Shown piece after piece: positions 1 to 64,000 of a stretch of 64,000 nucleotides of DNA (within the stretch, counting starts at the first letter, position 1; each line of letters opens with the position of its first letter). Below the pieces are notes generated by a model. The model searched no databases and was not told where the DNA came from. It saw nothing but the letters and a program-made list of their open reading frames with translations. Location of the stretch: the NCBI RefSeq assembly GCF_000022485.1, contig NC_012623.1:1700501-1764500 (forward strand), given 5' to 3'. The DNA comes from Sulfolobus islandicus Y.N.15.51. GTDB lineage: Archaea > Thermoproteota > Thermoprotei_A > Sulfolobales > Sulfolobaceae. Made by a program: the position numbers and the translations under genes.

Positions 1-1776
1 TTCTATTAGAACCTTTCTAATTTCCTTAGGTTTGTTTTCGTTCCCAAATGTAGGTGATATTTTTGGCGTAACTCTCCTTCTAATTGCGAACACCCTTATA
101 GTAACTATCTCTATTTCCCTATCACTCATAACGAAACCATATGTAGCTAAATGTTTATCCTCGAACACCTTTCTAATTTCATTAACGTTTTCTGGAACCT
201 GAATTGTCAGTTCCCATCCCTGCCCCTTATATCTAACATCGGCATATCTAATGAAGTAATCAACCTTTTTGAGCCTTTCAATTAATTTATTTTCTAACTC
301 CTTGAAGTCCCTCTCTAAGTCTCTAGGGTAAGATTTCCTAGCCTCAAAACGCCAGTCAGCAAGTAAAAGTCCTAATGCACTAAACAGTCCAGGATAAGGT
401 GGAATTATTACCCTTTTTATACCTATCTCATCGGCTAAATATAACGCATGTTGAGGACCAGCCCCTCCAAAAGCTATAAGAGAGAAATTTGACGGATCTA
501 AGCCCCTCTCAACAGTAACTAACCTTATAGCCCTAGCCATTTCTAAATTGACTAAATCTAACGCGACTTTACTTACCTCATATGGATCACCTAGTCTAGA
601 TAAGCCCTCTAAGGCCTTCTCTTTATAAAGTTTCATGTTTCCTCCTAATAATTCCTCTCCAAGTCTACCTAAGACTAAATTAGCATCAGTTATCGTTGGT
701 TTATTTCCCCCTTTGTTATAACATATCGGTCCGGGATCTGCACCAGCACTTATCGGTCCCACCCTTAAAGCGTTAGCCTCATCTCTCCATATAATCGTAC
801 CTCCTCCAGCTGAAACTTCTGCTAAGTCCACAAAGGGAAACCTTATCGGGTACCCGCTACCCTTAACCACTCTACCGTGATGAACCTCTCCTCCTACTTC
901 ATACTCAGAAGTTATCTCGAATTTGCCGTTTATTACGACTCCCGCTTTTGCTGTAGTCCCTCCCATATCAAAACTTATTAAGTTCTCCTCGGGAAGGAAA
1001 CTGGCTGACGCTATCACTCCAGCTGCAGGACCAGATTCTATTAATTGGACGGACTTATTTAAAGCCTCATTAATATCTACTAGCCCTCCAGAGCTTGACA
1101 TTATATAAAAATTATCAGTCGGTAAAGAAGACTGGATATTTTCAAGATAAGAGGAGACTATTGGCATTAAAGCTGCATTAATTACCGTGGTAGAAGTTCT
1201 TTCGTACTCTCGTGGTTCTGGAGCTACTTCTGAGGATATTGAGATATACTTAAAATATTTCTTTAAGACCTCCTTAGTCTTTAATTCATTATGTGGATTA
1301 ATATAAGAGTGTAAATAACTCACTGCTACGGCTTCGGCTTTTATCTTGCTTACCTTTTCCACTACCTCTATCTCATCTACCTCTTTTAAAATTTCACCAT
1401 CTGCATTAACTCTCTCATCTACCTCTATTCTTAACTCTCTGGGGACTATTTGGTTAGGTTTTTCGAAATACAGATCATACAATCTAGGCCTATTTTGTCT
1501 CCCTATTTCTATTACATCTCTAAAACCTTTAGTAGTAAGAAGAGCAGTTCTGGGAATGTTAAGATTCTCCTGCCCTAATAAAGCGTTTGTAGCTAATGTC
1601 GTGGCATGCACTACCTCCTCTACCTCGCAGTTTAAGCCTTTTATTACATTTTGTATTACCTCACCAGGATTTCTGGGATTAGTTAAAAATTTTATCGTAC
1701 TAACTTCACCTACCTCGGAGAGTATTATGAAATCAGTAAAAGTTCCTCCAATATCGATTGCAACCTTACACTTCAC
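1..1776 (-). CDS. hyuA: N-methylhydantoinase A / 5-oxoprolinase family protein, 3' end outside window
   Basis: The minus strand is open without a stop from a GTG at 1776 to the window edge. The protein begins [16 protein letters not shown], the phosphate-binding start of the hydantoinase/oxoprolinase A subunit (ASKHA fold), and continues with the family pattern [10 protein letters not shown] and a GFRD segment. The family opens cyclic amides (hydantoins, 5-oxoproline) with ATP. An in-frame TGA lies two codons before the GTG, and the nearby ATG at 1783 runs into a stop after five codons, so GTG 1776 is the only sensible start. The 592 codons seen are most of a usual ~650-700 residue subunit. 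A HyuB partner would be expected downstream, outside the window. Function is by family only; substrate unknown. Confidence 0.9.
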
Positions 1777-1789
1777 ACTTCATACTCAC

Positions 1790-1806
1790 GATATTAGTAT
1801 TAAGGT
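1790..1806 (-). promoter_or_regulatory. Likely TATA promoter of the hydantoinase gene
   Basis: On the minus strand CTTAATAC, preceded by an A/C-rich BRE-like stretch, sits 21-28 bases before the GTG start at 1776. This is the normal spacing for a leaderless Sulfolobales transcript. The transposon pile begins only about 30 bases further upstream, so the promoter appears to have just escaped disruption. Confidence 0.45.
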
Positions 1807-2622
1807 TTTTCGGGGAACTTACATCACTAGTATTTCCTATATAGGCGTGACTCACCCCTACCGTCGGACTGAACATTGTGATAAAATTCACGAATATAGG
1901 TGTGACAAAGAGGTAGGGGTAATAGGAATAGATATATCAAAAGAACATTTAATAACTAGCAGGGGGAGGGTGAGAAGATACGAGAACAGTAAGAAGGGTT
2001 ATGAGGAAATCCTCAAGATGAAACCTTGCACAATAGTCCTAGAGCCTACCGGAGTATATGCAATAAAGCCTTCACAATACTTCAAGGAGAGAGGGATAAA
2101 AGTACCACAAGTCAGCCCAAACGTGTTATCAAGAGAAAAGAGTTTAGGGGAAAGAAAACAGATTTTTACGATGCAGAAAAATTAGAAAACATGGTTAACA
2201 AGGCTAAGGAGTACGATTACAACCCCTTAAAGGAAATGACAACACTCTTCCTAAAGGACATAGAGACGAAATACAAGAATAGGTTAAAGAGGGCATTATT
2301 CTTAGTAAGTGATAACGATAAGGTAAACAAGGATAGGTTGGAAAGACTTGCGAAAGGAGATTTTAAACGAGAAGAGTTCTACCAACTTGAATACACGCCA
2401 ATAGTGCTTGAGGAGATCAAAATCTTGGCTAAAAACCTCCTTGAGATTCAAGAGAGGTTGAAGGAGGTTAGGAGGATGATTGAGGGGCAAGTTCCTCAAG
2501 ATCATGTCCTATTGACTATACCAGCTGTTGGGAAGCTTGCAGCTGGTATTGTTGGTGATATTAGGCGTTTTCCTAAACCAGAGTCCTTTGTGGCTTATTG
2601 TGGTTTAGATCCCGTAGTTGAG

Positions 2623-3834
2623 CGGTAGACCCAAAATCACCTCCTTGAAAATAAATCTATAGTGTAAATAAGTGTTTCAATTATATTAAATGTAAAATTC
2701 TCTGGATTGAATAAATCAGGAAATAAAAGAATTAATAATAATCTAAACTCCTCTCTCCCCACCTCCCCCTTGAATATGATATATAAGGAGTAGAGTACAA
2801 GGGCCAGCACGAAGATCAACGTGCGAAAAACAAACTTAGTAGAACCAGTAAATGGAAGAAAAGCCTTAATGTTCCTATAAGAGGTCTCTATGGGACCTCT
2901 TACCTTATTATACAAATCCAACACTTCCCTCTTGGATAGGTCTAGATTAGTAGCCCCAGCAAAATAAACAAGACTCTTTCTCCTCACTTTTTCCTTGCTG
3001 TACACGAGAAGCCTGAACTTGACCTGCTCATCCCTCCTATGCCTCTTACTATTAGTTGTGTAATCCCCGTCAAACTCCTCATACACCTTAACATCCCCAA
3101 CAGGCACAGCAACTATATACTTGAACTGCGAAACGAAGTTGAGCACGTCAATCGTGTAGAAACCAGCGTCAAGAGTTATCAACCTTATCTTGAACCCCAT
3201 CGCGACGACTTGCTCCACGAGGGCCTTCACGATCTCTTCCTTAGTCATCCCCTTGACTTGAGTGACGAAGGCCAGTAGGAGCACTTTCCCATTAAACTTT
3301 GTCGTTGCAGTTGCGTAGTTCCAAGAGTTTCCCTCCTCCGAACTCCCGAGCCCTCCCACCGGTCTCCCGTACCACGTCTTGGTTGTCCAGTCTATTGAAA
3401 GATCTATCTCGTTGACTCCCTTCAGTACCTTCAAGGATATCTTCCTGGCGCTTTCCAAGAGTTTCTCAATAACTTCCACCCCTTGCTCCTCCACGTAATT
3501 CCTCACGGTCTGTGGGGACACGCCATACGCCCTCGACTTGCTTTCCACCGAATCGTTCCATAAACACGCTGAGATGAGGGTTCTCGCCACCTCTTCCCCT
3601 TTCTTTCCCTTGGAAGTTCAACATGGAAAGTAATTTATATCCTATTTGTTGAATGTTTGGTGAGGTAGACCGGGTGTTACCATCTCACTAACTCACGTGG
3701 TAATACTCAATCTCCCTCACCTTAAACCCTTTCTTCAATTGAATTCTTTATACTCTTATAAATTTCTTTATCTTTTATAAATTCGATATTATCCTATCAG
3801 AAATATTTTTTCTAATATGATTTTGGGTCTACCG
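2623..3834 (-). mobile_element. ISH3-family IS, copy A (1212 bp, TSD TTGAG)
   Basis: Both ends read CGGTAGACCCAAAATCA inward (2623 and the complement at 3834). The flanks are a perfect 5-bp duplication TTGAG (2618-2622 and 3835-3839); removing the element and one repeat restores the IS110 transposase reading frame across the junction. Two further copies lie at 17561-18782 and 56460-57674. The size and transposase suit the ISC1225-like IS4/ISH3 group of Sulfolobus; I do not assign a registered name. Confidence 0.88.
2637..3590 (-). CDS. ISH3-family DDE transposase (copy A, N-terminus damaged)
   Basis: DDE transposase: LSIDWTTKTWYG holds the first aspartate, ITLDAGFY the second, GPIETSYRN the glutamate. 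The helix-turn-helix-like segment YGVSPQTVRNYVEEQ lies near the start. Copies B and C begin about 35 residues earlier with MVTP. In copy A the matching ATG reading frame is lost because four bases (AATA) are missing near 3650 and one C is added near 3611, giving a TAG stop. Translation could only begin at the internal ATG 3590, so the protein is probably inactive. The 3' end overlaps the terminal repeat. Confidence 0.85.
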   Translation of the reverse strand: MARTLISACLWNDSVESKSRAYGVSPQTVRNYVEEQGVEVIEKLLESARKISLKVLKGVNEIDLSIDWTTKTWYGRPVGGLGSSEEGNSWNYATATTKFNGKVLLLAFVTQVKGMTKEEIVKALVEQVVAMGFKIRLITLDAGFYTIDVLNFVSQFKYIVAVPVGDVKVYEEFDGDYTTNSKRHRRDEQVKFRLLVYSKEKVRRKSLVYFAGATNLDLSKREVLDLYNKVRGPIETSYRNIKAFLPFTGSTKFVFRTLIFVLALVLYSLYIIFKGEVGREEFRLLLILLFPDLFNPENFTFNIIETLIYTIDLFSRR

Positions 3835-4095
3835 TTGAGAGGAGCGGGAAGGCTGTGGTAAGTAGGGGGATTTCCAAGAGGGGTAATAAGTACTTGCGTA
3901 GCTTGTTCTACTTTTTGGCAGTGAGGAATTATTCTAGGAATCCAACCTTATTGAAGTTTTATGAGACACACAAGGATAGGTTGAAAGGTAGGAAGTTGTA
4001 TGTTGCTTTGGCTAGGAAGTTGGCAAGGGTTGTTTGGAGTGTTTGGTATAATAATAAGCCTTATGAGCCTAAATAAGTAAGCCCTCCCTCGAATC

Positions 4096-4124
4096 GCCAC
4101 GTGGGTTGAAAGGACCCACGTGGC
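4096..4124 (+). other. Perfect hairpin at the 3' end of IS110 copy 1
   Basis: GCCACGTGGGT (4096-4106) pairs fully with ACCCACGTGGC (4114-4124) across a 7-base loop. It follows the transposase stop by 20 bases and lies inside the element. In IS110 relatives of the IS1111 group the guide RNA is encoded downstream of the transposase, so this may be part of such an RNA or a simple terminator. Which of the two cannot be decided from sequence. Confidence 0.6.
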
Positions 4125-4428
4125 AATGTTAGCTAATACTATGCTTGAAGTTTGAGCGAAAGATTTATTACTGAACGCCTATATAGGTTTTCCCTTGTAT
4201 TCTATTGATGTCCAGTCTATTGATATTTTTACACGTTTTCTTCCACCTAGTTCCTTAACGGAAATCGTTTTGATCACGTTTAGCATTTGGTCTATTACTT
4301 GTGGTTGTTCTTCCACGTAGTTTCTAACTGTTTGTGGTGATATGCCAAGCTCTTTTGTCTTGTTTTCTACTGAATCTTTTGTTAGTGCTGCTGTTACAAG
4401 GCACTACATGCTGACGCCTCTAACAAAC

Positions 4429-5589
4429 CTATGGGGATAACGAGTCTAGCGCGTCTCCCACGTCGAAGTCCTTGACATTAACTTCCTTACCCCTAGGAAT
4501 CCTAAAACTCTTCTTGACAACTCCCTTGTAAACACCGTCCTTTATAACATGATAACAAATGCTTGCAAGCTTTCCGGCAAGAGCACAAGTAGCTTGAGTA
4601 ACACTCTTCCCCCTAGCAATAAGCCTCTCATAATACCCTTTAAAAGGCTCAAGACCCCTAGCAACCTTGGCAACCAAGTAGAGAGCTCTACGCAAATACT
4701 TATTACCCCTAATCATACCGGAGTGAGACTCGCTATCACCACTCTGCTTAGTTTTGGGTGCAAAGCTTGCATAAGCCCTAGCAGCCTTAGAACTGGAAAA
4801 ACGGGAAACATCACCGAACTCAGCGTAAATAGTTGCAGCACTAATCAAACCAATTCCGGGGATCTTACTCAACTCAATTACTGGTTTTGGAATCTTGGAA
4901 ATTATCATATCCTCAACCTCCTTAATCATTTTCTCCAAGTTTTTTAACAGTTCAACTAATTGTTTTAACGCTAGTTTTTCCGCGTCGTTTAAGTTTCTCC
5001 CTAGTTTTTCTTTTAGTTCCTCCTTCTCTTCCTTGCTTAGTCCCTCCCCCTTTACTAGCTTTTCAAGTAGTTTTCTTCCCTTCTTGTCGAATGGTTGTAT
5101 TTTATATCCCGCGAATTCTAATATTTTCCTTATCTCGTTCTTTACTTGTGTTGTCTTCTCTACTAAGCTTTCCCTATATCTCGTTAGTTCTCTTAGCTCC
5201 ATTATTTCTCCTGTTGGTATGTATGATCCCTTGATTACTCCGGTCATGTGTGCTACTAGTAACCTTTGTGCGTCGAGTTTGTCTGTCTTTTTCCCTAGTA
5301 TTTCTGTTAGGTGTAGTGGGTTTATTACTGTTACCTTGTATCCTTTTTCCGTTAGTTTTTCGTGTAGGTAGAAGTAATATATTCCAGTTGCCTCTATTAT
5401 TCCTTCCTTATATTCTCCTAGGAATTTAATTAGTTCCTCTATTCCCTCGTTGTCGTGGTTGAATTCCTTTACCTCCTTGACGTATACTGCTGATTTTTCT
5501 TGTTCTACTACTAGTTCTCCCTTTGCTGCTGTTAGTTTGCTTTGTGAAATATCAATTGCGAAGGCCTTGTTTGTAACTTTTAATTCCAT
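4429..5589 (-). CDS. IS110-family transposase (DEDD RuvC-like)
   Basis: 386 residues, full length for IS110. The N-terminal RuvC-like domain shows AFAIDISQSKL (first Asp, about residue 13), IIEATGIYYF (Glu, about 66) and GKKTDKLDAQRL (two Asp, about 102 and 105). A long lysine/glutamate-rich coiled coil (about 180-240) separates it from the transposase-20 domain with IPGIGLISAATIYAEFGD (about 245) and the catalytic serine block SGDSESHSGMIRGNKYL (about 290). In this family the enzyme is a recombinase guided by a bridge RNA from the same element. ATG 5589 is preceded by the structured leader 5590-5883. All key residues are present, so it may be active. Confidence 0.92.
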   Translation of the reverse strand: MELKVTNKAFAIDISQSKLTAAKGELVVEQEKSAVYVKEVKEFNHDNEGIEELIKFLGEYKEGIIEATGIYYFYLHEKLTEKGYKVTVINPLHLTEILGKKTDKLDAQRLLVAHMTGVIKGSYIPTGEIMELRELTRYRESLVEKTTQVKNEIRKILEFAGYKIQPFDKKGRKLLEKLVKGEGLSKEEKEELKEKLGRNLNDAEKLALKQLVELLKNLEKMIKEVEDMIISKIPKPVIELSKIPGIGLISAATIYAEFGDVSRFSSSKAARAYASFAPKTKQSGDSESHSGMIRGNKYLRRALYLVAKVARGLEPFKGYYERLIARGKSVTQATCALAGKLASICYHVIKDGVYKGVVKKSFRIPRGKEVNVKDFDVGDALDSLSP

Positions 5590-5659
5590 GCTTGTGTATT
5601 ACGCGTTTCTCGAGATATTTTTTGTTCTCATAATACCTTGTTTTCTTTGCATAGTGTTA

Positions 5660-5780
5660 AGTGTTTCAGCCCCTAGAGTATTTTGTTACAACCTCCTACT
5701 CGGGGGTTTTTATCCCCTCTTGTTAGATCGTTCTAGGGGCTTCACAGCTAGCCTTGTAGATGGGGTTTTATCCCCATGTT
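5660..5780 (-). ncRNA. Candidate bridge RNA in the IS110 copy 2 leader
   Basis: The 294-base leader upstream of the transposase holds nested pairing: AGCCCCTAGA (5668-5677) pairs perfectly with TCTAGGGGCT (5732-5741), enclosing the hairpin GGGGG/CCCC at 5702-5717; a further hairpin ATGGGG/CCCCAT lies at 5760-5777. The two loops are near-identical in the minus strand (GGGGATAAAAACCCCC and GGGGATAAAACCCC). IS110 bridge RNAs are known to arise from this side of the element and to have two binding loops, which fits. Transcription and targets are not shown by the sequence. Confidence 0.5.
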
Positions 5781-6120
5781 TTCTATGAGCTTATGTTGTT
5801 TTTCTCCTTACTTGTTTATTTCCTTTTCTCTTGTAATACTTGGTTTTATTCGTTCTCTTGTTTTGCGTGGATTGCCCCGTAGGAGTGTTTTCTTGACTTC
5901 TTCTGCCCTTCTTCCCTTGAAGTTTATGATGGAAAATAATTTTTCCTCGATTTGCACACGTATTTTAGGGGAGATGTAGTCTGGTGTTGTCAAGTGTTTC
6001 TCCCCTAAAGTAATACCAGACTACATCTCCCTTAACTTTTTCTCTAATTACAAAATTTTCTGGGTTAGAAAAAATTATGCAATGCAATTATTTTTGTAAA
6101 ATGAATTTGGGGTCTAAGGA

Positions 6121-6228
6121 TAGAGGTGCTATTATAGTTGCTACATAACTATAAGTAAAGAAGTCATACCATTCTAGGGCCATTCCAAAGCTAGATGCAA
6201 TTATTACCTTATTTTTCATCGAAACCAT
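6121..6228 (-). pseudogene. MFS transporter (MHS family) N-terminal stump
   Basis: From ATG 6228 the frame reads MVSMKNKVIIASSFGMALEW then YDFFTYSYVATIIAPL before it is cut by the ISH3-like end at about 6120. The FGMALEWYDFF segment is the hallmark start of metabolite:H+ symporters of the major facilitator family. Only the first 36 codons remain; the rest is not found on the other side of the transposon pile, so DNA was deleted as well as inserted. Confidence 0.7.
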
Positions 6229-6291
6229 AATTAATCGTCTCCTAAACGTCTTAATAAACTTTTCTAACTATGAGAGAAAAATCATTAATGA

Positions 6292-6974
6292 CTAATATTC
6301 CATTTTTGTGATTATATTAATATTATTTTTTAAATATACTATCAACTCGTTCTTATATTCTACTAGTGGAGTAATTGTACTTCCATCTATCTTAAAAGGT
6401 ATGTCATGTCCTGGTACAATCACCTTACCTATAGATAAAGCCCTATTTATACTTTAATATTATAATATGCAAAGGAGGTCTTCCTCCTCTTAGCATCGCT
6501 TATATATTTTATTGCATCGCCTACGAATAGTACATCGTCGTATAAAGTTCCCATAGTACCTGCAGTATGCCCAGGCAATAAAATAAACTTCAAACCATAT
6601 ATTTCGTCTCCATTCTTTACTTTAACTAATTTATCCTTAAGAAGGGTAGGTAAATAATTTACTATATATGGATCAGAAGTCCCACTTAAAGCGTATTCAA
6701 CTTCTCTTTGAGACACATATACTTTTGCTTTAGGAAATATCAAGGAGTTTAGTGAATGATCATAATGCAAATGAGAGACAATAACTCCATCAATGTCCGA
6801 AACTGAAAGACCAATACTTTTTAATGAGTTCAATAAAGCCTCCTTATTGCCAAAATGGCCCGGATCATAGATTAAGGTCTTACCATCACTTTGTATGAGA
6901 GAGATGTTGCAAAATCCTAAAAAACCTAAATTAGTATAAAGGGGAACTCCAAGTAAAAGAACTTTCCAAACCAT
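6292..6974 (-). pseudogene. Metallo-beta-lactamase fold hydrolase with one frameshift
   Basis: The first 175 codons carry VSHLHYDHS (zinc HxHxDH), a later LLPGHTAGT histidine and FVGDAI aspartate: a complete zinc site up to that point. Translation then stops at TAA near 6447. In the next frame the protein continues (about SINRALSIGKVIVPGHD, then ..STITPLVEYKNELIVYL) to a TAG at 6292-6294, supplying the last histidine. One extra A in the AAA run near 6455 would join the two. Likely a lactonase/quorum-quenching-like hydrolase by fold; substrate unknown. Real decay or a sequencing error. Confidence 0.75.
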
Positions 6975-7387
6975 GATATATAATAGCTCAATATACCATT
7001 TAAAGATTAGCTAGCAAAATAATAATTATAATATATTTTAAAAATTATTTGCTTAAACGTTCAAAAGCATAAACTAACTTTAACATAGTGTGAATATAAT
7101 GTAGTCATTTAGGTATAAATTTGTACTTTAACGTAAAAGACACCTCTGACAATCTAGGCTTGACTTACTCCATGTAGAGAATTCCTCTATTGATAGTGCC
7201 AATATTAAGTTATAAATTTTGTCATAATGTAATCCGTTATAGAGTATAACGTTACTTATACCCTTATAAACTCACTTACTCATTTTCATCTTAATAGCGG
7301 CACTCTTACTCTATTTAATAATTTATAACACAATAAAGATACTATTTCTACACTATTCGCCCCAAAGAGTAATTTCATTAACACATT
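6975..7387. other. Intergenic stretch without recognisable gene
   Basis: AT-rich, many stops in all frames, no pairing beyond chance noticed. It may hold the upstream region of the hydrolase at 6974 and of the small gene at 7420. Confidence 0.4.
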
Positions 7388-7394
7388 CCTTTAA
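7388..7394 (+). promoter_or_regulatory. TATA-like box before small ORF 7420
   Basis: CCTTTAATAAC centred about 28 bases before ATG 7420 has the spacing of an archaeal leaderless promoter, and supports the small ORF being a real gene. Confidence 0.35.
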
Positions 7395-7419
7395 TAACAC
7401 CTGTGAGTAGTTTATATAT

Positions 7420-7569
7420 ATGAGAATTGTTGAAGATGAAGATGGAGAAAGATTCCTTGAGTTAGAGAATGATGAGGATATAGATAAATTATTTGATGAA
7501 GTAATAAAGAAAGTTAAGGAGAAAGCTAAAGCCCGTAAACCTTCTTATGAGACCCAACCTCCCAAATGA
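7420..7569 (+). CDS. Small acidic protein, possible antitoxin, tail-to-tail with RelE-like gene
   Basis: 49 codons: MRIVEDEDGERFLELENDED, then a charged amphipathic helix ending ..KAKARKPSYETQPPK. Composition (acidic N-terminus, basic helix) is like short antitoxins or their fragments, but I do not recognise the family. Its last 44 bases overlap, on the other strand, the 3' end of the RelE-like toxin 7526-7834. The last dozen residues are simply the complement of the toxin end, so the original stop may have been lost. A TATA-like box sits at the right distance. Confidence 0.45.
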   Translation: MRIVEDEDGERFLELENDEDIDKLFDEVIKKVKEKAKARKPSYETQPPK

Positions 7570-7834
7570 AAACTACACAATTTTTTGGATCAACGCTATA
7601 AAGTATCCTTATATCTCCCGTAACTTTTATAGAGAACATTGGATTACCGTATTTATCCTTACCTAACTTCTCCCTAGAGTATTTGAAAGGGTCATTTCTG
7701 AGCAATTTAAGCTTCTCCCTTATGTTATTCAAAATTTTTATGTTAGAAAATTCGTTAGATAGATAGTCTACAAATTCTTCGAAAGTTACAGCTTTCCTCA
7801 TCTTAAACCTTATTTTCCATTCTTTACAAACCAC
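7526..7834 (-). CDS. RelE/ParE-family toxin
   Basis: 102 residues. The core KLRNDPFKYSREKLGKD-like segment, then GNPMFSIKVTGDIRILYSVD and VVFIWEVGSHKKVYG, is the RelE/ParE beta-sheet pattern: a ribosome-dependent mRNA interferase or gyrase-type toxin in known members. Start is GTG 7834: a TTTTAAA box lies about 24 bases upstream; an internal ATG 11 codons later is the alternative. No antitoxin gene lies directly upstream on the same strand, which is unusual; the only candidate partner is the convergent 49-residue ORF. Confidence 0.75.
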   Translation of the reverse strand: MVCKEWKIRFKMRKAVTFEEFVDYLSNEFSNIKILNNIREKLKLLRNDPFKYSREKLGKDKYGNPMFSIKVTGDIRILYSVDPKNCVVFIWEVGSHKKVYGL

Positions 7835-7895
7835 AATAATACAGAAATAAAACTCATTTAAAACTTTTCTGTTTCTTTCCCTATTCCTTTATTAT

Positions 7896-8090
7896 CTCAA
7901 TAGTAGTCATAAGAGACGTAATTTATTCGAACAGCTATTCAGATACGCCTTCTACAAGCATAGAAGGAAAATAGTGTGTGAATGCCTGCTCGTAAAATAT
8001 AAGATAAAACTGATAGAAATATCTTTCAATAGAAAATTTAGAAAATATATAGTATATAGTAAGTTATGCATACACGGTAAAAGAGCGTAA
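7896..8090 (+). pseudogene. Decayed TnpB fragment
   Basis: An open stretch reads ..RNLFEQLFRYAFYKHRRKIV, then ..KYKIKLIEISF.. and YSKLCIHGKRA before TAA. This follows the order seen in the intact TnpB at 47.4-48.6 kb (RIYRSAFSSMKNAI .. VPVVLVNPSYTSTVCPVHG), i.e. the helix before the zinc ribbon and its first Cys-x-His-Gly. No start and no nuclease motifs remain. Weak but consistent alignment. Confidence 0.4.
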
Positions 8091-8525
8091 AATTATTAGC
8101 GATGATATTTATGAGAAACTAATAGTCATTTTAGGAGACCTTCATTAAAGATTTTATTTTATATTCATTTATATTTCCGATAAAACGAATGAAATTGTTG
8201 TTCAAAATGAGATTAATTAAATGATGATTTAAAGCAGAATATGGGATTTTATAAATAATGAATACTAGTAAATTTAAATGGCAAAAACAATAACTTATAA
8301 CAATTTTGGCAAATGTTGCTTTGTGGAATTCTTCAGTTTTTCTCAATAGGAACGTATAGCTAAATTTTAACTCAACATAAGATTTAGAATTTATTTTACT
8401 TCTCCTAGCTTAAGATCTAAGAAAATTCAACTAATCCACAAAGCAGGCACATGTTCAGAGTGTGGACAACAATTTCGTTCATTTGAAATTTGGTTAAAAT
8501 TTCCTTAAAGTTGTATCATTTAAAC
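8091..8525. other. Gap with a zinc-ribbon-like scrap, otherwise nothing recognised
   Basis: A plus-strand scrap at about 8400-8507 reads ..IQLIHKAGTCSECGQQF.. and ends WLKFP-stop: half a zinc ribbon (CxxCG) as found at the end of small archaeal regulators, with no second Cys pair. The rest is AT-rich and closed in all frames; a 71-codon frame at 8131-8346 on the minus strand has no gene-like features. Confidence 0.3.
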
Positions 8526-8660
8526 TCAGTGAGCCGGGAATAATGACTCCGTGGGGTCTATGAAGAACCCTTGCATGCTCATGAACTCAAATACTGCAGG
8601 TACTCCTCCAAGTAAAAGCAGTAATATTCCCGTAATCATCAATAAAAGTGGTAATCTCAC
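8526..8660 (-). CDS. Small one-helix membrane protein
   Basis: 44 codons from GTG 8660: RLPLLLMITGILLLLLGGVP gives one clear transmembrane helix, followed by a short soluble tail (AVFEFMSMQGFFIDPTESLF). An inner ATG at codon 8 is an alternative start. It lies just downstream of the hemerythrin gene on the same strand (48 bases). The clean hydrophobic/soluble design is gene-like but I recognise no family. Confidence 0.35.
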   Translation of the reverse strand: MRLPLLLMITGILLLLLGGVPAVFEFMSMQGFFIDPTESLFPAH

Positions 8661-8707
8661 ACGTTTCTTGCTTTTAGACTAAGGATTTATACGAAACACC
8701 TAAGCTA

Positions 8708-9148
8708 TTAGGTGATTGCGTGACATTTCCAATCACTAGGTGGTTCCGCTAACTCTATATCTTCCAAGACTAACTTAGCTTGTTCCTCATCGGATAATGA
8801 TTCAAGAAACTGATACACACTTCCCTCTTCAGCACCATCGTGTTCTAAAAGTACTCTCATAAACTCCCTTATTTTATCTTTCGCTCCTTCAATCTCATTA
8901 GATTTCAATAACTCCTCTGTTTGTTTTAATAAGATCCACATGCTTCCATGCTCTATCTCCAAGCTTCTTATGATGGCAAGAAAAGAAGTATCTGTAATCT
9001 TTTTAAATAGAATTTCCTCTTCCCAATAAATATGATTAGTATACGCTTTCCACATCATGGTATAAAGAGAAAGACTAGGATTTGCTAAAAAATCCTCTAC
9101 CAAACCCTCAAGTCTCCTATGATCTAATGTTAAAATAAGTGATATCAT
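8708..9148 (-). CDS. Hemerythrin HHE-domain protein
   Basis: 146 residues, four-helix bundle pattern with metal ligands spaced as in hemerythrin-like domains: H10 (TLDHRRLE), H39 and E43-45 (TNHIYWEEEILF), H67 (EIEHGSM), H103 and E107/E108 (LLEHDGAEEGSVY). Such proteins bind a di-iron site and oxygen, NO or iron. Starts at ATG 9148 close to the TnpB-derived ORF upstream (27-base gap). A second, damaged hemerythrin lies at 23.1-23.6 kb. Confidence 0.85.
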   Translation of the reverse strand: MISLILTLDHRRLEGLVEDFLANPSLSLYTMMWKAYTNHIYWEEEILFKKITDTSFLAIIRSLEIEHGSMWILLKQTEELLKSNEIEGAKDKIREFMRVLLEHDGAEEGSVYQFLESLSDEEQAKLVLEDIELAEPPSDWKCHAIT

Positions 9149-9175
9149 ATTATTATCATCAACGTTTATGCCTTA

Positions 9176-9559
9176 TTATTTATACTGCTTGTAGTAAGGT
9201 ATCATCTCTACTATACCATTTCTCTTTCCATCGGGTAAATAAAGGTTATAATAGAAGCCAATCTCTATGTTATCTCCAATTAAAACATAGAATTTCCTCT
9301 TCTCAACATTTTTCCTCTCATCCAATCCCAGCTGAATGTCATCAATCTTAGTTACGGTTTTACTGATGGCCTTTGCTAACTCTATGGTTTGGACTTTTCC
9401 TAACACTTTCTTTTCATTAGGATTTGGAACATTTTCTTTCAACCAGAATAGGGTGAAGCGTATTGCCTTTACATAGTTATTAACAAGGGCTAGGAGGGAA
9501 TGAGATAGGGCGATCTTCATAGAAACAGTAGCTCTGATCGCCTTAATCCTCCTAGCCAT
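9176..9559 (-). CDS. TnpB N-terminus joined to an unknown tail
   Basis: 127 residues. Residues 1-56 ([20 protein letters not shown] .. [20 protein letters not shown]) look like the start of Sulfolobus TnpB/OrfB of IS200/605-type elements. Residues from about 57 ([20 protein letters not shown] .. [20 protein letters not shown]) do not resemble TnpB; there is no nuclease DED site or zinc ribbon. The upstream hairpins 9595-9630 look like the left end of such an element. It may be a transposon remnant fused by deletion to the 3' part of another gene, or a short captured protein. Whether it is expressed is unknown. Confidence 0.5.
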
Positions 9560-9598
9560 TAAGGAAATTTAGAAAAAGAAGTATTTAAATATAAGGGG

Positions 9599-9793
<195 letters not shown>

Positions 9794-9843
9794 CTAACGG
9801 GTAAATAGTATAAAGCGATAATATAATCTTCTTTTTATTCGCC

Positions 9844-10374
9844 CTAACTTGGTTTTGCTAGATAAGTCTTTCTGGCTATCATCATCAACCCTACTATTCC
9901 TATCATTTTTACTATATCTCCTATTATCGCGACTATCCCCAAACTACTCAGATATAAAGGCAATCCGATGGTAAACACTACTGCACCCCAGAAGAATAAG
10001 GAGGAGTATGTTTTGGAAAAACCTAACGTTGTTAAATATATTGATATTCCAGCTATTGGTTCAAATATATATCCTAATACTATAATTTCTACTCCCAAGA
10101 AATTTCCCGTATATGCAATAATCATCCCTATAAACGTTATTATTATTGCAAGAATTGCAAAATAATTCAAGATCCACTGTTTTTTTAATCCACTTCTCCG
10201 ATAGTTGAGATAAGACGGTACTGCTAATATCCATACGAAAGTCATAAGGATTAGAAAAACTTTAGATAAGGCAAAATAAATACCGTTCTCTAATAGGAGA
10301 ATGAGTCCATATAATATGATAAGTGAGGCAATCAAACTAATTATATTACCTTGAAGCAAAGATTTTCCATCCAT
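9844..10374 (-). CDS. Polytopic membrane protein of unknown function
   Basis: 176 residues with about six hydrophobic helices (roughly 10-28, 33-52, 70-90, 95-115, 122-145, 150-168) and almost no soluble loops; short positive patches such as NYRRSGLKKQW set topology. No family recognised. It stands alone, downstream of the acyl-CoA synthetase on the same strand with a 56-base gap, and upstream TATA-like AT runs exist. Confidence 0.6.
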   Translation of the reverse strand: MDGKSLLQGNIISLIASLIILYGLILLLENGIYFALSKVFLILMTFVWILAVPSYLNYRRSGLKKQWILNYFAILAIIITFIGMIIAYTGNFLGVEIIVLGYIFEPIAGISIYLTTLGFSKTYSSLFFWGAVVFTIGLPLYLSSLGIVAIIGDIVKMIGIVGLMMIARKTYLAKPS

Positions 10375-10430
10375 AATTATCTGTTCGTTTTCATGAAAAT
10401 AAACTCTTGTTAAAAAAGTTTTTATGAAAA

Positions 10431-12413
10431 TTACTCTAAAACTATCCTCACATCTACCGCAAATGCCCCGTTTTCGTTGACAAATAGTGGATTGATATCC
10501 ATTTCCTTTACGTTCAAATCAACTATCATTCTTGACACTCTGGTAATTGTCCTTATTAACGAGTTCTCATCATATCCCCTCTTTCGTGCATACAGCATGT
10601 CGTGAATCTTACTCTCTACTAATAACTCTTGTGCCTCGTCCTCATAAACTGGTGAAAGCGCATAGGCTACGTTCTTGAGTACTTCAACGTAGATTCCGCC
10701 GCTGCCTACTAACACAACGTGGCCAAACGCCGGATCCTTTAAACCTCCCACAAATATTTCCAATCCATTTAACTGCTGTTGAATTAACACTCTACTAGTT
10801 ATCTTTGACAACTCGCTGTAAACCTTCTTAACGTCTTCTTTCTCAACGTTTACTACAACACCTTTCATTTCTGTTTTATGAACTGGTGTATCTGGAGATA
10901 TCTTCATTACAACTGGAAAACCTATGTTATCTGCAACGTTTTGTGCCTCATTCTCATTTGTTGCTAGTCCCCATTTTGGAGTCCTAATCCCGTAAATTTC
11001 CATAAGTTTTAAGGCCTCAAAATCCTTAAGAGTCTTCTTCCCCTTAACCAACTCTAAGGCAGCCTCAATTGGCTGTATAGTCCTTATCTTTCTTCTGGGT
11101 GTTGGTCTAGAAGTGTAATATCTAATTGCCTTTACCGCATCTTCCGGAAAAGTATAGCCTGGAATACCAGTTGTCTCCAATATTTTTAACGCCATATCCT
11201 CATCTAGGCCCATGGTTACGCCAATTACTCCTTTTCCTTTAAAATTCGACACAGTTCTAGCAACGTCACTACAACTCACCATGGGTAACGATTGTACTAT
11301 TATCAATTTAGTACAATCTAAATTGCTAACTATTTTTAGCGCATTATAATATCTCTCCTTATCGGCATCTCCAGTTAGGTCTAGGGGATTTTTAGGAAGG
11401 GATGTTGGTGGGAGTATTTTAGTTAGTTCCTTCTTCATCCATTCTGGAATTTCCACAAGCCTTAGCTTGTTTCTATCTATCTCATCCGAAACTAATACGC
11501 CATGTCCACCAGAATTAGTTATAACCAGGATTTCTTCACTTATCGGTTCAGAGTACATTAATATCTTAGCCAAGTTCAACATGTCATGAAGATTCTCCAC
11601 TAAAATCCCACCAACCGTCTTAACTGCAGCCTTAAACACCTCAAATGATCCAGCTAAACTACCAGTGTGAGTTTTAGCAGCTGATGCCCCACTATTGGTA
11701 ACCCCTCCTTTCAAAAATACTACCGGTTTTCTTCTGGTTGCCTCTGGTAGAGTCTCAAGAAAGGCGTTTCCATCTGAAACTCCTTCCAAATAAACGAATA
11801 TTGCCCTTGTCTCAGCATCCCTAGATAAGTAGTTAATAACTTCATATTCCTTTACATCAGCCTGATTACCTAAACTAACCATGTAACTTATCCCTATCCT
11901 ATACTTCTGAGCCCAGTTTAGCATGTAAACTCCTAGCCCACCACTTTGAACTACTAGGCCAATGTTTCCCCTCTTTACGTCGGTATAAGTAAATGTTGCA
12001 TTAAATTCTGGTGTAATAATCCCAAAGGTGTTTGGTCCTAGAACCCTAATCCCTCCTTTTCGTGCAATGCCTATTACCTCATTTTCCAATTTTTCCTCTC
12101 CAACCTCTCTAAATCCTGCAGTTATAACTATGGAAGCTCTTACTCCTTTTTCTACTAATTCCTCCATTACTTGAGGAACAATCTCTCTTGGAACAGTAAT
12201 TATGCCTAGGTCAATATCGTCTGGGATTTCCTTTACGCTCTTAAAGGCTTTTACTCCTTCAACGTCTTCAGCCTTAGCGTTAACTGGGTATAGTTTACCA
12301 TGAAATGTGGAGAGTAAATTTCTGAATATAACATTCCCAACTTTCTCCTTATACCTTGACGCACCAACAACTGCAATGCTTCTAGGCTTAAACAAGTAGT
12401 TCAGATCGCTCAT
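10431..12413 (-). CDS. Acyl-CoA synthetase (NDP-forming), fused alpha-beta
   Basis: 660 residues. Order: CoA-binding Rossmann domain at the start (RSIAVVGASRYKEKVGN), CoA-ligase domains with the phospho-histidine-type segment KTHTGSLAGS (about 245) and TNSGGHGVLVSDE (about 300), then an ATP-grasp domain from about 470 (LMEIYGIRTPKW, FPVVMKISPDTPVHKTEM). Family members interconvert acyl-CoA plus ADP and acid plus ATP, or act in CoA-ester pathways. Both halves are in one chain, slightly shorter than many (~700). ATG 12413; the divergent side has another minus gene so it is probably monocistronic. Substrate not deducible. Confidence 0.9.
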   Translation of the reverse strand: MSDLNYLFKPRSIAVVGASRYKEKVGNVIFRNLLSTFHGKLYPVNAKAEDVEGVKAFKSVKEIPDDIDLGIITVPREIVPQVMEELVEKGVRASIVITAGFREVGEEKLENEVIGIARKGGIRVLGPNTFGIITPEFNATFTYTDVKRGNIGLVVQSGGLGVYMLNWAQKYRIGISYMVSLGNQADVKEYEVINYLSRDAETRAIFVYLEGVSDGNAFLETLPEATRRKPVVFLKGGVTNSGASAAKTHTGSLAGSFEVFKAAVKTVGGILVENLHDMLNLAKILMYSEPISEEILVITNSGGHGVLVSDEIDRNKLRLVEIPEWMKKELTKILPPTSLPKNPLDLTGDADKERYYNALKIVSNLDCTKLIIVQSLPMVSCSDVARTVSNFKGKGVIGVTMGLDEDMALKILETTGIPGYTFPEDAVKAIRYYTSRPTPRRKIRTIQPIEAALELVKGKKTLKDFEALKLMEIYGIRTPKWGLATNENEAQNVADNIGFPVVMKISPDTPVHKTEMKGVVVNVEKEDVKKVYSELSKITSRVLIQQQLNGLEIFVGGLKDPAFGHVVLVGSGGIYVEVLKNVAYALSPVYEDEAQELLVESKIHDMLYARKRGYDENSLIRTITRVSRMIVDLNVKEMDINPLFVNENGAFAVDVRIVLE

Positions 12414-12525
12414 ATTATCCTTTTACAAGGATTTCTAATATATCTTTCTACATGTTGGACTTAATCTTCTCTCGCAAATTAGAAGTTTTCCGGTACCGAT
12501 AAAAAAGATTAAAGAAAAATACCTT

Positions 12526-13155
12526 TTATGGAGGATGTGCTAGATGGGCCGGGATAGTCTCAACAGCGATGAACGCGCCTATAATTCCCGCAATCACAAC
12601 AAATATCCAAAATAATAGGAAAAAAGCGTACATCCATCCTTCTAGCTTTGGATCCTTAACTCCTTGTTGATCTCTAAGCTTATCTAACGCTAAGGTTACT
12701 GGATATCCTAAAATACCAGCTATTCCGTAAGTAGCGTATAGTGCTAATAATGCCAAGGGTTCCTTAGTAAGCCCTAAATTATAACCCGAAACACCGTAGT
12801 AAATAGTTATTAAGCCTACGAAAAACGAGAATATTCCAGTACTTTGTAATCTCTTTCCCATGTATACAGCAATTGAATAGGAGAGGATCGTTATACCAAG
12901 TAATAGGTATACGTCATAAAATAATATATTATAACTACCCGGTAATGTCCAAGTGAATTCTCCCCATAGGCTGAGTATTATGATTATTATACCCAAAATC
13001 GCAGCGGGAAGTATGGAATCGTCAAGGCTTCTTTTTATTGCCTCATAACTGCTTTTTCTAAATCCTATGAAAGCTTGAATTGTAGTATAAGCTATTAACA
13101 CTGATACTAACGGCAATATAAATAACATTAAACCCAAATTATCTATGAAAACCAT
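12526..13155 (-). CDS. DUF981 family membrane protein
   Basis: 209 residues from ATG 13155 (MVFIDNLGLMLFILPLVSVL..), seven or so transmembrane helices, matching the DUF981 pattern with YNILFYDVYLLLGI and IAGILGYPVTLALDKLRD. The frame is open to 13218 but the ATG at 13155 is preceded by GGTGATAA, a good ribosome site, and a TTATATAT box lies upstream, so the shorter start is preferred. Function of the family unknown. Divergent from the APC permease at 13237. Confidence 0.8.
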   Translation of the reverse strand: MVFIDNLGLMLFILPLVSVLIAYTTIQAFIGFRKSSYEAIKRSLDDSILPAAILGIIIIILSLWGEFTWTLPGSYNILFYDVYLLLGITILSYSIAVYMGKRLQSTGIFSFFVGLITIYYGVSGYNLGLTKEPLALLALYATYGIAGILGYPVTLALDKLRDQQGVKDPKLEGWMYAFFLLFWIFVVIAGIIGAFIAVETIPAHLAHPP

Positions 13156-13236
13156 CTTATCACCAATATATACTTTCCTTTTGAAATATATAAGTCCAAT
13201 ATGTTTAAATATAAACAAAAATTAAATCTTTTACAC

Positions 13237-14577
13237 ATGGCTTCACAAGTAACTCTTAATAGGATGCTCATAAGAGGAATATGTATGGATGGTCTATCCA
13301 AGAAGCTCGAACCTAAGGAGAATACTATCCCACCAATTCTAGTTTACGCACAATCATTGGCGTCAATTGCACCTTTGGGTTCTGCCTCAGCCTACTTAAC
13401 TTACGCCTTATCCTATTCCCTTTCGTCCACGGTCATAGCGGGAATACTAGGTTCATTAATCTATTTCCTTTGGGTTGTAATAGGTTACAGATATTCCAAA
13501 GTAATAGCCTCTACTGGTGGTACATATGAGTTTGCAAGAGCTGGAGGTGGAGAGTTAACTGGTAGAATTGCTGGTTGGCTTTACTGGATAAGTTACATGA
13601 TCTACTTACCATCTGCTACGACTTATCTTGCTAGCGTAGTTTTACCTTCTGAGTTCAGCTTAACTCCAATTACAATAGCTCTCATTGAGGTCTTAATACC
13701 AATAATTCTAACTCTGTTTTTGCTAGCTGGAATTAAGCCACCCCTATTTTACGCTCTAGCAACATCTAGTATAGAGGTAATTCTTATTCTAATATTAGGT
13801 ATAAAGGTTCTAAGCGTTACTGGATTATCAATAGAGCCGTTAGCACTTAAAGTACCAATATCGGATTTCTTTCAAGGAGCTTTAGGAGTCGGTTTCACCC
13901 TAGCCGGAGGTGGTGCGTCGTTCTTCTTAGGCTATGAGGCAATAGGGAAAGGGAAGACTGTGGGAAAAAGTTATCTTATCGCATACTGGATAGCGGCAAT
14001 TGCGGTTTTGTTCGCAGCGTATTTCGAAATAGCTGCTGCGGGTTATTCAAATGTGGGTGTAACCAATTTACTTAACATTACGAATTACCCTGGGTTTTAC
14101 ATTGCCAAGAAGTTTATGGGTAACACGTTTTCCTTAGTATTTTTCATATTCACAGCAAACAGTCTAATTGGCTCAGTATTAGCAGCTTATGTCGCACTTT
14201 CCAGACTTTCATATTCATTAATAAGAAAAGATATGCTAAAATCAATATTTGTAGTAGCAGTACCATTTACCTTAGTCAATTTAATAGCGTCACTCACGGG
14301 GCAGTATCTAAACGTTTACAGCATTACAACCGAGATCTCCCTAGTTACTCTTTACGCTTCACATGTAATAGTATCTGGAGTTTTTCCATCATTTATAAAT
14401 AAGATTTCAAGACTACAGGCTTGGGATGTATTATTAGCTATAGCAGCAGTGATTTTGATGGGTTATGGTGTCTATAGTTACGTCGTACCCTACAGTTACC
14501 CGAGCTCGCTGATAGGTTTAGCTTCTCTAGTTAGCGGCATATTGCTAGGTGTAATTAGTTTTACGAAAAGGAGATAA
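13237..14577 (+). CDS. APC-family amino acid/polyamine permease
   Basis: About 446 residues with 12 hydrophobic helices; the first shows the APC signature region (YAQSLASIAPLGSASAYLTY) and ASTGGTYEFARAGGGELTGR. Likely an amino acid or amine importer driven by cations. The frame opens at 13201; I choose ATG 13237 (MASQVTLNR) because TTTAAATATA lies about 28 bases before it, giving a leaderless start. A later ATG 13285 is possible. A second APC permease is at 50.9-52.2 kb. Confidence 0.85.
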   Translation: MASQVTLNRMLIRGICMDGLSKKLEPKENTIPPILVYAQSLASIAPLGSASAYLTYALSYSLSSTVIAGILGSLIYFLWVVIGYRYSKVIASTGGTYEFARAGGGELTGRIAGWLYWISYMIYLPSATTYLASVVLPSEFSLTPITIALIEVLIPIILTLFLLAGIKPPLFYALATSSIEVILILILGIKVLSVTGLSIEPLALKVPISDFFQGALGVGFTLAGGGASFFLGYEAIGKGKTVGKSYLIAYWIAAIAVLFAAYFEIAAAGYSNVGVTNLLNITNYPGFYIAKKFMGNTFSLVFFIFTANSLIGSVLAAYVALSRLSYSLIRKDMLKSIFVVAVPFTLVNLIASLTGQYLNVYSITTEISLVTLYASHVIVSGVFPSFINKISRLQAWDVLLAIAAVILMGYGVYSYVVPYSYPSSLIGLASLVSGILLGVISFTKRR

Positions 14578-14598
14578 TTTTCAACAACTCTTTATAGT

Positions 14599-15402
14599 TT
14601 ATAAAACAAGTGGTGTTATGTCCGATATTCCATTGGTCAAGTATATTCCTCTTTTCTTACATTCATCAATTAATTCAAATGTAACTCTCTTAGCATAAAT
14701 TATTGGAATAACCTTCTTTTTACTTAATTCAGGTTTCACCTTTAATAGTTTCTCAATAGTATTTTCCAATTGGGTAATAGCCTTAACCCCAGCCCTCATC
14801 TTAACTTCCCCTACAAATACGTAATCGTTATGCTCAGCATATAGATCAATCTCAACCACCTTGGGAATTTCTAAAGACTGGACTATTGCGGTAATGTTAT
14901 ATTCCTTTTTAAGCTTATAGGTCAAGAAGTCTATTGCCTCATCTTCTATAGATATGCTTAATCCCTCAATAGTCCTCTTTATATCTCTAATGTCTTTTTT
15001 TATCAGTCTAATATCCTTTTTCATGTCCTTAACGTCGTTTCTCAGATTCGTAACCTCTTGTCTTAGGCTCATAGTTTCCTTTTTTACTCCCGTAACTTCT
15101 TCTCTTAAATCCGTAACCTCCTTTTTAAACATGTTAATGGTTTCGTCAATTCTTTTATCTAACCTTTCCATTTCTGCATTATGTCTCTCATCTTCCTTCT
15201 TCATATCTTCTAATATTTTGTTGAATTTTTGGTCTTGGTTTAGGAATTTCTCCCAAATTAACTTGTTCTGATCCATCAAGTAGTTAATCTTCTTGTCAAT
15301 CTCTTCTAGCTTACTCACGATTATATTATTGGCTACTGCTTCTGCAACTTTCTTTATGAATTCAGGATCGTTCTTTAATCTCTCTACAATGTCACTTGAC
15401 AC
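14599..15402 (-). CDS. Coiled-coil protein with PD-(D/E)XK-like nuclease domain (DUF3782-type)
   Basis: 267 residues. Residues 1-160 are a long coiled coil with near-repeats of the type KKETMSLRQEVTNLRNDVKD. The C-terminal 110 residues carry VVEIDLYAEHNDYVFVGEVK: Asp, then Glu-x-Lys on the next strand, the PD-(D/E)XK arrangement. Proteins of this build are common and variable in Sulfolobales; a nuclease or a decayed nuclease acting with the coiled coil as a multimer handle is an inference. Convergent with the permease gene. Confidence 0.8.
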   Translation of the reverse strand: MSSDIVERLKNDPEFIKKVAEAVANNIIVSKLEEIDKKINYLMDQNKLIWEKFLNQDQKFNKILEDMKKEDERHNAEMERLDKRIDETINMFKKEVTDLREEVTGVKKETMSLRQEVTNLRNDVKDMKKDIRLIKKDIRDIKRTIEGLSISIEDEAIDFLTYKLKKEYNITAIVQSLEIPKVVEIDLYAEHNDYVFVGEVKMRAGVKAITQLENTIEKLLKVKPELSKKKVIPIIYAKRVTFELIDECKKRGIYLTNGISDITPLVL

Positions 15403-15526
15403 AATTATTCATTTGTTATAATTACTAAAAAAGATTTACTACTGGTTCATAGCGTTACGTTTATTCATTTATTTTTGATGGTCATACAAAATACATCTAC
15501 ATCTTATTAGTTGGTTTTGTACAAAA

Positions 15527-16225
15527 TCACCCTTTAGGAAACCCTACCACGAAATAGAATAAATTTAGTGCCCTCTCCTCGTATACTTTAATATCAATAT
15601 ATTTCTCAAAGATCTTCTTATGGAAAGAATTAGTAGGTACTCTTTCATAAATGTAATAAATGTATTTGAAGTCCCTCGACTTGGCTCCAGCTAGGGCTGC
15701 GATATATGGCATAATATATCTTAGGTAGATGCTCAAATAGACTCTTTTTATCCAACTGTCTGGTTTGCCCATGGCTATAAATCCCACAATTTTTCTTGAA
15801 ACTCTAGTAATTTCCCTTATCACATCCTCTATATTGTCAGCTGCATGTAAGGCGAAACTACTCATTACGACATCAAACATTTTTTCCCTAAATGGTAACG
15901 CGTCAAATGAGCAAAGTACCTTGTCGTCTTCTATTAGCGCCATTTTAAGCATGTTTTCGGCATAGTCAGACAATATGATCTCATATTTAGCATTTCCCTT
16001 GAAAACTTTCTTAAACGTATATGAGAGTTCACCTTTTCCACCTGCTACATCTAAAACTAATTTAGGTCTTTCACAGAACTTAAGTATGGTCTTAACCAGA
16101 TCTGCTCTCCACTTCACATCTTGATTAAAGGAAATAAATCTATTAGCCCTATCATAGGCTTTTGGTATATTGTTGTAAACTTGTTGTAGTTCTTCGTTGG
16201 TAGCCTTAACGACTTTATTGGCCAT
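15527..16225 (-). CDS. SAM-dependent methyltransferase (UbiE/COQ5-like)
   Basis: 232 residues. Class I methyltransferase motif [14 protein letters not shown] (about 57-69), motif with [10 protein letters not shown], and post-motif [20 protein letters not shown] typical of UbiE/MenG. The N-terminal [17 protein letters not shown] also fits this group. Family members methylate quinone rings; in Sulfolobales caldariellaquinone-type thienoquinones would be a natural substrate, but that is inference. ATG 16225; stand-alone. Confidence 0.85.
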
Positions 16226-16311
16226 TACGTCTTTTTATCTAAAATAAAATCTATTAAGCTTTTTCACTTATATTAAACTTGAATTTATTGTGTGATAAAT
16301 TATTATCTCAA

Positions 16312-16563
16312 TCACGTCATAGTAACCTTGTCATATGCTATGGCATTAATGTCAAAATTCTGGGAAAGTTGCTGATTCTTTTCTTTTATACCTAGATTTT
16401 TCCATCTAAGATATGGCATCTTGTCCATTTCTATTATTTTAAAAAATATCGTTAGATAGAATTAAGTCATACTGAGACAGCAATACTTTAGCTATACTTC
16501 TGACTTCACCAACTGACGTCTCTCCATGTATGAGATTGCCCAGCGTTAAATTGTCCCTTTATA
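16312..16563 (-). pseudogene. Short decayed ORF with one frameshift, unrecognised
   Basis: Two minus-strand pieces, NLTLGNLIHGETSVGEVRSI..LILSNDIF and then KIIEMDKMPYLRWKNLGIKE.., are joined if one T is added to the T run near 16440. The first half has a look of a PIN-type (VapC-like) fragment but lacks its acidic residues. No start codon is left before 16563. The remaining gap up to 16695 holds only AT-rich DNA. Confidence 0.35.
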
Positions 16564-16695
16564 CGAATTACTAAGTTTAAATTCCAGAAGTATAGTTTAA
16601 ACTTATCTACTAACTTACTTTATTAAAGATTTTTCCACAATAACTCTCAACATTTCGTGGAAAAATTTAATAATTATCGATACGAATATTAACAT

Positions 16696-17229
16696 ATGGG
16701 GAATGCTGAAATAATTACTAATGCGAAGAAGAAATTAGAGCAGTTCTTAGGATTTTCCTTCCTATCACCTCTCGTAATTGAAATTAGTATCCCCTTTTAT
16801 GGTTTTTATAAGGATAACGTAGTGGCAATAGGTTACTTTGGCGATTATGAATATGAGTTGGAGAGAACATTAATACATGAATTAGCGCATTTCATTCAAG
16901 ATAAAATTTGCAAACCCAAGTTTCCTTATCTTCACATGATAATAGAGGGTATTCCTCTGCTTTTCGGAATAGGAAATGGAAAACTGTTAGGGTATTACCA
17001 ATTTGTCGAAGGTTTTGCTACGTGGATTGACGAGGAGATTATGGGTTATAGAGGAGACGAATATTGGTTTTCAGTACCTAAATATTACTTCAAGGTGTAT
17101 TATAAAGGAGCTGAAATTTTTAGGAAGTTGGGTAAGAAGGAGGCAATAGAATACGGATTAACGGATAGGGAATTCTGTAAAGATCCGCAGAAATACAAGT
17201 TGTTAAGAACTATTAGCATATCAAATTGA
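16696..17229 (+). CDS. Putative zinc metallopeptidase (HExxH)
   Basis: 177 residues. RTLIHELAHFIQD (about 57-69) is a zinc-binding HExxH; downstream FVEGFATWIDEE (about 103-114) supplies the third acidic ligand, the gluzincin layout. No signal peptide, so cytosolic. No neighbour helps; a promoter-like TTTAATAATTATCGA region precedes ATG 16696. Substrate unknown; family not named with confidence. Confidence 0.7.
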   Translation: MGNAEIITNAKKKLEQFLGFSFLSPLVIEISIPFYGFYKDNVVAIGYFGDYEYELERTLIHELAHFIQDKICKPKFPYLHMIIEGIPLLFGIGNGKLLGYYQFVEGFATWIDEEIMGYRGDEYWFSVPKYYFKVYYKGAEIFRKLGKKEAIEYGLTDREFCKDPQKYKLLRTISISN

Positions 17230-17560
17230 TAGATTTTTTAATGCTAGTTGGTTAAAGTGCATTATGAATGCTATAGATATCTTATGGCTTGCTTATAAGA
17301 GCTTAATGGCTAGGAGAACTTTAGCCATAATATCAATTATAGCCATCATGATCGGAATAACCAGCGTTTCATTCATAGAAGCTTTTAGTCAAGGAGTGGA
17401 GCATTCAGTAATTTCCACGCTTTTTTAACTTAATCCTACCAACATTTACGTTTTTAATGAGATAGGTTACGTATCACCAACGGACGTCTCCTTTATGAGC
17501 TCCTCACCTGGCATATATGCAGTATATCCGGTAATTGAAGCCCATGGCATAGTTCAAATA

Positions 17561-18782
17561 CGGTAGACCCAAAATCGTATTATGAAAAATAATTCTGACA
17601 GAATAATATCGATTCATGATAGATAACAGGATTTATATGAGTATTAAGAATTCAGTTGAAGAAAGGTTTAAGCTGAGGGAGATGTGGTATTACCACGTGA
17701 GTAAGTGAGATGGTAACACCGGTACTCCCTCACCAAAATAACATTCAACAAATAGGATATAAATTACTTTCCATGCTGAACTTCAAGGGAAAGAAAGGGG
17801 AAGAGGTGGCGAGAACCCTCATCTCAGCGTGTTTATGGAACGATTCGGTGGAAAGCAAGTCGAGGGCGTATGGCGTGTCCCCACAGACCGTGAGGAATTA
17901 CGTGGAGGAGCAAGGGATGGAAGTTATTGAGAAACTCTTGGAAAGCGCCAGGAAGATATCCTTGAAGGTACTGAAGGGAGTCAAGGAGATAGACGTCTCA
18001 ATAGACTGGACAACCAAGACCTGGTACGGGAGACCGGTGGGAGGGCTCGGGAGTTCGGAGGAGGGAAACTCTTGGAACTACGCAACTGCGACGACAAAGT
18101 TTAATGGGAAAGTGCTCCTACTGGCCTTCGTCACTCAAGTCAAGGGGATGACTAAGGAAGAGATCGTGAAGGCCCTCGTGGAGCAAGTCGTCGCGATGGG
18201 GTTCAAGATAAGGTTGATAACTCTTGACGCAGGTTTCTATACTGTTGATGTGCTCAACTTCATTTCACAGTTTAAGTATATAGTTGCTGTGCCTGTTGGG
18301 GATGTTAAGGTTTATGAGGAGTTTGACGGGGATTACGCAACTAATAGTAAGAGGCATAGGAGGGATGAGCAGGTCAAGTTCAGGCTTCTCGTGTACAGCA
18401 AGGAAAAAGTGAGGAGAAAGAAGAAGAGTGTTGTTTATTTTGCTAGGGCTACTAATCTAGACCTACCGAAGGGGGAGGTGTTGGATTTGTACAATAAGGT
18501 AAGGGGTCCCATAGAGACCTCTTATAGGAACATTAAGGCTTTTCTTCCATTTACTAGTTCTACTAAGTTTGTTTTCCGCACGTTGATCTTCGTGCTGGCC
18601 GTGGCCTTCTACTCCCTGTACACCGTGTTCAAGGGGGAGGTGAGGAGGGAGCAGTTCAGGATACTCCTAATACTCTTGTTTTCTGATGATTTATTCTATC
18701 TAAAAGATTTTCTATTTAAATCAATAGAACCGCTTATTAATAATATAGATTTATTTTCAAGGAGGTGATTTTGGGTCTACCG
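17561..18782 (+). mobile_element. ISH3-family IS, copy B (1222 bp, TSD AAATA)
   Basis: Terminal repeats CGGTAGACCCAAAATCG at 17561 and its complement at 18782. Perfect 5-bp duplication AAATA (17556-17560, 18783-18787); excision would restore the permease frame. Intact transposase inside. Confidence 0.9.
17710..18768 (+). CDS. ISH3-family DDE transposase (copy B, intact)
   Basis: 352 residues beginning MVTPVLPHQNNIQQIGYKLL. The DDE residues sit in VSIDWTTKTW, ITLDAGFYT and GPIETSYRN. Compared with copies A and C it has two extra lysines (RRKKKSVVYF) and a divergent C-terminal 30 residues (FSDDLFYLKDFLFKSIEPL), so copies A and C are closer to each other there. Starts at ATG 17710 just inside a long left arm. 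Likely active. Confidence 0.92.
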   Translation: MVTPVLPHQNNIQQIGYKLLSMLNFKGKKGEEVARTLISACLWNDSVESKSRAYGVSPQTVRNYVEEQGMEVIEKLLESARKISLKVLKGVKEIDVSIDWTTKTWYGRPVGGLGSSEEGNSWNYATATTKFNGKVLLLAFVTQVKGMTKEEIVKALVEQVVAMGFKIRLITLDAGFYTVDVLNFISQFKYIVAVPVGDVKVYEEFDGDYATNSKRHRRDEQVKFRLLVYSKEKVRRKKKSVVYFARATNLDLPKGEVLDLYNKVRGPIETSYRNIKAFLPFTSSTKFVFRTLIFVLAVAFYSLYTVFKGEVRREQFRILLILLFSDDLFYLKDFLFKSIEPLINNIDLFSRR

Positions 18783-19678
18783 AAATAGGGGGAGGGTTAT
18801 TAATGTTCTAGTAATAGGTGTGGATAACATATCGTCATTGGTAGGAAAGGTGGAACTTGAGAATGGCACAGTGTATCCCCCAGTGACGGTGCCATACGCA
18901 GTAATAGGCCATGATATAGCACATCCCATTCCAAATATAACCATTCAACCTGGTTCAACGATAATTCTAAAACTATCTAATGGAAATACGGTTCCCTTAA
19001 CAGTATATGGTGTATTACAATCAACCCAATCCATTGTCATAGGTGATACCTCAGATGCCATTTTCATTCCATTAAGTGAGGCCAGGGCGCTGATAAATCC
19101 TCCGGGCTATTTTCTAGTAGTATTGCAAGCTGGTAGTATAAGTGAAATTAACACGATCACCACTCTATTAAGCTACATTTACGGAAACTCCTTAACGGTA
19201 ACTACAATACAGCAAGCAGTATCATCTGTTCAAGTTATAATAACGAGCTTCTCGTTTCTAGTAATATTAATAGGATCTATATCACTATTCGTTGGTGCCG
19301 TTGGAATAATGGGGATAACCTTAGCTAGAGTTTATCAGAGAACTAGGGAAATTGGAATAATGAAAACCCTAAGGGCTAACAACTAGACAAATCTTATTAG
19401 CCTTCTTATTAGAGGCACTTATTATAGGAGTAATCGGAGGAATAGTAGGACTAACATTAACTTTTGTGGGTACATATTTATTAGACATAAATGGTATACC
19501 ATTTAATGCAGGTTCAAGCAATGGTTCAAATTTACTTATAGTCATACGTCCACTTTTCTCAATGTCTGACGTTGGAATCTCAATTGTGATAGCCTTAGTG
19601 ACAAGCGTTATAGCTGGTATATATCCTGCATGGAAGGCCTCCAAATTAACCGTTATAGAAGCGGTTAGAAAAGATTAG

Positions 19679-20869
19679 TTATTCTTGATACAATCCATAA
19701 CCAGTATATAATCTGCCATCCTTAATAATGTATGAAACGTTAGTGGGCTTCAAGTTCTCAATATCCTTAGTGGGATCATCCTTTAATACTATTAAGTCAG
19801 TCCTATACCCTTCCCTTATATAACCGGCTTTAACGTCAAGGCATTCGGAAGCTATTGAAGTTGATGCCCTTAATACCTCTAAATTGCTCATATATTTAGA
19901 TAGCAACACAGCTTCTCTGTAGTTCCGTCCATGAGGTCTCCTCTTAGATCCCACGTAATCCGTGCCAGTAGCTATTTTCAATTTATGGGAAATGGCGATA
20001 CTCATATCCTCGCTGAAATGTCTCTTAACTAACTCTTCTCTGTAAACCTTAGCTTCAGGATCTCTTACCTCAAATGGAATTTCATAAGTAGCTAACGTCG
20101 GAATGTAACAAATTCCCCTTTCCTTAATCATGCTCGCAGTTTCATCATCCAATCCTAAGCCATGTTCTATTGTATCCACACCAGCTAAAATTGAGTTCAT
20201 GATTGCATCTTTTCCGTAAGCGTGAGACGCCACTTTCAAACTAAACCTATGTGATTCGTCAACTATGGCCTTAAGCTCATCCAATGCTAACCCCGGTAAG
20301 ATTTTTCCACCTTGAGAAAATGCTCCAGAGGCGTAAACTTTTATTACTCTAGCACCTTGCCTTACTGCCATTCTTACAACCTTTCTGCACTCATAAGGGG
20401 AATCACAGTAGAATGAGTATGAAAGTCTTTGTGCAATGTCTATTGGTAAATCTTTAGGATTATCGTTACCGCCAGTAATCGCTAAAGAGTATCCAGAGGC
20501 GATCACAGTTGGTCCTAATATTTCCCCTCTTCTCTGAAGGTAATCTAACCTAACTGCGACCTTACTTCCCAAATCCCTAACTAGGGTAAATCCTGAACGT
20601 AATAGTCTTTCCATGTCCCTAGTACTCCTTATTGCAGCGTCAATTTCGTTAACTATATTCCAAGAGAGAACGTTATCCTCTTCAACTCCGAAGAAATGCA
20701 AATGGGAATCGACTAACCCTGGCATTATGAAATTGCCATGAATAACCTTACTTCCTTGAGGAATCTCGATTCCTTCTACGATTCTTTCAATCTTATTATT
20801 TTCTACAATTACTGTGCCTTGTTCAATAATTCTTTCTCCGTCGAATATCTTTCCAACGAGAGTTATCAT
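19679..20869 (-). CDS. Amidohydrolase (imidazolonepropionase/prolidase-like)
   Basis: 396 residues. Metal site: VDSHLHFFG (HxH, about 56-60), the lysine in ARVIKVYASG (about 176), SHAYGKD and TIEHGLGLD histidines (about 216 and 236), and the aspartate in IATGTDYVG (about 307). This is the metal-dependent hydrolase set for a two-metal amidohydrolase of the Xaa-Pro dipeptidase/imidazolonepropionase group. Stop abuts the pseudogene end at 19678. ATG 20869 preceded by an AT-rich TATA-like run. Substrate unknown. Confidence 0.9.
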   Translation of the reverse strand: MITLVGKIFDGERIIEQGTVIVENNKIERIVEGIEIPQGSKVIHGNFIMPGLVDSHLHFFGVEEDNVLSWNIVNEIDAAIRSTRDMERLLRSGFTLVRDLGSKVAVRLDYLQRRGEILGPTVIASGYSLAITGGNDNPKDLPIDIAQRLSYSFYCDSPYECRKVVRMAVRQGARVIKVYASGAFSQGGKILPGLALDELKAIVDESHRFSLKVASHAYGKDAIMNSILAGVDTIEHGLGLDDETASMIKERGICYIPTLATYEIPFEVRDPEAKVYREELVKRHFSEDMSIAISHKLKIATGTDYVGSKRRPHGRNYREAVLLSKYMSNLEVLRASTSIASECLDVKAGYIREGYRTDLIVLKDDPTKDIENLKPTNVSYIIKDGRLYTGYGLYQE

Positions 20870-20920
20870 CTTATTAAAAAATAGGAAATTAAAGTATATA
20901 AAAGAGAGAAGGTTGTTTGT

Positions 20921-21520
20921 CTAGTGTTTTAGATTAACCTCTGCAATACCCTTTTTGGCTGCTCCCATTACTTTCTCGTGATCTTCTGGTGAAGGGCTTG
21001 GTACAACTATGTGTAAAGCCTCCATATAAGTGTCAGCCTTAACTCCTCTCTTAACTCCTTTAGGTACTATTACGATTGATCCATCACGTACTTCATATTC
21101 CTTATTGCCAATGGTAACTTTTCCCTGTCCTTGCAGTACATAAAATATTAAATCTGAATTTGGTGCATGTATTGGAATGTATTGGCTTGGCTTGAAAAAG
21201 ACCAAAATAACCCCATACTCTTCTTTTCTAAGTACTGGAATTGGAGTGAAAACTTCTCCAGTTTTTCTAAACTCGGAAATGTGTGAAATTATCGCCTTAT
21301 TACTTTCTCCCTTCTTTTTTGTCAACCTTAATACGAAATCACCATTTTCCGTTTGCTCAACCTTATACTTCTCAACATGACCAGATAATAGTTGTATTAA
21401 GTGAGATGGATAGTGATCAGCTATTACTGTCAACTCCTCTTCTTCTTTTAGCTTATCGAAGCTTTCTAACACTAGTCTGTGCCTATATTCTGGTTCCACA
21501 CTTCTTAGATCTAGTTCCAT
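20921..21520 (-). CDS. DUF2249-cupin fusion protein
   Basis: 199 residues. Residues 1-70 (MELDLRSVEPEYRHRLVLES .. VIADHYPSHLIQLLSGH) are a DUF2249/TusA-like fold; residues 85-190 are a cupin (YIPIHAPNSDLIFYVLQGQG, VPKGVKRGVKAD). Such proteins are often near hemerythrin, cupredoxin and respiratory genes, as here. Possibly a small redox or metal sensor; function unproven. Starts at ATG 21520. Confidence 0.8.
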   Translation of the reverse strand: MELDLRSVEPEYRHRLVLESFDKLKEEEELTVIADHYPSHLIQLLSGHVEKYKVEQTENGDFVLRLTKKKGESNKAIISHISEFRKTGEVFTPIPVLRKEEYGVILVFFKPSQYIPIHAPNSDLIFYVLQGQGKVTIGNKEYEVRDGSIVIVPKGVKRGVKADTYMEALHIVVPSPSPEDHEKVMGAAKKGIAEVNLKH

Positions 21521-21768
21521 GGGATAGTGTTTTACCTTATATTATAAAAAATGGTACGCTAAAACATTAGGGTTACTACGTTTTTTGAAAATGCCAGTTA
21601 GAAGTAGAGAGTTGAGGACGCCTAGAGCTCTTTAGCGACCATATGAGAGACACGTTAAATATACAAAAATCTCGGCACAATTTTCTTAGACTTTCCGATT
21701 CAGTCTATTTAACCACCTTATATTTTAGGTCCTCCTTTTATATCTAAAGAGGTCATACAATCCATGAG

Positions 21769-21996
21769 ATGACAAGGTATATAATTGATACTAGAGTTTT
21801 AGAGTATTTCTCTCATAAGATAATTGAAAGAAGGATTAATGAGATAGTAGAGGGTGAAATAATAGTGGTAATTTCCAAAGTTGATCCAGCTAGGATACTT
21901 GCAAGACTGAAACTTAAGAAGGGTATTGACATTATAGTAAGTAAAAATAAAAAAGAGAATTGGATATTATATCTGATTAAGTCTTCTTACCACTAG
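21769..21996 (+). CDS. Small TusA/DUF2249-like protein
   Basis: 75 residues: YIIDTRVLEYFSHKIIERRI, then EIIVVISKVDPARILARLKL and a final strand ENWILYLIK. Length and beta-alpha-beta pattern resemble the DUF2249 part of the neighbour at 20.9-21.5 kb; no cysteine, so not a sulfur carrier. CTTTTATATC about 26 bases upstream of ATG 21769 gives a leaderless promoter. Its end overlaps the 3' end of the membrane-protein gene on the other strand by 20 bases. Confidence 0.55.
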   Translation: MTRYIIDTRVLEYFSHKIIERRINEIVEGEIIVVISKVDPARILARLKLKKGIDIIVSKNKKENWILYLIKSSYH

Positions 21997-22299
21997 TGAA
22001 AGCTAGAATTCCAGCAATCAGTAATAGGATAAATGATATTATTCCGATAAATCCCATGGCAGGTATTGAAAGTAATGCAGCTAAAACTAATAACACACCT
22101 GCTATTGTCTTATCTGAAATTAACGAACCGATTATACCCAAAACAAATGCAGGTATAACCAGAAATCCCATGAAGCCGTAAAACATCATTCCTCCATATC
22201 CCATCATTCCATATCTAGGGTAGAAAAATGCGAAAGGAAGGCTATTCCAATAATTAAAAGTAGTGAGCCAACCAATCCTAAAATTTGATAGTTCTCCAT
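21977..22299 (-). pseudogene. Four-helix membrane protein, one base out of frame
   Basis: Three bases after the cupredoxin stop, ATG 22299 opens MENYQILGLVGSLLLIIGIA, a clean first helix, but hits TGA after 31 codons. The next frame carries on with FYPRYGMMGYGGMMFYGFMG and three more helices to 21977. Adding one base to the A5 run at 22224-22228 (plus strand) fuses them into a ~107-residue protein. The long unbroken frame that exists upstream (from 22360) is antisense-like read-through into the cupredoxin gene and not a real start. Likely co-transcribed with the cupredoxin. Confidence 0.6.
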
Positions 22300-22302
22300 C
22301 TT

Positions 22303-23067
22303 TTACGCCACCACTATCTCTCCATACATTCCCATTTCTGCATGACCGGGATATTCGCAAACGTAATAATATACACTTGGCTGACTCAAGGTGGTTGTAA
22401 AGCTGAACTCATAAGCTTGTCCAGAATTATAGTTCGCATAAGGTAACATTGGCGTCATTCCTATTGTATTCATTCTAATGTACATCATAGGGTAATAGGG
22501 GTAAGGTGGTGGGACTGGTATAATTGCAATATTATGTAACATATCATCATCTAGATTAATGAATACAACTTGAACTGTAGCTCCCCTCGGGATAATAAGT
22601 GTTGGGTTAATCAAACCATAAATTACGAAGACATCGTGCTGTGCATAGGCTGGCGGTTGTTGTCCAGTTAAGTTTATTGCCCTCTCATGACCCATTCCCA
22701 AAACTACTAATACTATATTTGAAGAGGTGAAAAGTAAAGTGTTGTTATTGGGAAACACTTTAACGTAAGATGGTATATTTCTCATCATGGATATTGCCTC
22801 GCTTATTGGAATAGTATTCTCATATAAGGTAGCATAACCTCCATAATATCCCATCATGTGGTACATTCCTTCACCTCCCATCATTCCTCCACCCATCATT
22901 CCGTAATTTCCTTGTGAATAATATCCCATGTACTGTAATTGTTGGTTATAGTATGTTAAAGAATTTTGGACAGGTAGATAGTAATTATAATAGTAAGCAT
23001 ATCCTACTACACTCGCAACCACAACTGCAACTATTATGCCTATTAATAGTAACTTTTTGCTTTCCAT
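22303..23067 (-). CDS. Rusticyanin/sulfocyanin-like blue copper protein
   Basis: 254 residues. N-terminal membrane anchor or signal (LLLIGIIVAVVVASVVGYAY, about 5-27), a Met/Gly/His-rich linker (MMGGGMMGGEGMYHMMGYYG), then a cupredoxin fold ending YYYVCEYPGHAEMGMYGE with the type-I copper Cys, His and Met; the upstream His is in DDDMLHNIAI. Extracytoplasmic electron carrier of acidophile respiratory chains in known relatives. Neighbours: membrane protein downstream, DUF2249-cupin, hemerythrin upstream. The Met-rich linker is unusual and might bind extra copper. Confidence 0.85.
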   Translation of the reverse strand: MESKKLLLIGIIVAVVVASVVGYAYYYNYYLPVQNSLTYYNQQLQYMGYYSQGNYGMMGGGMMGGEGMYHMMGYYGGYATLYENTIPISEAISMMRNIPSYVKVFPNNNTLLFTSSNIVLVVLGMGHERAINLTGQQPPAYAQHDVFVIYGLINPTLIIPRGATVQVVFINLDDDMLHNIAIIPVPPPYPYYPMMYIRMNTIGMTPMLPYANYNSGQAYEFSFTTTLSQPSVYYYVCEYPGHAEMGMYGEIVVA

Positions 23068-23133
23068 ACGTATTACTTAGTACATAGGTAAAAAATTTTG
23101 TGATTAATATGACCTAGAAATTAAAAAGTTAAT

Positions 23134-23634
23134 CTAAAAAGTAGAAAAATTAGTTGGGTAATTTATTCTTTTATCTTTTATTTGATTTTTATTGGTATAT
23201 CTATTATAAAGCGTGTTAATTAGCTCTATATATTTCCTGTGTCTTTCTTTACCAAAACCTTCTTCTATCCTCTCAAATTTATAATAAATTATTTTGTCTT
23301 CATCATCAGATAGCAAATTTTCAGCAGTTGGAAATAGAACGTTATTTTCCTTATCGATATGGCTAGATAACATCACGATAAGGTTATTCAAATCCTCTCG
23401 CAAGCCTTTGGGCTCATTGTATTTAACCTCTATCCTATTTATTATATCCCTTAACTTGTTATGCTCATATGCCATAACATAAATTGGACCTCCTACCATC
23501 CCTTTATGTTCTAAAAAGTCAAACAGTAGTTTCTCTTCCTTAACGTGGTGGCAATTATCAACGAAATTCTTCATGAAATCTATAATTATTTTAATATCTT
23601 GCATATTATCTGTGTTCATATCTATAACGTTCAA
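23134..23634 (-). pseudogene. Hemerythrin-like protein, 5' end removed by IS1
   Basis: 166 codons from ATG 23634. Metal ligands seen: HH (29-30, DNCHHVKEEKLLF), H58 (AYEHNKLRD) and SSHIDKENNVLF. The usual first helix with its own His (LxxEH) is missing; the IS1 fragment begins at 23641, seven bases before the ATG. So the gene was cut by the transposon, and the remaining ORF begins at a chance internal ATG. It may still fold partly, hence function is doubtful. Confidence 0.65.
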
Positions 23635-23640
23635 TATCTC

Positions 23641-23847
23641 GATAGTGTCGTCATTAAGCTATTTATATTTGTATAACGAGTATTACATATGGTAGGAAGG
23701 CTGTAGTTAGGCAAGACGTTTCTTGCCCCTCTTGTGGTTCTCATCATGTTGTTAAGTGTGGTAGGCCTTTGGGTAGGCAGAGGTATTTGTGTAGGGATTG
23801 CGGTAAGTACTTCTTGGGTGACGCTACTTACCATCACCATTCTAGGA
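23641..23847 (+). mobile_element. IS1-family fragment (left end only)
   Basis: Starts with the terminal repeat GATAGTGTCGTC and follows the complete IS1 copy at 31904-32698 closely (zinc-finger-coding part of the transposase) until TCTAGGA at 23847, after which similarity stops abruptly. The ATG context is ACATATGGTAGG with a base missing, so even the start is out of frame. Confidence 0.8.
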
Positions 23848-23927
23848 ATAGCAGTTGTTCTACTTTTCCTCGGTAATACAAAGTTCACGGTACTATCGAT
23901 AAAGTTTTTAGATTTGCGTTTAGTTGA

Positions 23928-24203
23928 TTGAAAACTGTGAAGTTCGAGAGGGAGCTGAACATTGCGAGGAGTGAGTTCATTAAGTCCTTCAATTCCTTAG
24001 TCGGAATACTGAGGATGAACGGATTGAGCAGAAAGGTCGCAGTAGGTTTAGCACTCATGGCCTTGATAGGAGGGAGGGCCAGCATTAGAAACGCATCCAT
24101 CACATTCGGGTTAAACTACGCGAACTTGTTAAAAGCACTAGAGAACTTAGAGGACGCATGGAGTGACTACCTCGAAGCGTTAAGCAGGGGCTACCAGTTA
24201 TAG
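23928..24203 (+). pseudogene. Transposase N-terminal fragment (ISC1217-like)
   Basis: 91 codons: KFERELNIARSEFIKSFNSL, then GLSRKVAVGLALMALIGGRA and LNYANLLKALENLEDAW. By memory this resembles the helical N-terminus of ISC1217-type Sulfolobus transposases; no catalytic residues are present. It ends where IS256 sequence begins (about 24205). Could alternatively be a small stand-alone helical protein. Confidence 0.45.
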
Positions 24204-24595
24204 TTGTGGTAGCAAAAGGTGAAAAATAATGACAAAAAGTAAAAATAACCCCGGAAGGGGTAATACCATAAGGGAGAGTAATACCATGAAGGTAATGGAA
24301 GAAATAAGAGAAAAGATAAGAAAGGCAATCAAAGAAGGAGTTAGCCTAAGGGAAATAGAGGAGATAATCTTGCAAGAGGCCATGATGGAAGAGAGGGAAG
24401 CCTACCTAGAAGTTGAGAGAGTGTCCAGAATGCAAATAATTCAATAAATATAATGTGATAGAAAAACAATATTATAACTAGTTGAGAATAGAAGTCAATT
24501 ATATCTTTCAATATGAGGGAAGATTAATATTTTATTGTAATATAAAATAACTTATAGTTGAGAAAAAATGAATTTCAAACATACCCCATATTATT

Positions 24596-24624
24596 CTAGT
24601 TAACCCTAGCCTAGGGTTAACTAG
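24596..24624. terminator. Perfect 14-bp palindrome over the IS5 transposase stop
   Basis: CTAGTTAACCCTAG, one base, then its exact complement CTAGGGTTAACTAG. It covers the stop codon region at 24617. It could end transcription or block read-through from outside the element. Confidence 0.5.
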
Positions 24625-25555
24625 AGAGTTTGACAAATTCCTCTTGCGGAACTTTTGCTAACACGGAAGTGTAAATCAAGGAATTGTAAATTATTCCAAT
24701 AACGTAAACAAAAACCTCAACCATATCCTTGTTAATAGCGTAAGGTCTCCAATACCTCTTCAAGAAAATACCAAAGAATTCAACATAACGTCTAAAACTA
24801 GAAAAACCAATTATCCAAGTTGAGGGCATTCCCAAGAAACCCCTATCAACAACCTTATAACCACTCATACCAAAACCAACCTTATTATCGGGAAAGTTTG
24901 CAAACTCAACTTGAATTGCGTGAAGAATCATGGTTGGGGAAATAGCATATAAAACCTTGAAGCCGAAGAAACTCCTACCCCTCTTCTTCGCAAACTCACC
25001 CTTAAATCTACGATGAATCTTAGCCCTCATATAGTAGTAAATTAAGTTTGCTGCTTCCCTAAACTTTCCTTGTCTCAAGTTGAGTTCTAGCTTTTTCTTT
25101 AATGTCTCCTTGTTTCTCTTTCCGAAGGGTACTTCGATTATGTTGGAATCTATTGCCCAGAGTTTGTTAACTTTGCCGTATAAGGCACTACTTGGCAAGT
25201 AGTTTTCTAGTTTGCTTAGCTTTTCCTCAAGTTCTTTTGCGTATTCCTTGAATGCTTTCTTTATTTCTCCCCTAAGTTTCTTTGCCCTTCTGTGGTTTTC
25301 GGATTTTGACTTGCGTTCTCCTAGAAACCATCTTACTACAATGTCCGTGTAATAGTATGCTTCTACATCTCTGTAGGAGCATTGCCATATCATCATGACG
25401 ATGAGTACTCTAAGTATGTATAGGTCTAGTGATGATAGTGCTTTTGAGGTGATTAGTATGTAGTGCATTTTCAAAAGAGTTTTATGCCTTGATGATAGTT
25501 TATCATAGGGGACCGGGAGATTGTAGTATTCTATCCAAGGTTTCATATCTCCCAA
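24617..25555 (-). CDS. IS5-family transposase (intact)
   Basis: 312 residues. DDE-type: LWAIDSNIIEVPFG (Asp, about 140) and YKVVDRGFLGMPS (Asp, about 235) followed by RRYVEFFGIFLKRYW. N-terminal ~120 residues are basic helices with a short coiled coil. ATG 25555 lies inside a long hairpin (25508-25582), and the stop lies inside a perfect palindrome, so both ends are structured. No damage seen. Confidence 0.85.
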   Translation of the reverse strand: MGDMKPWIEYYNLPVPYDKLSSRHKTLLKMHYILITSKALSSLDLYILRVLIVMMIWQCSYRDVEAYYYTDIVVRWFLGERKSKSENHRRAKKLRGEIKKAFKEYAKELEEKLSKLENYLPSSALYGKVNKLWAIDSNIIEVPFGKRNKETLKKKLELNLRQGKFREAANLIYYYMRAKIHRRFKGEFAKKRGRSFFGFKVLYAISPTMILHAIQVEFANFPDNKVGFGMSGYKVVDRGFLGMPSTWIIGFSSFRRYVEFFGIFLKRYWRPYAINKDMVEVFVYVIGIIYNSLIYTSVLAKVPQEEFVKLSS

Positions 25556-25582
25556 TCCTTGTACTACGTCTTCCCGGTCCCC
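25508..25582. promoter_or_regulatory. Inverted repeat over the IS5 transposase start
   Basis: GGGGACCGGGA (25508-25518) pairs perfectly with TCCCGGTCCCC (25572-25582); inner GTAGTA/TACTAC extends it. The loop contains the ATG at 25553-25555. In an mRNA starting upstream of the arm, the start codon would be in the loop of a GC-rich stem, a known way to limit transposase expression from read-through transcripts. Inference only. Confidence 0.5.
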
Positions 25583-26845
25583 TTTAAGTATTACTCAAGA
25601 TTTTACTCCAAGTGAAAATTCAAAATTTCTCAAGAGTTTATGCTTTCTTTTGAGTTATTATCTATAAACTTATACATAGATTTATTGAATTATTTACACT
25701 TGGGATGCTCTCTTGAGGACGACCACAAGAACGGGACCTACTTCAGATATCTGGGAACCGGAGACGGAGTATTAAGACTCAGAGTACCGAGAACCAGAAA
25801 GGGTGGCTTCAGACCTAAGATCCTTCCGGAGAAAGGACCAGCCCAGATTACGAGGACTTCCTCCAGCAGCCTATCAGGCATGACTCCAAGTCAAGGCCGT
25901 GTTAGCAGCCAAGGGAATACCGTATAGTGAGATCGTAACGGATCGGGTTGCCGAGAGAATATCCAACAAACTCAAGGAATACAAGAACCGCGAACTACCT
26001 CACGATCTCCTAGCCCTTTACATCGATGTGAAGATCGTAAAGGTCAGAATCAGCGAGTCGATCATGGAGAGAGCCATTTACATTGCCATAGGAGTTGACT
26101 TAGAAGGGAATAAGTTCGTCTTGGACTACGAAGTTAGGGATAGGGAGGACTTGGACGGTTGGAAGTCCTTCTTGAGCGGACTCGTAAGCAGGGGAGTCAG
26201 TAGGGTTGACGTAATCGTGAGCGATGACTTCTCTGGACTTGATCGCGTCGTGTCCACGCTCTTTCCCTCCTCTCAACACCAGCTCTGTATAACACACATG
26301 GTTAGGAACCTCATGAGGGTCCTCCCAGACAAGGAGGAACTAATGATTAGAGTTAGGGATCTAAAGTCCTCCAGGAAGGTGGAGGAGGGAAGGAAGGCTA
26401 TATTGTCTCTCAGCCAACTTGTCCAACCCTTTTCTCCAGCCCGAGCCAAGAGGCTTCTTGACGCTGCTGGCAAGTATTGTTCCTTTCTCAACTTCCCCAG
26501 GGAGATTAGACACTACCTCTACACTAATAACACGTCGGAGAGTTTCAACTCGACCCTGGCTAGGTTTGAGGAGGAGCTCGGAGGTTACTTTCCCTCTCTT
26601 CGCTCCTTGGAGGTCTATCTCTACGTTTCGATCCATGAAAGTAATTCGCGTTGGAAGTTCAGGCCCATGTCGGTGATAAGGCATTACTCATATCATCTCA
26701 AACAACTCCACGCTTCAAGGTTCCAGGTGAGTCTTGATGAAGACTTTTAACCTTCTGCTTACATATTTTCTTACACAACTATACCCAGTAGCCCCGAAAT
26801 ACGTTTAGGGGGTGCTCTGGGTTTGATGAAAATCTTTAAGCTGCG

Positions 26846-27370
26846 TTAAAGTAGAACAACTGCTATATATATTATCTTTCCAGAAGGAGATAATAGGTAA
26901 TATATATCTAAATAACCGTTAGGGTTGTATTCTTTCGTCATAGCTAATGTAGCGTAACCGTAATAAAAAGTTATGTTAGAATTAGCATAAGATTTTATAA
27001 ATTCATTTAATGGAATGCCCTGATAACCTAAATCGTTATATGATTCTACTACAATCACTGTAATATTTTTTGAAGCTAATGTTGGTATTATTTGAGATAA
27101 GATATGTAATCCCTCTGCACAAGTTTCACACCACGTTACTATAAAGTAAAGAAGTACATATTTACCGTGAAAATTATATAGGTTAATTTTAGTTCCATTA
27201 ATAAGGGTAAAGGTGGCATTGGGGGCTATATCACCTACTGCCACGCCTACATTATTTGATTTAGATAATATAAAATATAATCCTATTATCAATATTATTA
27301 TAAAAATCACTGAATAAATCGCTATGCGACTGCGTTTTAATCCCTCATTCCTTTTATTTTTATTGTTCAT
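26846..27370 (-). CDS. Membrane-anchored thioredoxin-like protein (TlpA type)
   Basis: 174 residues. One N-terminal helix (about 17-35) anchors a thioredoxin fold outside the membrane: GDIAPNATFTLINGT, then FIVTWCETCAEGLHI with Cys81 and Cys84 in a CxxC. The expected cis-Pro is in YYLLSPSGK. It ends a little early (IIYIAVVLL). ATG 27370 overlaps the stop of the upstream membrane-protein gene (ATGA), so the two are translated together. Likely reduces or delivers metal/disulfide to the neighbours. Confidence 0.85.
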   Translation of the reverse strand: MNNKNKRNEGLKRSRIAIYSVIFIIILIIGLYFILSKSNNVGVAVGDIAPNATFTLINGTKINLYNFHGKYVLLYFIVTWCETCAEGLHILSQIIPTLASKNITVIVVESYNDLGYQGIPLNEFIKSYANSNITFYYGYATLAMTKEYNPNGYLDIYYLLSPSGKIIYIAVVLL

Positions 27371-27884
27371 TTTCTTTTTACCTCAAATTTACATAGATCA
27401 CAAGTGGCTATATTTTTTGATGCGAGAATAAAACTAATAATAGATAAAAATATTGATATTACAGAAAATACTAGATTATATAACGAGAAATTGCTTCTAT
27501 TTTTCCGCCTAAGGTTATAGCTGTATAGGAACCTGCTATACTAAATATTATGGTAGGCAAGATAGAGGAGCAACATAATGTACTAGGCAGAATACTTGAA
27601 ATTATTGAACCTATTACAGACTTTGTAACCTTAATTCTCTTGGAAATTGAATATATGGTAAAGGTTAAGGAGAGACCTATGAATATTGAGAGTATAACTG
27701 ATACAAACAATACGTAGTATATAAACGCGGTATTGAATATTAAATAACCAAACCCAAAGTAATAGAATAGATAATAATAGCCTAACATAAGAGCTATAAT
27801 CAAGAAAGCTGCAATAAGGATATATTTTCTGTCATTCAAGAACGTGAAAATGAAGGCATTTTTGACATATGAAAATATATTCAT
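27367..27884 (-). pseudogene. MerT-like membrane protein with a 2-base slip
   Basis: Three helices (about 22-40, 52-75, 95-120) with PSTLCCSSILPTIIF, a vicinal Cys pair at a helix start as in mercuric-transport MerT-type proteins. The frame ends at 27471; shifting by removing one AT of a TATATA run near 27478 continues it (LVFSVISIFLSIISFILASK, then CDLCKFEVKRK) to a stop overlapping the thioredoxin ATG. The tail CxxC supports the restored frame. Divergent from the HMA gene at 27985. Confidence 0.6.
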
Positions 27885-27947
27885 ATGTTATACATTATCG
27901 TTTTATTAATAAAGTTTTTCCTAATATTTACCATTAATGCCTTATAA

Positions 27948-27962
27948 GAAAGATTTAAATAA
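27948..27962 (+). promoter_or_regulatory. TATA box of the HMA-TRASH pair
   Basis: GATTTAAATAA about 27 bases before ATG 27985, leaderless spacing. The shared 100-base region also serves the divergent thioredoxin operon, so a metal-responsive regulator could control both sides; no operator was identified. Confidence 0.45.
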
Positions 27963-27984
27963 TTAATCATATATTCATTTATTC

Positions 27985-28260
27985 ATGAATTTACAGAGTA
28001 AGATCTACAAATATGATTTAATAATTGATGATGTGAGTTGTGAAAAGTGCGTTAATAGGATAAATTCTTTATTAACAAAAATGTTTAACATTTTAGATAT
28101 AGCTGTTAATTTACAACATGAATCTAAAAAGGCTCATTACACTATATTATCTAAAAAAAGTAAAATAAATATAGGTAAATTAAATCAAGTGATGGTCAAC
28201 GCTTCTAATGGAACCCCGCATAATTACCGAATTATAAATTTCAAGGAGAGTGAACTATAA
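27985..28260 (+). CDS. HMA-domain metal-binding protein
   Basis: 91 residues, ferredoxin-like heavy-metal-associated fold: YDLIIDDVSCEKCVNRINSL has the CxxC metal site (usual GMxCxxC written here DVSCEKC). Copper or mercury chaperone in relatives. The stop TAA overlaps the ATG of the following gene (TAATG), so they are translated together. Confidence 0.8.
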   Translation: MNLQSKIYKYDLIIDDVSCEKCVNRINSLLTKMFNILDIAVNLQHESKKAHYTILSKKSKINIGKLNQVMVNASNGTPHNYRIINFKESEL

Positions 28261-28637
28261 TGGCTAGAATAGTTGCCAGAGGATCATTAATATGCCCTGT
28301 TTGCAAATGTTCTTTGCAGAGGCTTATATTATTAGGTTCTGGAAAATTGCTAAAAATATCCGAAGTCTCAAGGAAAGTTCCATCAACAATTTATAATGGC
28401 TTAAAGTATTATTTCTGTTGCGAGGATTGTAGGGAGAAATTTCTTAAAAATCCAGAATATTATATAAATGAATCTAAAAATATTGTCGTCTGTCCCGTAT
28501 GTTTTGTGGAAAGAGATAAGAGCAATGCAATAAAGATAGAATATCAAAGCCTAGAAGTTTATACATGTGGTTGTCCTCACTGTGAAGAGGCGTTCACAAA
28601 TGATCCCTCTTCATTTCTTGAAACTATTGAGGAGTAA
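28260..28637 (+). CDS. Double TRASH/YHS-like metal-binding protein
   Basis: 125 residues with two Cys clusters: ICPVCKC plus YYFCCEDCREKFLKNPEYY, and VVCPVC plus YTCGCPHCEEAFTNDPSSF. The C..C-EKF-NPEYY pattern is the TRASH/YHS signature, used for trafficking or sensing copper, mercury and other soft metals. Paired with the HMA protein; the set resembles archaeal mercury/copper gene groups. Confidence 0.8.
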   Translation: MARIVARGSLICPVCKCSLQRLILLGSGKLLKISEVSRKVPSTIYNGLKYYFCCEDCREKFLKNPEYYINESKNIVVCPVCFVERDKSNAIKIEYQSLEVYTCGCPHCEEAFTNDPSSFLETIEE

Positions 28638-28751
28638 AAATAATAAAGATAAAGATAAGTTTATTATAAGATTTAAGCAAAGATTTAAGATTATAATTCT
28701 TTTAATTAAATCATTAAGAATCAAAGATTTATTTTAGTCTCGTTAAAGAGA

Positions 28752-29189
28752 TTAAACATTTTGCTTCGTTCTTTTTTCTTCATATAATTTTCTTGCGTAT
28801 TCTAACACTTCTTCGGCCATTTTAATTGATTGTTGAGCGTCATAATCTGAGTAGAGTAATTCTGGTGGGGTATTCGTCTCTTCATCACCGTACATTGACA
28901 ATTCCCTTTCTTTTCTTAGAGATCTTGAGTATGACGCAAAAATATCTATTTTTTCCTTAAACCATTGTGGAAATTTATCGGCGTTATTTTTTAATATAGG
29001 GCCTACGTCATGAAATTTTGGTGGTTCTATATTAACAAGTCTAAGGCATGCTTTAAGAGAAAGCTCTACAGATTCTTGGCAAAGTCTAACTACAATATTA
29101 TATTTCTTTCTTTCATATTCTATTTTAGCTAAGTTTAGTCTCTCTTCAGCTTGTGAGATATATGAGGAGGCTAAGGAGTTAAAGTTCAA
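28752..29189 (-). CDS. HEPN-domain protein (toxin of an HEPN/MNT pair)
   Basis: 145 residues, all helical: SQAEERLNLAKIEYERKKYN then VRLCQESVELSLKACLRLVN and FHDVGPIL, the usual HEPN order. HEPN toxins cut RNA or are AMPylated by the MNT partner. The start overlaps the end of the MNT gene by 11 bases, the normal order and overlap of the pair in archaea. The usual catalytic RX4-6H is not clear. Confidence 0.85.
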   Translation of the reverse strand: MNFNSLASSYISQAEERLNLAKIEYERKKYNIVVRLCQESVELSLKACLRLVNIEPPKFHDVGPILKNNADKFPQWFKEKIDIFASYSRSLRKERELSMYGDEETNTPPELLYSDYDAQQSIKMAEEVLEYARKLYEEKRTKQNV

Positions 29190-29670
29190 TTGTATCGCCG
29201 AATTTCGAATCTTTTTTAAGTACCCAATACCATTTCTTACCCATTCTTACCCTTTCAGCTCCTAATTCCTTAAGTCTCTCCTTTAGTTTTTGTAGTATTT
29301 TAGTGAAGAATTGATTCTTGTCATAAAGTATTATCGCATCATATGCCATGTCTAAATAGAGAGGAGAAATTTTCTCTGCCTCTTCTGGCGTTTTAAGAAT
29401 TGGTGAAAGCGATATATAATAACCATTTTTCCAGTATTCATCTAAGTTTAGCTTATCCTCAACCTTAGTCTCAAATAATCTAATTCTCTTAAGCATACTA
29501 TCCTTAGGCAGGTTCTTTATAATTATTAATAAATCTACATCGCTGTCATTTCTATTATCTCCCCTAGCAACACTTCCGTAAAGTACAACTGAGGTGAGAT
29601 CATCTTTAAATTCCTCTTTCATTATTTTAACCATGTTATTAAGCAACGTAATGTAAGGCTCTTTTATCAC
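29179..29670 (-). CDS. MNT-type nucleotidyltransferase (antitoxin of the pair)
   Basis: 163 residues. VVLYGSVARGDNRNDSDVDLL holds GS (32-33) and the two Asp (44, 46) of the minimal nucleotidyltransferase family; known partners add AMP to HEPN toxins. Upstream and overlapping the HEPN gene. A short AT-rich region to 29731 precedes it. Confidence 0.88.
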   Translation of the reverse strand: MIKEPYITLLNNMVKIMKEEFKDDLTSVVLYGSVARGDNRNDSDVDLLIIIKNLPKDSMLKRIRLFETKVEDKLNLDEYWKNGYYISLSPILKTPEEAEKISPLYLDMAYDAIILYDKNQFFTKILQKLKERLKELGAERVRMGKKWYWVLKKDSKFGDTIEL

Positions 29671-29730
29671 ATGATATTATAATCCCAAAAATCTAATAAA
29701 CATGTCGTTTTAAAATCTATTATAGTTATT

Positions 29731-30860
29731 ATAGTCTTTTTCATAATAGCTGCAACAGGCTTTTAACTTCCCTCAATACAAAATATAGAAAAACATTGAG
29801 AAAAGCTTGTATTATTGTGAGATAAAACTTGTTAATAGATAATAAATCAAATATGAGAAAAATTTTCCCATACTTATACCTTCCTCAAGCATGTCATGAA
29901 ACTTATTAATCCAATACCTAGTATAATTACCCTTAGAAACCAAATAATAGAACTCATCCTCAATTCTAGAGTATAACACGAGTAATAATAAGTATTAACC
30001 CAACGCTTCAAATCCTCCCAAACCAACTCAATTGGGTTTAAATCCGGAGAATAGGGAGGCAAGAAAAGCAAAGTAATGTTAAGCCTAGAAGCAGTAGCGA
30101 AAACATAAGAAGACTTGTGAAACTTAGCATTATCAACACGACATTACCAGAATTCCTAACCCTAAGCAAGTAAAGAAAATTAGCGAAAACCCTAGAATCA
30201 ACATTGTGAGCATAAAACAAGGCTTACCATCAAACAAGGGAATACAAGCTAGAATATTAACACTTGGATAATCAACCCTAACAACATACAAACCCTAGAG
30301 GGATCATGACGAATACCAGACTCGTCCATGAAAAACACTTTTACACCCTTCTTAATAACGCCCTTCAACCTCTCCCTAAGTCAGCATCTATTGGTCTCTT
30401 CTTGTCGATCTTGTAGGGTTTTATGTAGGGTATTTTCAGTCTTTTTCTCGCTATTCTCCAAGCTGTAGCTTATTTTTACGTTGAACTTCTCCTCTATGTT
30501 TTTGCTTCCCATATGGTTTTTCCTTGTATTTCTTCTACCTTTATTTCCCTCTCGTTTACCTTCTTTTTTCTTCCTTTTCTTTCCTTGTGGAATAGGCATT
30601 TTTCTCCCTCTCTCTGGAATTCGTTGATCCATCTATATACTGTGCTTTTGTGAACTTGTAGTATTTTTGCTATTTCGCTAATTTTCATTCCTTCCAAGTA
30701 TTGCCCTAGCTTTTGTCTCGTTTAGGTTCTTGGGCTTCTTGCTAATTAGCTTCCTTTTTAAGGTCCTCAACACGCTCAGCCCAACAGCTCCCATTACTAA
30801 CACTAGATTTACTAATTTTAGCCCCCCCCCCCCCGTTACAGCTATTATGAAAAAGACTAT
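29731..30860 (-). mobile_element. IS630-family element, decayed
   Basis: The ends are near-identical inverted repeats: ATAGTCTTTTTCATAATAGC at 29731 and its complement ending at 30860, continued by TG(C/T)AAC. Inside, pieces of a minus-strand IS630 transposase: HTH (ISEIAKILQVHKSTVYRWIN, 30494-30690), scattered frames, and the end PPYSPDLNPIELVWED at about 30000-30070. Many frameshifts separate them, so it is dead. Size suits the ISC1048/ISC1078 type. Confidence 0.8.
30822..30834. repeat. Poly-C tract (13 bases)
   Basis: A run of 13 C directly inside the right terminal repeat of the IS630 element. The rest of the window has no homopolymer of G/C near this length. It may be slip-prone or mis-called. 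Confidence 0.9.
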
Positions 30861-30926
30861 AAATAACCAGAACCTCATTACTTAGGGGTGCTATATAAAT
30901 TTTCTAAATGTATAGAAGAAAAATAT

Positions 30927-31310
30927 ATGAATGAGAAGGAAAAAGGCGAATGGAAGAAAAAGATAATTCAAGGTCTACATGAGGTTTATGATCCTGAAAT
31001 ACCAATAGATATAGTTAACTTGGGATTAATCTATCAAATAGATATAAGTGATGATGGGGACGTGTACGTTAGAATAGGAGCTACAACACCAGCTTGCCCA
31101 GTTACTGAAGATTTGCAGTATACTGTCGAGCAAGTGATTAAGGAAAGCATACCGGCTAAAAGTATAAGGGTAGAGTTGGATTTAGATACGGAATGGATAC
31201 CATTAATGATGACTGAGGAGGGCAGAAAAGAGTTCATAAGAAAATTCGGTTATGATATAGTAAAGAGATGGGCTGAAAGGATGGGTATAGAGGAAGAAAA
31301 AGTCACTTAA
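30927..31310 (+). CDS. SufT/MIP18-type (DUF59) iron-sulfur assembly protein
   Basis: 127 residues from ATG 30927. GLHEVYDPEIPIDIVNLGLI and TTPACPVTEDLQYTVEQV are the DUF59 core with its conserved Asp and Cys; the C-terminal extension is charged. Family members help load Fe-S clusters or act in ring-hydroxylase assembly. The open frame reaches back to 30888 across the IS flank, but ATG 30927 gives the normal family start. Its end overlaps the convergent stress-protein gene by 8 bases. Confidence 0.85.
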   Translation: MNEKEKGEWKKKIIQGLHEVYDPEIPIDIVNLGLIYQIDISDDGDVYVRIGATTPACPVTEDLQYTVEQVIKESIPAKSIRVELDLDTEWIPLMMTEEGRKEFIRKFGYDIVKRWAERMGIEEEKVT

Positions 31311-31734
31311 CCACTAGTACTGGTATTTTAGCCTCATGAACAATTCTAGATGAGACGCTACCTAGGAATATTCTCTTAACAGTTGATAATCCCCTACTTC
31401 CAGTAACTATCAAATCAGCTCCCGCTTTTCCGGCATAGTCCATTATTGCAGTGGCAGGGTCTCCCTCAATATTTACTGCTTCGACGTTTTTAACTCCACT
31501 ATTTATAGCTTTTTCCTTAGCCTCCTCTACGTCTTTTTTAGCCTTATTATACATTTCATTTATTACCTCACTTGGTATTGGACCTAAACCCATTCCGACC
31601 AACACTGAAGTATCTATTACCTCGATTATTGTAAGCCTGGCCTCATATCTTTTTGCCAAATCGATCGCTACATCTAATGCCCTTTTGGCATTTTCCGAAC
31701 CATCATATGCTACGACTATATTTTTAAACACCAT
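31303..31734 (-). CDS. Universal stress protein (UspA family)
   Basis: 143 residues. NIVVAYDGSENAKRALDVAI at the start and GSRGLSTVKRIFLGSVS near the end give the ATP-binding G-2X-G-9X-G(S) pattern. Cytosolic dimer in known members. TATA-like ATTTATATTT lies in the 60 bases upstream of ATG 31734. Single-gene unit. Confidence 0.92.
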   Translation of the reverse strand: MVFKNIVVAYDGSENAKRALDVAIDLAKRYEARLTIIEVIDTSVLVGMGLGPIPSEVINEMYNKAKKDVEEAKEKAINSGVKNVEAVNIEGDPATAIMDYAGKAGADLIVTGSRGLSTVKRIFLGSVSSRIVHEAKIPVLVVK

Positions 31735-31903
31735 ATTTTAAATCCCCGTAATAATATAGACATACAAATATAAAAAACTTTAGCTACGTGGGCATGAGCT
31801 TGGCGATAAGAGGGAATCAATATCGTATTTAAAAGATTAAATAGTGTTTAGGCATAAGATAAAATTCTTTCTATGCTTTTGAATCAACTGTTAAAACATT
31901 ACG

Positions 31904-32698
31904 GTAGTGTCGTCGTTAAGTTATTTATATTTGTATAACGAGTATTACTTATGGGTAGGAAGCCTGTATTTAGGCAAGACGTTTCTTGTCCCTCTTGTGG
32001 TAGTCATCATGTTGTTAAGTGTGGTAGGCCTTTGGGTAGGCAGAAGTTTTTGTGTAGGGATTGTGGTAGGTACTTCTTGGGTGATGCTAGTTATCATCAT
32101 CATTCTAGGAAGTTGAGGGAGGAGGCTTTGAGAATGTATGCTAATGGTATGAGTATGAGGGCTATTTCTAGGGTGCTTAACGTACCTCTTGGTACTGTTT
32201 TCACTTGGATTAAGCGTTATGGTAGGAAAAAGCATGAGAAGTTGGTTGAGTTGTGGGGTAGGGCTAAGGAGCTGGTCAAGGGTAAGGTTGTTGCTAAGGT
32301 TGTTGATGAGATGTGGACTTACTTGTACAAGAATGCTAGGGCTTTTTACAAGTGGGTTTTCACTTGTTACGTGTACACGAAGCTGGGAGTTTACCTCATT
32401 TACTCTGTGGGGGATAGGGATGAGAGTACTTTCCTTGAGGTCAAAAAGTATTTGCCTGACGAGGGTAGATGGGTGAGCGATGATTATAACTTGTACTTCT
32501 GGTTGAAAGACCACACGGTTGTCTCGCCAGTTAACCCGAACGAGTCCTTTCATTCCTCATTAAGGGATAGGCTAATTAGATTCAAGAGAGCAACGAAGGC
32601 AGTAAATAGGAGCATTCGCACCATGATGTACTCCATAGCCCTAGTCTTATGGGAGAGAAGGTTAATCCCAGAATTTGTAGCTTAACGACGACACTATC
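31904..32698 (+). mobile_element. IS1-family element, complete (795 bp, 10-bp TSD)
   Basis: Ends G(A/T)AGTGTCGTCGTTAAG inverted at 31904 and 32698; perfect 10-bp duplication AAACATTACG (31894-31903, 32699-32708). Size and single ORF match the ISC796 type. The intact duplication suggests a recent insertion. Confidence 0.92.
31951..32685 (+). CDS. IS1-family transposase (InsA-InsB fused in one frame)
   Basis: 244 residues. N-terminal zinc finger (SCPSCGSHHVVKCGRP, FLCRDCGRYF), helix-turn-helix (MRAISRVLNVPLGTVFTWIK), then the DDE-type domain with VVDEMWTYLY (Asp), WVSDDYNLYF (Asp) and HSSLRDRLIRFKRATKAVNR. One frame makes the whole protein, unlike bacterial IS1 which needs a frameshift. ATG 31951 sits 40 bases inside the left end. 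Confidence 0.92.
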   Translation: MGRKPVFRQDVSCPSCGSHHVVKCGRPLGRQKFLCRDCGRYFLGDASYHHHSRKLREEALRMYANGMSMRAISRVLNVPLGTVFTWIKRYGRKKHEKLVELWGRAKELVKGKVVAKVVDEMWTYLYKNARAFYKWVFTCYVYTKLGVYLIYSVGDRDESTFLEVKKYLPDEGRWVSDDYNLYFWLKDHTVVSPVNPNESFHSSLRDRLIRFKRATKAVNRSIRTMMYSIALVLWERRLIPEFVA

Positions 32699-32844
32699 AA
32701 ACATTACGAATCTGCTCTATTACTGGAATTAGAGCTCCATTGAATTTTCATGAATTTGTATCTATTCTCAGCCCATGTGTGTCATTAAAGTCACGGAACA
32801 TTGCCTCGTTCATTTTCTCAGTCCGTTCTATAGAATTAAAATTA

Positions 32845-32999
32845 TTCTCCTAAAAATAAATCTATAATATTAAAAAGTGTTTGGTTAAGTCTGACTTAAT
32901 AATCCTTTATATTTAGATACCATCAATAAATGAGAATATAAATAAAAATCTGAAATCTCCTCATCACATTACCCTTGAACAACGTAAATCGAAATTCTG
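32845..32999 (-). pseudogene. 3' end of an ISH3-like transposase gene
   Basis: Read on the minus strand it gives ..RFTLFKGNVMRRFQIFIYIL and ..FNIIDLFLGE, parallel to LYTVFKGEVRREQFRILLIL and INNIDLFSRR at the end of copy B. Several stops interrupt it, and the outer terminal repeat is lost. It abuts the dipeptidase stop at 33000. Confidence 0.6.
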
Positions 33000-33938
33000 C
33001 TAGCCAGAAGATAAGTTCTCTTTTATTACCCTATAGGCGTTTTTCCATAAAACCTCTTCCTCATGTCCCTCTATTGCCCTAGCCAACTCCTTAACTCTCA
33101 AGATATTTTCAAACCCTTTTGGTGTTTCACCTATTCCTAGAAAATCAGTACCTATGGCAACGTATTCCCAACCAAACGATTCCCCTAGATATTTTATACT
33201 CTCAACAATACCATTAATTGTTGGCTCTTTAAGAGTTGATACTATAGCAGTAATGCCCATGACACCCTTAGTCTTAACGATAGCCTCTATCTCCTCATCG
33301 TCTAAATTTCTCTTGTGCTGTTTTAATCTGGTAAAGTTAGTATGGGAATCGATTACTGGTTTCTTAGAGATTGACGTAGCCTCTAAAACAGTTCTCTTAC
33401 CAGCATGGGCTAGATCTATTATTATTCCCAATTTATTAGCCAATTTGACCAATTCCTCACCCTCTGAAGTCAATCCATAATCCTTCTTAGCCATGCATGA
33501 CGATGCGAACTTATTATCGTAATTCCAAGTTAAACCTAAATTTAGAACGTGAAGTTCTTTTAAAAGATATAGATCACTGTAATCTCTTAAAACGTCAGCA
33601 CCTTCTAATGACAATAGTAGTTTAACGCCTTTTGGCTCAATATCATTAGCATTTCTCACAATTTTCACTATACCCTTCCTCTCCAAATAATAGTAAAACT
33701 TAACTTGATCTAAAAATAGTTCAAGAGAAAAATTCGTTGACCTAGTCGGATTTCCATAAAGGGTAGTTAATTCCTCACTTCTCTCGTCTAAAGTATCAAC
33801 ATGGGGGAAAATTGAGGCAAAAATTAACGAGTCGAACTCTTTAAGCATTTTTATACTGGACTGTCTATTACCTTCAATTACATCAGTCCCTACTTGGTTT
33901 GAGTAGGCTAGATCCTCGTGAAGGTCTATTAACTTCAT
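33000..33938 (-). CDS. Membrane dipeptidase (peptidase M19)
   Basis: About 312 residues. MKLIDLHEDLAYSN has the HxD-type metal start; VLNLGLTWNYDNKFASSCMA, IIDLAHAGKRTVLEATS with VIDSHTNFT, and AIGTDFLGIGETP complete the zinc site of the renal-dipeptidase family. It hydrolyses D- or L-dipeptides. The frame allows an earlier ATG (33950), but 33938 gives the family start. It overlaps the 3' end of the MFS gene by 56 bases, so the two form one unit and probably import and cleave a peptide-like compound. Confidence 0.88.
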   Translation of the reverse strand: MKLIDLHEDLAYSNQVGTDVIEGNRQSSIKMLKEFDSLIFASIFPHVDTLDERSEELTTLYGNPTRSTNFSLELFLDQVKFYYYLERKGIVKIVRNANDIEPKGVKLLLSLEGADVLRDYSDLYLLKELHVLNLGLTWNYDNKFASSCMAKKDYGLTSEGEELVKLANKLGIIIDLAHAGKRTVLEATSISKKPVIDSHTNFTRLKQHKRNLDDEEIEAIVKTKGVMGITAIVSTLKEPTINGIVESIKYLGESFGWEYVAIGTDFLGIGETPKGFENILRVKELARAIEGHEEEVLWKNAYRVIKENLSSG

Positions 33939-35079
33939 TTTTTCCTCCAAAGAACTTATAGTACATGTAAATATTTAAAGCCATTATGATACCAGAGGCC
34001 AAGAATGGTAAGTCAATCTGTGATTCTGAGAATAAGTAACCGGTTAAGCTTGTCGAACCAGAGGAAGCTGCTAATCTAGTAACTTGATTGATCCCCATTG
34101 CTCTACCTAACTCGTCTTGACTTACCATTTCCGTCATAGCCCTTTGTTGTATAGGTAGTGCTAATATTCTGATGGCAGGAAGTATAAGGTAGATTCCTAA
34201 AGATATTGGAAAGATCCTTATAAGGGGCATTATAATTGAAAGAAGCGCTCCTACACCTCTTGTAATAGCTATGCTCATCACAAATCCCATCTTCTTATCT
34301 AAAAATGGTGCTATGAGGATTAGTGTGGAAGCGATAAGGCTACTAAGGAAAGTGTATATTGACATCTCAGATTTTGGTGTGTGGTATATGATTATGAAGA
34401 ACGGAATTAGGAATGGAGTTATTAGACCTACAGATATACCATTTAATAATCCTGTAATTGAGAATTTCCCTATGACGACTTTGCTTTTCAAGGAAGCAGA
34501 CTTAGCCCTTATGTTTTTAGTCCTTATGGGAAGTAGTGCAAAAACTGATAGAAATCCCATTATTATGGCAATCAAAAACTCTTGCTCTGAACTAAATAAT
34601 CCAGCTATAAGTGAGCCAACTGAAGCGGATATTCCAGATAGAAATGTGAAAAGAGAGAAGTAAAACGTTCTATTCTCGTTCTCGATTATCTCAGTAATTA
34701 AGGCGTTTTGTATTGGCGCAACAATTCCCCCAATTCCACCTCCAGCAACTGCTCCAGTTGCAGAATACCCTCCTAATGCTGATGCGACAAGAAGTGCTAT
34801 TAGGGAGTGATTTAGGAATAAGAGTAATGCGCTTAATGGTAGCAGAAGCGAAGCTAGGATTAAAGTATTTTTCCTTCCATATAAGTCCGCGAGATAACCT
34901 ACAGCTAAGCCAAATATGGCTGTAGCAAAGGTACCAACAGTATATGCAAAACCCAAGAATAATGAGGAATATTTCAACTCAACTAAAACCAAGTAAGGTA
35001 GGATTACAAATATTATACCAGCCGATGAACTTCTTAAAACCCTTGAGATTATTAGTGAAAAAATGCTAACCCTATCCAT
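33883..35079 (-). CDS. MFS transporter
   Basis: 398 residues, 12 helices. VGYLADLYGRKNTLILASLL is the loop 2-3 MFS signature. The C-terminal 20 residues (RPSRGSSLLKPSRD) are read through the start of the dipeptidase gene in another frame. Substrate unknown; paired with a dipeptidase, so a peptide or amino-acid conjugate is a guess. Starts at ATG 35079. Confidence 0.88.
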   Translation of the reverse strand: MDRVSIFSLIISRVLRSSSAGIIFVILPYLVLVELKYSSLFLGFAYTVGTFATAIFGLAVGYLADLYGRKNTLILASLLLPLSALLLFLNHSLIALLVASALGGYSATGAVAGGGIGGIVAPIQNALITEIIENENRTFYFSLFTFLSGISASVGSLIAGLFSSEQEFLIAIIMGFLSVFALLPIRTKNIRAKSASLKSKVVIGKFSITGLLNGISVGLITPFLIPFFIIIYHTPKSEMSIYTFLSSLIASTLILIAPFLDKKMGFVMSIAITRGVGALLSIIMPLIRIFPISLGIYLILPAIRILALPIQQRAMTEMVSQDELGRAMGINQVTRLAASSGSTSLTGYLFSESQIDLPFLASGIIMALNIYMYYKFFGGKNEVNRPSRGSSLLKPSRD

Positions 35080-35115
35080 AAGTTAAAAAATATACTGTTT
35101 GTTAAATAACTATCT

Positions 35116-35894
35116 CTATTCCTCTTCTTCTACCTTTACTTCCACTTCCTTTTCGGCTTCTTCAACAGCTTTCTTCATTTCGTCAACATCCTTTTGCGGT
35201 AATGGTTGTATTGAAACTGACCAATTAGTCATTTTCAAATACTTATCCCATTTTACAACAATTCCATTATCAGTTATATCCATTGGATGCCTAACCATCG
35301 ATATCTTAGTATCCCTCATCTTCCACACGATTATTGACCTATACATTACACCCTCAACTTCATCAAGGTCTAACCTTATTATATCATCAACTGCGTGTTT
35401 TACACCTGGCCCACCAAATCCCCTTTCCCCAACTGAAACTTGACTTACGAAAATCGCAGTAAATCCTAGACCGGAAATAACTCTCTTCAATTGCATTGCA
35501 ATACTCCTAGCCATCGCTGGTTTCGTTAAGTAAAGCGTACTTACTGAGTCCACAACGATTCTAGTAGCATTTGTATCCTTTATTGCAGCTCTAATGTTTT
35601 CTGATAACTCCTTAACATCATCTATGTTTTTCACAACGTACCTCTCCCTTTGTGCGGCACTACCAATTCCACCTGTAAATGCGTCAATTATTGCGAATTT
35701 CCCTTCCCTTTCATATTTTCTCACATCCCATCCAAAGTGTTCAAAGCTTCTACGTACAGAGACGGGATGTTCCTCTAAGGCTACAAATACACCTCCTTCA
35801 CACTTTGTTAACCCGTTATATAGGAATTGTTTTCCTAAAATTGATTTACCAGTTCCCGGTCCACCTGAAACTAACACTATGTGCCTTTCTGGAA
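35116..35894 (-). pseudogene. KaiC-like RecA-fold ATPase, N-terminus replaced
   Basis: From [20 protein letters not shown] (Walker A) through [16 protein letters not shown] (Walker B) to the acidic tail [18 protein letters not shown] it is a normal archaeal single-domain KaiC/GvpD-type ATPase. The usual first ~25 residues (..TGIPGLDELLGGGI) are missing; upstream of about 35892 the DNA is a UppP gene in the opposite sense. The open frame runs back to an ATG at 36012 through antisense UppP, giving an artificial 40-residue leader; an in-frame GTG two codons before PERH could also initiate. Probably damaged. Confidence 0.75.
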
Positions 35895-36217
35895 TGACCA
35901 CATCTGCGTTAATATTGTTAGGCGTAAAGCCAGAGGAAGCGTTTAAACTATCCTTTATTTCATTAATACCAGCCGCACTAGGTGCAATAGGTGTGACTTT
36001 ACTTTTCAGCAAGCATGAGGTTTCACAAGCAGTTCACTCGGTAAGCCTATCCGGTTTGTTAATTTCAATCGTAGTTGCTACATTTGTTAGTATCTTCTTC
36101 ATTAACGCATTATTGAGATTTGCTAGGACGAATAAGGTAGTTGTACTCGTAATAATCTTGGGGATTATAGCAATTATTAGCGGAATCTTAAGTGGTATTG
36201 CAAAAGGTTTTTATTAA
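35891..36217 (+). pseudogene. Undecaprenyl-diphosphatase (UppP) C-terminal part
   Basis: From [20 protein letters not shown] the frame follows Upp[21 protein letters not shown], then two more helices (GLLISIVVATFVSIFFINAL, LVIILGIIAIISGILSG). UppP recycles the lipid carrier phosphate. All of the N-terminal helices and the first active-site half are absent; the segment is joined to the KaiC-like gene end to end at about 35891. Confidence 0.75.
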
Positions 36218-36237
36218 GAGATATACAAGGTTTTATC

Positions 36238-37172
36238 ATGGATGTAAAACAAAGGTTATTATCGAGTATGATTATCTCATTAGGTCTAACTATTATATCA
36301 GAGGGTATAGTATTAATGGGAATAGCCTCTCTACTTCATATATCTTTATTTTTTATATTTCCAGCTCTCGTAATTTTTTGGTTATTCCAATGGATTATAT
36401 CTCCTTATGTAGTGGGAAGAGGCGGTTATGAGGTTTTTCCAAACGATCCACAGTACGGCTGGCTTTACAATTTAGTTAGGAAAATAGCGGAAGAGTCTAA
36501 AATTAAACCCCCTAGGGTTTTCGTTATTGACGCACCTTATCCTAATGCCTTTGCTTACGGCAATAGATTAAGCGGGATGAGAGTTGGAATAACTTTACCC
36601 CTATTAAATATCCTTAACATTGATGAATTAACTGCAGTTATAGCTCATGAAATAGGGCACATAAAGCATAGAGATGTTGAGATAGGTATGACAATAGGTC
36701 TAATTCCTACAGTATTAGGATATATTAGTACGCTACTGATGAATTTCGGATATTTGGCAATATTCCTTGCAGCTGATGAAATTGAACTATTATTCGCTAT
36801 AGCAGCGTTGGCAATAGGATTTGTTATCTTCATTGTAACTTTCATCTTACAAATATTCGTCTTATGGTTTAATAGGCTTAGAGAATCCTATGCGGATTTA
36901 ACTCATTTCTAGTATTAGGAGAGGGATCGAAGGCTTTAGCTACCGCGTTAGCTAAAATTGAAATTTATATGCAAAATATCAGGATTGACCCGTTTACTGG
37001 AATTATAGTGACAGCACCACGAGTAAAGGTTGAAGATAAAGATCCTTACTTGCTGGTTGAACAGTGGTTGAGAACTAAGGTTAGTGTATTTAAGGACATT
37101 TTATCCACTCATCCTTATCCAGCTAGGAGAGCACAAATGATTTACAGGTTAATCTATGGTAGTGATATATAG
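36238..37172 (+). pseudogene. HtpX-type M48 metalloprotease with one frameshift
   Basis: Frame one (36238-36912) has two N-terminal helices, TAVIAHEIGHIKHRDVEIG (HExxH), two more helices and NRLRESYADL (third Glu ligand region). It ends HF-stop; one base added in the A run at about 36900 gives SFLVLGEGSKALATALAKIE and the rest to 37172 (..STHPYPARRAQMIYRLIYG). That is a complete ~311-residue membrane protease. Quality control of membrane proteins is the known role. Confidence 0.8.
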
Positions 37173-37285
37173 TTTTATCATAATAAATATTATATACTCT
37201 CTATACAGAGAATCTTTACAATGATCCATAAAAACGTAGAGAATAATGAAATTCAATGAAATAAAATTCGATATACGTATTCTAG

Positions 37286-37402
37286 CATAGTATTATCGCT
37301 AGAATACAGTTTGACCTATCAACGTCCATACTTGGAGACAGTTTGACGGGAATTTTAGGGAATTTGGTAAGGCAGGGAATCGTTAGAGCTGTTGGCCATT
37401 AA
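37286..37402 (+). pseudogene. Coding-like scrap, possibly helix-turn-helix
   Basis: Open stretch IIARIQFDLSTSILGDSLTG then ILGNLVRQGIVRAVGH-stop. The last helix pair looks like the end of a winged-helix regulator. No start, no family assignment. The rest of the 37173-37437 gap shows nothing else. Confidence 0.25.
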
Positions 37403-37437
37403 TACTTATATTTCTACATTCCCTTATTTTTATACAT

Positions 37438-38067
37438 ATGAGCATACTAGCAATTTATAATCATTCAATGGAAACACTAGGTACGTTAAAGAAATTCTTA
37501 CCTCGCGTTAAGGAAATAATGGCTGAAGAACTTAAGGGAGACGAACAATTTGATGCGTTAATAATAATGGGAGGACCGATGGGAGTTTATGAAAGGGATA
37601 AATATCACTTTTTAAACGTAGAGATGGAATTAGTAAAAAACGCGTATAAGCAAAACAAGAGAGTATTGGGAATTTGCTTAGGTTCCCAGTTAATTGCCGA
37701 AGCCTTAGGCGGTAAAGTAATTAAGGGTGGTTTTGGACAAGAAATTGGTGTTCAAAAAGTTAGGTTGTTAGGAGAGTTAAAGGATTTTATGGGTAGCGAG
37801 GAGTTATTAGTATTCCAATGGCACGGTGATACATTCTCGTTGCCAGAAAATGGTGTATTGCTGGGCTATAGCAACAAATATTTCCAAGTGTTTAGGCTAA
37901 AAAGAACTTTAGGTGTACAATTTCACGTTGAGGTGGATTCGGAAATGATTAGTAAATGGGTAAAACTATATGGAGGAAATGAAAGTATGGTTGAAGATGT
38001 AAAGAAATTTGAGAATGAACTTAAGAACTCCGCGTCAAAATTGATAAAGTATTGGATGAAATTATAA
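37438..38067 (+). CDS. Class I glutamine amidotransferase
   Basis: 209 residues. Catalytic triad: Cys in VLGICLGSQLIAEALGG (about 81), His and Glu in GVQFHVEVDSEM (about 163, 165); FQWHGDTFSLP is the usual loop. A stand-alone domain of the GMP-synthase glutaminase-like group; the acceptor is unknown. ATG 37438 is preceded by TTATTTTTATAC at about -22. Confidence 0.88.
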   Translation: MSILAIYNHSMETLGTLKKFLPRVKEIMAEELKGDEQFDALIIMGGPMGVYERDKYHFLNVEMELVKNAYKQNKRVLGICLGSQLIAEALGGKVIKGGFGQEIGVQKVRLLGELKDFMGSEELLVFQWHGDTFSLPENGVLLGYSNKYFQVFRLKRTLGVQFHVEVDSEMISKWVKLYGGNESMVEDVKKFENELKNSASKLIKYWMKL

Positions 38068-38221
38068 CTTTTTTATCAATTCAGAGCTTGACATTACACC
38101 CCTTTTTCCAAATAAGCCATTATCATCACTTACAAAACATGATTAAGGTGTAAAGTCTCGCTGCGGAGATGGATAGTCCTATCTCATTCATTAGCTTAAA
38201 TAACGCATCTCCTACTTTCAT
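38062..38221 (-). pseudogene. Short decayed ORF next to doxDA
   Basis: ATG 38221 gives MKVGDALFKLMNEIGLSISA, then ARLYTLIMF; one base shift near 38133 continues VSDDNGLFGKRGVMSSSELI-KKL to TAA at 38062. Remnant of a small soluble protein; family not recognised. It overlaps the GATase stop. Confidence 0.3.
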
Positions 38222-38294
38222 TACCAAATAATATGGACTTAATTATTTAAAATTAATAGGAAAAAGAGGGAAAGAGAGAAAAATAATTAGTTTG

Positions 38295-38816
38295 CTAAGA
38301 ATCTACCTTTACAATAATCTGGAACTTATTTCCATATGCCGCTGACTGTCCATCAGCATCCCACACTTTTATAATATAAGTCCCTGGTGATATTGGGTGA
38401 GGCAATTGCAAGATTACCGTAGAATTTTGCCCTAATGGGACTTCTATACCAACACCATAATTCCCTATCTTAATTGGCTTAGATGGATGTAGAGGGAATT
38501 CATTCTTTATGCTACTGCTTGGCAAAATACCTAGTTGTTGACCAGTCCATTGATATAATACTGTACCGTTTGGATATAGTAGTTGGACCAGTACTATGAA
38601 ACCACCATAGGTATCTGGACCAGCAGTCCTAGCTACTTGTAGGAACAATGTGCCATTTTCGTATAATCTAGTACCCACAAGAGAGTAGGCTGGAGTTTTA
38701 GAATAGTTGGTTAAATTTCCAAGCCCTTGAAAGTTTATCTGGTATAATCCTAGTGTCACACCCGTACTAAATAGTATCATAATGATTGCAATTATTGTTA
38801 TAACCTTGCCATTCAT
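38295..38816 (-). CDS. doxA: Thiosulfate:quinone oxidoreductase small subunit DoxA
   Basis: 173 residues: an N-terminal membrane anchor ([20 protein letters not shown]) and a beta-rich outer domain ([14 protein letters not shown].. [13 protein letters not shown]). In Acidianus, DoxA with DoxD oxidises thiosulfate to tetrathionate and reduces caldariellaquinone. It follows doxD by 6 bases, with GGTGATGAAGG as ribosome site. Confidence 0.85.
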
Positions 38817-38822
38817 CCTTCA

Positions 38823-39344
38823 TCACCATAGGGGTATGTTATATTTACCAACCCTTATTCCCTTTGACTTTTTAGCTAAGAGGTAGTCAATTGAAAACCA
38901 TCTACTCCCAGTGAAGACAAACATGAACGCAGCAGCGCCCTCAACTGCTGCTATTTGCCACTCATCAACGCATGTTGAACCTAACCATCCAGCAGCCAAA
39001 CCTATTCCCCAAGCTAATCCAGCTAGTACGAGTCCCGACAGTCTCGTTAGGAACCCTAATATCATGAACAACCCGAAAATAGCTTCCAATGCTGTAAATA
39101 ATATTATAAACTCGTAGAGTAAGCTGGGGTTTAACAGAATGCTTTCTAACATTCCCTTAATTGGAGCCCATGCGTGAGGAAGGAACGTTATTAATTTTCC
39201 TCCTACATATGCGCTACTATTTGGGTCTAGTTTAGCTGGTACATTAATAGCTCTTCTAACGAAGGCTGAGAAGAACATAAATCCTAATGTTATTCTAAGT
39301 ATGGGAAGGAACTTTTGGGTTTCCTCTACTGCAACTTGAGCCAT
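38823..39344 (-). CDS. doxD: Thiosulfate:quinone oxidoreductase large subunit DoxD
   Basis: 173 residues with four helices: [20 protein letters not shown], then [39 protein letters not shown] and [20 protein letters not shown], the DoxD family pattern. First gene of the pair. Upstream, CTTTATAAACTTATAATG gives a strong TATA region about 40 bases before ATG 39344. Confidence 0.88.
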
Positions 39345-39845
39345 AATCCATCATCATTAACTATATCTCATTATAAGTTTATAAAGTTAGTTAGCAATAA
39401 ATGTTAGATGTTTCTTTTTTTAAAGTAGTATATACTATACAAAATGATATTATATGAGATAAAGAAAGGAGGTCTCATCATTAGAGTAGCAGTGTGAAGC
39501 AAATTTACACATGCCTTAAAGACAAAAAGAGAATTTGTAGCCAATACGACACTTTCAAAAAACACAATTAGATTATAAGGTTTCTGTCTTAAATCAGTAA
39601 AATCTTATTATTTACCTTTAGATATAAAATAAACATTAACGGAAATATTCATGAAAATTATAAAATGTAGTGGTTTTCCGATAAATGGTATTCATACTTT
39701 TGTATCGTGACTTGTTTCTTCTCACTGGGGAACAGAATACTGCTTAACATAAAGGATGTTATCTCTCTCAGAAAATCGGTTAAGCTTCATCATCTAGACT
39801 AACTAGAAGGGAATTACTTACTTTAATTTTTATATTCATGAATAT
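39345..39845. other. Intergenic region upstream of doxD
   Basis: Contains the doxD promoter (39360-39385) and otherwise AT-rich DNA closed in all frames; no repeats or RNA structure recognised. Confidence 0.4.
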
Positions 39846-40067
39846 ATGTTTGATATAAGAAGAAGAGAATGCAACGAGATAAGAAACTTGAAGGATTGGA
39901 GGTTAATTTACGATAGGAGAAAAGTAGGGAAGACATACCTAGCCATGAAATGCCTTAATTTCGATGAATATTATCTAATTTTCAAAACCTTATCGATAAT
40001 TCACGAAAATAATGAACTCTCATTAAAAGTTATAAATAAAACCGAGCTTAAGATTTTTAATCTTTAA
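39846..40067 (+). pseudogene. Archaeal ATPase (AAA) N-terminal remnant
   Basis: 73 codons: MFDIRRRECNEIRNLKDWRL, then IYDRRKVGKTYLAMKCLNFD. This is the start of the archaeal PF01637-type ATPase (normally IYGxRRxGKTSL); the first Gly of the Walker A is Asp here and everything after residue 73 is missing. A TTTATATTC box precedes it. Dead remnant. Confidence 0.5.
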
Positions 40068-40086
40068 CTATTTTCTGTTTAACTGC

Positions 40087-40911
40087 ATGCAGAGAACTAC
40101 AATCTCATTCCTTAGGTGGATAGTTCCGTTGTCATTATTCTGGGGTTTTGCCTTCCCTTTAACTAAAATAATTGCCTACTCAGCATCGCCCATGATCATT
40201 AGTGCATTTAGAGTTGGGATAGCTGCAATTTTCTTTCTCACTCTAGGGAAGGGGTTATCAGTGGGTAAGAAACAATTTGTAAATGGCTTGCTTAACTTCG
40301 CGTTCTTCTTAATTCTCATAAATCTTGGAATTGGGTTATCTACAAATCCAGGTTTAGTAGCGGTAATGATATATACACAACCAATTTTTGTTCTGATAAT
40401 TGAAAGGTTACTGGGTTATAAGATCACACCTAAAGGGATTATCGGAGTAGTTTTAGGAGTAATTGGAGTAATATCTTCAGCAACCTTATCATTTGATATT
40501 GGGTTGGTTTTCGGATTGTTGGCTGGGATATTATGGGCTGTAGGTACTATTTATTACTCCAGAAATTTAGCTAATGAAAACATCGCTAAACTTAACGCAT
40601 TTATGGCCCTAACCTCAGTTCCCATAGTCCTAGCTTTTACTCCAATCGACTACTATTTCAAATTTAGCCTAGTTACACTATCCTTAATTTTACTTTTAGC
40701 TATCATAGCCCAAATTCTAGGATTTTACTTCTGGTTTAATGGAGTTAGGGAATTGGGAACCGTTTACGCAAGTACTGGGTCTTTATTAGTACCAGTAATG
40801 GCTTACGTTACCAGTTTCGCCGTGTTGGGCGTAATCCCAACGTTATTCCAGATAATTGGCTCCGTGATAACCCTATCTGGAGTTTACCTTACCATTACCA
40901 GTAGAAGTTAG
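40087..40911 (+). CDS. EamA/DMT-family transporter
   Basis: 274 residues, ten helices in two EamA repeats (WGFAFPLTKIIAYSASPMII .. and GILWAVGTIYYSRNLANENI ..). Exports or imports small metabolites in relatives. Its last 39 bases overlap the convergent helicase gene. ATG 40087 has an AT-rich box about 25 bases upstream. Confidence 0.88.
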   Translation: MQRTTISFLRWIVPLSLFWGFAFPLTKIIAYSASPMIISAFRVGIAAIFFLTLGKGLSVGKKQFVNGLLNFAFFLILINLGIGLSTNPGLVAVMIYTQPIFVLIIERLLGYKITPKGIIGVVLGVIGVISSATLSFDIGLVFGLLAGILWAVGTIYYSRNLANENIAKLNAFMALTSVPIVLAFTPIDYYFKFSLVTLSLILLLAIIAQILGFYFWFNGVRELGTVYASTGSLLVPVMAYVTSFAVLGVIPTLFQIIGSVITLSGVYLTITSRS

Positions 40912-42873
40912 TTTATAGAAATTGATTAGACTGCTATAGGCTATAAGAAGAGAATTTAATTTGACTAACTTCTCATCTTTGAGGTCATAATAATTTATTT
41001 GGATTTTAGGATTCACAGTAACTGAATCAACACTAGCTGAGATTAAGATTTGAGCTAAAAGACCATTTCCAATCTTGCTCATATGAACCTCAACATTATA
41101 ATCTTTTCCCTCCAATTCTTTCTCATACTTACTTTTCTTTTCGCTTAACTCTTTCATTACCTCGTTTAAATTACTTGAGAGGAATAGCTTCATGAAAGGC
41201 CTAAGAGAACTTTTTCTGTCTAGTTTAATATTTCCTTTTTTCCTCAATAAAATCTCTCCAATTTTCTTATACTCACTATTACATAACCTTATGTAAGTCT
41301 CTCCAAAACCTATATTACAATAACTACCTAATAACACTTGACTAGCTAGCTTTCCCATCATCTCTTCATCGTAATAGTACAGCGCTTTCCCATCTCTCAA
41401 TGTCCTATCAATATATTCGTCAACATGTGACTTACTTTCATTTGATTCAAGTAATGAGAGTAATGAGAGGTTACTCTTCTTTTTTGTATCGTCTATCTGA
41501 TTGATTAAGACTTGTCCACCGCTTTTGTTAATAATTTCTACTACCCTAGCAACTGGTCCCTTATCTTCCCTCTTATCAATAAGGTAACTCACATCTACTC
41601 CTTCTAAGTAAAGATTTCTTAATGCCTCATCTAGATTATCATATTCTGAAGTCTTTGGGGTCAACGTTACAACTAAATATTTTATAGCTGACTCTCCTTC
41701 CTCTTTTTCCTTTCCTCTTATTAATCTTCCCAATCTTTGATAGAACCTTAATGCACTCTGAGGCACGTCTGTCATTATTAATAATTTAGCTTCCGGTATA
41801 TCAATTCCCTCTTCTCCTACAATTGTCGATATTAGAACGTCAATTTCTCCTTTTCTAAGATTTTGTACGACTTTTAACCTCTCATATCTAGATGAGTCTC
41901 CGGTTATTACTTTTACCTTCCCTAGATCAGAGATAGCCCTTTCGAATTCATACGCTGTTGACTTCCTGGAGGTAAATATTAGCACTGGTTTAAATTCCTC
42001 AACTCTATAAATATTTAAGACGCTTCTTAATGCTCTAGCTTTGTGACTTAAATCCTTTGAATCGCAAATTGAATCAATGTAAGGACTCTCCTCTACTTTC
42101 CCAATTAATCTTCTATAGCTTTCACAGAAAGCTTCTTTGCCATAAGTATAGAACGTGAGTTCTAAGAACTTAATCGTTTCCTTATTTCCTTTTATTAATC
42201 CCTTGAAGAAGGCCTCGTAGACTGAATCCTCTAAGTTGTTAAACTCTGAGTCGAAAATATCAGCTATTGCCTTAGGGAGTTTAAAGGACGGATCTATTTT
42301 AGTAAGGCTCTTGAAGTCATAGACTAAATACTCGGGTTGACCTAATAACTTAATTAAACGGGGGTCTATAAGATACTTTTTATAAGAGGGTAGTAACGCA
42401 GTAAACCCTATTAAAAATCTAGGCTCTAAATTTACTAATATCTCCTCGTATCTAGCATCTCCAAAGGCATGATGTACCTCATCAATTATCATTGCTTCTG
42501 CCTTGTCTAAACATTTGGCTGTTGTAAATGGAGTTGATACTATGATTTTCTTGCCTTTTTCAAAGGACTCACAATTTCCCTCATACTCTACGCCAACATT
42601 ATCACCGAAGACCTTCCTCCAGAATCTATGATACATTTGGTCACAAAGAAGCCGAGTGGGTTCTAATACAATTATATTATTAACCTTGTTAATTAAATGA
42701 TAGGCAACGGATAGTTCGATTAGTGTTTTCCCGCTACCGGTAGGCATTGAAATTATAATGAACCGCTTTCTATCAAGATTTTTCTCTATTTCTTCACTAA
42801 TATACTTTTGATAAGGGTAAGTTTCGATGCCAAGTCTCTCCCTAACTAGCTTATTTAAATCATCCAATGGCAC
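40873..42873 (-). CDS. SF2 DEVH-box helicase
   Basis: 666 residues. Walker A SMPTGSGKTLIE (about 43-54), Ia VLEPTRLLCDQ, DEVH box IIDEVHHAF (about 130), VLIFTSRKSTAYEFER, VLISTIVGEEGIDIPEA and motif VI RFYQRLGRLIRGK. The two RecA lobes are separated by a ~130-residue insert (about 170-290), as in the Hef/XPF-like and FANCM-type helicases, followed by a unique ~230-residue C-terminal region without nuclease motifs. DNA repair/branch processing is likely by family. Confidence 0.85.
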   Translation of the reverse strand: MPLDDLNKLVRERLGIETYPYQKYISEEIEKNLDRKRFIIISMPTGSGKTLIELSVAYHLINKVNNIIVLEPTRLLCDQMYHRFWRKVFGDNVGVEYEGNCESFEKGKKIIVSTPFTTAKCLDKAEAMIIDEVHHAFGDARYEEILVNLEPRFLIGFTALLPSYKKYLIDPRLIKLLGQPEYLVYDFKSLTKIDPSFKLPKAIADIFDSEFNNLEDSVYEAFFKGLIKGNKETIKFLELTFYTYGKEAFCESYRRLIGKVEESPYIDSICDSKDLSHKARALRSVLNIYRVEEFKPVLIFTSRKSTAYEFERAISDLGKVKVITGDSSRYERLKVVQNLRKGEIDVLISTIVGEEGIDIPEAKLLIMTDVPQSALRFYQRLGRLIRGKEKEEGESAIKYLVVTLTPKTSEYDNLDEALRNLYLEGVDVSYLIDKREDKGPVARVVEIINKSGGQVLINQIDDTKKKSNLSLLSLLESNESKSHVDEYIDRTLRDGKALYYYDEEMMGKLASQVLLGSYCNIGFGETYIRLCNSEYKKIGEILLRKKGNIKLDRKSSLRPFMKLFLSSNLNEVMKELSEKKSKYEKELEGKDYNVEVHMSKIGNGLLAQILISASVDSVTVNPKIQINYYDLKDEKLVKLNSLLIAYSSLINFYKLTSTGNGKVNSR

Positions 42874-42936
42874 GATATAGATATTAGTGTATTAAACTGA
42901 TAAAGTTAGCCGTTTATCCTTACGTTTGGGCGATTC

Positions 42937-43247
42937 ATGTTTCCATTGCAAATTATAATATTCTCTACGAAAAGGTTTGAAGCCAATATTGATAAAGAAT
43001 ATGAGGCTGAATACTTTGGACTAAAGGTATACGTCACAATAAAACCCAATTTAGATGAATTAGATATTTACGAACCTTACGTATTCTTAACTAATAAAAA
43101 ACCCAGACTGGGATTAAAGATGAGCTAAATTTTAATAGAGACCCTTACGAGACTAGGATAACACAGCTAAATGAGAACAGACAGAACTTTATACTTTCAA
43201 TTTTAGAAAAATATTACGTAAAACTTACTTTAAAACTAAAGACATAG
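42937..43247 (+). pseudogene. Small unknown protein, one base out of frame
   Basis: The first frame reads MFPLQIIIFSTKRFEANIDK to a stop at 43128; the next frame continues DELNFNRDPYETRITQLNEN .. EKYYVKLTLKLKT to TAG 43245-43247. One A added to the AAA run near 43117 joins them (~103 residues). Family not recognised. Divergent from the helicase with a 63-base spacer, and the first of three tightly spaced small genes. Confidence 0.5.
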
Positions 43248-43250
43248 TTA

Positions 43251-43541
43251 GTGATTAAGGACCCTTCCATATTTGAAAATACAATATATATAATAAAATC
43301 GTTAAGATATTCACATTTGGTTTTAAGGACTTCGAAGTTGTCCCTAAGTGAAATGATTAGTTATTTGCCATTCCTTCTTAGCGGTCTAGATAAATCCAAA
43401 GATTTAATTAAGACATTAAAGAAGTTCCATGACGCAGTAGAAGAAGAAGGAGCAGATTTTGACCTTATTAAGAAAGAAATTGAAAATCTGGGCTGGTATA
43501 ATATAAAGTTGTCTACTAAACCGATCATAAAAGATGAATAG
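43251..43541 (+). CDS. Unknown small protein
   Basis: 96 residues from GTG 43251 (MIKDPSIFENTIYIIKSLRY), helical, with LSEMISYLPFLLSGLDKSKD. It starts three bases after the preceding stop and overlaps the next gene by 8 bases, so the three form an operon. Unrecognised; could be a HEPN-like helical protein but no motif supports that. Confidence 0.5.
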   Translation: MIKDPSIFENTIYIIKSLRYSHLVLRTSKLSLSEMISYLPFLLSGLDKSKDLIKTLKKFHDAVEEEGADFDLIKKEIENLGWYNIKLSTKPIIKDE

Positions 43542-43733
43542 AGGATATAAAAAGTTTAAGAATTTTCTACAATTGAATGAGAAATTAGGAGGTCTTGCTG
43601 AACTGTTCACACATCTTATGATTTCTATTATGTATTTTTATGAAATCAACGGCTATGATTATGTTACACCTCCTACTGTTGCAAACATAGGCTTGTTAGA
43701 GGCATGGCATGTAATGCCTATATCCGTGAATTT
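43534..43733 (+). pseudogene. Unknown small protein, truncated by IS110 end
   Basis: From ATG 43534: MNRGYKKFKNFLQLNEKLGG, LAELFTHLMISIMYFYEING, then VANIGLLEAW before the IS110-like sequence begins at about 43735. The frame runs on to 43800 in transposon DNA (HVMPISVNF..), which is not part of the gene. Partner of the two genes before it. Confidence 0.5.
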
Positions 43734-43736
43734 TAT

Positions 43737-43782
43737 CACAATGTTCAGTCCGACGGTAGGGGAGCGTCACGCTCTTGCCCGA
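43737..43782 (-). mobile_element. IS110 copy 1-type left-end remnant
   Basis: On the minus strand GTCACGCTCCCCTACCGTCG then GACTGAACATTGTGATAAAA and TTCAC matches 1847-1885 of IS110 copy 1 nearly base for base. Only this ~45-base end is present; no transposase. CCTATATAGG occurs nearby (43844-43859 region), as at the ends of copy 1. Confidence 0.6.
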
Positions 43783-43800
43783 AGACTTAGCTTCAGTTAA

Positions 43801-43842
43801 GGGGTCGGCCATACCCCAGCCGAGGAGAGTATTACTCTCCCC
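43801..43842. other. Two-hairpin, pseudoknot-like motif
   Basis: GGGG (43801-43804) pairs with CCCC (43814-43817); TCGGC in its loop (43805-43809) can pair with GCCGA (43819-43823); GGAGAGT (43824-43830) pairs with ACTCTCC (43834-43840). Same layout as 9595-9630 at the TnpB fragment with different bases at the paired positions. Best read as an end structure of a lost IS200/605-type element or its RNA. Confidence 0.5.
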
Positions 43843-43961
43843 GACTAATAAAACCTATATAGGTGCCCATGGCGGAATTAGAAGTAATTAAAAGTAAGGA
43901 AAAGTTACGCCACGGGTAAACACTATATGTCCATTTACACTAGATAGGAAAAAATCAGCTA

Positions 43962-44537
43962 CTAAACCATATATTTCAACAAACCTCCATCATCACTTAC
44001 TTTACTGTATAAATCTAACAAATAACTAGGAATTTCAATCTCTCTACTAGTAACGCTTTTTGCTATAACGAACTTAAAACCCCTAGCACTCTTCACCAAC
44101 TTAATCATAGAGTGAGAAGTGTGTGAACCGAAAATCGAACCCTCTCTTTCCCTATCCATAAAACTGAACAAGAACTTCCTACTCCTAACTTTCCTCAATG
44201 ACGAGACGATCTTAGTGTAATTCTTTCTATGATGATAAGGATCAATAACTATTAAGTCGTTATCTCCCATTGAATCTATAGTAATTGGCACATCTTCAGC
44301 CTTGAAAGCCCTCCTTATATATACTTCAGCGTGATTATCGAAAACGTTTTGAAAACGCCCAATTAGGTAAGGATCTAATCCACCCCTTTCGGAAACTACT
44401 ACAACGTAAACTGGGGCTGAAATGGCTATAACCCTATGATAGAAAATTCTCAACAAATCGTAATCAGTTGAGAAGAACTCCACAATATCGTCCCTCTTTA
44501 TTATCTCGTCTAGAAAGGGAAAGCCAGTAGTTAACAT
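43962..44537 (-). CDS. RecA-fold protein without Walker A (inactivated RadA-like), PolB2 partner
   Basis: 191 residues. MLTTGFPFLDEIIKRDDIVE resembles the TGxxxLD start of RadA-like proteins; APVYVVVVSERGGLDPYLIG and NDLIVIDPYHH follow the Walker B strand, but there is no GxxxxGKT. So it has the fold but not ATP binding. The ATG overlaps the polB2 stop (ATGTTAA), so the two are translated together. Inactive RadA relatives linked to inactivated PolB are known in archaea; the role is probably in damage-induced synthesis, by analogy with the bacterial ImuA partner. Confidence 0.7.
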   Translation of the reverse strand: MLTTGFPFLDEIIKRDDIVEFFSTDYDLLRIFYHRVIAISAPVYVVVVSERGGLDPYLIGRFQNVFDNHAEVYIRRAFKAEDVPITIDSMGDNDLIVIDPYHHRKNYTKIVSSLRKVRSRKFLFSFMDREREGSIFGSHTSHSMIKLVKSARGFKFVIAKSVTSREIEIPSYLLDLYSKVSDDGGLLKYMV

Positions 44538-46216
44538 CTAGAGATCACCTCTTCCACGTCGTCATAAACCCTCCTCAGGTAATTGATGTAGTAATTCACA
44601 TCTCTTCCCATATAACCTAGTCTAGCGTCATAGAAACCTTTAATTCCCCTCACGTAAGGAACGCCCTTAATCCATATAACGTAATCTATTGGCTCACCGT
44701 TTATGGTCCTCTTTCTATACTTCTCATACAAATCCCTAATCCTAACCTTTTTAACATCAGAACAAGTCCTAGTTAATGAAAGCCCCCTTAATACGTCTTT
44801 CAAAAACGACTTAACAATGTTTGGCATGTTCTCCCTTATTAAACCCTTAGCGATTATTTCACCATTCATGTTTGCAATATATCTTGTAGGATATGGTGTG
44901 TCATTTTTGGTAGTAGTAAAGATAATCCAATTGTAACGTTTGTGATCCAGTCTTAGCCCCGTTTCTTTCTCGACCCTCTCAATGAATTTATCAATGTTAT
45001 CCCCCTTAACAACTAGTGAATCTATTATACTGTGTAAAACCTTCAACCCCATCTCCTCGGCAATCTCCATTGTCCTCCTTAACGTTTTCCTAGCTAAATA
45101 TGTGACCATTTCGTAAGCCTCAATCTTCCCAAACAAGGAATTCCTATAACCTAGATAGCCAAAAGAGGCAACTAAAATCCACTTTATTGCCTCAGCCCTC
45201 TCCTTGTCAATTCTCTTCAGCTCTGATTTTCTCTTTATCAACCACTCTAAGGCTTCTGGTATAATTCCCTTTTCCCTTAAGCAAATTGAATGCAGTTCCG
45301 TTTTTATATCATCACAAGCGTCAACGGTTTCAGCTGAAATGTTGTATTTTACAATCAAGGAGGGGTACATTGAAGAGAAGTCAACTTGATAAACGTTATC
45401 GTAACATCCGGGCTGTGGGAAGAGTATTAATCCTCCCTTATCCGCCATCATTATATTCTCTAACCTTCTCAACTTCTCAACTCTTGGAACAATTTTAGGT
45501 ATGATTATTCTCCTCTTAAACGCAACCCAAGCCTCATTTGTAGTTAAAACTTTACCAATCGTTGCGTAGGCTATCTCGTGAAGTGGGGTAAGTGAGATTA
45601 GGGACCACTCTATTAAACCCTTAGCTGAAACTGGAGATCTCTTCTTCTCAATCCTAATCTTAACGTTTGACTTCACGTAATTACACGCTTCTCCTAAACA
45701 TTCAGTGATATCAGCCTCAACTTCGGGTTTTTCGTAAAATCTCCTAACCTCGTTATTTATTTTAACTTCAAACACTTTCCCTTTTAACGATTCGCCATAC
45801 CAATCTAAAGGTACAACTTTCGCAATGGTTACCTTTGGGAATTCGTCATCGGAAGAGTTTAGTCTCCTAAAGGGCTTTATCCCTAGGCGGTATAGCGTTT
45901 GTGATAGTACTGTTGGTGTTTCGTTCACGACGTTTAGCCTTTTCCTCATGTAATAATAAGCGTCAAAGGATTCAACCTCAAAGCGGTAAACTTTAGCCTC
46001 TTTTCCATTCAACGTTTTCCATTTTTCCTCTTCGTAATATTTCACTTCTGGGTGTTGTAGTACTACATCGGGGTTATCTGTTATGGCATAAACTGGGAAC
46101 GTTGTTCTGATAATTTTCTCCTTGAAATTGCTTAGGAATAGCTTCACTCCTCCTTTGACCGGATAAGCGTCAAGTACGTACTCCTCCATTTCTCGCATTC
46201 CTCCGCCAAAGCCCAA
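44531..46216 (-). CDS. polB2: B-family DNA polymerase PolB2 (Dpo2), altered active site
   Basis: Up to 561 residues, shorter than PolB1 because the exonuclease part is reduced. Motif A is VDFSSMYPSLIVKYN (usual DYxSLYPS); motif B is KWILVASFGYLGYRN (usual Kx3NSxYG, here A-S for N-S); motif C is LHSIIDSLVVKG where the usual YxDTDS is H-S-I-I-D-S, so one catalytic Asp is absent. This is the hallmark of the Sulfolobales PolB2 group. Overlaps the upstream small gene by 73 bases; a start at a later ATG (46198 or 46189) would reduce this. Damage-inducible in known relatives. Confidence 0.88.
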   Translation of the reverse strand: MGFGGGMREMEEYVLDAYPVKGGVKLFLSNFKEKIIRTTFPVYAITDNPDVVLQHPEVKYYEEEKWKTLNGKEAKVYRFEVESFDAYYYMRKRLNVVNETPTVLSQTLYRLGIKPFRRLNSSDDEFPKVTIAKVVPLDWYGESLKGKVFEVKINNEVRRFYEKPEVEADITECLGEACNYVKSNVKIRIEKKRSPVSAKGLIEWSLISLTPLHEIAYATIGKVLTTNEAWVAFKRRIIIPKIVPRVEKLRRLENIMMADKGGLILFPQPGCYDNVYQVDFSSMYPSLIVKYNISAETVDACDDIKTELHSICLREKGIIPEALEWLIKRKSELKRIDKERAEAIKWILVASFGYLGYRNSLFGKIEAYEMVTYLARKTLRRTMEIAEEMGLKVLHSIIDSLVVKGDNIDKFIERVEKETGLRLDHKRYNWIIFTTTKNDTPYPTRYIANMNGEIIAKGLIRENMPNIVKSFLKDVLRGLSLTRTCSDVKKVRIRDLYEKYRKRTINGEPIDYVIWIKGVPYVRGIKGFYDARLGYMGRDVNYYINYLRRVYDDVEEVISRC

Positions 46217-46410
46217 ATTAGCGTAAAGTAAACGAGGTTATAGGGATCAATGAGTTCGTCATAGGATGCACTTTGAGTATACCTTACTTTTTCCTTAACT
46301 CTTTCTAGTAAAAGGGATAATGTGGGAGAATGTAAGCGCTCTATAATTCTTTCAAGCTTTTCTAACTCTCTATTAACTGCCATGGTGTATGATGGCTGTG
46401 TTCTTCCCAT
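46144..46410 (-). CDS. Small helical protein, first gene of the PolB2 operon
   Basis: 88 residues: VNRELEKLERIIERLHSPTL, SLLLERVKEKVRYTQSASYD and LVYFTLIWALAEECEKW. No motif recognised. It precedes and overlaps polB2. An equivalent small ORF accompanies polB2 in other Sulfolobales operons. Starts at ATG 46410; leaderless spacing from TAAATTAAG. Confidence 0.7.
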   Translation of the reverse strand: MGRTQPSYTMAVNRELEKLERIIERLHSPTLSLLLERVKEKVRYTQSASYDELIDPYNLVYFTLIWALAEECEKWRSTYLTLIRSKEE

Positions 46411-46430
46411 GTGATATATCTCTCCCTTGG

Positions 46431-46462
46431 TAAATTAAGTCTTTAGAGAGAACACCGAAAGT
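46431..46462 (-). promoter_or_regulatory. PolB2 operon promoter with a damage-response hexamer
   Basis: On the minus strand ACTTTC (46457-46462) fits the ANTTTC hexamer known upstream of UV-inducible Sulfolobus promoters. It lies in ACACTTTCGGTGT, a partial palindrome, and is followed by CTTAATTTA (46431-46439), a TATA-like box about 25 bases before ATG 46410. Order hexamer, TATA, start agrees with the described arrangement. Confidence 0.6.
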
Positions 46463-47051
46463 GTAGGTTTTAGCTTTTGTAGCTAGATATTAGGAAGATA
46501 ATATCTTAAAGAGAGTATTATCTTTTGATTACAGAAGGAAAAAGTTTCGATAAGGTGTGACAGTCTGTCCTTTCGAAATGAGTAACCACCCTTCTTCTAG
46601 TATATAATTATGATGAATGAGTTTGCAATCATAAAGCTCATCATTGACCAACTTAATTTGTTGAAATGAAAGTACTTATGGATATTACTTTTTATTTTTC
46701 CGGAAAAGACTGAGATGCTAGAGATTAAAGGTAAAATCTTAAAACGTCGAGAAGATAATTATATACAGCTGATAATAATTTAGAGCTTTCCAATGCTAAC
46801 AAGATGCCTATTAGCGTTAATGACATTTCACATGACGCTGTCCAACTTGAGTAAAATTGAAAAATTATCTTGACTATAATATTTCTTTCCATATAATTAT
46901 TCATTATATTCAACTAGAAAAGATTATATAATATGTATTAACAAATATAATACAAAGAATTGTACAGTTTTGCAATAAAATTTGTTATACTCACAACTAA
47001 AACTAGTAAGCAAGCCTTGTTAATTAACTAGTACCCTTGTCCTAATCCTCG
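46463..47051. other. Intergenic region, no gene recognised
   Basis: AT-rich. A 62-codon minus frame at 46725-46913 has no convincing start, composition or neighbour support. ATGATGA at 46611 looks like a box C of a C/D sRNA but no matching D box follows at a suitable distance. Confidence 0.4.
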
Positions 47052-47222
47052 TTAAGAGTACTCAAGATTACGATAGAGGTTAAGGAAGAAGACCTCTATC
47101 ACAGCACCCCTCAAAGTCGTTGCTGAATCCTTACCTTCCCTAATCTTGATCCCACTACCCTCAACAGGAAACCTAGCAGCACTAACACCCCTAACCAAGA
47201 CATCCTTCCTAGAAAGTAATCT
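47052..47222 (-). pseudogene. Coding-like 3' fragment of unknown origin
   Basis: Open to a TAA at 47052: RKDVLVRGVSAARFPVEGSG, IKIREGKDSATTLRGAVIEV, FFLNLYRNLEYS. Good codon pattern and a real stop, but no start; upstream is AT-rich. It probably is the tail of a transposase or other gene left beside the IS607 element. Not recognised. Confidence 0.3.
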
Positions 47223-47400
47223 TATTTATAAGTTAAATTTTCTTATAATGCTTAATATTTTAAATTAATTACATTGCTTGATAATTTGAATTTTTAATAG
47301 AATGCTATTTCTCCAATATCTTTATTACATTATCTAACATTTCCTTAACTTTTCTTAAGTACTCAGTAATATCTGAAGTTGAAAGCTTTACTTCATGAAA

Positions 47401-47540
47401 ACCGTTTGTCCCTACACTTTCATTTCAATCATTTTATGTTCATTCATGATCGAGTGTAGGGACTTAGCCCTCAACCACCTTATAGGTGGGTCATGGGACT
47501 CATTTGAGCCCAACGGCACGGGGCTCACATCTCCAGCCCT
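47401..47540 (-). ncRNA. Candidate omega RNA / right end of IS607 copy 1
   Basis: Past the TnpB catalytic region the minus strand contains GTCCCTACACT pairing perfectly with AGTGTAGGGAC over a ~35-base loop, and CCACC/GGTGG (47480s). TnpB guide RNAs in IS200/605 and IS607 elements come from this end, overlap the tnpB 3' end, and read their guide from the flank just outside, here 47399 downwards. The stem is conserved in copy 2. Confidence 0.5.
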
Positions 47541-48635
47541 CTTCGCTAAGTTGTACAGTGCAACTACATCCCTATGCCACTTTTCCTTCCCCTTCTCACA
47601 AACACCAACCCTTGGGGCATCGCCCCCATCGAGTTGGTAAACGATCTTCGCCCCATGAACTGGGCAAACAGTGGAAGTATAAGATGGATTAACTAAGACC
47701 ACGGGGACACCAAACTCCCTAGCCTTCTCAATAATAGCATTCTTCATTGAGGAAAATGCAGATCTATAAATCCTCAACCTAAGTTGTTTATCCTTAATAT
47801 CCTTTATCATATGCTCCGGAGTTCTCCTTGGCAAGTCCTCTAAAACTATGACACTCCTACTTTCAAAAGCCTCTTTAACGATCAGCTTAGCTAATTTCCT
47901 CCTAATGTCTACTTTCTTATCCCTCTCCCTCAGCCTCTTTAACTTCCTCCTCACTTCCCTATCCTTAGTTGACTTACCAGTGATTGTCAACTTCCTCCTA
48001 TACTCATAGCCCAGAGTAATCCTCCTAGTGTTAGTCTCTAAAAGCATCGGTTTTCCATCAACTAATACAGAGACTGAATTCTCATTTAGATCAACTGGGA
48101 TGAAACCCTTAGGTTCATAAGGTTTAACATCTCTCTTAAAAATGACGTAGAACTCTACAACATTTCCCTTCATCAGCCTAAACCTGGCCTCACTCGCAAT
48201 CAACCAACCCTTATTATAATATCTCCAGAAGATCTTAGGGAAGGTTGGTGAAATGAAAACCCTACTCCTCTTTGTGGAAATTGAAATCGTGTCGAGGCTG
48301 AACTTCCATAAGTGATCATCCAGGTGAATAGTAACTCTCCTCACTGACGGTTTCTCAGTGTAACTCCTACCTCTCTTCTTCAACTTCTCAAAGCTATCCA
48401 ACCTCTCGCTTGCGTCCTCACAAGCTGTGTAAATATAATGGGAGGGTAAGTCCTTATGTTTCTCCCTCTCAGTCTTGTAAACTCCAGCTTTAATCCTGGT
48501 GAAGGAGGTAGTTTTGTTTGACAGCCCATAATTTATTGCGTCCTCTAGAACCTCTCTGTACTCCTTCTCGACCTCCTTAAGTGCTGAGTATGTAGAATAG
48601 TCAACCTTAACCCTTAACTTCACTGTCCTCTCCAC
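47412..48635 (-). CDS. tnpB: TnpB RNA-guided nuclease (IS607 type, intact)
   Basis: 407 residues. RuvC-type active site in three pieces: FIPVDLNENSVSVLVDG (Asp, about 180), RSVIVLEDLPRR (Glu, about 265), KWHRDVVALYNLAKRAG (Asp, about 358), with a zinc ribbon from TSTVCPVHG to GVCEKGKEK between. Known TnpB proteins cut DNA with an omega RNA, favouring element retention. ATG 48635 overlaps the end of tnpA by 29 bases. Confidence 0.9.
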   Translation of the reverse strand: MERTVKLRVKVDYSTYSALKEVEKEYREVLEDAINYGLSNKTTSFTRIKAGVYKTEREKHKDLPSHYIYTACEDASERLDSFEKLKKRGRSYTEKPSVRRVTIHLDDHLWKFSLDTISISTKRSRVFISPTFPKIFWRYYNKGWLIASEARFRLMKGNVVEFYVIFKRDVKPYEPKGFIPVDLNENSVSVLVDGKPMLLETNTRRITLGYEYRRKLTITGKSTKDREVRRKLKRLRERDKKVDIRRKLAKLIVKEAFESRSVIVLEDLPRRTPEHMIKDIKDKQLRLRIYRSAFSSMKNAIIEKAREFGVPVVLVNPSYTSTVCPVHGAKIVYQLDGGDAPRVGVCEKGKEKWHRDVVALYNLAKRAGDVSPVPLGSNESHDPPIRWLRAKSLHSIMNEHKMIEMKV

Positions 48636-49248
48636 TTAACTCACCTATTAACTTTTTTACACCTTGAACTAGGAGTGTTTTCTTGTGACTCTTCATTCCG
48701 TAAATTTTCCCAGCGAATGAGGTAATGATGTAGATTAAGTCCTCAACTAGCTCTTGTGCGTCATCTTTGGGCTCCTCACCGAAAACTACTTCAATCTTAA
48801 CTCCCATGGTTGAGAAGAACTCTTCAATGTACTCGAAGCCGAACCTTGTAAGTCTGTCTTTGTGTGTTATTAATACGATGTCGACACTCCTTCCCTCAAC
48901 AAGTTTGAATAATTTAAGCAATCCTTTTCTTTGTGTGTTTAACCCGCTTGCAATATCTTTCAGTACTTCAACTACCTTGTAACCTTTTGCCGTTGCGTAA
49001 TTTGTTAGGTAGTTTATTTGTCTTTCCAAGTCCTCTTTTTGATCGGTAGAGGAGACCCTAGCGTAAATTACAGCCCTCGTCTCTTCCCTCCTTTCTAAGT
49101 ACTTCTTTATCTCGCTGTAAGGTATCCTATACTTCCCTCCTTCAGTTGTTACTACCCTTATTTTTCCTTCTCTAATCCACCGTAGGAGTGTTGAGTATGA
49201 GATGCTGAGTAGTTGGCAAGCCTCCTTAGGTCTCAGTAGTCTCTCCAC
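48607..49248 (-). CDS. tnpA: TnpA serine recombinase of IS607
   Basis: 213 residues. N-terminal MerR-like helix-turn-helix (LLRPKEACQLLSISYSTLLR) and a resolvase catalytic domain with AVIYARVSSTDQKEDLERQI (Ser66/67) and THKDRLTRFGFEYIEEFF. This order, DNA-binding first, is typical of IS607. Promotes insertion without target duplication. Differs from copy 2 at a few residues only. Confidence 0.92.
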   Translation of the reverse strand: MERLLRPKEACQLLSISYSTLLRWIREGKIRVVTTEGGKYRIPYSEIKKYLERREETRAVIYARVSSTDQKEDLERQINYLTNYATAKGYKVVEVLKDIASGLNTQRKGLLKLFKLVEGRSVDIVLITHKDRLTRFGFEYIEEFFSTMGVKIEVVFGEEPKDDAQELVEDLIYIITSFAGKIYGMKSHKKTLLVQGVKKLIGELSGEDSEVKG

Positions 49249-49678
49249 AAAATTGGTTGATAATAAATAAATATAAAAAGATTTCTATTAACGTGAGAAA
49301 GGATTCAGTCCATACGTGAAGAATATAAGCAGAATTCCAACCATTTAAAACCCAACCTAAATCCTTAGTTAATCTATTAACTGCGGAAGCTAACCAATAA
49401 GTATACCACCTTCCTTCTTTCGATGCTTGCTGATATTCTGGAATATTGAACTTCTCCGCTAAGGCCTTAACGATCTCTTCAGCAGTTTTATAAGCTTTCT
49501 CTGAAGCTTGTACAGCGTCACCTTTCTTCAAATAGTCCTCCGCTTCCGCAATGTACTTCTTCGCCAATTCTATTCTTAAGTTAATTGCCCCCTTAGGATC
49601 TTTCCTTGAAATGGCGTCAATTATGAGGTCGTTAATGTCAATATCGTACTCTTCAGCCTTCTTAATTAGACCCTCCAT
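49226..49678 (-). pseudogene. PaREP1-family protein, cut by IS607
   Basis: Residues 1-124 are PaREP1-like (AINLRIELAKKYIAEAEDYL, then SEKAYKTAEEIVKALAEKF, YWLASAVNRLTKDLGW). From about residue 125 ([15 protein letters not shown]..) the protein is read from the transposon, whose end lies at 49308. So the native C-terminus is missing. The family is archaeal, function unknown, some near toxin-antitoxin genes. Confidence 0.8.
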
Positions 49679-49946
49679 ATATAGAATACTATAATAGTGA
49701 AGTTTTAAGCGTTATCATGAAATACTTCAATTCTCCTTTGGTCTTTACATCTATCTCTCTGATTCAACCTTACTTTAAATATAACGACCTCATGGTAATC
49801 TAGATGTCTATTAGCTTACTCTCCTTGTCCCTAATGGTGAGACTTTCGATTGTGAAATTATTTAATTGTCTTTACACAATACTTAATGATTATTCCATGG
49901 TTCGATAATGGAAAATCTTATTATAACATCAAGAAAGATGTAGAGT

Positions 49947-50921
49947 GTGAATTATTGCATTTACGCAACGGTTTTCAACAATGTCTCAACATTGGAGGAG
50001 AGTGTAAAGAGCGTTTGGAGAAGTGATTCCATCATAGTGATTACTGATAATTATTCCACAGATGGTACATGGGAGAGGTTACAAGGGTTGAAAAAGGATT
50101 ATAATTTAATACTATATAGGCTGAAATCAACTAGGGGTAAGGGTAGAGACTATTCTTTAAAACATTGTCCAGAGAACAGTATTACAACTTACTTTGACTC
50201 GGATATGAGGTACAACGAGAGTTTTCATAAAATCCTAGAATGGGCTCCGAGAGATAAGAGAACTTTAGTAAACTTAGTTAACGGGTTCGTTGTTAAGAGA
50301 GAGACCATATTGGAGAAAGGGAGTTGGAGAAATTTAAACAGGGCTGAGGATTGGGAGATTGTTTCTAGAGTTGGCTTCGATTATTTTATCCCTGCACTTA
50401 CTCACGCTGAGTTACGTAATGAGTTAGATAGGGAGAGGAGATATGCTAAAGGTTTAAAATATTACGCTAGGAGGTTTAAAAACAAATTGGACGTTATTAG
50501 GGGTTTGGGATATAACTGGAGTGATATGAACATAGTTTATTCTAAACACTCAACACCATATAAGATTTTTATCAATGCTCCTTCCTATATACTCGCCAAA
50601 CTTATGGGGATTTATAGAAACTATAGGGAATATAATAACGGAGTTGGTACAATATTGTCAGCACTTGATAAGATGATCGATCTTAAGGAGATAGGAGTTA
50701 ATGATAAGTACTTCTTATTCGGTGGTTATTGGGGTTTCTTCAGTGCATATAATTTGGATAAGATTATTGACGAAAAACTGCCAAGTAAAGTAGGGAGAGT
50801 GAGAAAGTTCATATGTAATGATAACGGATTGCGATATGTAAAGACCTTAGAGGAATTCGACATAATTAAGCTAGCATCTTCTTTAAAGGATAAGCTTGAA
50901 TGTAATGAATTTAACCCTTAG
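49947..50921 (+). CDS. Family 2-like glycosyltransferase
   Basis: 324 residues from GTG 49947. NYCIYATVFNNVSTLEESVK and DSIIVITDNYSTDGTWERLQ are the nucleotide-sugar binding start of GT2; TTYFDSDMRYNESFHKILEW holds the DxD metal site. No membrane helix, so cytosolic. Likely adds a sugar for surface or protein glycosylation; acceptor unknown. Overlaps the convergent permease by 11 bases. Confidence 0.85.
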   Translation: MNYCIYATVFNNVSTLEESVKSVWRSDSIIVITDNYSTDGTWERLQGLKKDYNLILYRLKSTRGKGRDYSLKHCPENSITTYFDSDMRYNESFHKILEWAPRDKRTLVNLVNGFVVKRETILEKGSWRNLNRAEDWEIVSRVGFDYFIPALTHAELRNELDRERRYAKGLKYYARRFKNKLDVIRGLGYNWSDMNIVYSKHSTPYKIFINAPSYILAKLMGIYRNYREYNNGVGTILSALDKMIDLKEIGVNDKYFLFGGYWGFFSAYNLDKIIDEKLPSKVGRVRKFICNDNGLRYVKTLEEFDIIKLASSLKDKLECNEFNP

Positions 50922-52242
50922 AACCCTCTTCCTCGCTTGATTGTCTACTTATTTCCAACGCCTCAGCGTAAATGAAACCTAAAATTATCCAACCAAAGAA
51001 CAGATACACAATGTACTTGTTAAACGTTGGCAAAGAGTATAGAAAGACTGATATACTGACCAGTGATGCAAAAATCCCGATAAATATTTCATGAAGATGC
51101 TTCAATGCTCTCTTTGATGCAATCCTAATTAGTGAGGAATTGGCCGAGATGTGAACAAACAAGTTGTTTAAACCAGCTAACGCTCCAAGTATTGTGAAAG
51201 TGTTGTATAATCCAAAGGTGTAGCTCATTGCAGTTAACGCAGTTATGAAGACTAATCCCACAAGTAGCTCAGAGTATTTCACCTTAGAGAGACCACTTGG
51301 CGTTATCCTATCCTCAGCCATTGCCTTCAATGTTCGGGAATCAGCTAAAATATACGTCATTCCTCCTAACGTTCCATCGCTTAACGCGATGAGAGCTATT
51401 ATGAATGTACCTATTAAGCCAAATCTAAACAGTAAGTAGTCTATTAAGTTTCCAGTGAAGTTCATGGCTGCCAAGGAGTAAAAGAAAAACGTTGCTAAAC
51501 CTCCACCAAATAATAACACTGAAATTGCAGCTCTACCTATGGTTTTAGGATTGGTTTCTCCACCTAAGGGAGCTATTGAGCCGTAACCTGTTGGTATTCC
51601 CAATCCAAATACTGCAGCTGATATTAAGGTGGGTGTTAATGAACTCGGTATCGGATTGTAAAAATTCCATCTAGAATCGTAAAGAAATAGTAGGGAAAGT
51701 AGGGAAATTATTAAGATTTCTGCTATTGACGCTCCAATAGCGTACTTAGCTGACACTTGTATTCCAGCAAGTACTATTGACGTTGCAATTATTCCTACAA
51801 TTAATGCGTAAAACCACTGATCGTAAAATATTGAAGGCAGTATTGTAGAGGGTACGTACGTTGAAATAATAGTGTACAGTACGTAAGCTCCACCTGTGAG
51901 TAATGTCCCACCATAAGCCAACCCGTAAAGTAAATAGTTCCAACCCGTATTCAACCCTAACCTAGAGGTTAAGGAGTAAAATGCGTATGTATAATATCCC
52001 CCACCCCTCTTAAATCTACTTGATAAAGAGTAAATGACTAGACCGTTAAATAGGACTACGAGAGTTGCGACCAACATGGCAAATGGCGCTTGTGTTCCTA
52101 CTTTTCCTATCATGACAGTACCGAAGGTTAGTAAGGAGATAAAGGGTGCTTGTCCACCAAAGGAGATGAAGAATATGTCCTTAAATGATAACTTTTTACT
52201 CCCCTTATTCAGCTCCTCTTCTTTGTTGATCTCTTCCTTCAT
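50911..52242 (-). CDS. APC-family permease
   Basis: 443 residues, about 12 helices: KDIFFISFGGQAPFISLLTF in the first, RFKRGGGYYTYAFYSLTSRL in the first loop, APLGGETNPKTIGRAAISVL mid-protein. Uptake of amino acids or amines is likely. Similar in build to the 13.2 kb permease but distinct in sequence. ATG 52242. Confidence 0.87.
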   Translation of the reverse strand: MKEEINKEEELNKGSKKLSFKDIFFISFGGQAPFISLLTFGTVMIGKVGTQAPFAMLVATLVVLFNGLVIYSLSSRFKRGGGYYTYAFYSLTSRLGLNTGWNYLLYGLAYGGTLLTGGAYVLYTIISTYVPSTILPSIFYDQWFYALIVGIIATSIVLAGIQVSAKYAIGASIAEILIISLLSLLFLYDSRWNFYNPIPSSLTPTLISAAVFGLGIPTGYGSIAPLGGETNPKTIGRAAISVLLFGGGLATFFFYSLAAMNFTGNLIDYLLFRFGLIGTFIIALIALSDGTLGGMTYILADSRTLKAMAEDRITPSGLSKVKYSELLVGLVFITALTAMSYTFGLYNTFTILGALAGLNNLFVHISANSSLIRIASKRALKHLHEIFIGIFASLVSISVFLYSLPTFNKYIVYLFFGWIILGFIYAEALEISRQSSEEEGSKG

Positions 52243-52353
52243 ACACTAAAAGATAAAGATAATGATACATTCAAATAAACATTTCCTTATACTGTCGTAG
52301 AGGAAGAATTATCTAGAATTAAAGTTACTCTTCTTCCAATACAATTTAATGTC

Positions 52354-52929
52354 TCATAATTTCTCCAAAAGCTTTTCAAACCCCTTAACTTCTCTAAGAG
52401 GTAATCCCATACTACCTCTTGTCACAGCTAAGACTTCAGCGACAATCGATAGAGCGATCTCTTTCTCGCTCTTAGCACCAATATCTAAACCGGCTGGAAT
52501 TCTCAATTTCTTTAATTTCACTTTATCAATTCCGGCTTGGACAAGCCTCTTCAATATTACCTCAGCTCTCTTTAAGCTCATAATTACAGCAATCTCCTTA
52601 GCTCCACCATAAATTGACTTCATGATAGCCCAAGTATCGTAAACGTGCCTAGTTGCAACTATTACGTAATTGTCCTTTACAACATCATCTGGAATTTGGA
52701 AAGTAGTACCTTTTATCACCTCATCAGCCTCATAATAACTTTCCTCAGCAAATGGGTCAACCACTAAAACGTGAAAACCCAAATCCTTTAAATATCTTGT
52801 TATATATGGAGCGACGTTAATTCCCTTCCCAGTACACCTACTGGCGTCAACCCTTACGGTATCCCTATCGCAAAATACTGGTTCCTCCATTTCCGCTTCT
52901 CTACTTGAGGCAAATACGACGACTTTCAT
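52354..52929 (-). CDS. XdhC/CoxI-like Rossmann protein
   Basis: 191 residues, the C-terminal NAD-binding-like part of XdhC: DNYVIVATRHVYDTWAIMKS, and KKLRIPAGLDIGAKSEKEIA-LSIVAEVL, the XdhC end signature. It lacks the N-terminal XdhC domain that is present in the gene at 61.3 kb. XdhC proteins deliver sulfurated Mo cofactor to Mo-hydroxylases, so it may serve the operon at 62-64 kb though it is 8 kb away. Confidence 0.8.
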   Translation of the reverse strand: MKVVVFASSREAEMEEPVFCDRDTVRVDASRCTGKGINVAPYITRYLKDLGFHVLVVDPFAEESYYEADEVIKGTTFQIPDDVVKDNYVIVATRHVYDTWAIMKSIYGGAKEIAVIMSLKRAEVILKRLVQAGIDKVKLKKLRIPAGLDIGAKSEKEIALSIVAEVLAVTRGSMGLPLREVKGFEKLLEKL

Positions 52930-53680
52930 AAATTAACATACTAACTAAACACTTATATGTATTCATTAAAAGCTAGAAAAGTAGTTTCAAGGAAAATGAG
53001 TAGCAACTTCTACTAGTAGGGCAATGCTTAGATTTTCCATAATAAAAATATCTATGGAAAGTCATTAATGAATTGTGGAACGCTTTAACAAAAATCACTT
53101 TTACTTTGTATTTATCTACTCAGTGTTAAATCTGGAGTCGGACTTCACTGACGTTTAAACTAAGGGGAAAGTTTGTTCTTTTCTAGGTATTTTATAGAAT
53201 TCGTCCTTTAAATGTTAAACTCACCATTTTCTTAAATTCAGAATCAAACGTTAGATTAAAAGTTTAACCCTCAAACTTTGATGAAAATTTGAAGCGATCA
53301 ATAAAACGCTTTCATAAGTATTTGATATAAGACTTGAAATCGCCAATATGAAAATGAAAATAAGAACTTCCTGGACTAACATGCAGTTTCATGATTTCGA
53401 CACGATAAGATATTGACAAATTTAGTGTGTAATTATATAAGATAAGAATGTTATATTTATAATAATGTTTCACTTTTGATCAATTTGGATAACGTCTCGT
53501 CACTCTCATATAAATAAAAAATTGTAATGTTAACACTCGTCGAATAATTATACATTTATCTAACAAATAGGATGACCAAGTGAGAACAATTATGAGAATT
53601 GCATAATGTGACTATTTTCTAGTAAATTCTATTCTTTAACTTCAGTACATTTTTATAATCAAAAAAAGTAGGGATTACTT
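52930..53680. other. Long intergenic region, nothing recognised
   Basis: About 750 bases of AT-rich DNA, closed in all frames, between the XdhC-like gene and cbsB; an ORF-free gap of this size is unusual in this window. No IS end, CRISPR repeat or strong hairpin was seen. Confidence 0.4.
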
Positions 53681-54625
53681 TTAACCTTTTCTCGTTAGAC
53701 TAATAATCTCAATTATATACTTTTTCCTTTTAGTGTCTTCAAAATTCATCAGACAAAATCCTATAATTGGAGAGATCATATATAGCAATAAAGTATATCC
53801 GTCAATTCCCAAAAATACCGTACTTATTACAATAAAGTAACCTATTCCTGCACTCAAATTCCCCTTTATTATAGAGATTAAAATACCCATGGCTGTCAAG
53901 CCTAAGGCTAGTATTAATAAAGTTATACGATAAGGATTATACAAGTTTATTCCAAGAGTTGCGGGCAATATCATATTCATAAGTATCTCCATATATCTAT
54001 TACTACTTATTACGTTCTCCATGAATATGAATGGAATTAAGGATAAAACCCCAATTACTATTGCAATGTAATTCCTCATAGACTTAATCTTACCTTGTAT
54101 GATACTATACGTTATAAAGCTTAATAAGGAATTGAAATAGGCAGTAAGGTAACTTAAAAATAAGGCATGCTGAAATACGTTAAGTGATACTGAAGCATAC
54201 AATCCAATGGCAACTAGGATCATAGTAGGGGTTAACAATATATTCTGTAAAGGCGATTTAATTAATCCCTCAACCATGCTAACTATTCCCAAAATGAATA
54301 AGGCTATCTCTAGAGAGTACCAGAAGCTGGATATATTATAGTGTGGAATTAGGTTAAAAAATGGAGAAATAAGCAAAACGATCGTTATTGGTATTAATGC
54401 TCTATACTTAGTTGATATAATTGCCGAGATTACTATTAACATTATAAAATACAGATAAAAGGCTATGTTCCCAATAATCTCTAAAATACCTTCGTTTGGT
54501 ATATTAAGGGGTAAGATTGAAGGGAAGATAAAAGCTTGTTTAAGGATGAACTGCAAAAAAGAGGATATACCTAATAAGATTAAAAAAATCTTAAAATTAC
54601 TTTTCAATTCATTTAAAAAACTCAT
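53681..54625 (-). CDS. cbsB: Cytochrome b558/566 membrane subunit (CbsB-like)
   Basis: 314 residues, nine or ten hydrophobic helices, no soluble domain. By itself not distinctive; the call rests on its position directly after cbsA with an ATGA overlap (54622-54625) and on matching the ~310-residue CbsB size. CbsB is the membrane partner of the outer haem protein. Confidence 0.65.
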
Positions 54626-56040
54626 CTTCTAAACACCGCGTAGAGTACTGCTAATGCTACTAATGCTATTACTACTCCTATTACCGTGACGTAGATAGTA
54701 GCAGTTGAGACTGAGGTTAACGTACTTGTAACCAGCGATGACGTTGTTGTGTTTGTCACGGGTGGTAGTGAAGTAGTAGTAGGTGCGGTAGTAACTAATT
54801 CTAATGTTAAGAAGTTTGACGTAATAGACTTGTCGAATAATGTTTCTCCTAATCTTCCTTGCCACACTGCAAATGCCACATAGTATACTTTACCTGTAGT
54901 TATATTAGGCATGAAAGGTTCATAATCTGGCGGAACTGCTAACGGTCTTGCAAACTCTACATACCAGTAACCATCTTGATATTTAGCACCAGTCCAGATG
55001 AAGAATAGAGAACCATTAAGTCCAGATGATCTAACTGGAGTATACCAAATTCCGCCAGTATCAACTTCATATAGGTTTGTATTATTAGTATATAATGGCA
55101 CCGCAAATCCATGATTCCCTGGATCAGTATAAGGAATATTAGTACTATTAAGAAATGTTAAATTCTCCCATATGTTAGCCTTAAATGCCGGATCATAAGT
55201 AGCGTTGTTCCATGTAGCGCCAGATAACCACATCCATATATTTGCGGCTCCACCTTGTTGAGCTAAAGATCCTCCAGCGTATTTGAATGTAAATCCATCA
55301 AAAACCTCTCCAGGTTGCTCTCCACCTAAATTCATATCGTCTTTTGTTGGGACGTTATTTGCTACGTACCACATTATCGCCGTTCTATCGGGATAATACC
55401 ATGATGAATTAGTGTAATATCCATAAAACATACCATCATTATATAACAAATCCTCTATACCTCTAAGAGAACCATAGTATAGTATCGTCCCATTTTGTAG
55501 TACAGAGATCTGCGTGTTATTAGGAGCTGGCAAAAGTATTCCAGAAAAATTAAACACAAGCCTTCCAGTTTCTTCTTTTCCATTAATAGTTGAGACATAA
55601 TTGGTATAATTAGACTCTAAAGTATATGTTGTTCCAGGTGTTAATTCTATTATATCATTAACTCCTGGACCTGAAGCATACGGATATACACCGGCAAGAG
55701 ATGCAGACCACGCATTAAAAGCGGGCTCTGGAGCATACCACTTCTCTAAAATAAATATCCAAGTTCCATTCCAAGCAGCTTTAACTAATAAATAGTGAGT
55801 TAATCCAGATGTGGGAGCCATTGGTATATTTGCAGTTAATGAAATGTTAATCCATGGTATTTGGTTCCAATAGTTAGCACTCCCTGGATTTGACAAATCC
55901 GCGCTTCCTACAACATTATATGCTGGAATTTGAGGTGTAGTTTGAGCCATTGGCACGTTAGAGATTGCTAAAACTATCGAAAGGAGAACTGCAATAATAA
56001 TTAAGCTGAGAGTGATTTTTGACCTTACCTTAACATTCAC
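54622..56040 (-). CDS. cbsA: Cytochrome b558/566 subunit A (CbsA-like), secreted haem protein
   Basis: 472 residues from GTG 56040. Signal peptide ([20 protein letters not shown]), a large outer domain with many N-x-S/T sites (e.g. NGTW, NYTN, NNTQ, NSSW), a Ser/Thr-rich stalk (about 425-445) and one C-terminal helix ([20 protein letters not shown]) with RR. This is the layout of the glycosylated CbsA of Sulfolobus, related to the ethylbenzene-dehydrogenase haem domain. A CTTATATTTAATAAAC promoter lies about 40 bases upstream. Confidence 0.8.
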
Positions 56041-56254
56041 CGCAATTCACAAGTAAATAGTGTGAGAAGGGGTTTATTAAATATAAGCCGTTGGACTAAT
56101 GATTATTATAAGCTTAATGTTTAGTATTTCCAAAAATTTCTTACACGTTATGATTCATTAATAAGTTGCTAAGGATAAACCCATTAAGCCCAATACTATA
56201 TGAGTATAATTTTCATGAATACTTTAATCAAATAATACAATTCCATTATTCTCT

Positions 56255-56315
56255 ATAAATTCGATACTACTTAATCAGAATTATTTTTGTAAAGTGACTT
56301 TGGGTCTACCGTGAA
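56255..56315 (+). mobile_element. Lone end of an ISH3-like element
   Basis: AAATTCGATACTACTTAATC.. through ACTTTGGGTCTACCG is nearly the right end of ISH3 copies A-C and shares ATTATTTTTGTAAA with the end at 6.1 kb. No transposase goes with it. It lies 24 bases before the right end of IS607 copy 2. Confidence 0.65.
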
Positions 56316-56459
56316 GGGCGAGGCTTTTCGCACCCTTAACCGTTTGTCCCTACACTTTCATTTCAATCATTTTATGATCATTCATGATCGAGTGTAGGGA
56401 CTTAGCCCTCAACCACCCACTTACTGTAGGTGGGTCATGGGACTCCTTCGAGCCCAACA

Positions 56460-57674
56460 CGGTAGACCCAAAATCATATTAGAAAAAATATTTCTGATAG
56501 GATAATATCGAACTTATAAAAGATAAAGAAATTTATAAGAGTATAAAGAATTCAATTGAAGAAAGGGTTTAAGGTGAGGGAGATTGAGTATTACCACGTG
56601 AGTAAGTGAGATGGTAACACCCGGTCTCCCTCACCAAAATAACATTCAACAAATAGGATATAAATTACTTTCCATGCTGAACTTCAAGGGAAAGAAAGGG
56701 GAAGAGGTGGCGAGAACCCTCATCTCAGCGTGTCTATGGAACGATTCGGTGGAAAGCAAGTCGAGGGCGTATGGCGTGTCCCCACAGACCGTGAGGAATT
56801 ACGTGGAGGAGCAAGGGGTGGAAGTTATTGAGAAACTCTTGGAAAGCGCCAGGAAGATATCCTTGAAGGTACTGAAGGGAGTAAGGGAGATAGACGTCTC
56901 AATAGACTGGACAACCAAGACCTGGTACGGGAGACCGGTGGGAGGGCTCGGGAGTTCGGAGGAGGGAAACTCTTGGAACTACGCAACTGCGACGACAAAG
57001 TTTAATGGGAAAGTGCTCCTACTGGCCTTCGTCACTCAAGTCAAGGGGATGACTAAGGAAGAGATCGTGAAGGCCCTCGTGGAGCAAGTCGTCGCGATGG
57101 GGTTCAAGATAAGGTTGATAACTCTTGACGCTGGTTTCTACACTGTTGATGTGCTCAATTTCATTTCACAGTTTAAGTATATAGTTGCTGTGCCTGTTGG
57201 GGACGTTAAGGTTTATGAGGAGTTTGACGGGGATTACACAACTAATAGTAAGAGGCATAGGAGGGATGAGCAGGTCAAGTTCAGGCTTCTCGTGTACAGC
57301 AAGGAAAAAGTGAGGAGAAAGAGTCTTGTTTATTTTGCTAGGGCTACTAACCTAGACCTATCCAAGAGGGAAGTGTTGGATTTGTATAATAAGGTAAGGG
57401 GTCCCATAGAGACCTCTTATAGGAACATTAAGGCTTTTCTTCCATTCACCAGTTCCACCAAGTTTGTTTTCCGCACGTTGATCTTCGTGCTGGCCCTTGT
57501 ACTCTACTCCTTATATACCATATTCAAGGGGGAGGTGGGGAGAGAGGAGTTTAGATTATTATTAATTCTTTTATTTCCTGATTTATTCAATCCAGAGAAT
57601 TTTACATTTAATATAATTGAAACACTTATTTACACTATAGATTTATTTTTAAGGAGGTGATTTTGGGTCTACCG
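56460..57674 (+). mobile_element. ISH3-family IS, copy C (1215 bp, TSD AACA)
   Basis: Terminal repeats as in copy A/B (CGGTAGACCCAAAATCA at 56460, complement ending 57674). The flanks repeat AACA (56456-56459, 57675-57678). It lies in the tnpB 3' end of IS607 copy 2. Confidence 0.88.
56611..57660 (+). CDS. ISH3-family DDE transposase (copy C, intact)
   Basis: 349 residues beginning MVTPGLPHQNNIQQIGYKLL; DDE residues in VSIDWTTKTW, ITLDAGFYT and GPIETSYRN. The C-terminus (FPDLFNPENFTFNIIETLIY) matches copy A, not copy B. It appears fully active and could mobilise copies A and B in trans. Confidence 0.92.
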   Translation: MVTPGLPHQNNIQQIGYKLLSMLNFKGKKGEEVARTLISACLWNDSVESKSRAYGVSPQTVRNYVEEQGVEVIEKLLESARKISLKVLKGVREIDVSIDWTTKTWYGRPVGGLGSSEEGNSWNYATATTKFNGKVLLLAFVTQVKGMTKEEIVKALVEQVVAMGFKIRLITLDAGFYTVDVLNFISQFKYIVAVPVGDVKVYEEFDGDYTTNSKRHRRDEQVKFRLLVYSKEKVRRKSLVYFARATNLDLSKREVLDLYNKVRGPIETSYRNIKAFLPFTSSTKFVFRTLIFVLALVLYSLYTIFKGEVGREEFRLLLILLFPDLFNPENFTFNIIETLIYTIDLFLRR

Positions 57675-58801
57675 AACAGCACGGGGCTCACATCTCCAGC
57701 TCTCCTCGCTAAGTTGTACAGTGCAACTACATCCCTATGCCACTTTTCCTTCCCCTTCTCACAAACACCAACCCTTGGGGCATGGCCCCCATCGAGTTGG
57801 TAAACGATCTTCGCCCCATGAATTGGGCAAACAGTGGAAGTATAAGATGGGTTAACTAAGACTACGGGGACTCCAAACTCCCTAGCCTTCTCAATAATAG
57901 CATTCTTCATTGAGGAAAATGCAGATCTATAAATCCTCAACCTAAGCTGAGAGTCTTTCACGTCCTTTATCATATGCTCTGGAATTCTCCTTGGCAAGTC
58001 CTCTAAAACTATGACACTCCTACTTTCAAAAGCCTCTTTAACGATCAGCTTGGCTAATTTCCTCCTAATGTCTACTTTCTTATCCCTCTCCCTCAGCCTC
58101 TTTAACTTCCTCCTCACTTCCCTATCCTTAGTTGACTTACCAGTAGTTATTGCCTTCCTCCTATACTCATAGCCCAGAGTAATCCTCTTAGTGTTAGTCT
58201 CAAGCAATAAGGGTTTACTGTTGATGAGCACCGAGACCGAATTCTCGTTAAGGTCGACGGGAATAAACGCTTTAGGCTCATAAGGTTTAGGCTCATCCCT
58301 CTTAAAAATGACGTAGAACTCTACAACATTCCCCTTCATCAGCCTAAACCTGGCCTCACTCGCAATCAACCAACCCTTATTATAATATCTCCAGAAGATC
58401 TTAGGGAAGGTTGGTGAAATGAAAACCCTACTCCTCTTTGTGGAAATTGAAATCGTGTCGAGGCTGAACTTCCACAGATGATCGTCGAGGTGAATAGTAA
58501 CTCTCCTCACAGACGGTTTCTCAGTGTAACTCCTACCTCTCTTCTTCAACTTCTTAAAGCTATCCAACCTCTCGCTTGCGTCCTCACAAGCTGTGTAAAT
58601 ATAATGGGAGGGTAAGTCCTTATGTTTCTCCCTCTCAGTCTTGTAAACTCCAGCTTTAATCCTGGTGAAGGAGGTAGTTTTGTTTGACAGCCCATAATTT
58701 ATTGCCTCCTCTAGAACCTCTCTGTACTCCTTCTCGACCTCCTTAAGTGCTGAGTATGTAGAATAGTCAACCTTAACCCTTAACTTCACTGTCCTCTCCA
58801 C
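57635..58801 (-). pseudogene. TnpB of IS607 copy 2, truncated
   Basis: 388 codons but only those upstream of the ISH3 junction (about 57675) are TnpB; the last residues (GRPKITSLKINL) are read from ISH3. The catalytic Asp, Glu and Asp and the zinc ribbon are all still present (ending ..WHRDVVALYNLARRAGDVSP), so about 25 C-terminal residues are replaced. Several silent and conservative changes separate it from copy 1. Confidence 0.85.
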
Positions 58802-59414
58802 TTAACTCACCTATCAACTTTTTTACACCTTGAACTAGGAGTGTTTTCTTGTGACTCCTCATTCCGTAAATTTTCCCAGCGAATGAGGTAATGATGTAGA
58901 TTAAGTCCTCAACTAGCTCTTGTGCGTCATCTTTGGGCTCCTCACCGAAAACTACTTCAATCTTAACTCCCATGGTTGAGAAGAACTCTTCAATGTACTC
59001 GAAACAGAACCTTGTAAGTCTGTCTTTGTGTGTTATTAATACGATGTCGACACTCCTCCCCTCAACAAGTTTGAATAATTTAAGCAATCCTTTTCTTTGT
59101 GTGTTTAACCCGCTAGCTATATCTTTCAGTACTTCAACTACCTTGTAACCTTTTGCCGTTGCGTAATTTGTTAGGTAGTTTATTTGTCTTTCCAAGTCCT
59201 CTTTTTGATCGGTAGAGGAGACCCTAGCGTAAATTACAGCCCTCGTCTCTTCCCTCCTTTCTAAGTACTTCTTTATCTCGCTGTAAGGTATCCTATACTT
59301 CCCTCCTTCAGTTGTTACTACCCTTATTTTTCCTTCTCTAATCCACCGTAGGAGTGTTGAGTATGAGATGCTGAGTAGTTGGCAAGCCTCCTTAGGTCTC
59401 AGTAGTCTCTCCAC
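58773..59414 (-). CDS. tnpA: TnpA serine recombinase of IS607 copy 2 (intact)
   Basis: 213 residues, identical layout to copy 1: HTH (YSTLLRWIREGKIRVV), catalytic YARVSSTDQKEDLE. Differences from copy 1 seen at RFCFEYIEE versus RFGFEYIEE and YGMRSHKK versus YGMKSHKK. Could serve either copy in trans. Confidence 0.92.
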   Translation of the reverse strand: MERLLRPKEACQLLSISYSTLLRWIREGKIRVVTTEGGKYRIPYSEIKKYLERREETRAVIYARVSSTDQKEDLERQINYLTNYATAKGYKVVEVLKDIASGLNTQRKGLLKLFKLVEGRSVDIVLITHKDRLTRFCFEYIEEFFSTMGVKIEVVFGEEPKDDAQELVEDLIYIITSFAGKIYGMRSHKKTLLVQGVKKLIGELSGEDSEVKG

Positions 59415-59453
59415 AAAATTGGTTGATAATAAATAAATATAAAAAGATTTCTA

Positions 59454-61016
59454 TTAACGTGAGAAAGGATTCAGCCCTAACCATAGCGTGAAAAATGACT
59501 CAATAATTACTAAAAACGCCAATATAAGAGAGGCTTTAACGATTTTTCCTGCATCTAATCTCTCTGGTTTCATGGAGTATCTTACATTATCAGTTGCAAT
59601 GGACATTGTAACAAAATCATTAAGAAACAGTAATAATATCACATCAAAAGGTGTGGTTACGAAAAATCTAACTATGAAAAATGACAAAGTTAAGAATATT
59701 ACAACTTGCAAAGTTTTAATTATCTTATTTAAAGTATATGTTAATATTCTCTGATAAATCCTTCTCCCAGTTTTAATAGCCTCTACTATATCCGTTAGTC
59801 CTTCATGAGTCAAAACTATACTAGCTGAGGCTTTAGCTACATCAGTCGCATTAGCCACCGCTATGCCTACTTCTGCTTGCTTTAAAGCAGGGGCGTCATT
59901 TACACCATCTCCTGTCATTCCCACATAATGACCTCCATCTTGTAGGGTTTTAACTATAAAGTATTTATCCTCAGGGAAAACCTCTGCAAAAACATCACAT
60001 TCCTCTATCTTCTTAATCCTATCCTTTTCCTCCAACTGCTTTATAGTGTTGATATCGCATATTACATTTCCTATATCTACTTGCCTAGCTATCTCCCCTG
60101 CTATTAATACGTTATCTCCAGTAACCATTTTCGGCTTAACGTTTAACTTCTTTATTTCATTAATGAATTCTCTACTATCCTTTCTTGGCCTATCGTAAAG
60201 CGGAAGTATGCCCACGAGTTTTAATTTTCCTTCTTTATCTCCTATGGCGACTGATATGGTCCTATATCCCTTCTTAGATAACTTCTCTAAAATGCTATGA
60301 TATTTCTGAATGTCTAGAATTTCTGACATTTGGGCAATTACCTGTGGAGCTCCTTTAACTACCCTTATTATTTTTCCGTTAATGTTTACTATGGCTTCGG
60401 TTCTTTTAGTTGAAGGATCAAATGGTTTAAATTCTATTCTCTCATATTTCTCTGGGGCTATGTTATTTTCCCTTAAGCACATAATTACTGCAGTATCTAT
60501 GGGATCATGACTTGCCTCATCTGAAGCCATATAGGCGAATTTTACAACATCCTCCTTAGTAAACCCATTAAAGGGAATCGGATCCCCCACTCTCATTCTG
60601 TTCTCGGTTATAGTTCCAGTTTTATCCAGATTTAACACGTCCATAGATGCAATATCTTCAGCTGCAGTTAGCCTAGTTACTAATATCCCCTTCTTCGAAA
60701 GCTCTAAACTTCCTAATGCCATAGCTATCGTAAACGTTGCAGGTAAGGCTAATGGAACTGATGCTATTAACACAATGAGAGAAAAGGGTAAGATCTCAGA
60801 TAAACTTACTTTAAGCAGAAGAGAATAAATGAAAAGTGTAATGACTAAAGATACATCAAATAACATGAGGTACTTAACTATATTTAAAATAAGTTTTTCT
60901 AGGTGTGATTGTGCTCTTGCGGTCTGAACTAATTCCGTAGTTTTCCCGAAATACGTCTTCTCTCCAGTTGCAATAACTATTGCCGATGCCTCTCCTCTCT
61001 TTACTATAGATAATGA
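59454..61016 (-). pseudogene. H+-type P-ATPase (PMA1-like), both ends missing
   Basis: Open from 61016 (no start; TAG precedes) with [20 protein letters not shown], the actuator end, then the phosphorylation site [17 protein letters not shown] (about 60610), [12 protein letters not shown] and [20 protein letters not shown]. This is the plasma-membrane proton pump group. The first ~190 residues are gone, and the C-terminus ends in ..[10 protein letters not shown] read into IS607 copy 2. The internal ATG 60866 does not restore a working enzyme. Confidence 0.85.
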
Positions 61017-61329
61017 CTAGCTAAATTAATTTTGCGATTTTATGGAAATTTACTTTTATTAATTATTGAGAAAAAAGAAATATCAATAGTATATAACTGA
61101 GATAACTGTAAATATTTCTCAGTATTTTTCATTAAATTTTATTATATCAAATAAGAATTTATGTATGTGTTAAATTCACTATTAAGATTAGAGTCTATGG
61201 TGACTAAATGGAAACTAGATCGAATTAAAAAGTTTGAGTATAATACTTTTTATATAAAATAAGTTTTATACTATTTTATAAAATTCACTATAATTAAGTT
61301 TAAATACTAGTATAACATAATTAATTACA
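61017..61329. other. Intergenic region with promoter of the XdhC-YHS gene
   Basis: AT-rich, no gene. AAGTTTAAATACTAG (61296-61308) lies about 28 bases before ATG 61330, a clear TATA for a leaderless transcript. Confidence 0.5.
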
Positions 61330-62199
61330 ATGGGAGTTGAGAGAGTAAGTTATCTTTTTCATGATTTAGAGTTTGTAAATAGAGTTAAGGAATTAATTGA
61401 AAATGAAGAAAGTTTTGCTATAGTCGAGATCGTAAAAACTGAAGGACCTAGTGCTTTGAAAGCAGGCAATAAGCTAGTTATAAGAAGTGATGGATCATTT
61501 GAAGGATGGATAGGTGGTTTCTGTACTAAGGATGAGATAATAAAGCATTCTTTAGAAGCTATAGAGGAGGGATTAACTAAGTTTTTATACCTGAAGACCT
61601 GCCATGGAGGTTCCATATATTTATACATAGAGCCCATACTTCCTAAGAGAAAGTTAATAGTAATTGGGAATAATCCTATAACTTATTATATTAAGAGAAT
61701 AGGGGAGAATATAGGTTTTAATGTAATGAAAGTCAGTGAACCTAAGGAAATTGAGAAAATAAAAATAAATAAGAATACATTCGTTATTATAGCCACAATG
61801 GGAGAGAGGGATCATGAATTCGCTGAAGCTATGCTGCCTAGTGATGTCAGATATATAGGGATTGTAGCTAGTAAGAAAAGGGGTGATGATATACTATCTT
61901 ATTTACGTAATAAGGGATACTCAGATGACTTAATTTCTAAGATTAAGGTTCCAGCGGGTATAAATATAAACGCAGTTTCTCCAGAAGAAATAGCATTAAG
62001 CATTATTGCTGAGATAATTAAGGTTTCTAGAGAGGCTAAAGCTAAGGAGGTTACTGAGGAGGAGATAGATCCAGTATGTGGAATGAGGGTATTGAAATCG
62101 TCTCCTTATTACTCCACTTTTGATAATAGAGTATATTATTTCTGTAGTAAATACTGTAAAGAAAAATTTGATTCTAATCCTCAAATATATTTTAAATAA
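61330..62199 (+). CDS. XdhC-family Mo-cofactor insertion protein fused to YHS/TRASH domain
   Basis: 289 residues. Residues 20-90 XdhC N-terminal domain (FAIVEIVKTEGPSALKAGNK, GGFCTKDEIIKHS), 100-225 Rossmann domain ending KVPAGININAVSPEEIALSI, then 245-289 a YHS/TRASH metal site: EEIDPVCGMRVLKS and VYYFCSKYCKEKFDSNPQIY. XdhC relatives sulfurate and deliver Mo cofactor; the extra YHS domain binds soft metals. It leads the Mo-hydroxylase genes. Note the parallel with the TRASH protein at 28.3 kb. Confidence 0.85.
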   Translation: MGVERVSYLFHDLEFVNRVKELIENEESFAIVEIVKTEGPSALKAGNKLVIRSDGSFEGWIGGFCTKDEIIKHSLEAIEEGLTKFLYLKTCHGGSIYLYIEPILPKRKLIVIGNNPITYYIKRIGENIGFNVMKVSEPKEIEKIKINKNTFVIIATMGERDHEFAEAMLPSDVRYIGIVASKKRGDDILSYLRNKGYSDDLISKIKVPAGININAVSPEEIALSIIAEIIKVSREAKAKEVTEEEIDPVCGMRVLKSSPYYSTFDNRVYYFCSKYCKEKFDSNPQIYFK

Positions 62200-62259
62200 T
62201 GAAATATGCATGATTAGATATAATTAGATTTTTTATAGCTGAAATCTAAAGTAGAATTA

Positions 62260-63147
62260 GTGAGTTTAGTGTATCCAGCTCCTTTTGAATATTTCGCTCC
62301 CACCAGTCTTAAAGAAGCATTGGAACTTCTGTCAAAATATGGGGATGAGGCCAAGATTCTAGCGGGAGGTCAGAGTTTAATTATTTCAATGAAGTTAAGA
62401 ATAATTTCGCCAAAATATATTATAGATATAAATAATATACCGAATTTATCTTATATTAACGAATCCGAAGGATATTTGAGACTTGGTGCATTAACTAGAT
62501 ATTCTGATTTAGAGTACTCAGATTTGATAAAGTCGAAGTATCCTTTACTTTACGAATCCGTAAAACACTTAGCTGATCCAATAGTTAGGAATTGGGGAAC
62601 TGTTGGAGGGAACGTTTGTTATAATCATCCTGGCAATAATTTACCTGCTGTGATGTTAGCCTATAATGCAGAGTTCGTAGCAACTAGCTTATCTGGAAGT
62701 AGGGTTATTAAGGCGACAGACTTCTTTTTAGGTCCATTTCAAACTGCATTAAGACAAGACGAAATATTAACGGAAATAAGAATCCCCATACCTAAGCCCA
62801 GAAATGGGGGACATTATATTAAGCTTGAGAGGAGAGTAGGAGATTTCGCTATCATTTCCACAGCAGTTAACTTATCGTTAGACTATGATGGTACTGTTAG
62901 GGAGGCTGGAATTGGAATTGGAGGTGCAAGTAATAACCCTGTTAAAGTGACTAAGGCTGAGGAGTCGTTAGTGGGCAATAAGATAAATGATAATTTAATT
63001 AAGGAAGTAGGGAAAATAGTGACTGATGTTATAAAGCCAGTTGAGGAACCCTTTGGACCTCCGGCTGATTATAAGAAAGCCATGGCTGGAGTAGTTACTA
63101 TTAGGGCAATTAAACAAGCGATAAAAAGGGCTTTAGGTGGTGTTTAA
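62260..63147 (+). CDS. cutB: Mo-hydroxylase medium (FAD) subunit, CoxM/CutB type
   Basis: 295 residues from GTG 62260. [20 protein letters not shown] and [14 protein letters not shown], then [20 protein letters not shown], are the FAD-binding signatures of the family. In Sulfolobales this subunit serves glyceraldehyde oxidoreductase. A TTTTTTATAGC box is about 25 bases upstream, so the subunit genes may have their own promoter. Overlaps the next gene by 11 bases. Confidence 0.88.
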
Positions 63148-63631
63148 TATGGTTCAGAAAGTTCACGTTAAAATAGTCATTAATGATAAACCTTATGAAG
63201 CTGATATAGAACCAAGACTACTTTTAGTTCATTTCATTAGGGATATAGCTGGGCTAACTGGAACACATATAGGGTGCGATACTACTAATTGTGGTGCATG
63301 TACTGTGATTTTAGATGGCAAAGCTGTAAAATCGTGCACAATGTTTGCCGTCCAAGCTAACGGTAAGGAAATAATTACCATAGAGGGATTAGCTAAGGAT
63401 GGGAAATTACATCCGATTCAAGAAGGGTTCTGGGTTAAGCACGGACTGCAATGCGGCTATTGTACTCCAGGAATGATAATGGCAGCTTATCAATTACTTA
63501 AGAGGAATCCTAATCCTACTGAAGAGGAGATTAGATGGGGGATTTCTGGTAATTTATGTAGGTGCACAGGTTATCAGAATATCGTAGAGGCAATTAAGTA
63601 CGCAGCGGAGAAAATGAGGGGGATGAGTTAA
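63137..63631 (+). CDS. cutC: Mo-hydroxylase small (2Fe-2S) subunit, CoxS/CutC type
   Basis: 164 residues. Plant-ferredoxin cluster cysteines in [20 protein letters not shown] plus KSC, and the second cluster in [16 protein letters not shown] and [18 protein letters not shown]. Carries electrons from Mo to FAD. Translation start at ATG 63137 or the ATG 9 bases later. Confidence 0.9.
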
Positions 63632-64000
63632 ATGGCCGTAGAGGAGACATTACCTCCCGTAGGAGTTCACGGGATGGGGCATAAGATAAGGCGTAAAGAA
63701 GACATGAGATTTTTAGTAGGTAAGGGGACGTATGTAGATGACATAAAATTACCTAACATGGTTTACTTAGCATTCGTGAGGAGTCCTTATGCTCACGCTA
63801 GGATAAAGAGGATAAACGTGGAAAAGGCCAAATCCATACCTGGAGTAATTGATATAATTACGGGAGAAGAGCTGGAAAAAGCAGGACTAGCGTGGATACC
63901 AACATTAATGGGAGATAAAATGATGGTTTTACCAACGGAAAAAGTTGTCTTTCAAGGACAAGAAGTAGTAGCTGTGATAGCAGAGGATAAATATGCGGCG
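63632..64000 (+). CDS. cutA: Mo-hydroxylase large subunit (CoxL/CutA type), start only
   Basis: Starts directly after the small-subunit stop (TAAATG). 123 codons are visible: MAVEETLPPVGVHGMGHKIR, RKEDMRFLVGKGTYVDDIKL, NMVYLAFVRSPYAHARIKRI, the N-terminal aldehyde-oxidase/xanthine-dehydrogenase domain. Catalyses oxidation of an aldehyde or CO at a Mo cofactor; in Sulfolobales most such enzymes are aldehyde oxidoreductases. Continues beyond the window. Confidence 0.88.
   Translation, partial: MAVEETLPPVGVHGMGHKIRRKEDMRFLVGKGTYVDDIKLPNMVYLAFVRSPYAHARIKRINVEKAKSIPGVIDIITGEELEKAGLAWIPTLMGDKMMVLPTEKVVFQGQEVVAVIAEDKYAA

Follow-up and report, generated by a model that had tools for sequence, protein, structure and literature searches.

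The three overlapping genes analysed here, in a 64,000-nucleotide stretch of the Sulfolobus islandicus Y.N.15.51 genome (the window), very probably form an archaeal PolB2 (Dpo2) translesion mutasome operon that is controlled by Orc1-2 through an ANTTTC promoter element, uses an inactive RadA-like protein (iRadA) as an adaptor and carries an Orc1-2 site that is possibly bipartite. The system itself is known, the trio being the already published PolB2-PPB2-iRadA mutasome. The linkage of PolB2, arCOG07300 and an inactive RadA was described by Makarova et al. in 2014 (PMC4104785), and a PolB2:iRadA:PPB2x3 complex was modelled in silico by Timinskas et al. in 2025, who also drew the parallel to Pol V (PMC11791011). 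In all likelihood, the operon in the window is the same as SiRe_0614-0616 of strain REY15A, with which it shares the genes, their order, the MGRT start of PPB2, the IID sequence of polymerase motif C and an inactive RadA; a comparison with the published accounts of the S. islandicus mutasome (PMC11791011, PMC10470591) did not reveal any substantial difference. A preliminary description of this DNA had read the locus as a PolB2 mutasome-like operon with a damage-response promoter. That interpretation is mostly right and already published, and its promoter part can be extended by one step.

All three genes lie on the minus strand in the order ppb2, polB2 (dpo2), iRadA (Table 1) and are coupled by overlaps of 55 nt (ppb2/polB2) and 7 nt (polB2/iRadA), in agreement with the layout first proposed. 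In comparisons with three relatives whose PolB2 is 90-92% identical, dN/dS was 0.05-0.14 across the three genes and 0.05-0.08 for ppb2, and these low values therefore indicate that ppb2, polB2 and iRadA are maintained under purifying selection. The mechanical list of open reading frames places the start of polB2 at TTG 46216 (561 aa). We dropped this start for the ATG at 46198 (MREMEEY..., 555 aa), because close relatives have an in-frame TGA just upstream of the MEEY start and because the S. islandicus Dpo2 of the literature is likewise 555 aa long, with MREMEEY as its first residues (PMC7390963, PMC8100216). The product of the first gene is a small protein, helical according to predictions in the literature, whose N-terminus (M1 G2 R3 T4) is invariant in 16/16 sequences and which forms a trimer in the published in-silico heteropentamer PolB2:iRadA:PPB2x3 (PMC11791011). 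No Rfam match was found in the window.

Table 1. Features of the mutasome locus, in positions of the window.
Feature	Position	Strand	Description
Proposed extended bipartite element ACTTTCGGTGTTCTCTCT	46445..46462	-	orc1-2 matrix match; consensus ~ANTTTCRGTTNACTCTCT
ANTTTC damage-response element, ACTTTC	46462-46457	-	-52 to -47 from ppb2 ATG
TATA-like box ACTTAATTT	46432..46440	-	22-30 nt before ppb2 ATG; position kept in close relatives
ppb2 (arCOG07300)	46410-46144	-	88 aa, start MGRT
polB2 / dpo2	46198-44531	-	555 aa, B-family DNA polymerase
PolB2 residues 241-255	45434..45478	-	Low-confidence loop ending at D253-K254 (AF2 model, alignment)
PolB2 motif C HSIIDS, residues 389-394	45017..45034	-	Profile alignment with solved B-family polymerases
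iRadA	44537-43962	-	191 aa, Rad51/RadA fold, without Walker A
iRadA residues 19-27, VEFFSTDYD	44457..44483	-	Occupies the RadA P-loop position (AF2 model)
iRadA C-terminal tail ending GLLKYMV	43965..43991	-	Degenerate, PCNA-binding-like; family form GLxKW[LI]

The PolB2 sequence matches the Pfam family DNA_pol_B (PF00136, 1.3e-12), and a profile built from 21 Sulfolobaceae sequences matches solved B-family polymerases (5mdn, 4.5e-36). Its AF2 model (pLDDT 84.7) aligns with S. solfataricus PolB1 (1s5j) with a Z of 22.3 and an rmsd of 5.5 over 481 residues. The published Dpo2 peptide, combining N- and C-terminal residues (MREMEEY...YLRRVYDNVEEVISRC), shares 21/22 residues with the PolB2 of the window (PMC8100216). 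Both motif A, which reads DFSSMYPS, and the region of motif B, KWILVASFGYLGYR, are intact. In motif C, the YGDTDS of the solved enzyme aligns with HGIIDS in the family consensus and HSIIDS in the window, so the lost catalytic Asp of the preliminary description is indeed gone, replaced by Ile, and the second Asp (D393) is kept in 21/21 Sulfolobaceae PolB2. The D(K/R) motif, with D253 and K254 invariant in 21/21 sequences, closes the loop of residues 241-255, a region that serves as the contact site for iRadA and PPB2 in the published models (PMC11791011).

The first Asp of motif C is absent from all 21 aligned PolB2 sequences. This loss, together with the inactive RadA partner and the euryarchaeal linkage to orc (arORC2) genes, speaks for the 2014 proposal that PolB2 is catalytically dead and that the function of the trio, in replication initiation or origin recognition, is structural or regulatory (PMC4104785). 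We consider that proposal highly improbable and already largely refuted, given that purified S. islandicus Dpo2 displays activity equal to that of the replicase Dpo1, extends mismatches and has no proofreading (PMC8764526), that targeted mutagenesis requires dpo2 (PMC7390963), and that motif A, the motif B region and the second Asp of motif C are conserved. How the altered site works had been left open in the preliminary description, but published work describes Dpo2 as an active, exonuclease-free extender polymerase whose remaining motif C Asp, the second, is a metal ligand (PMC8764526); the substitute for the missing first Asp is still debated. Feng et al. (2020) reported Dpo2 to be the sole damage-inducible polymerase and to be responsible for targeted mutagenesis (PMC7390963). 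The physiological weight of PolB2 is nevertheless disputed, because S. islandicus LAL14/1 without dpo2 is not NQO-sensitive (PMC8100216). No virus-borne copies were found in the viral contigs scanned with PolB2 and PPB2 alignments, and the plasmid scan returned only remote relatives of PolB (<60% identity), many of them haloarchaeal, and no match for PPB2.

The third protein, iRadA, has no Pfam match and no convincing NCBIfam match. Because a search of its sequence profile against PDB sequences was empty even at E 10, its relation to RadA rests on structure and on published HHpred results. The AF2 model (pLDDT 83.8, from a 17-row alignment) matches Dmc1, Rad51 and RadA with Z of 16-18 and an rmsd of about 2.5-3.0 over 165-181 residues (best Foldseek E 4e-7). 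The alignment with the cores of RadA and Rad51 begins at their residue ~79-101, the N-terminal domain being absent from iRadA, and VEFFSTDYDLL stands where RadA has its P-loop, which confirms the RecA fold and the missing Walker A that had been read from the sequence.

The best structural matches of iRadA include, in addition to Dmc1 and Rad51, the Rad51-capping complexes of XRCC3, RAD51C, RAD51D and XRCC2, and iRadA has no N-terminal oligomerisation domain. Both observations would suit a filament-capping or loading factor similar to Rad51 paralogs, which would bring PolB2 to RadA filament ends at post-replicative gaps instead of being a mere holoenzyme subunit. However, the Z scores of all Rad51-fold proteins lie within 2 of one another, which gives the paralogs no special place, and PolB2 occupies the RadA-type docking face of iRadA in the published models (PMC11791011). 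We therefore regard a capping function as unlikely and retain the reading of iRadA as an adaptor within the complex. The published model likewise treats iRadA as the PolB2-binding subunit, in some species with a clamp-binding tail (PMC11791011), which argues against the preliminary suggestion that iRadA is itself a clamp. The family form of the tail, GLxKW[LI], is similar to the clamp-binding end of P. furiosus PolB, QVGLTSWL (3a2f), apart from lacking the Gln. In the window it reads GLLKYM, which is only loosely clamp-binding-like, and that it might bind the clamp here is a guess. No QxxLxxFF-like motif was found in the C-terminal tails of PolB2 and iRadA.

We then turn to the distribution of the trio in related genomes. 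Of 31 Sulfolobaceae genomes, 29 contain ppb2, polB2 and iRadA, and two lack all three (G003 and G012); these two are both at least 99% complete and have no mutasome genes, yet they have retained orc1-2. The joint presence and the two joint losses indicate, at the level of gene content, that the trio is tightly linked in function. One gene lies outside the operon in seven genomes. In four genomes of the Metallosphaera group (G006-G009), ppb2 is located far from polB2-iRadA, and in three others iRadA is found on the other strand, either divergent (G018, G019) or convergent (G004). An ANTTTC is present upstream of every separated ppb2, of polB2 where it has become the first gene, and of the separated iRadA. 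Orc1-2 is encoded in the window's own genome (G000:C1:1290581-1291819, minus strand), and its promoter carries AGTTTCGGACTACTCTC. If translation starts at a TTG, residues K72, G127-L128, R353 and R381 of this protein match the published numbering (PMC9738581). In having an ANTTTC upstream of BRE/TATA, and an orc1-2 gene with an ANTTTC of its own, the locus and its genome resemble the published Orc1-2 regulon (DDRE).

Both promoter parts named in the preliminary description, ACTTTC and the TATA box, are present before the operon (Table 1), and the position of the TATA-like box would fit a leaderless or nearly leaderless ppb2 transcript. In 36 promoters of Sulfolobaceae mutasome genes, which come from related genomes and are not independent, ANTTTC starts at -60..-40 in 26 (6% per promoter in Markov-shuffled controls) and occurs between -100 and -36 in 34 (17% per promoter in shuffles). 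The element is thus found beyond chance, and a damage-response promoter, as first suggested, agrees with published work: Orc1-2 recognises ANTTTC, its binding to the hexamer having been published for other DDR promoters, and the induction of Dpo2 depends on it (PMC9738581). The damage-induction experiment proposed as a check has been published as well, for the same or a sister S. islandicus strain, with SiRe_0614, SiRe_0615 and SiRe_0616 raised 21.3-, 25.6- and 22.3-fold by NQO (PMC10470591).

Beyond the hexamer, the damage element looks about three times longer than the published ANTTTC, approximating ~ANTTTCRGTTNACTCTCT. In 29/29 orc1-2 promoters, RG comes after ANTTTC, and a CTCTCT-like block stands farther downstream at constant spacing. 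A position matrix was trained on orc1-2 promoters only, with its columns 7-18 covering the 12 bases after ANTTTC. At the ppb2 promoter of the window this matrix scored 11.0 (0/2000 shuffles), and behind the ANTTTC of mutasome promoters it reached p<0.01 in 28/35, the shuffled controls leaving the shared ancestry of the promoters in place. The mean score on mutasome promoters was +6.2 at register 0 and <= -9.9 at the other shifts from -5 to +5. This match at a fixed register suggests a bipartite Orc1-2 site. Before orc1-2 and the mutasome genes, conservation extends over ~18 nt, beginning around -52 relative to the inferred start site, whereas the published ups-type DDRE hexamers lie at -44 to -39 (PMC5817253). 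The element of the orc1-2 promoters overlaps the end of the upstream reading frame, and coding constraint could account for some of its conservation.

We tentatively propose, at somewhat less than an even chance, that Orc1-2 recognises, before both the mutasome genes and orc1-2, an 18-bp unit of ANTTTC, a fixed spacer and CTCTCT, and that the mutasome genes retain this unit after the operon has split. The winged helix would read ANTTTC and the ISM domain the CTCTC half, much as Orc1 initiators do with the two parts of an origin box. The CTCTC half would be a candidate binding place for the ISM domain of Orc1-2, whose binding place was called unknown in a 2022 paper. Nearly an even chance has to be given to the reading in which the element consists of the ANTTTC hexamer only, the CTCTCT half reflecting constraints from BRE/TATA or shared promoter ancestry and making no second contact with Orc1-2. 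The published damage element is a hexamer (PMC5817253, PMC9738581), the second half sits just before BRE/TATA, and the DDR gene tfb3 lacks much of it; like tfb3, one secretion ATPase gene (possibly upsE) has the hexamer with a poor second half. Against this, the orc1-2 matrix fits the mutasome promoters in a single register and is positive in 9/11 genus representatives, two ppb2 promoters (L007, L013) keep CTCTCT without an exact hexamer at that place, and the CTCTCT half also precedes the separately located ppb2 copies of Metallosphaera. The separated polB2 promoters matched strongly beyond ANTTTC in 1/4 cases (L014) and weakly in L012, L017 and L019.

When the whole genome was scanned for the extended element, five sites had 0-1 mismatches; their match is no independent test, as the pattern was drawn after some of them were known. 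Three of these precede reading frames, namely orc1-2, a truncated ppb2 and a zinc-ribbon frame, and the other two fall on or within the borders of unrelated genes. With <=3 mismatches, 84 sites were found compared with 77 for a reversed-pattern control, and the element alone therefore cannot define a regulon. We found no description of the extended element in the accounts of the mutasome and Orc1-2 that were consulted; the original footprint (Sun 2018) may show it.

Among known systems, E. coli Pol V resembles the trio in combining an inducible error-prone polymerase with a small oligomeric partner and a RecA-fold partner. It differs in that its polymerase is of the Y family, its RecA is catalytically active and UmuD' is a cleaved LexA-like protein; the polymerase in the window belongs to the B family. 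To our knowledge, there is no homology between Pol V and the PolB2 mutasome in either the polymerase or the small subunit. The ImuA-ImuB-DnaE2 system likewise joins a RecA-like protein to an error-prone polymerase in a cassette induced by damage, but it comprises the C-family DnaE2 and the Y-family-like clamp adaptor ImuB, whereas the only companions of the RecA-fold protein in the window are a polymerase of the B family and a protein of 88 aa. The parallel to ImuA-ImuB-DnaE2 drawn in the preliminary description holds as an analogy, the closest functional parallel in the literature being Pol V (UmuC-UmuD'2-RecA) (PMC11791011).

For S. islandicus, induction, Orc1-2-dependent synthesis of Dpo2, its polymerase activity and its role in mutagenesis are all published. 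In the mechanism that we propose, DNA damage would raise the activity of Orc1-2, as has been published, and Orc1-2 would bind the ANTTTC element before ppb2, switching the operon on. A single overlapping message, to which the overlaps and the published joint induction point, would encode PPB2, PolB2 and iRadA. PolB2 would then associate with one iRadA and with a trimer of PPB2, in the composition and stoichiometry of the published models. According to published biochemistry, PolB2, without proofreading and with its relaxed motif C, would extend mismatched or lesion-blocked primer ends, and this extension would allow survival at the cost of targeted mutations. iRadA would act as a structural adaptor, presumably neither an ATPase nor a recombinase. 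In the promoter, ANTTTC and CTCTCT would act at fixed spacing, the CTCTCT half perhaps being read by the ISM domain.

The operon is the known archaeal counterpart of SOS mutagenesis, and its occurrence here is a confirmation. New in this analysis are the joint presence and absence of the three genes, the ANTTTC at the separated genes and the longer element. The relatives with a broken operon constitute a natural experiment that backs co-regulation from sequence alone. The bipartite reading names base pairs for mutation and, if true, its likeness to an origin box would help explain how Orc1-2 changed from a replication initiator into a stress regulator.

All three mutasome genes (polB2, ppb2 and iRadA) are missing from two whole genomes of related Sulfolobaceae, G012 and G003, both of which retain orc1-2. 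Four Metallosphaera-group genomes have polB2-iRadA (loci L012, L014, L017 and L019) separated from ppb2 (L033-L036), and the detached ppb2 encodes a more divergent PPB2 (MGRTIPSYT). The C-terminal tail of iRadA, GLxKW[LI] (window 43965-43991), is near-universal among the Sulfolobaceae proteins in our A1 alignment and loosely resembles the PCNA-binding tail of archaeal PolB.

Two IS607-type elements lie in the window. The first, which encodes a TnpB-like protein with a Cas12f1-like TNB domain (PF07282), sits upstream of the mutasome promoter at a distance of ~950 bases. Close to the operon, we also observed a gene for a superfamily 2 helicase. The three short frames downstream of iRadA, the last of which enters a G+C-rich stretch (~43740-43840), have no Pfam match and look like the remains of a broken gene.

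Features around the operon and at the truncated ppb2 locus
Feature	Position	Strand	Remarks
Superfamily 2 helicase, 666 aa	window 40873-42873	-	ResIII/Helicase_C; XPB C-terminal match weaker
Three short frames, overlapping or adjacent	window 42937-43800	+	downstream of iRadA, opposite strand
IS607-type element, first (two genes)	window 47412-49248	-	serine resolvase with HTH; TnpB-like protein
IS607-type element, second (two genes)	window 57635-59414	-	serine resolvase with HTH and TnpB-like protein, assigned by layout only
Element before truncated ppb2 (L037)	G000:C1:246821-246837	-	reads ACTTTTGGTTTACTCTCTAAGCTTATTT; gene downstream

The sole perfect genome-wide match to ANTTTCGGTYTACTCTC was found at L043:1501-1517 (G000:C1:1475423-1475439). 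Downstream of it lies a small CxxC zinc-ribbon reading frame, which lacks a clear start codon and is a candidate damage-induced gene.

Finally, the window's own genome contains a second, truncated ppb2 (L037), matching over ~24 residues (MGRTQPSYTYSLQREIEKLERII...). The sequence preceding it is an almost perfect copy of the extended element, the proposed bipartite Orc1-2 site. The truncated ppb2 is what remains of a second mutasome locus, and no counterpart was found in the 30 related genomes searched.
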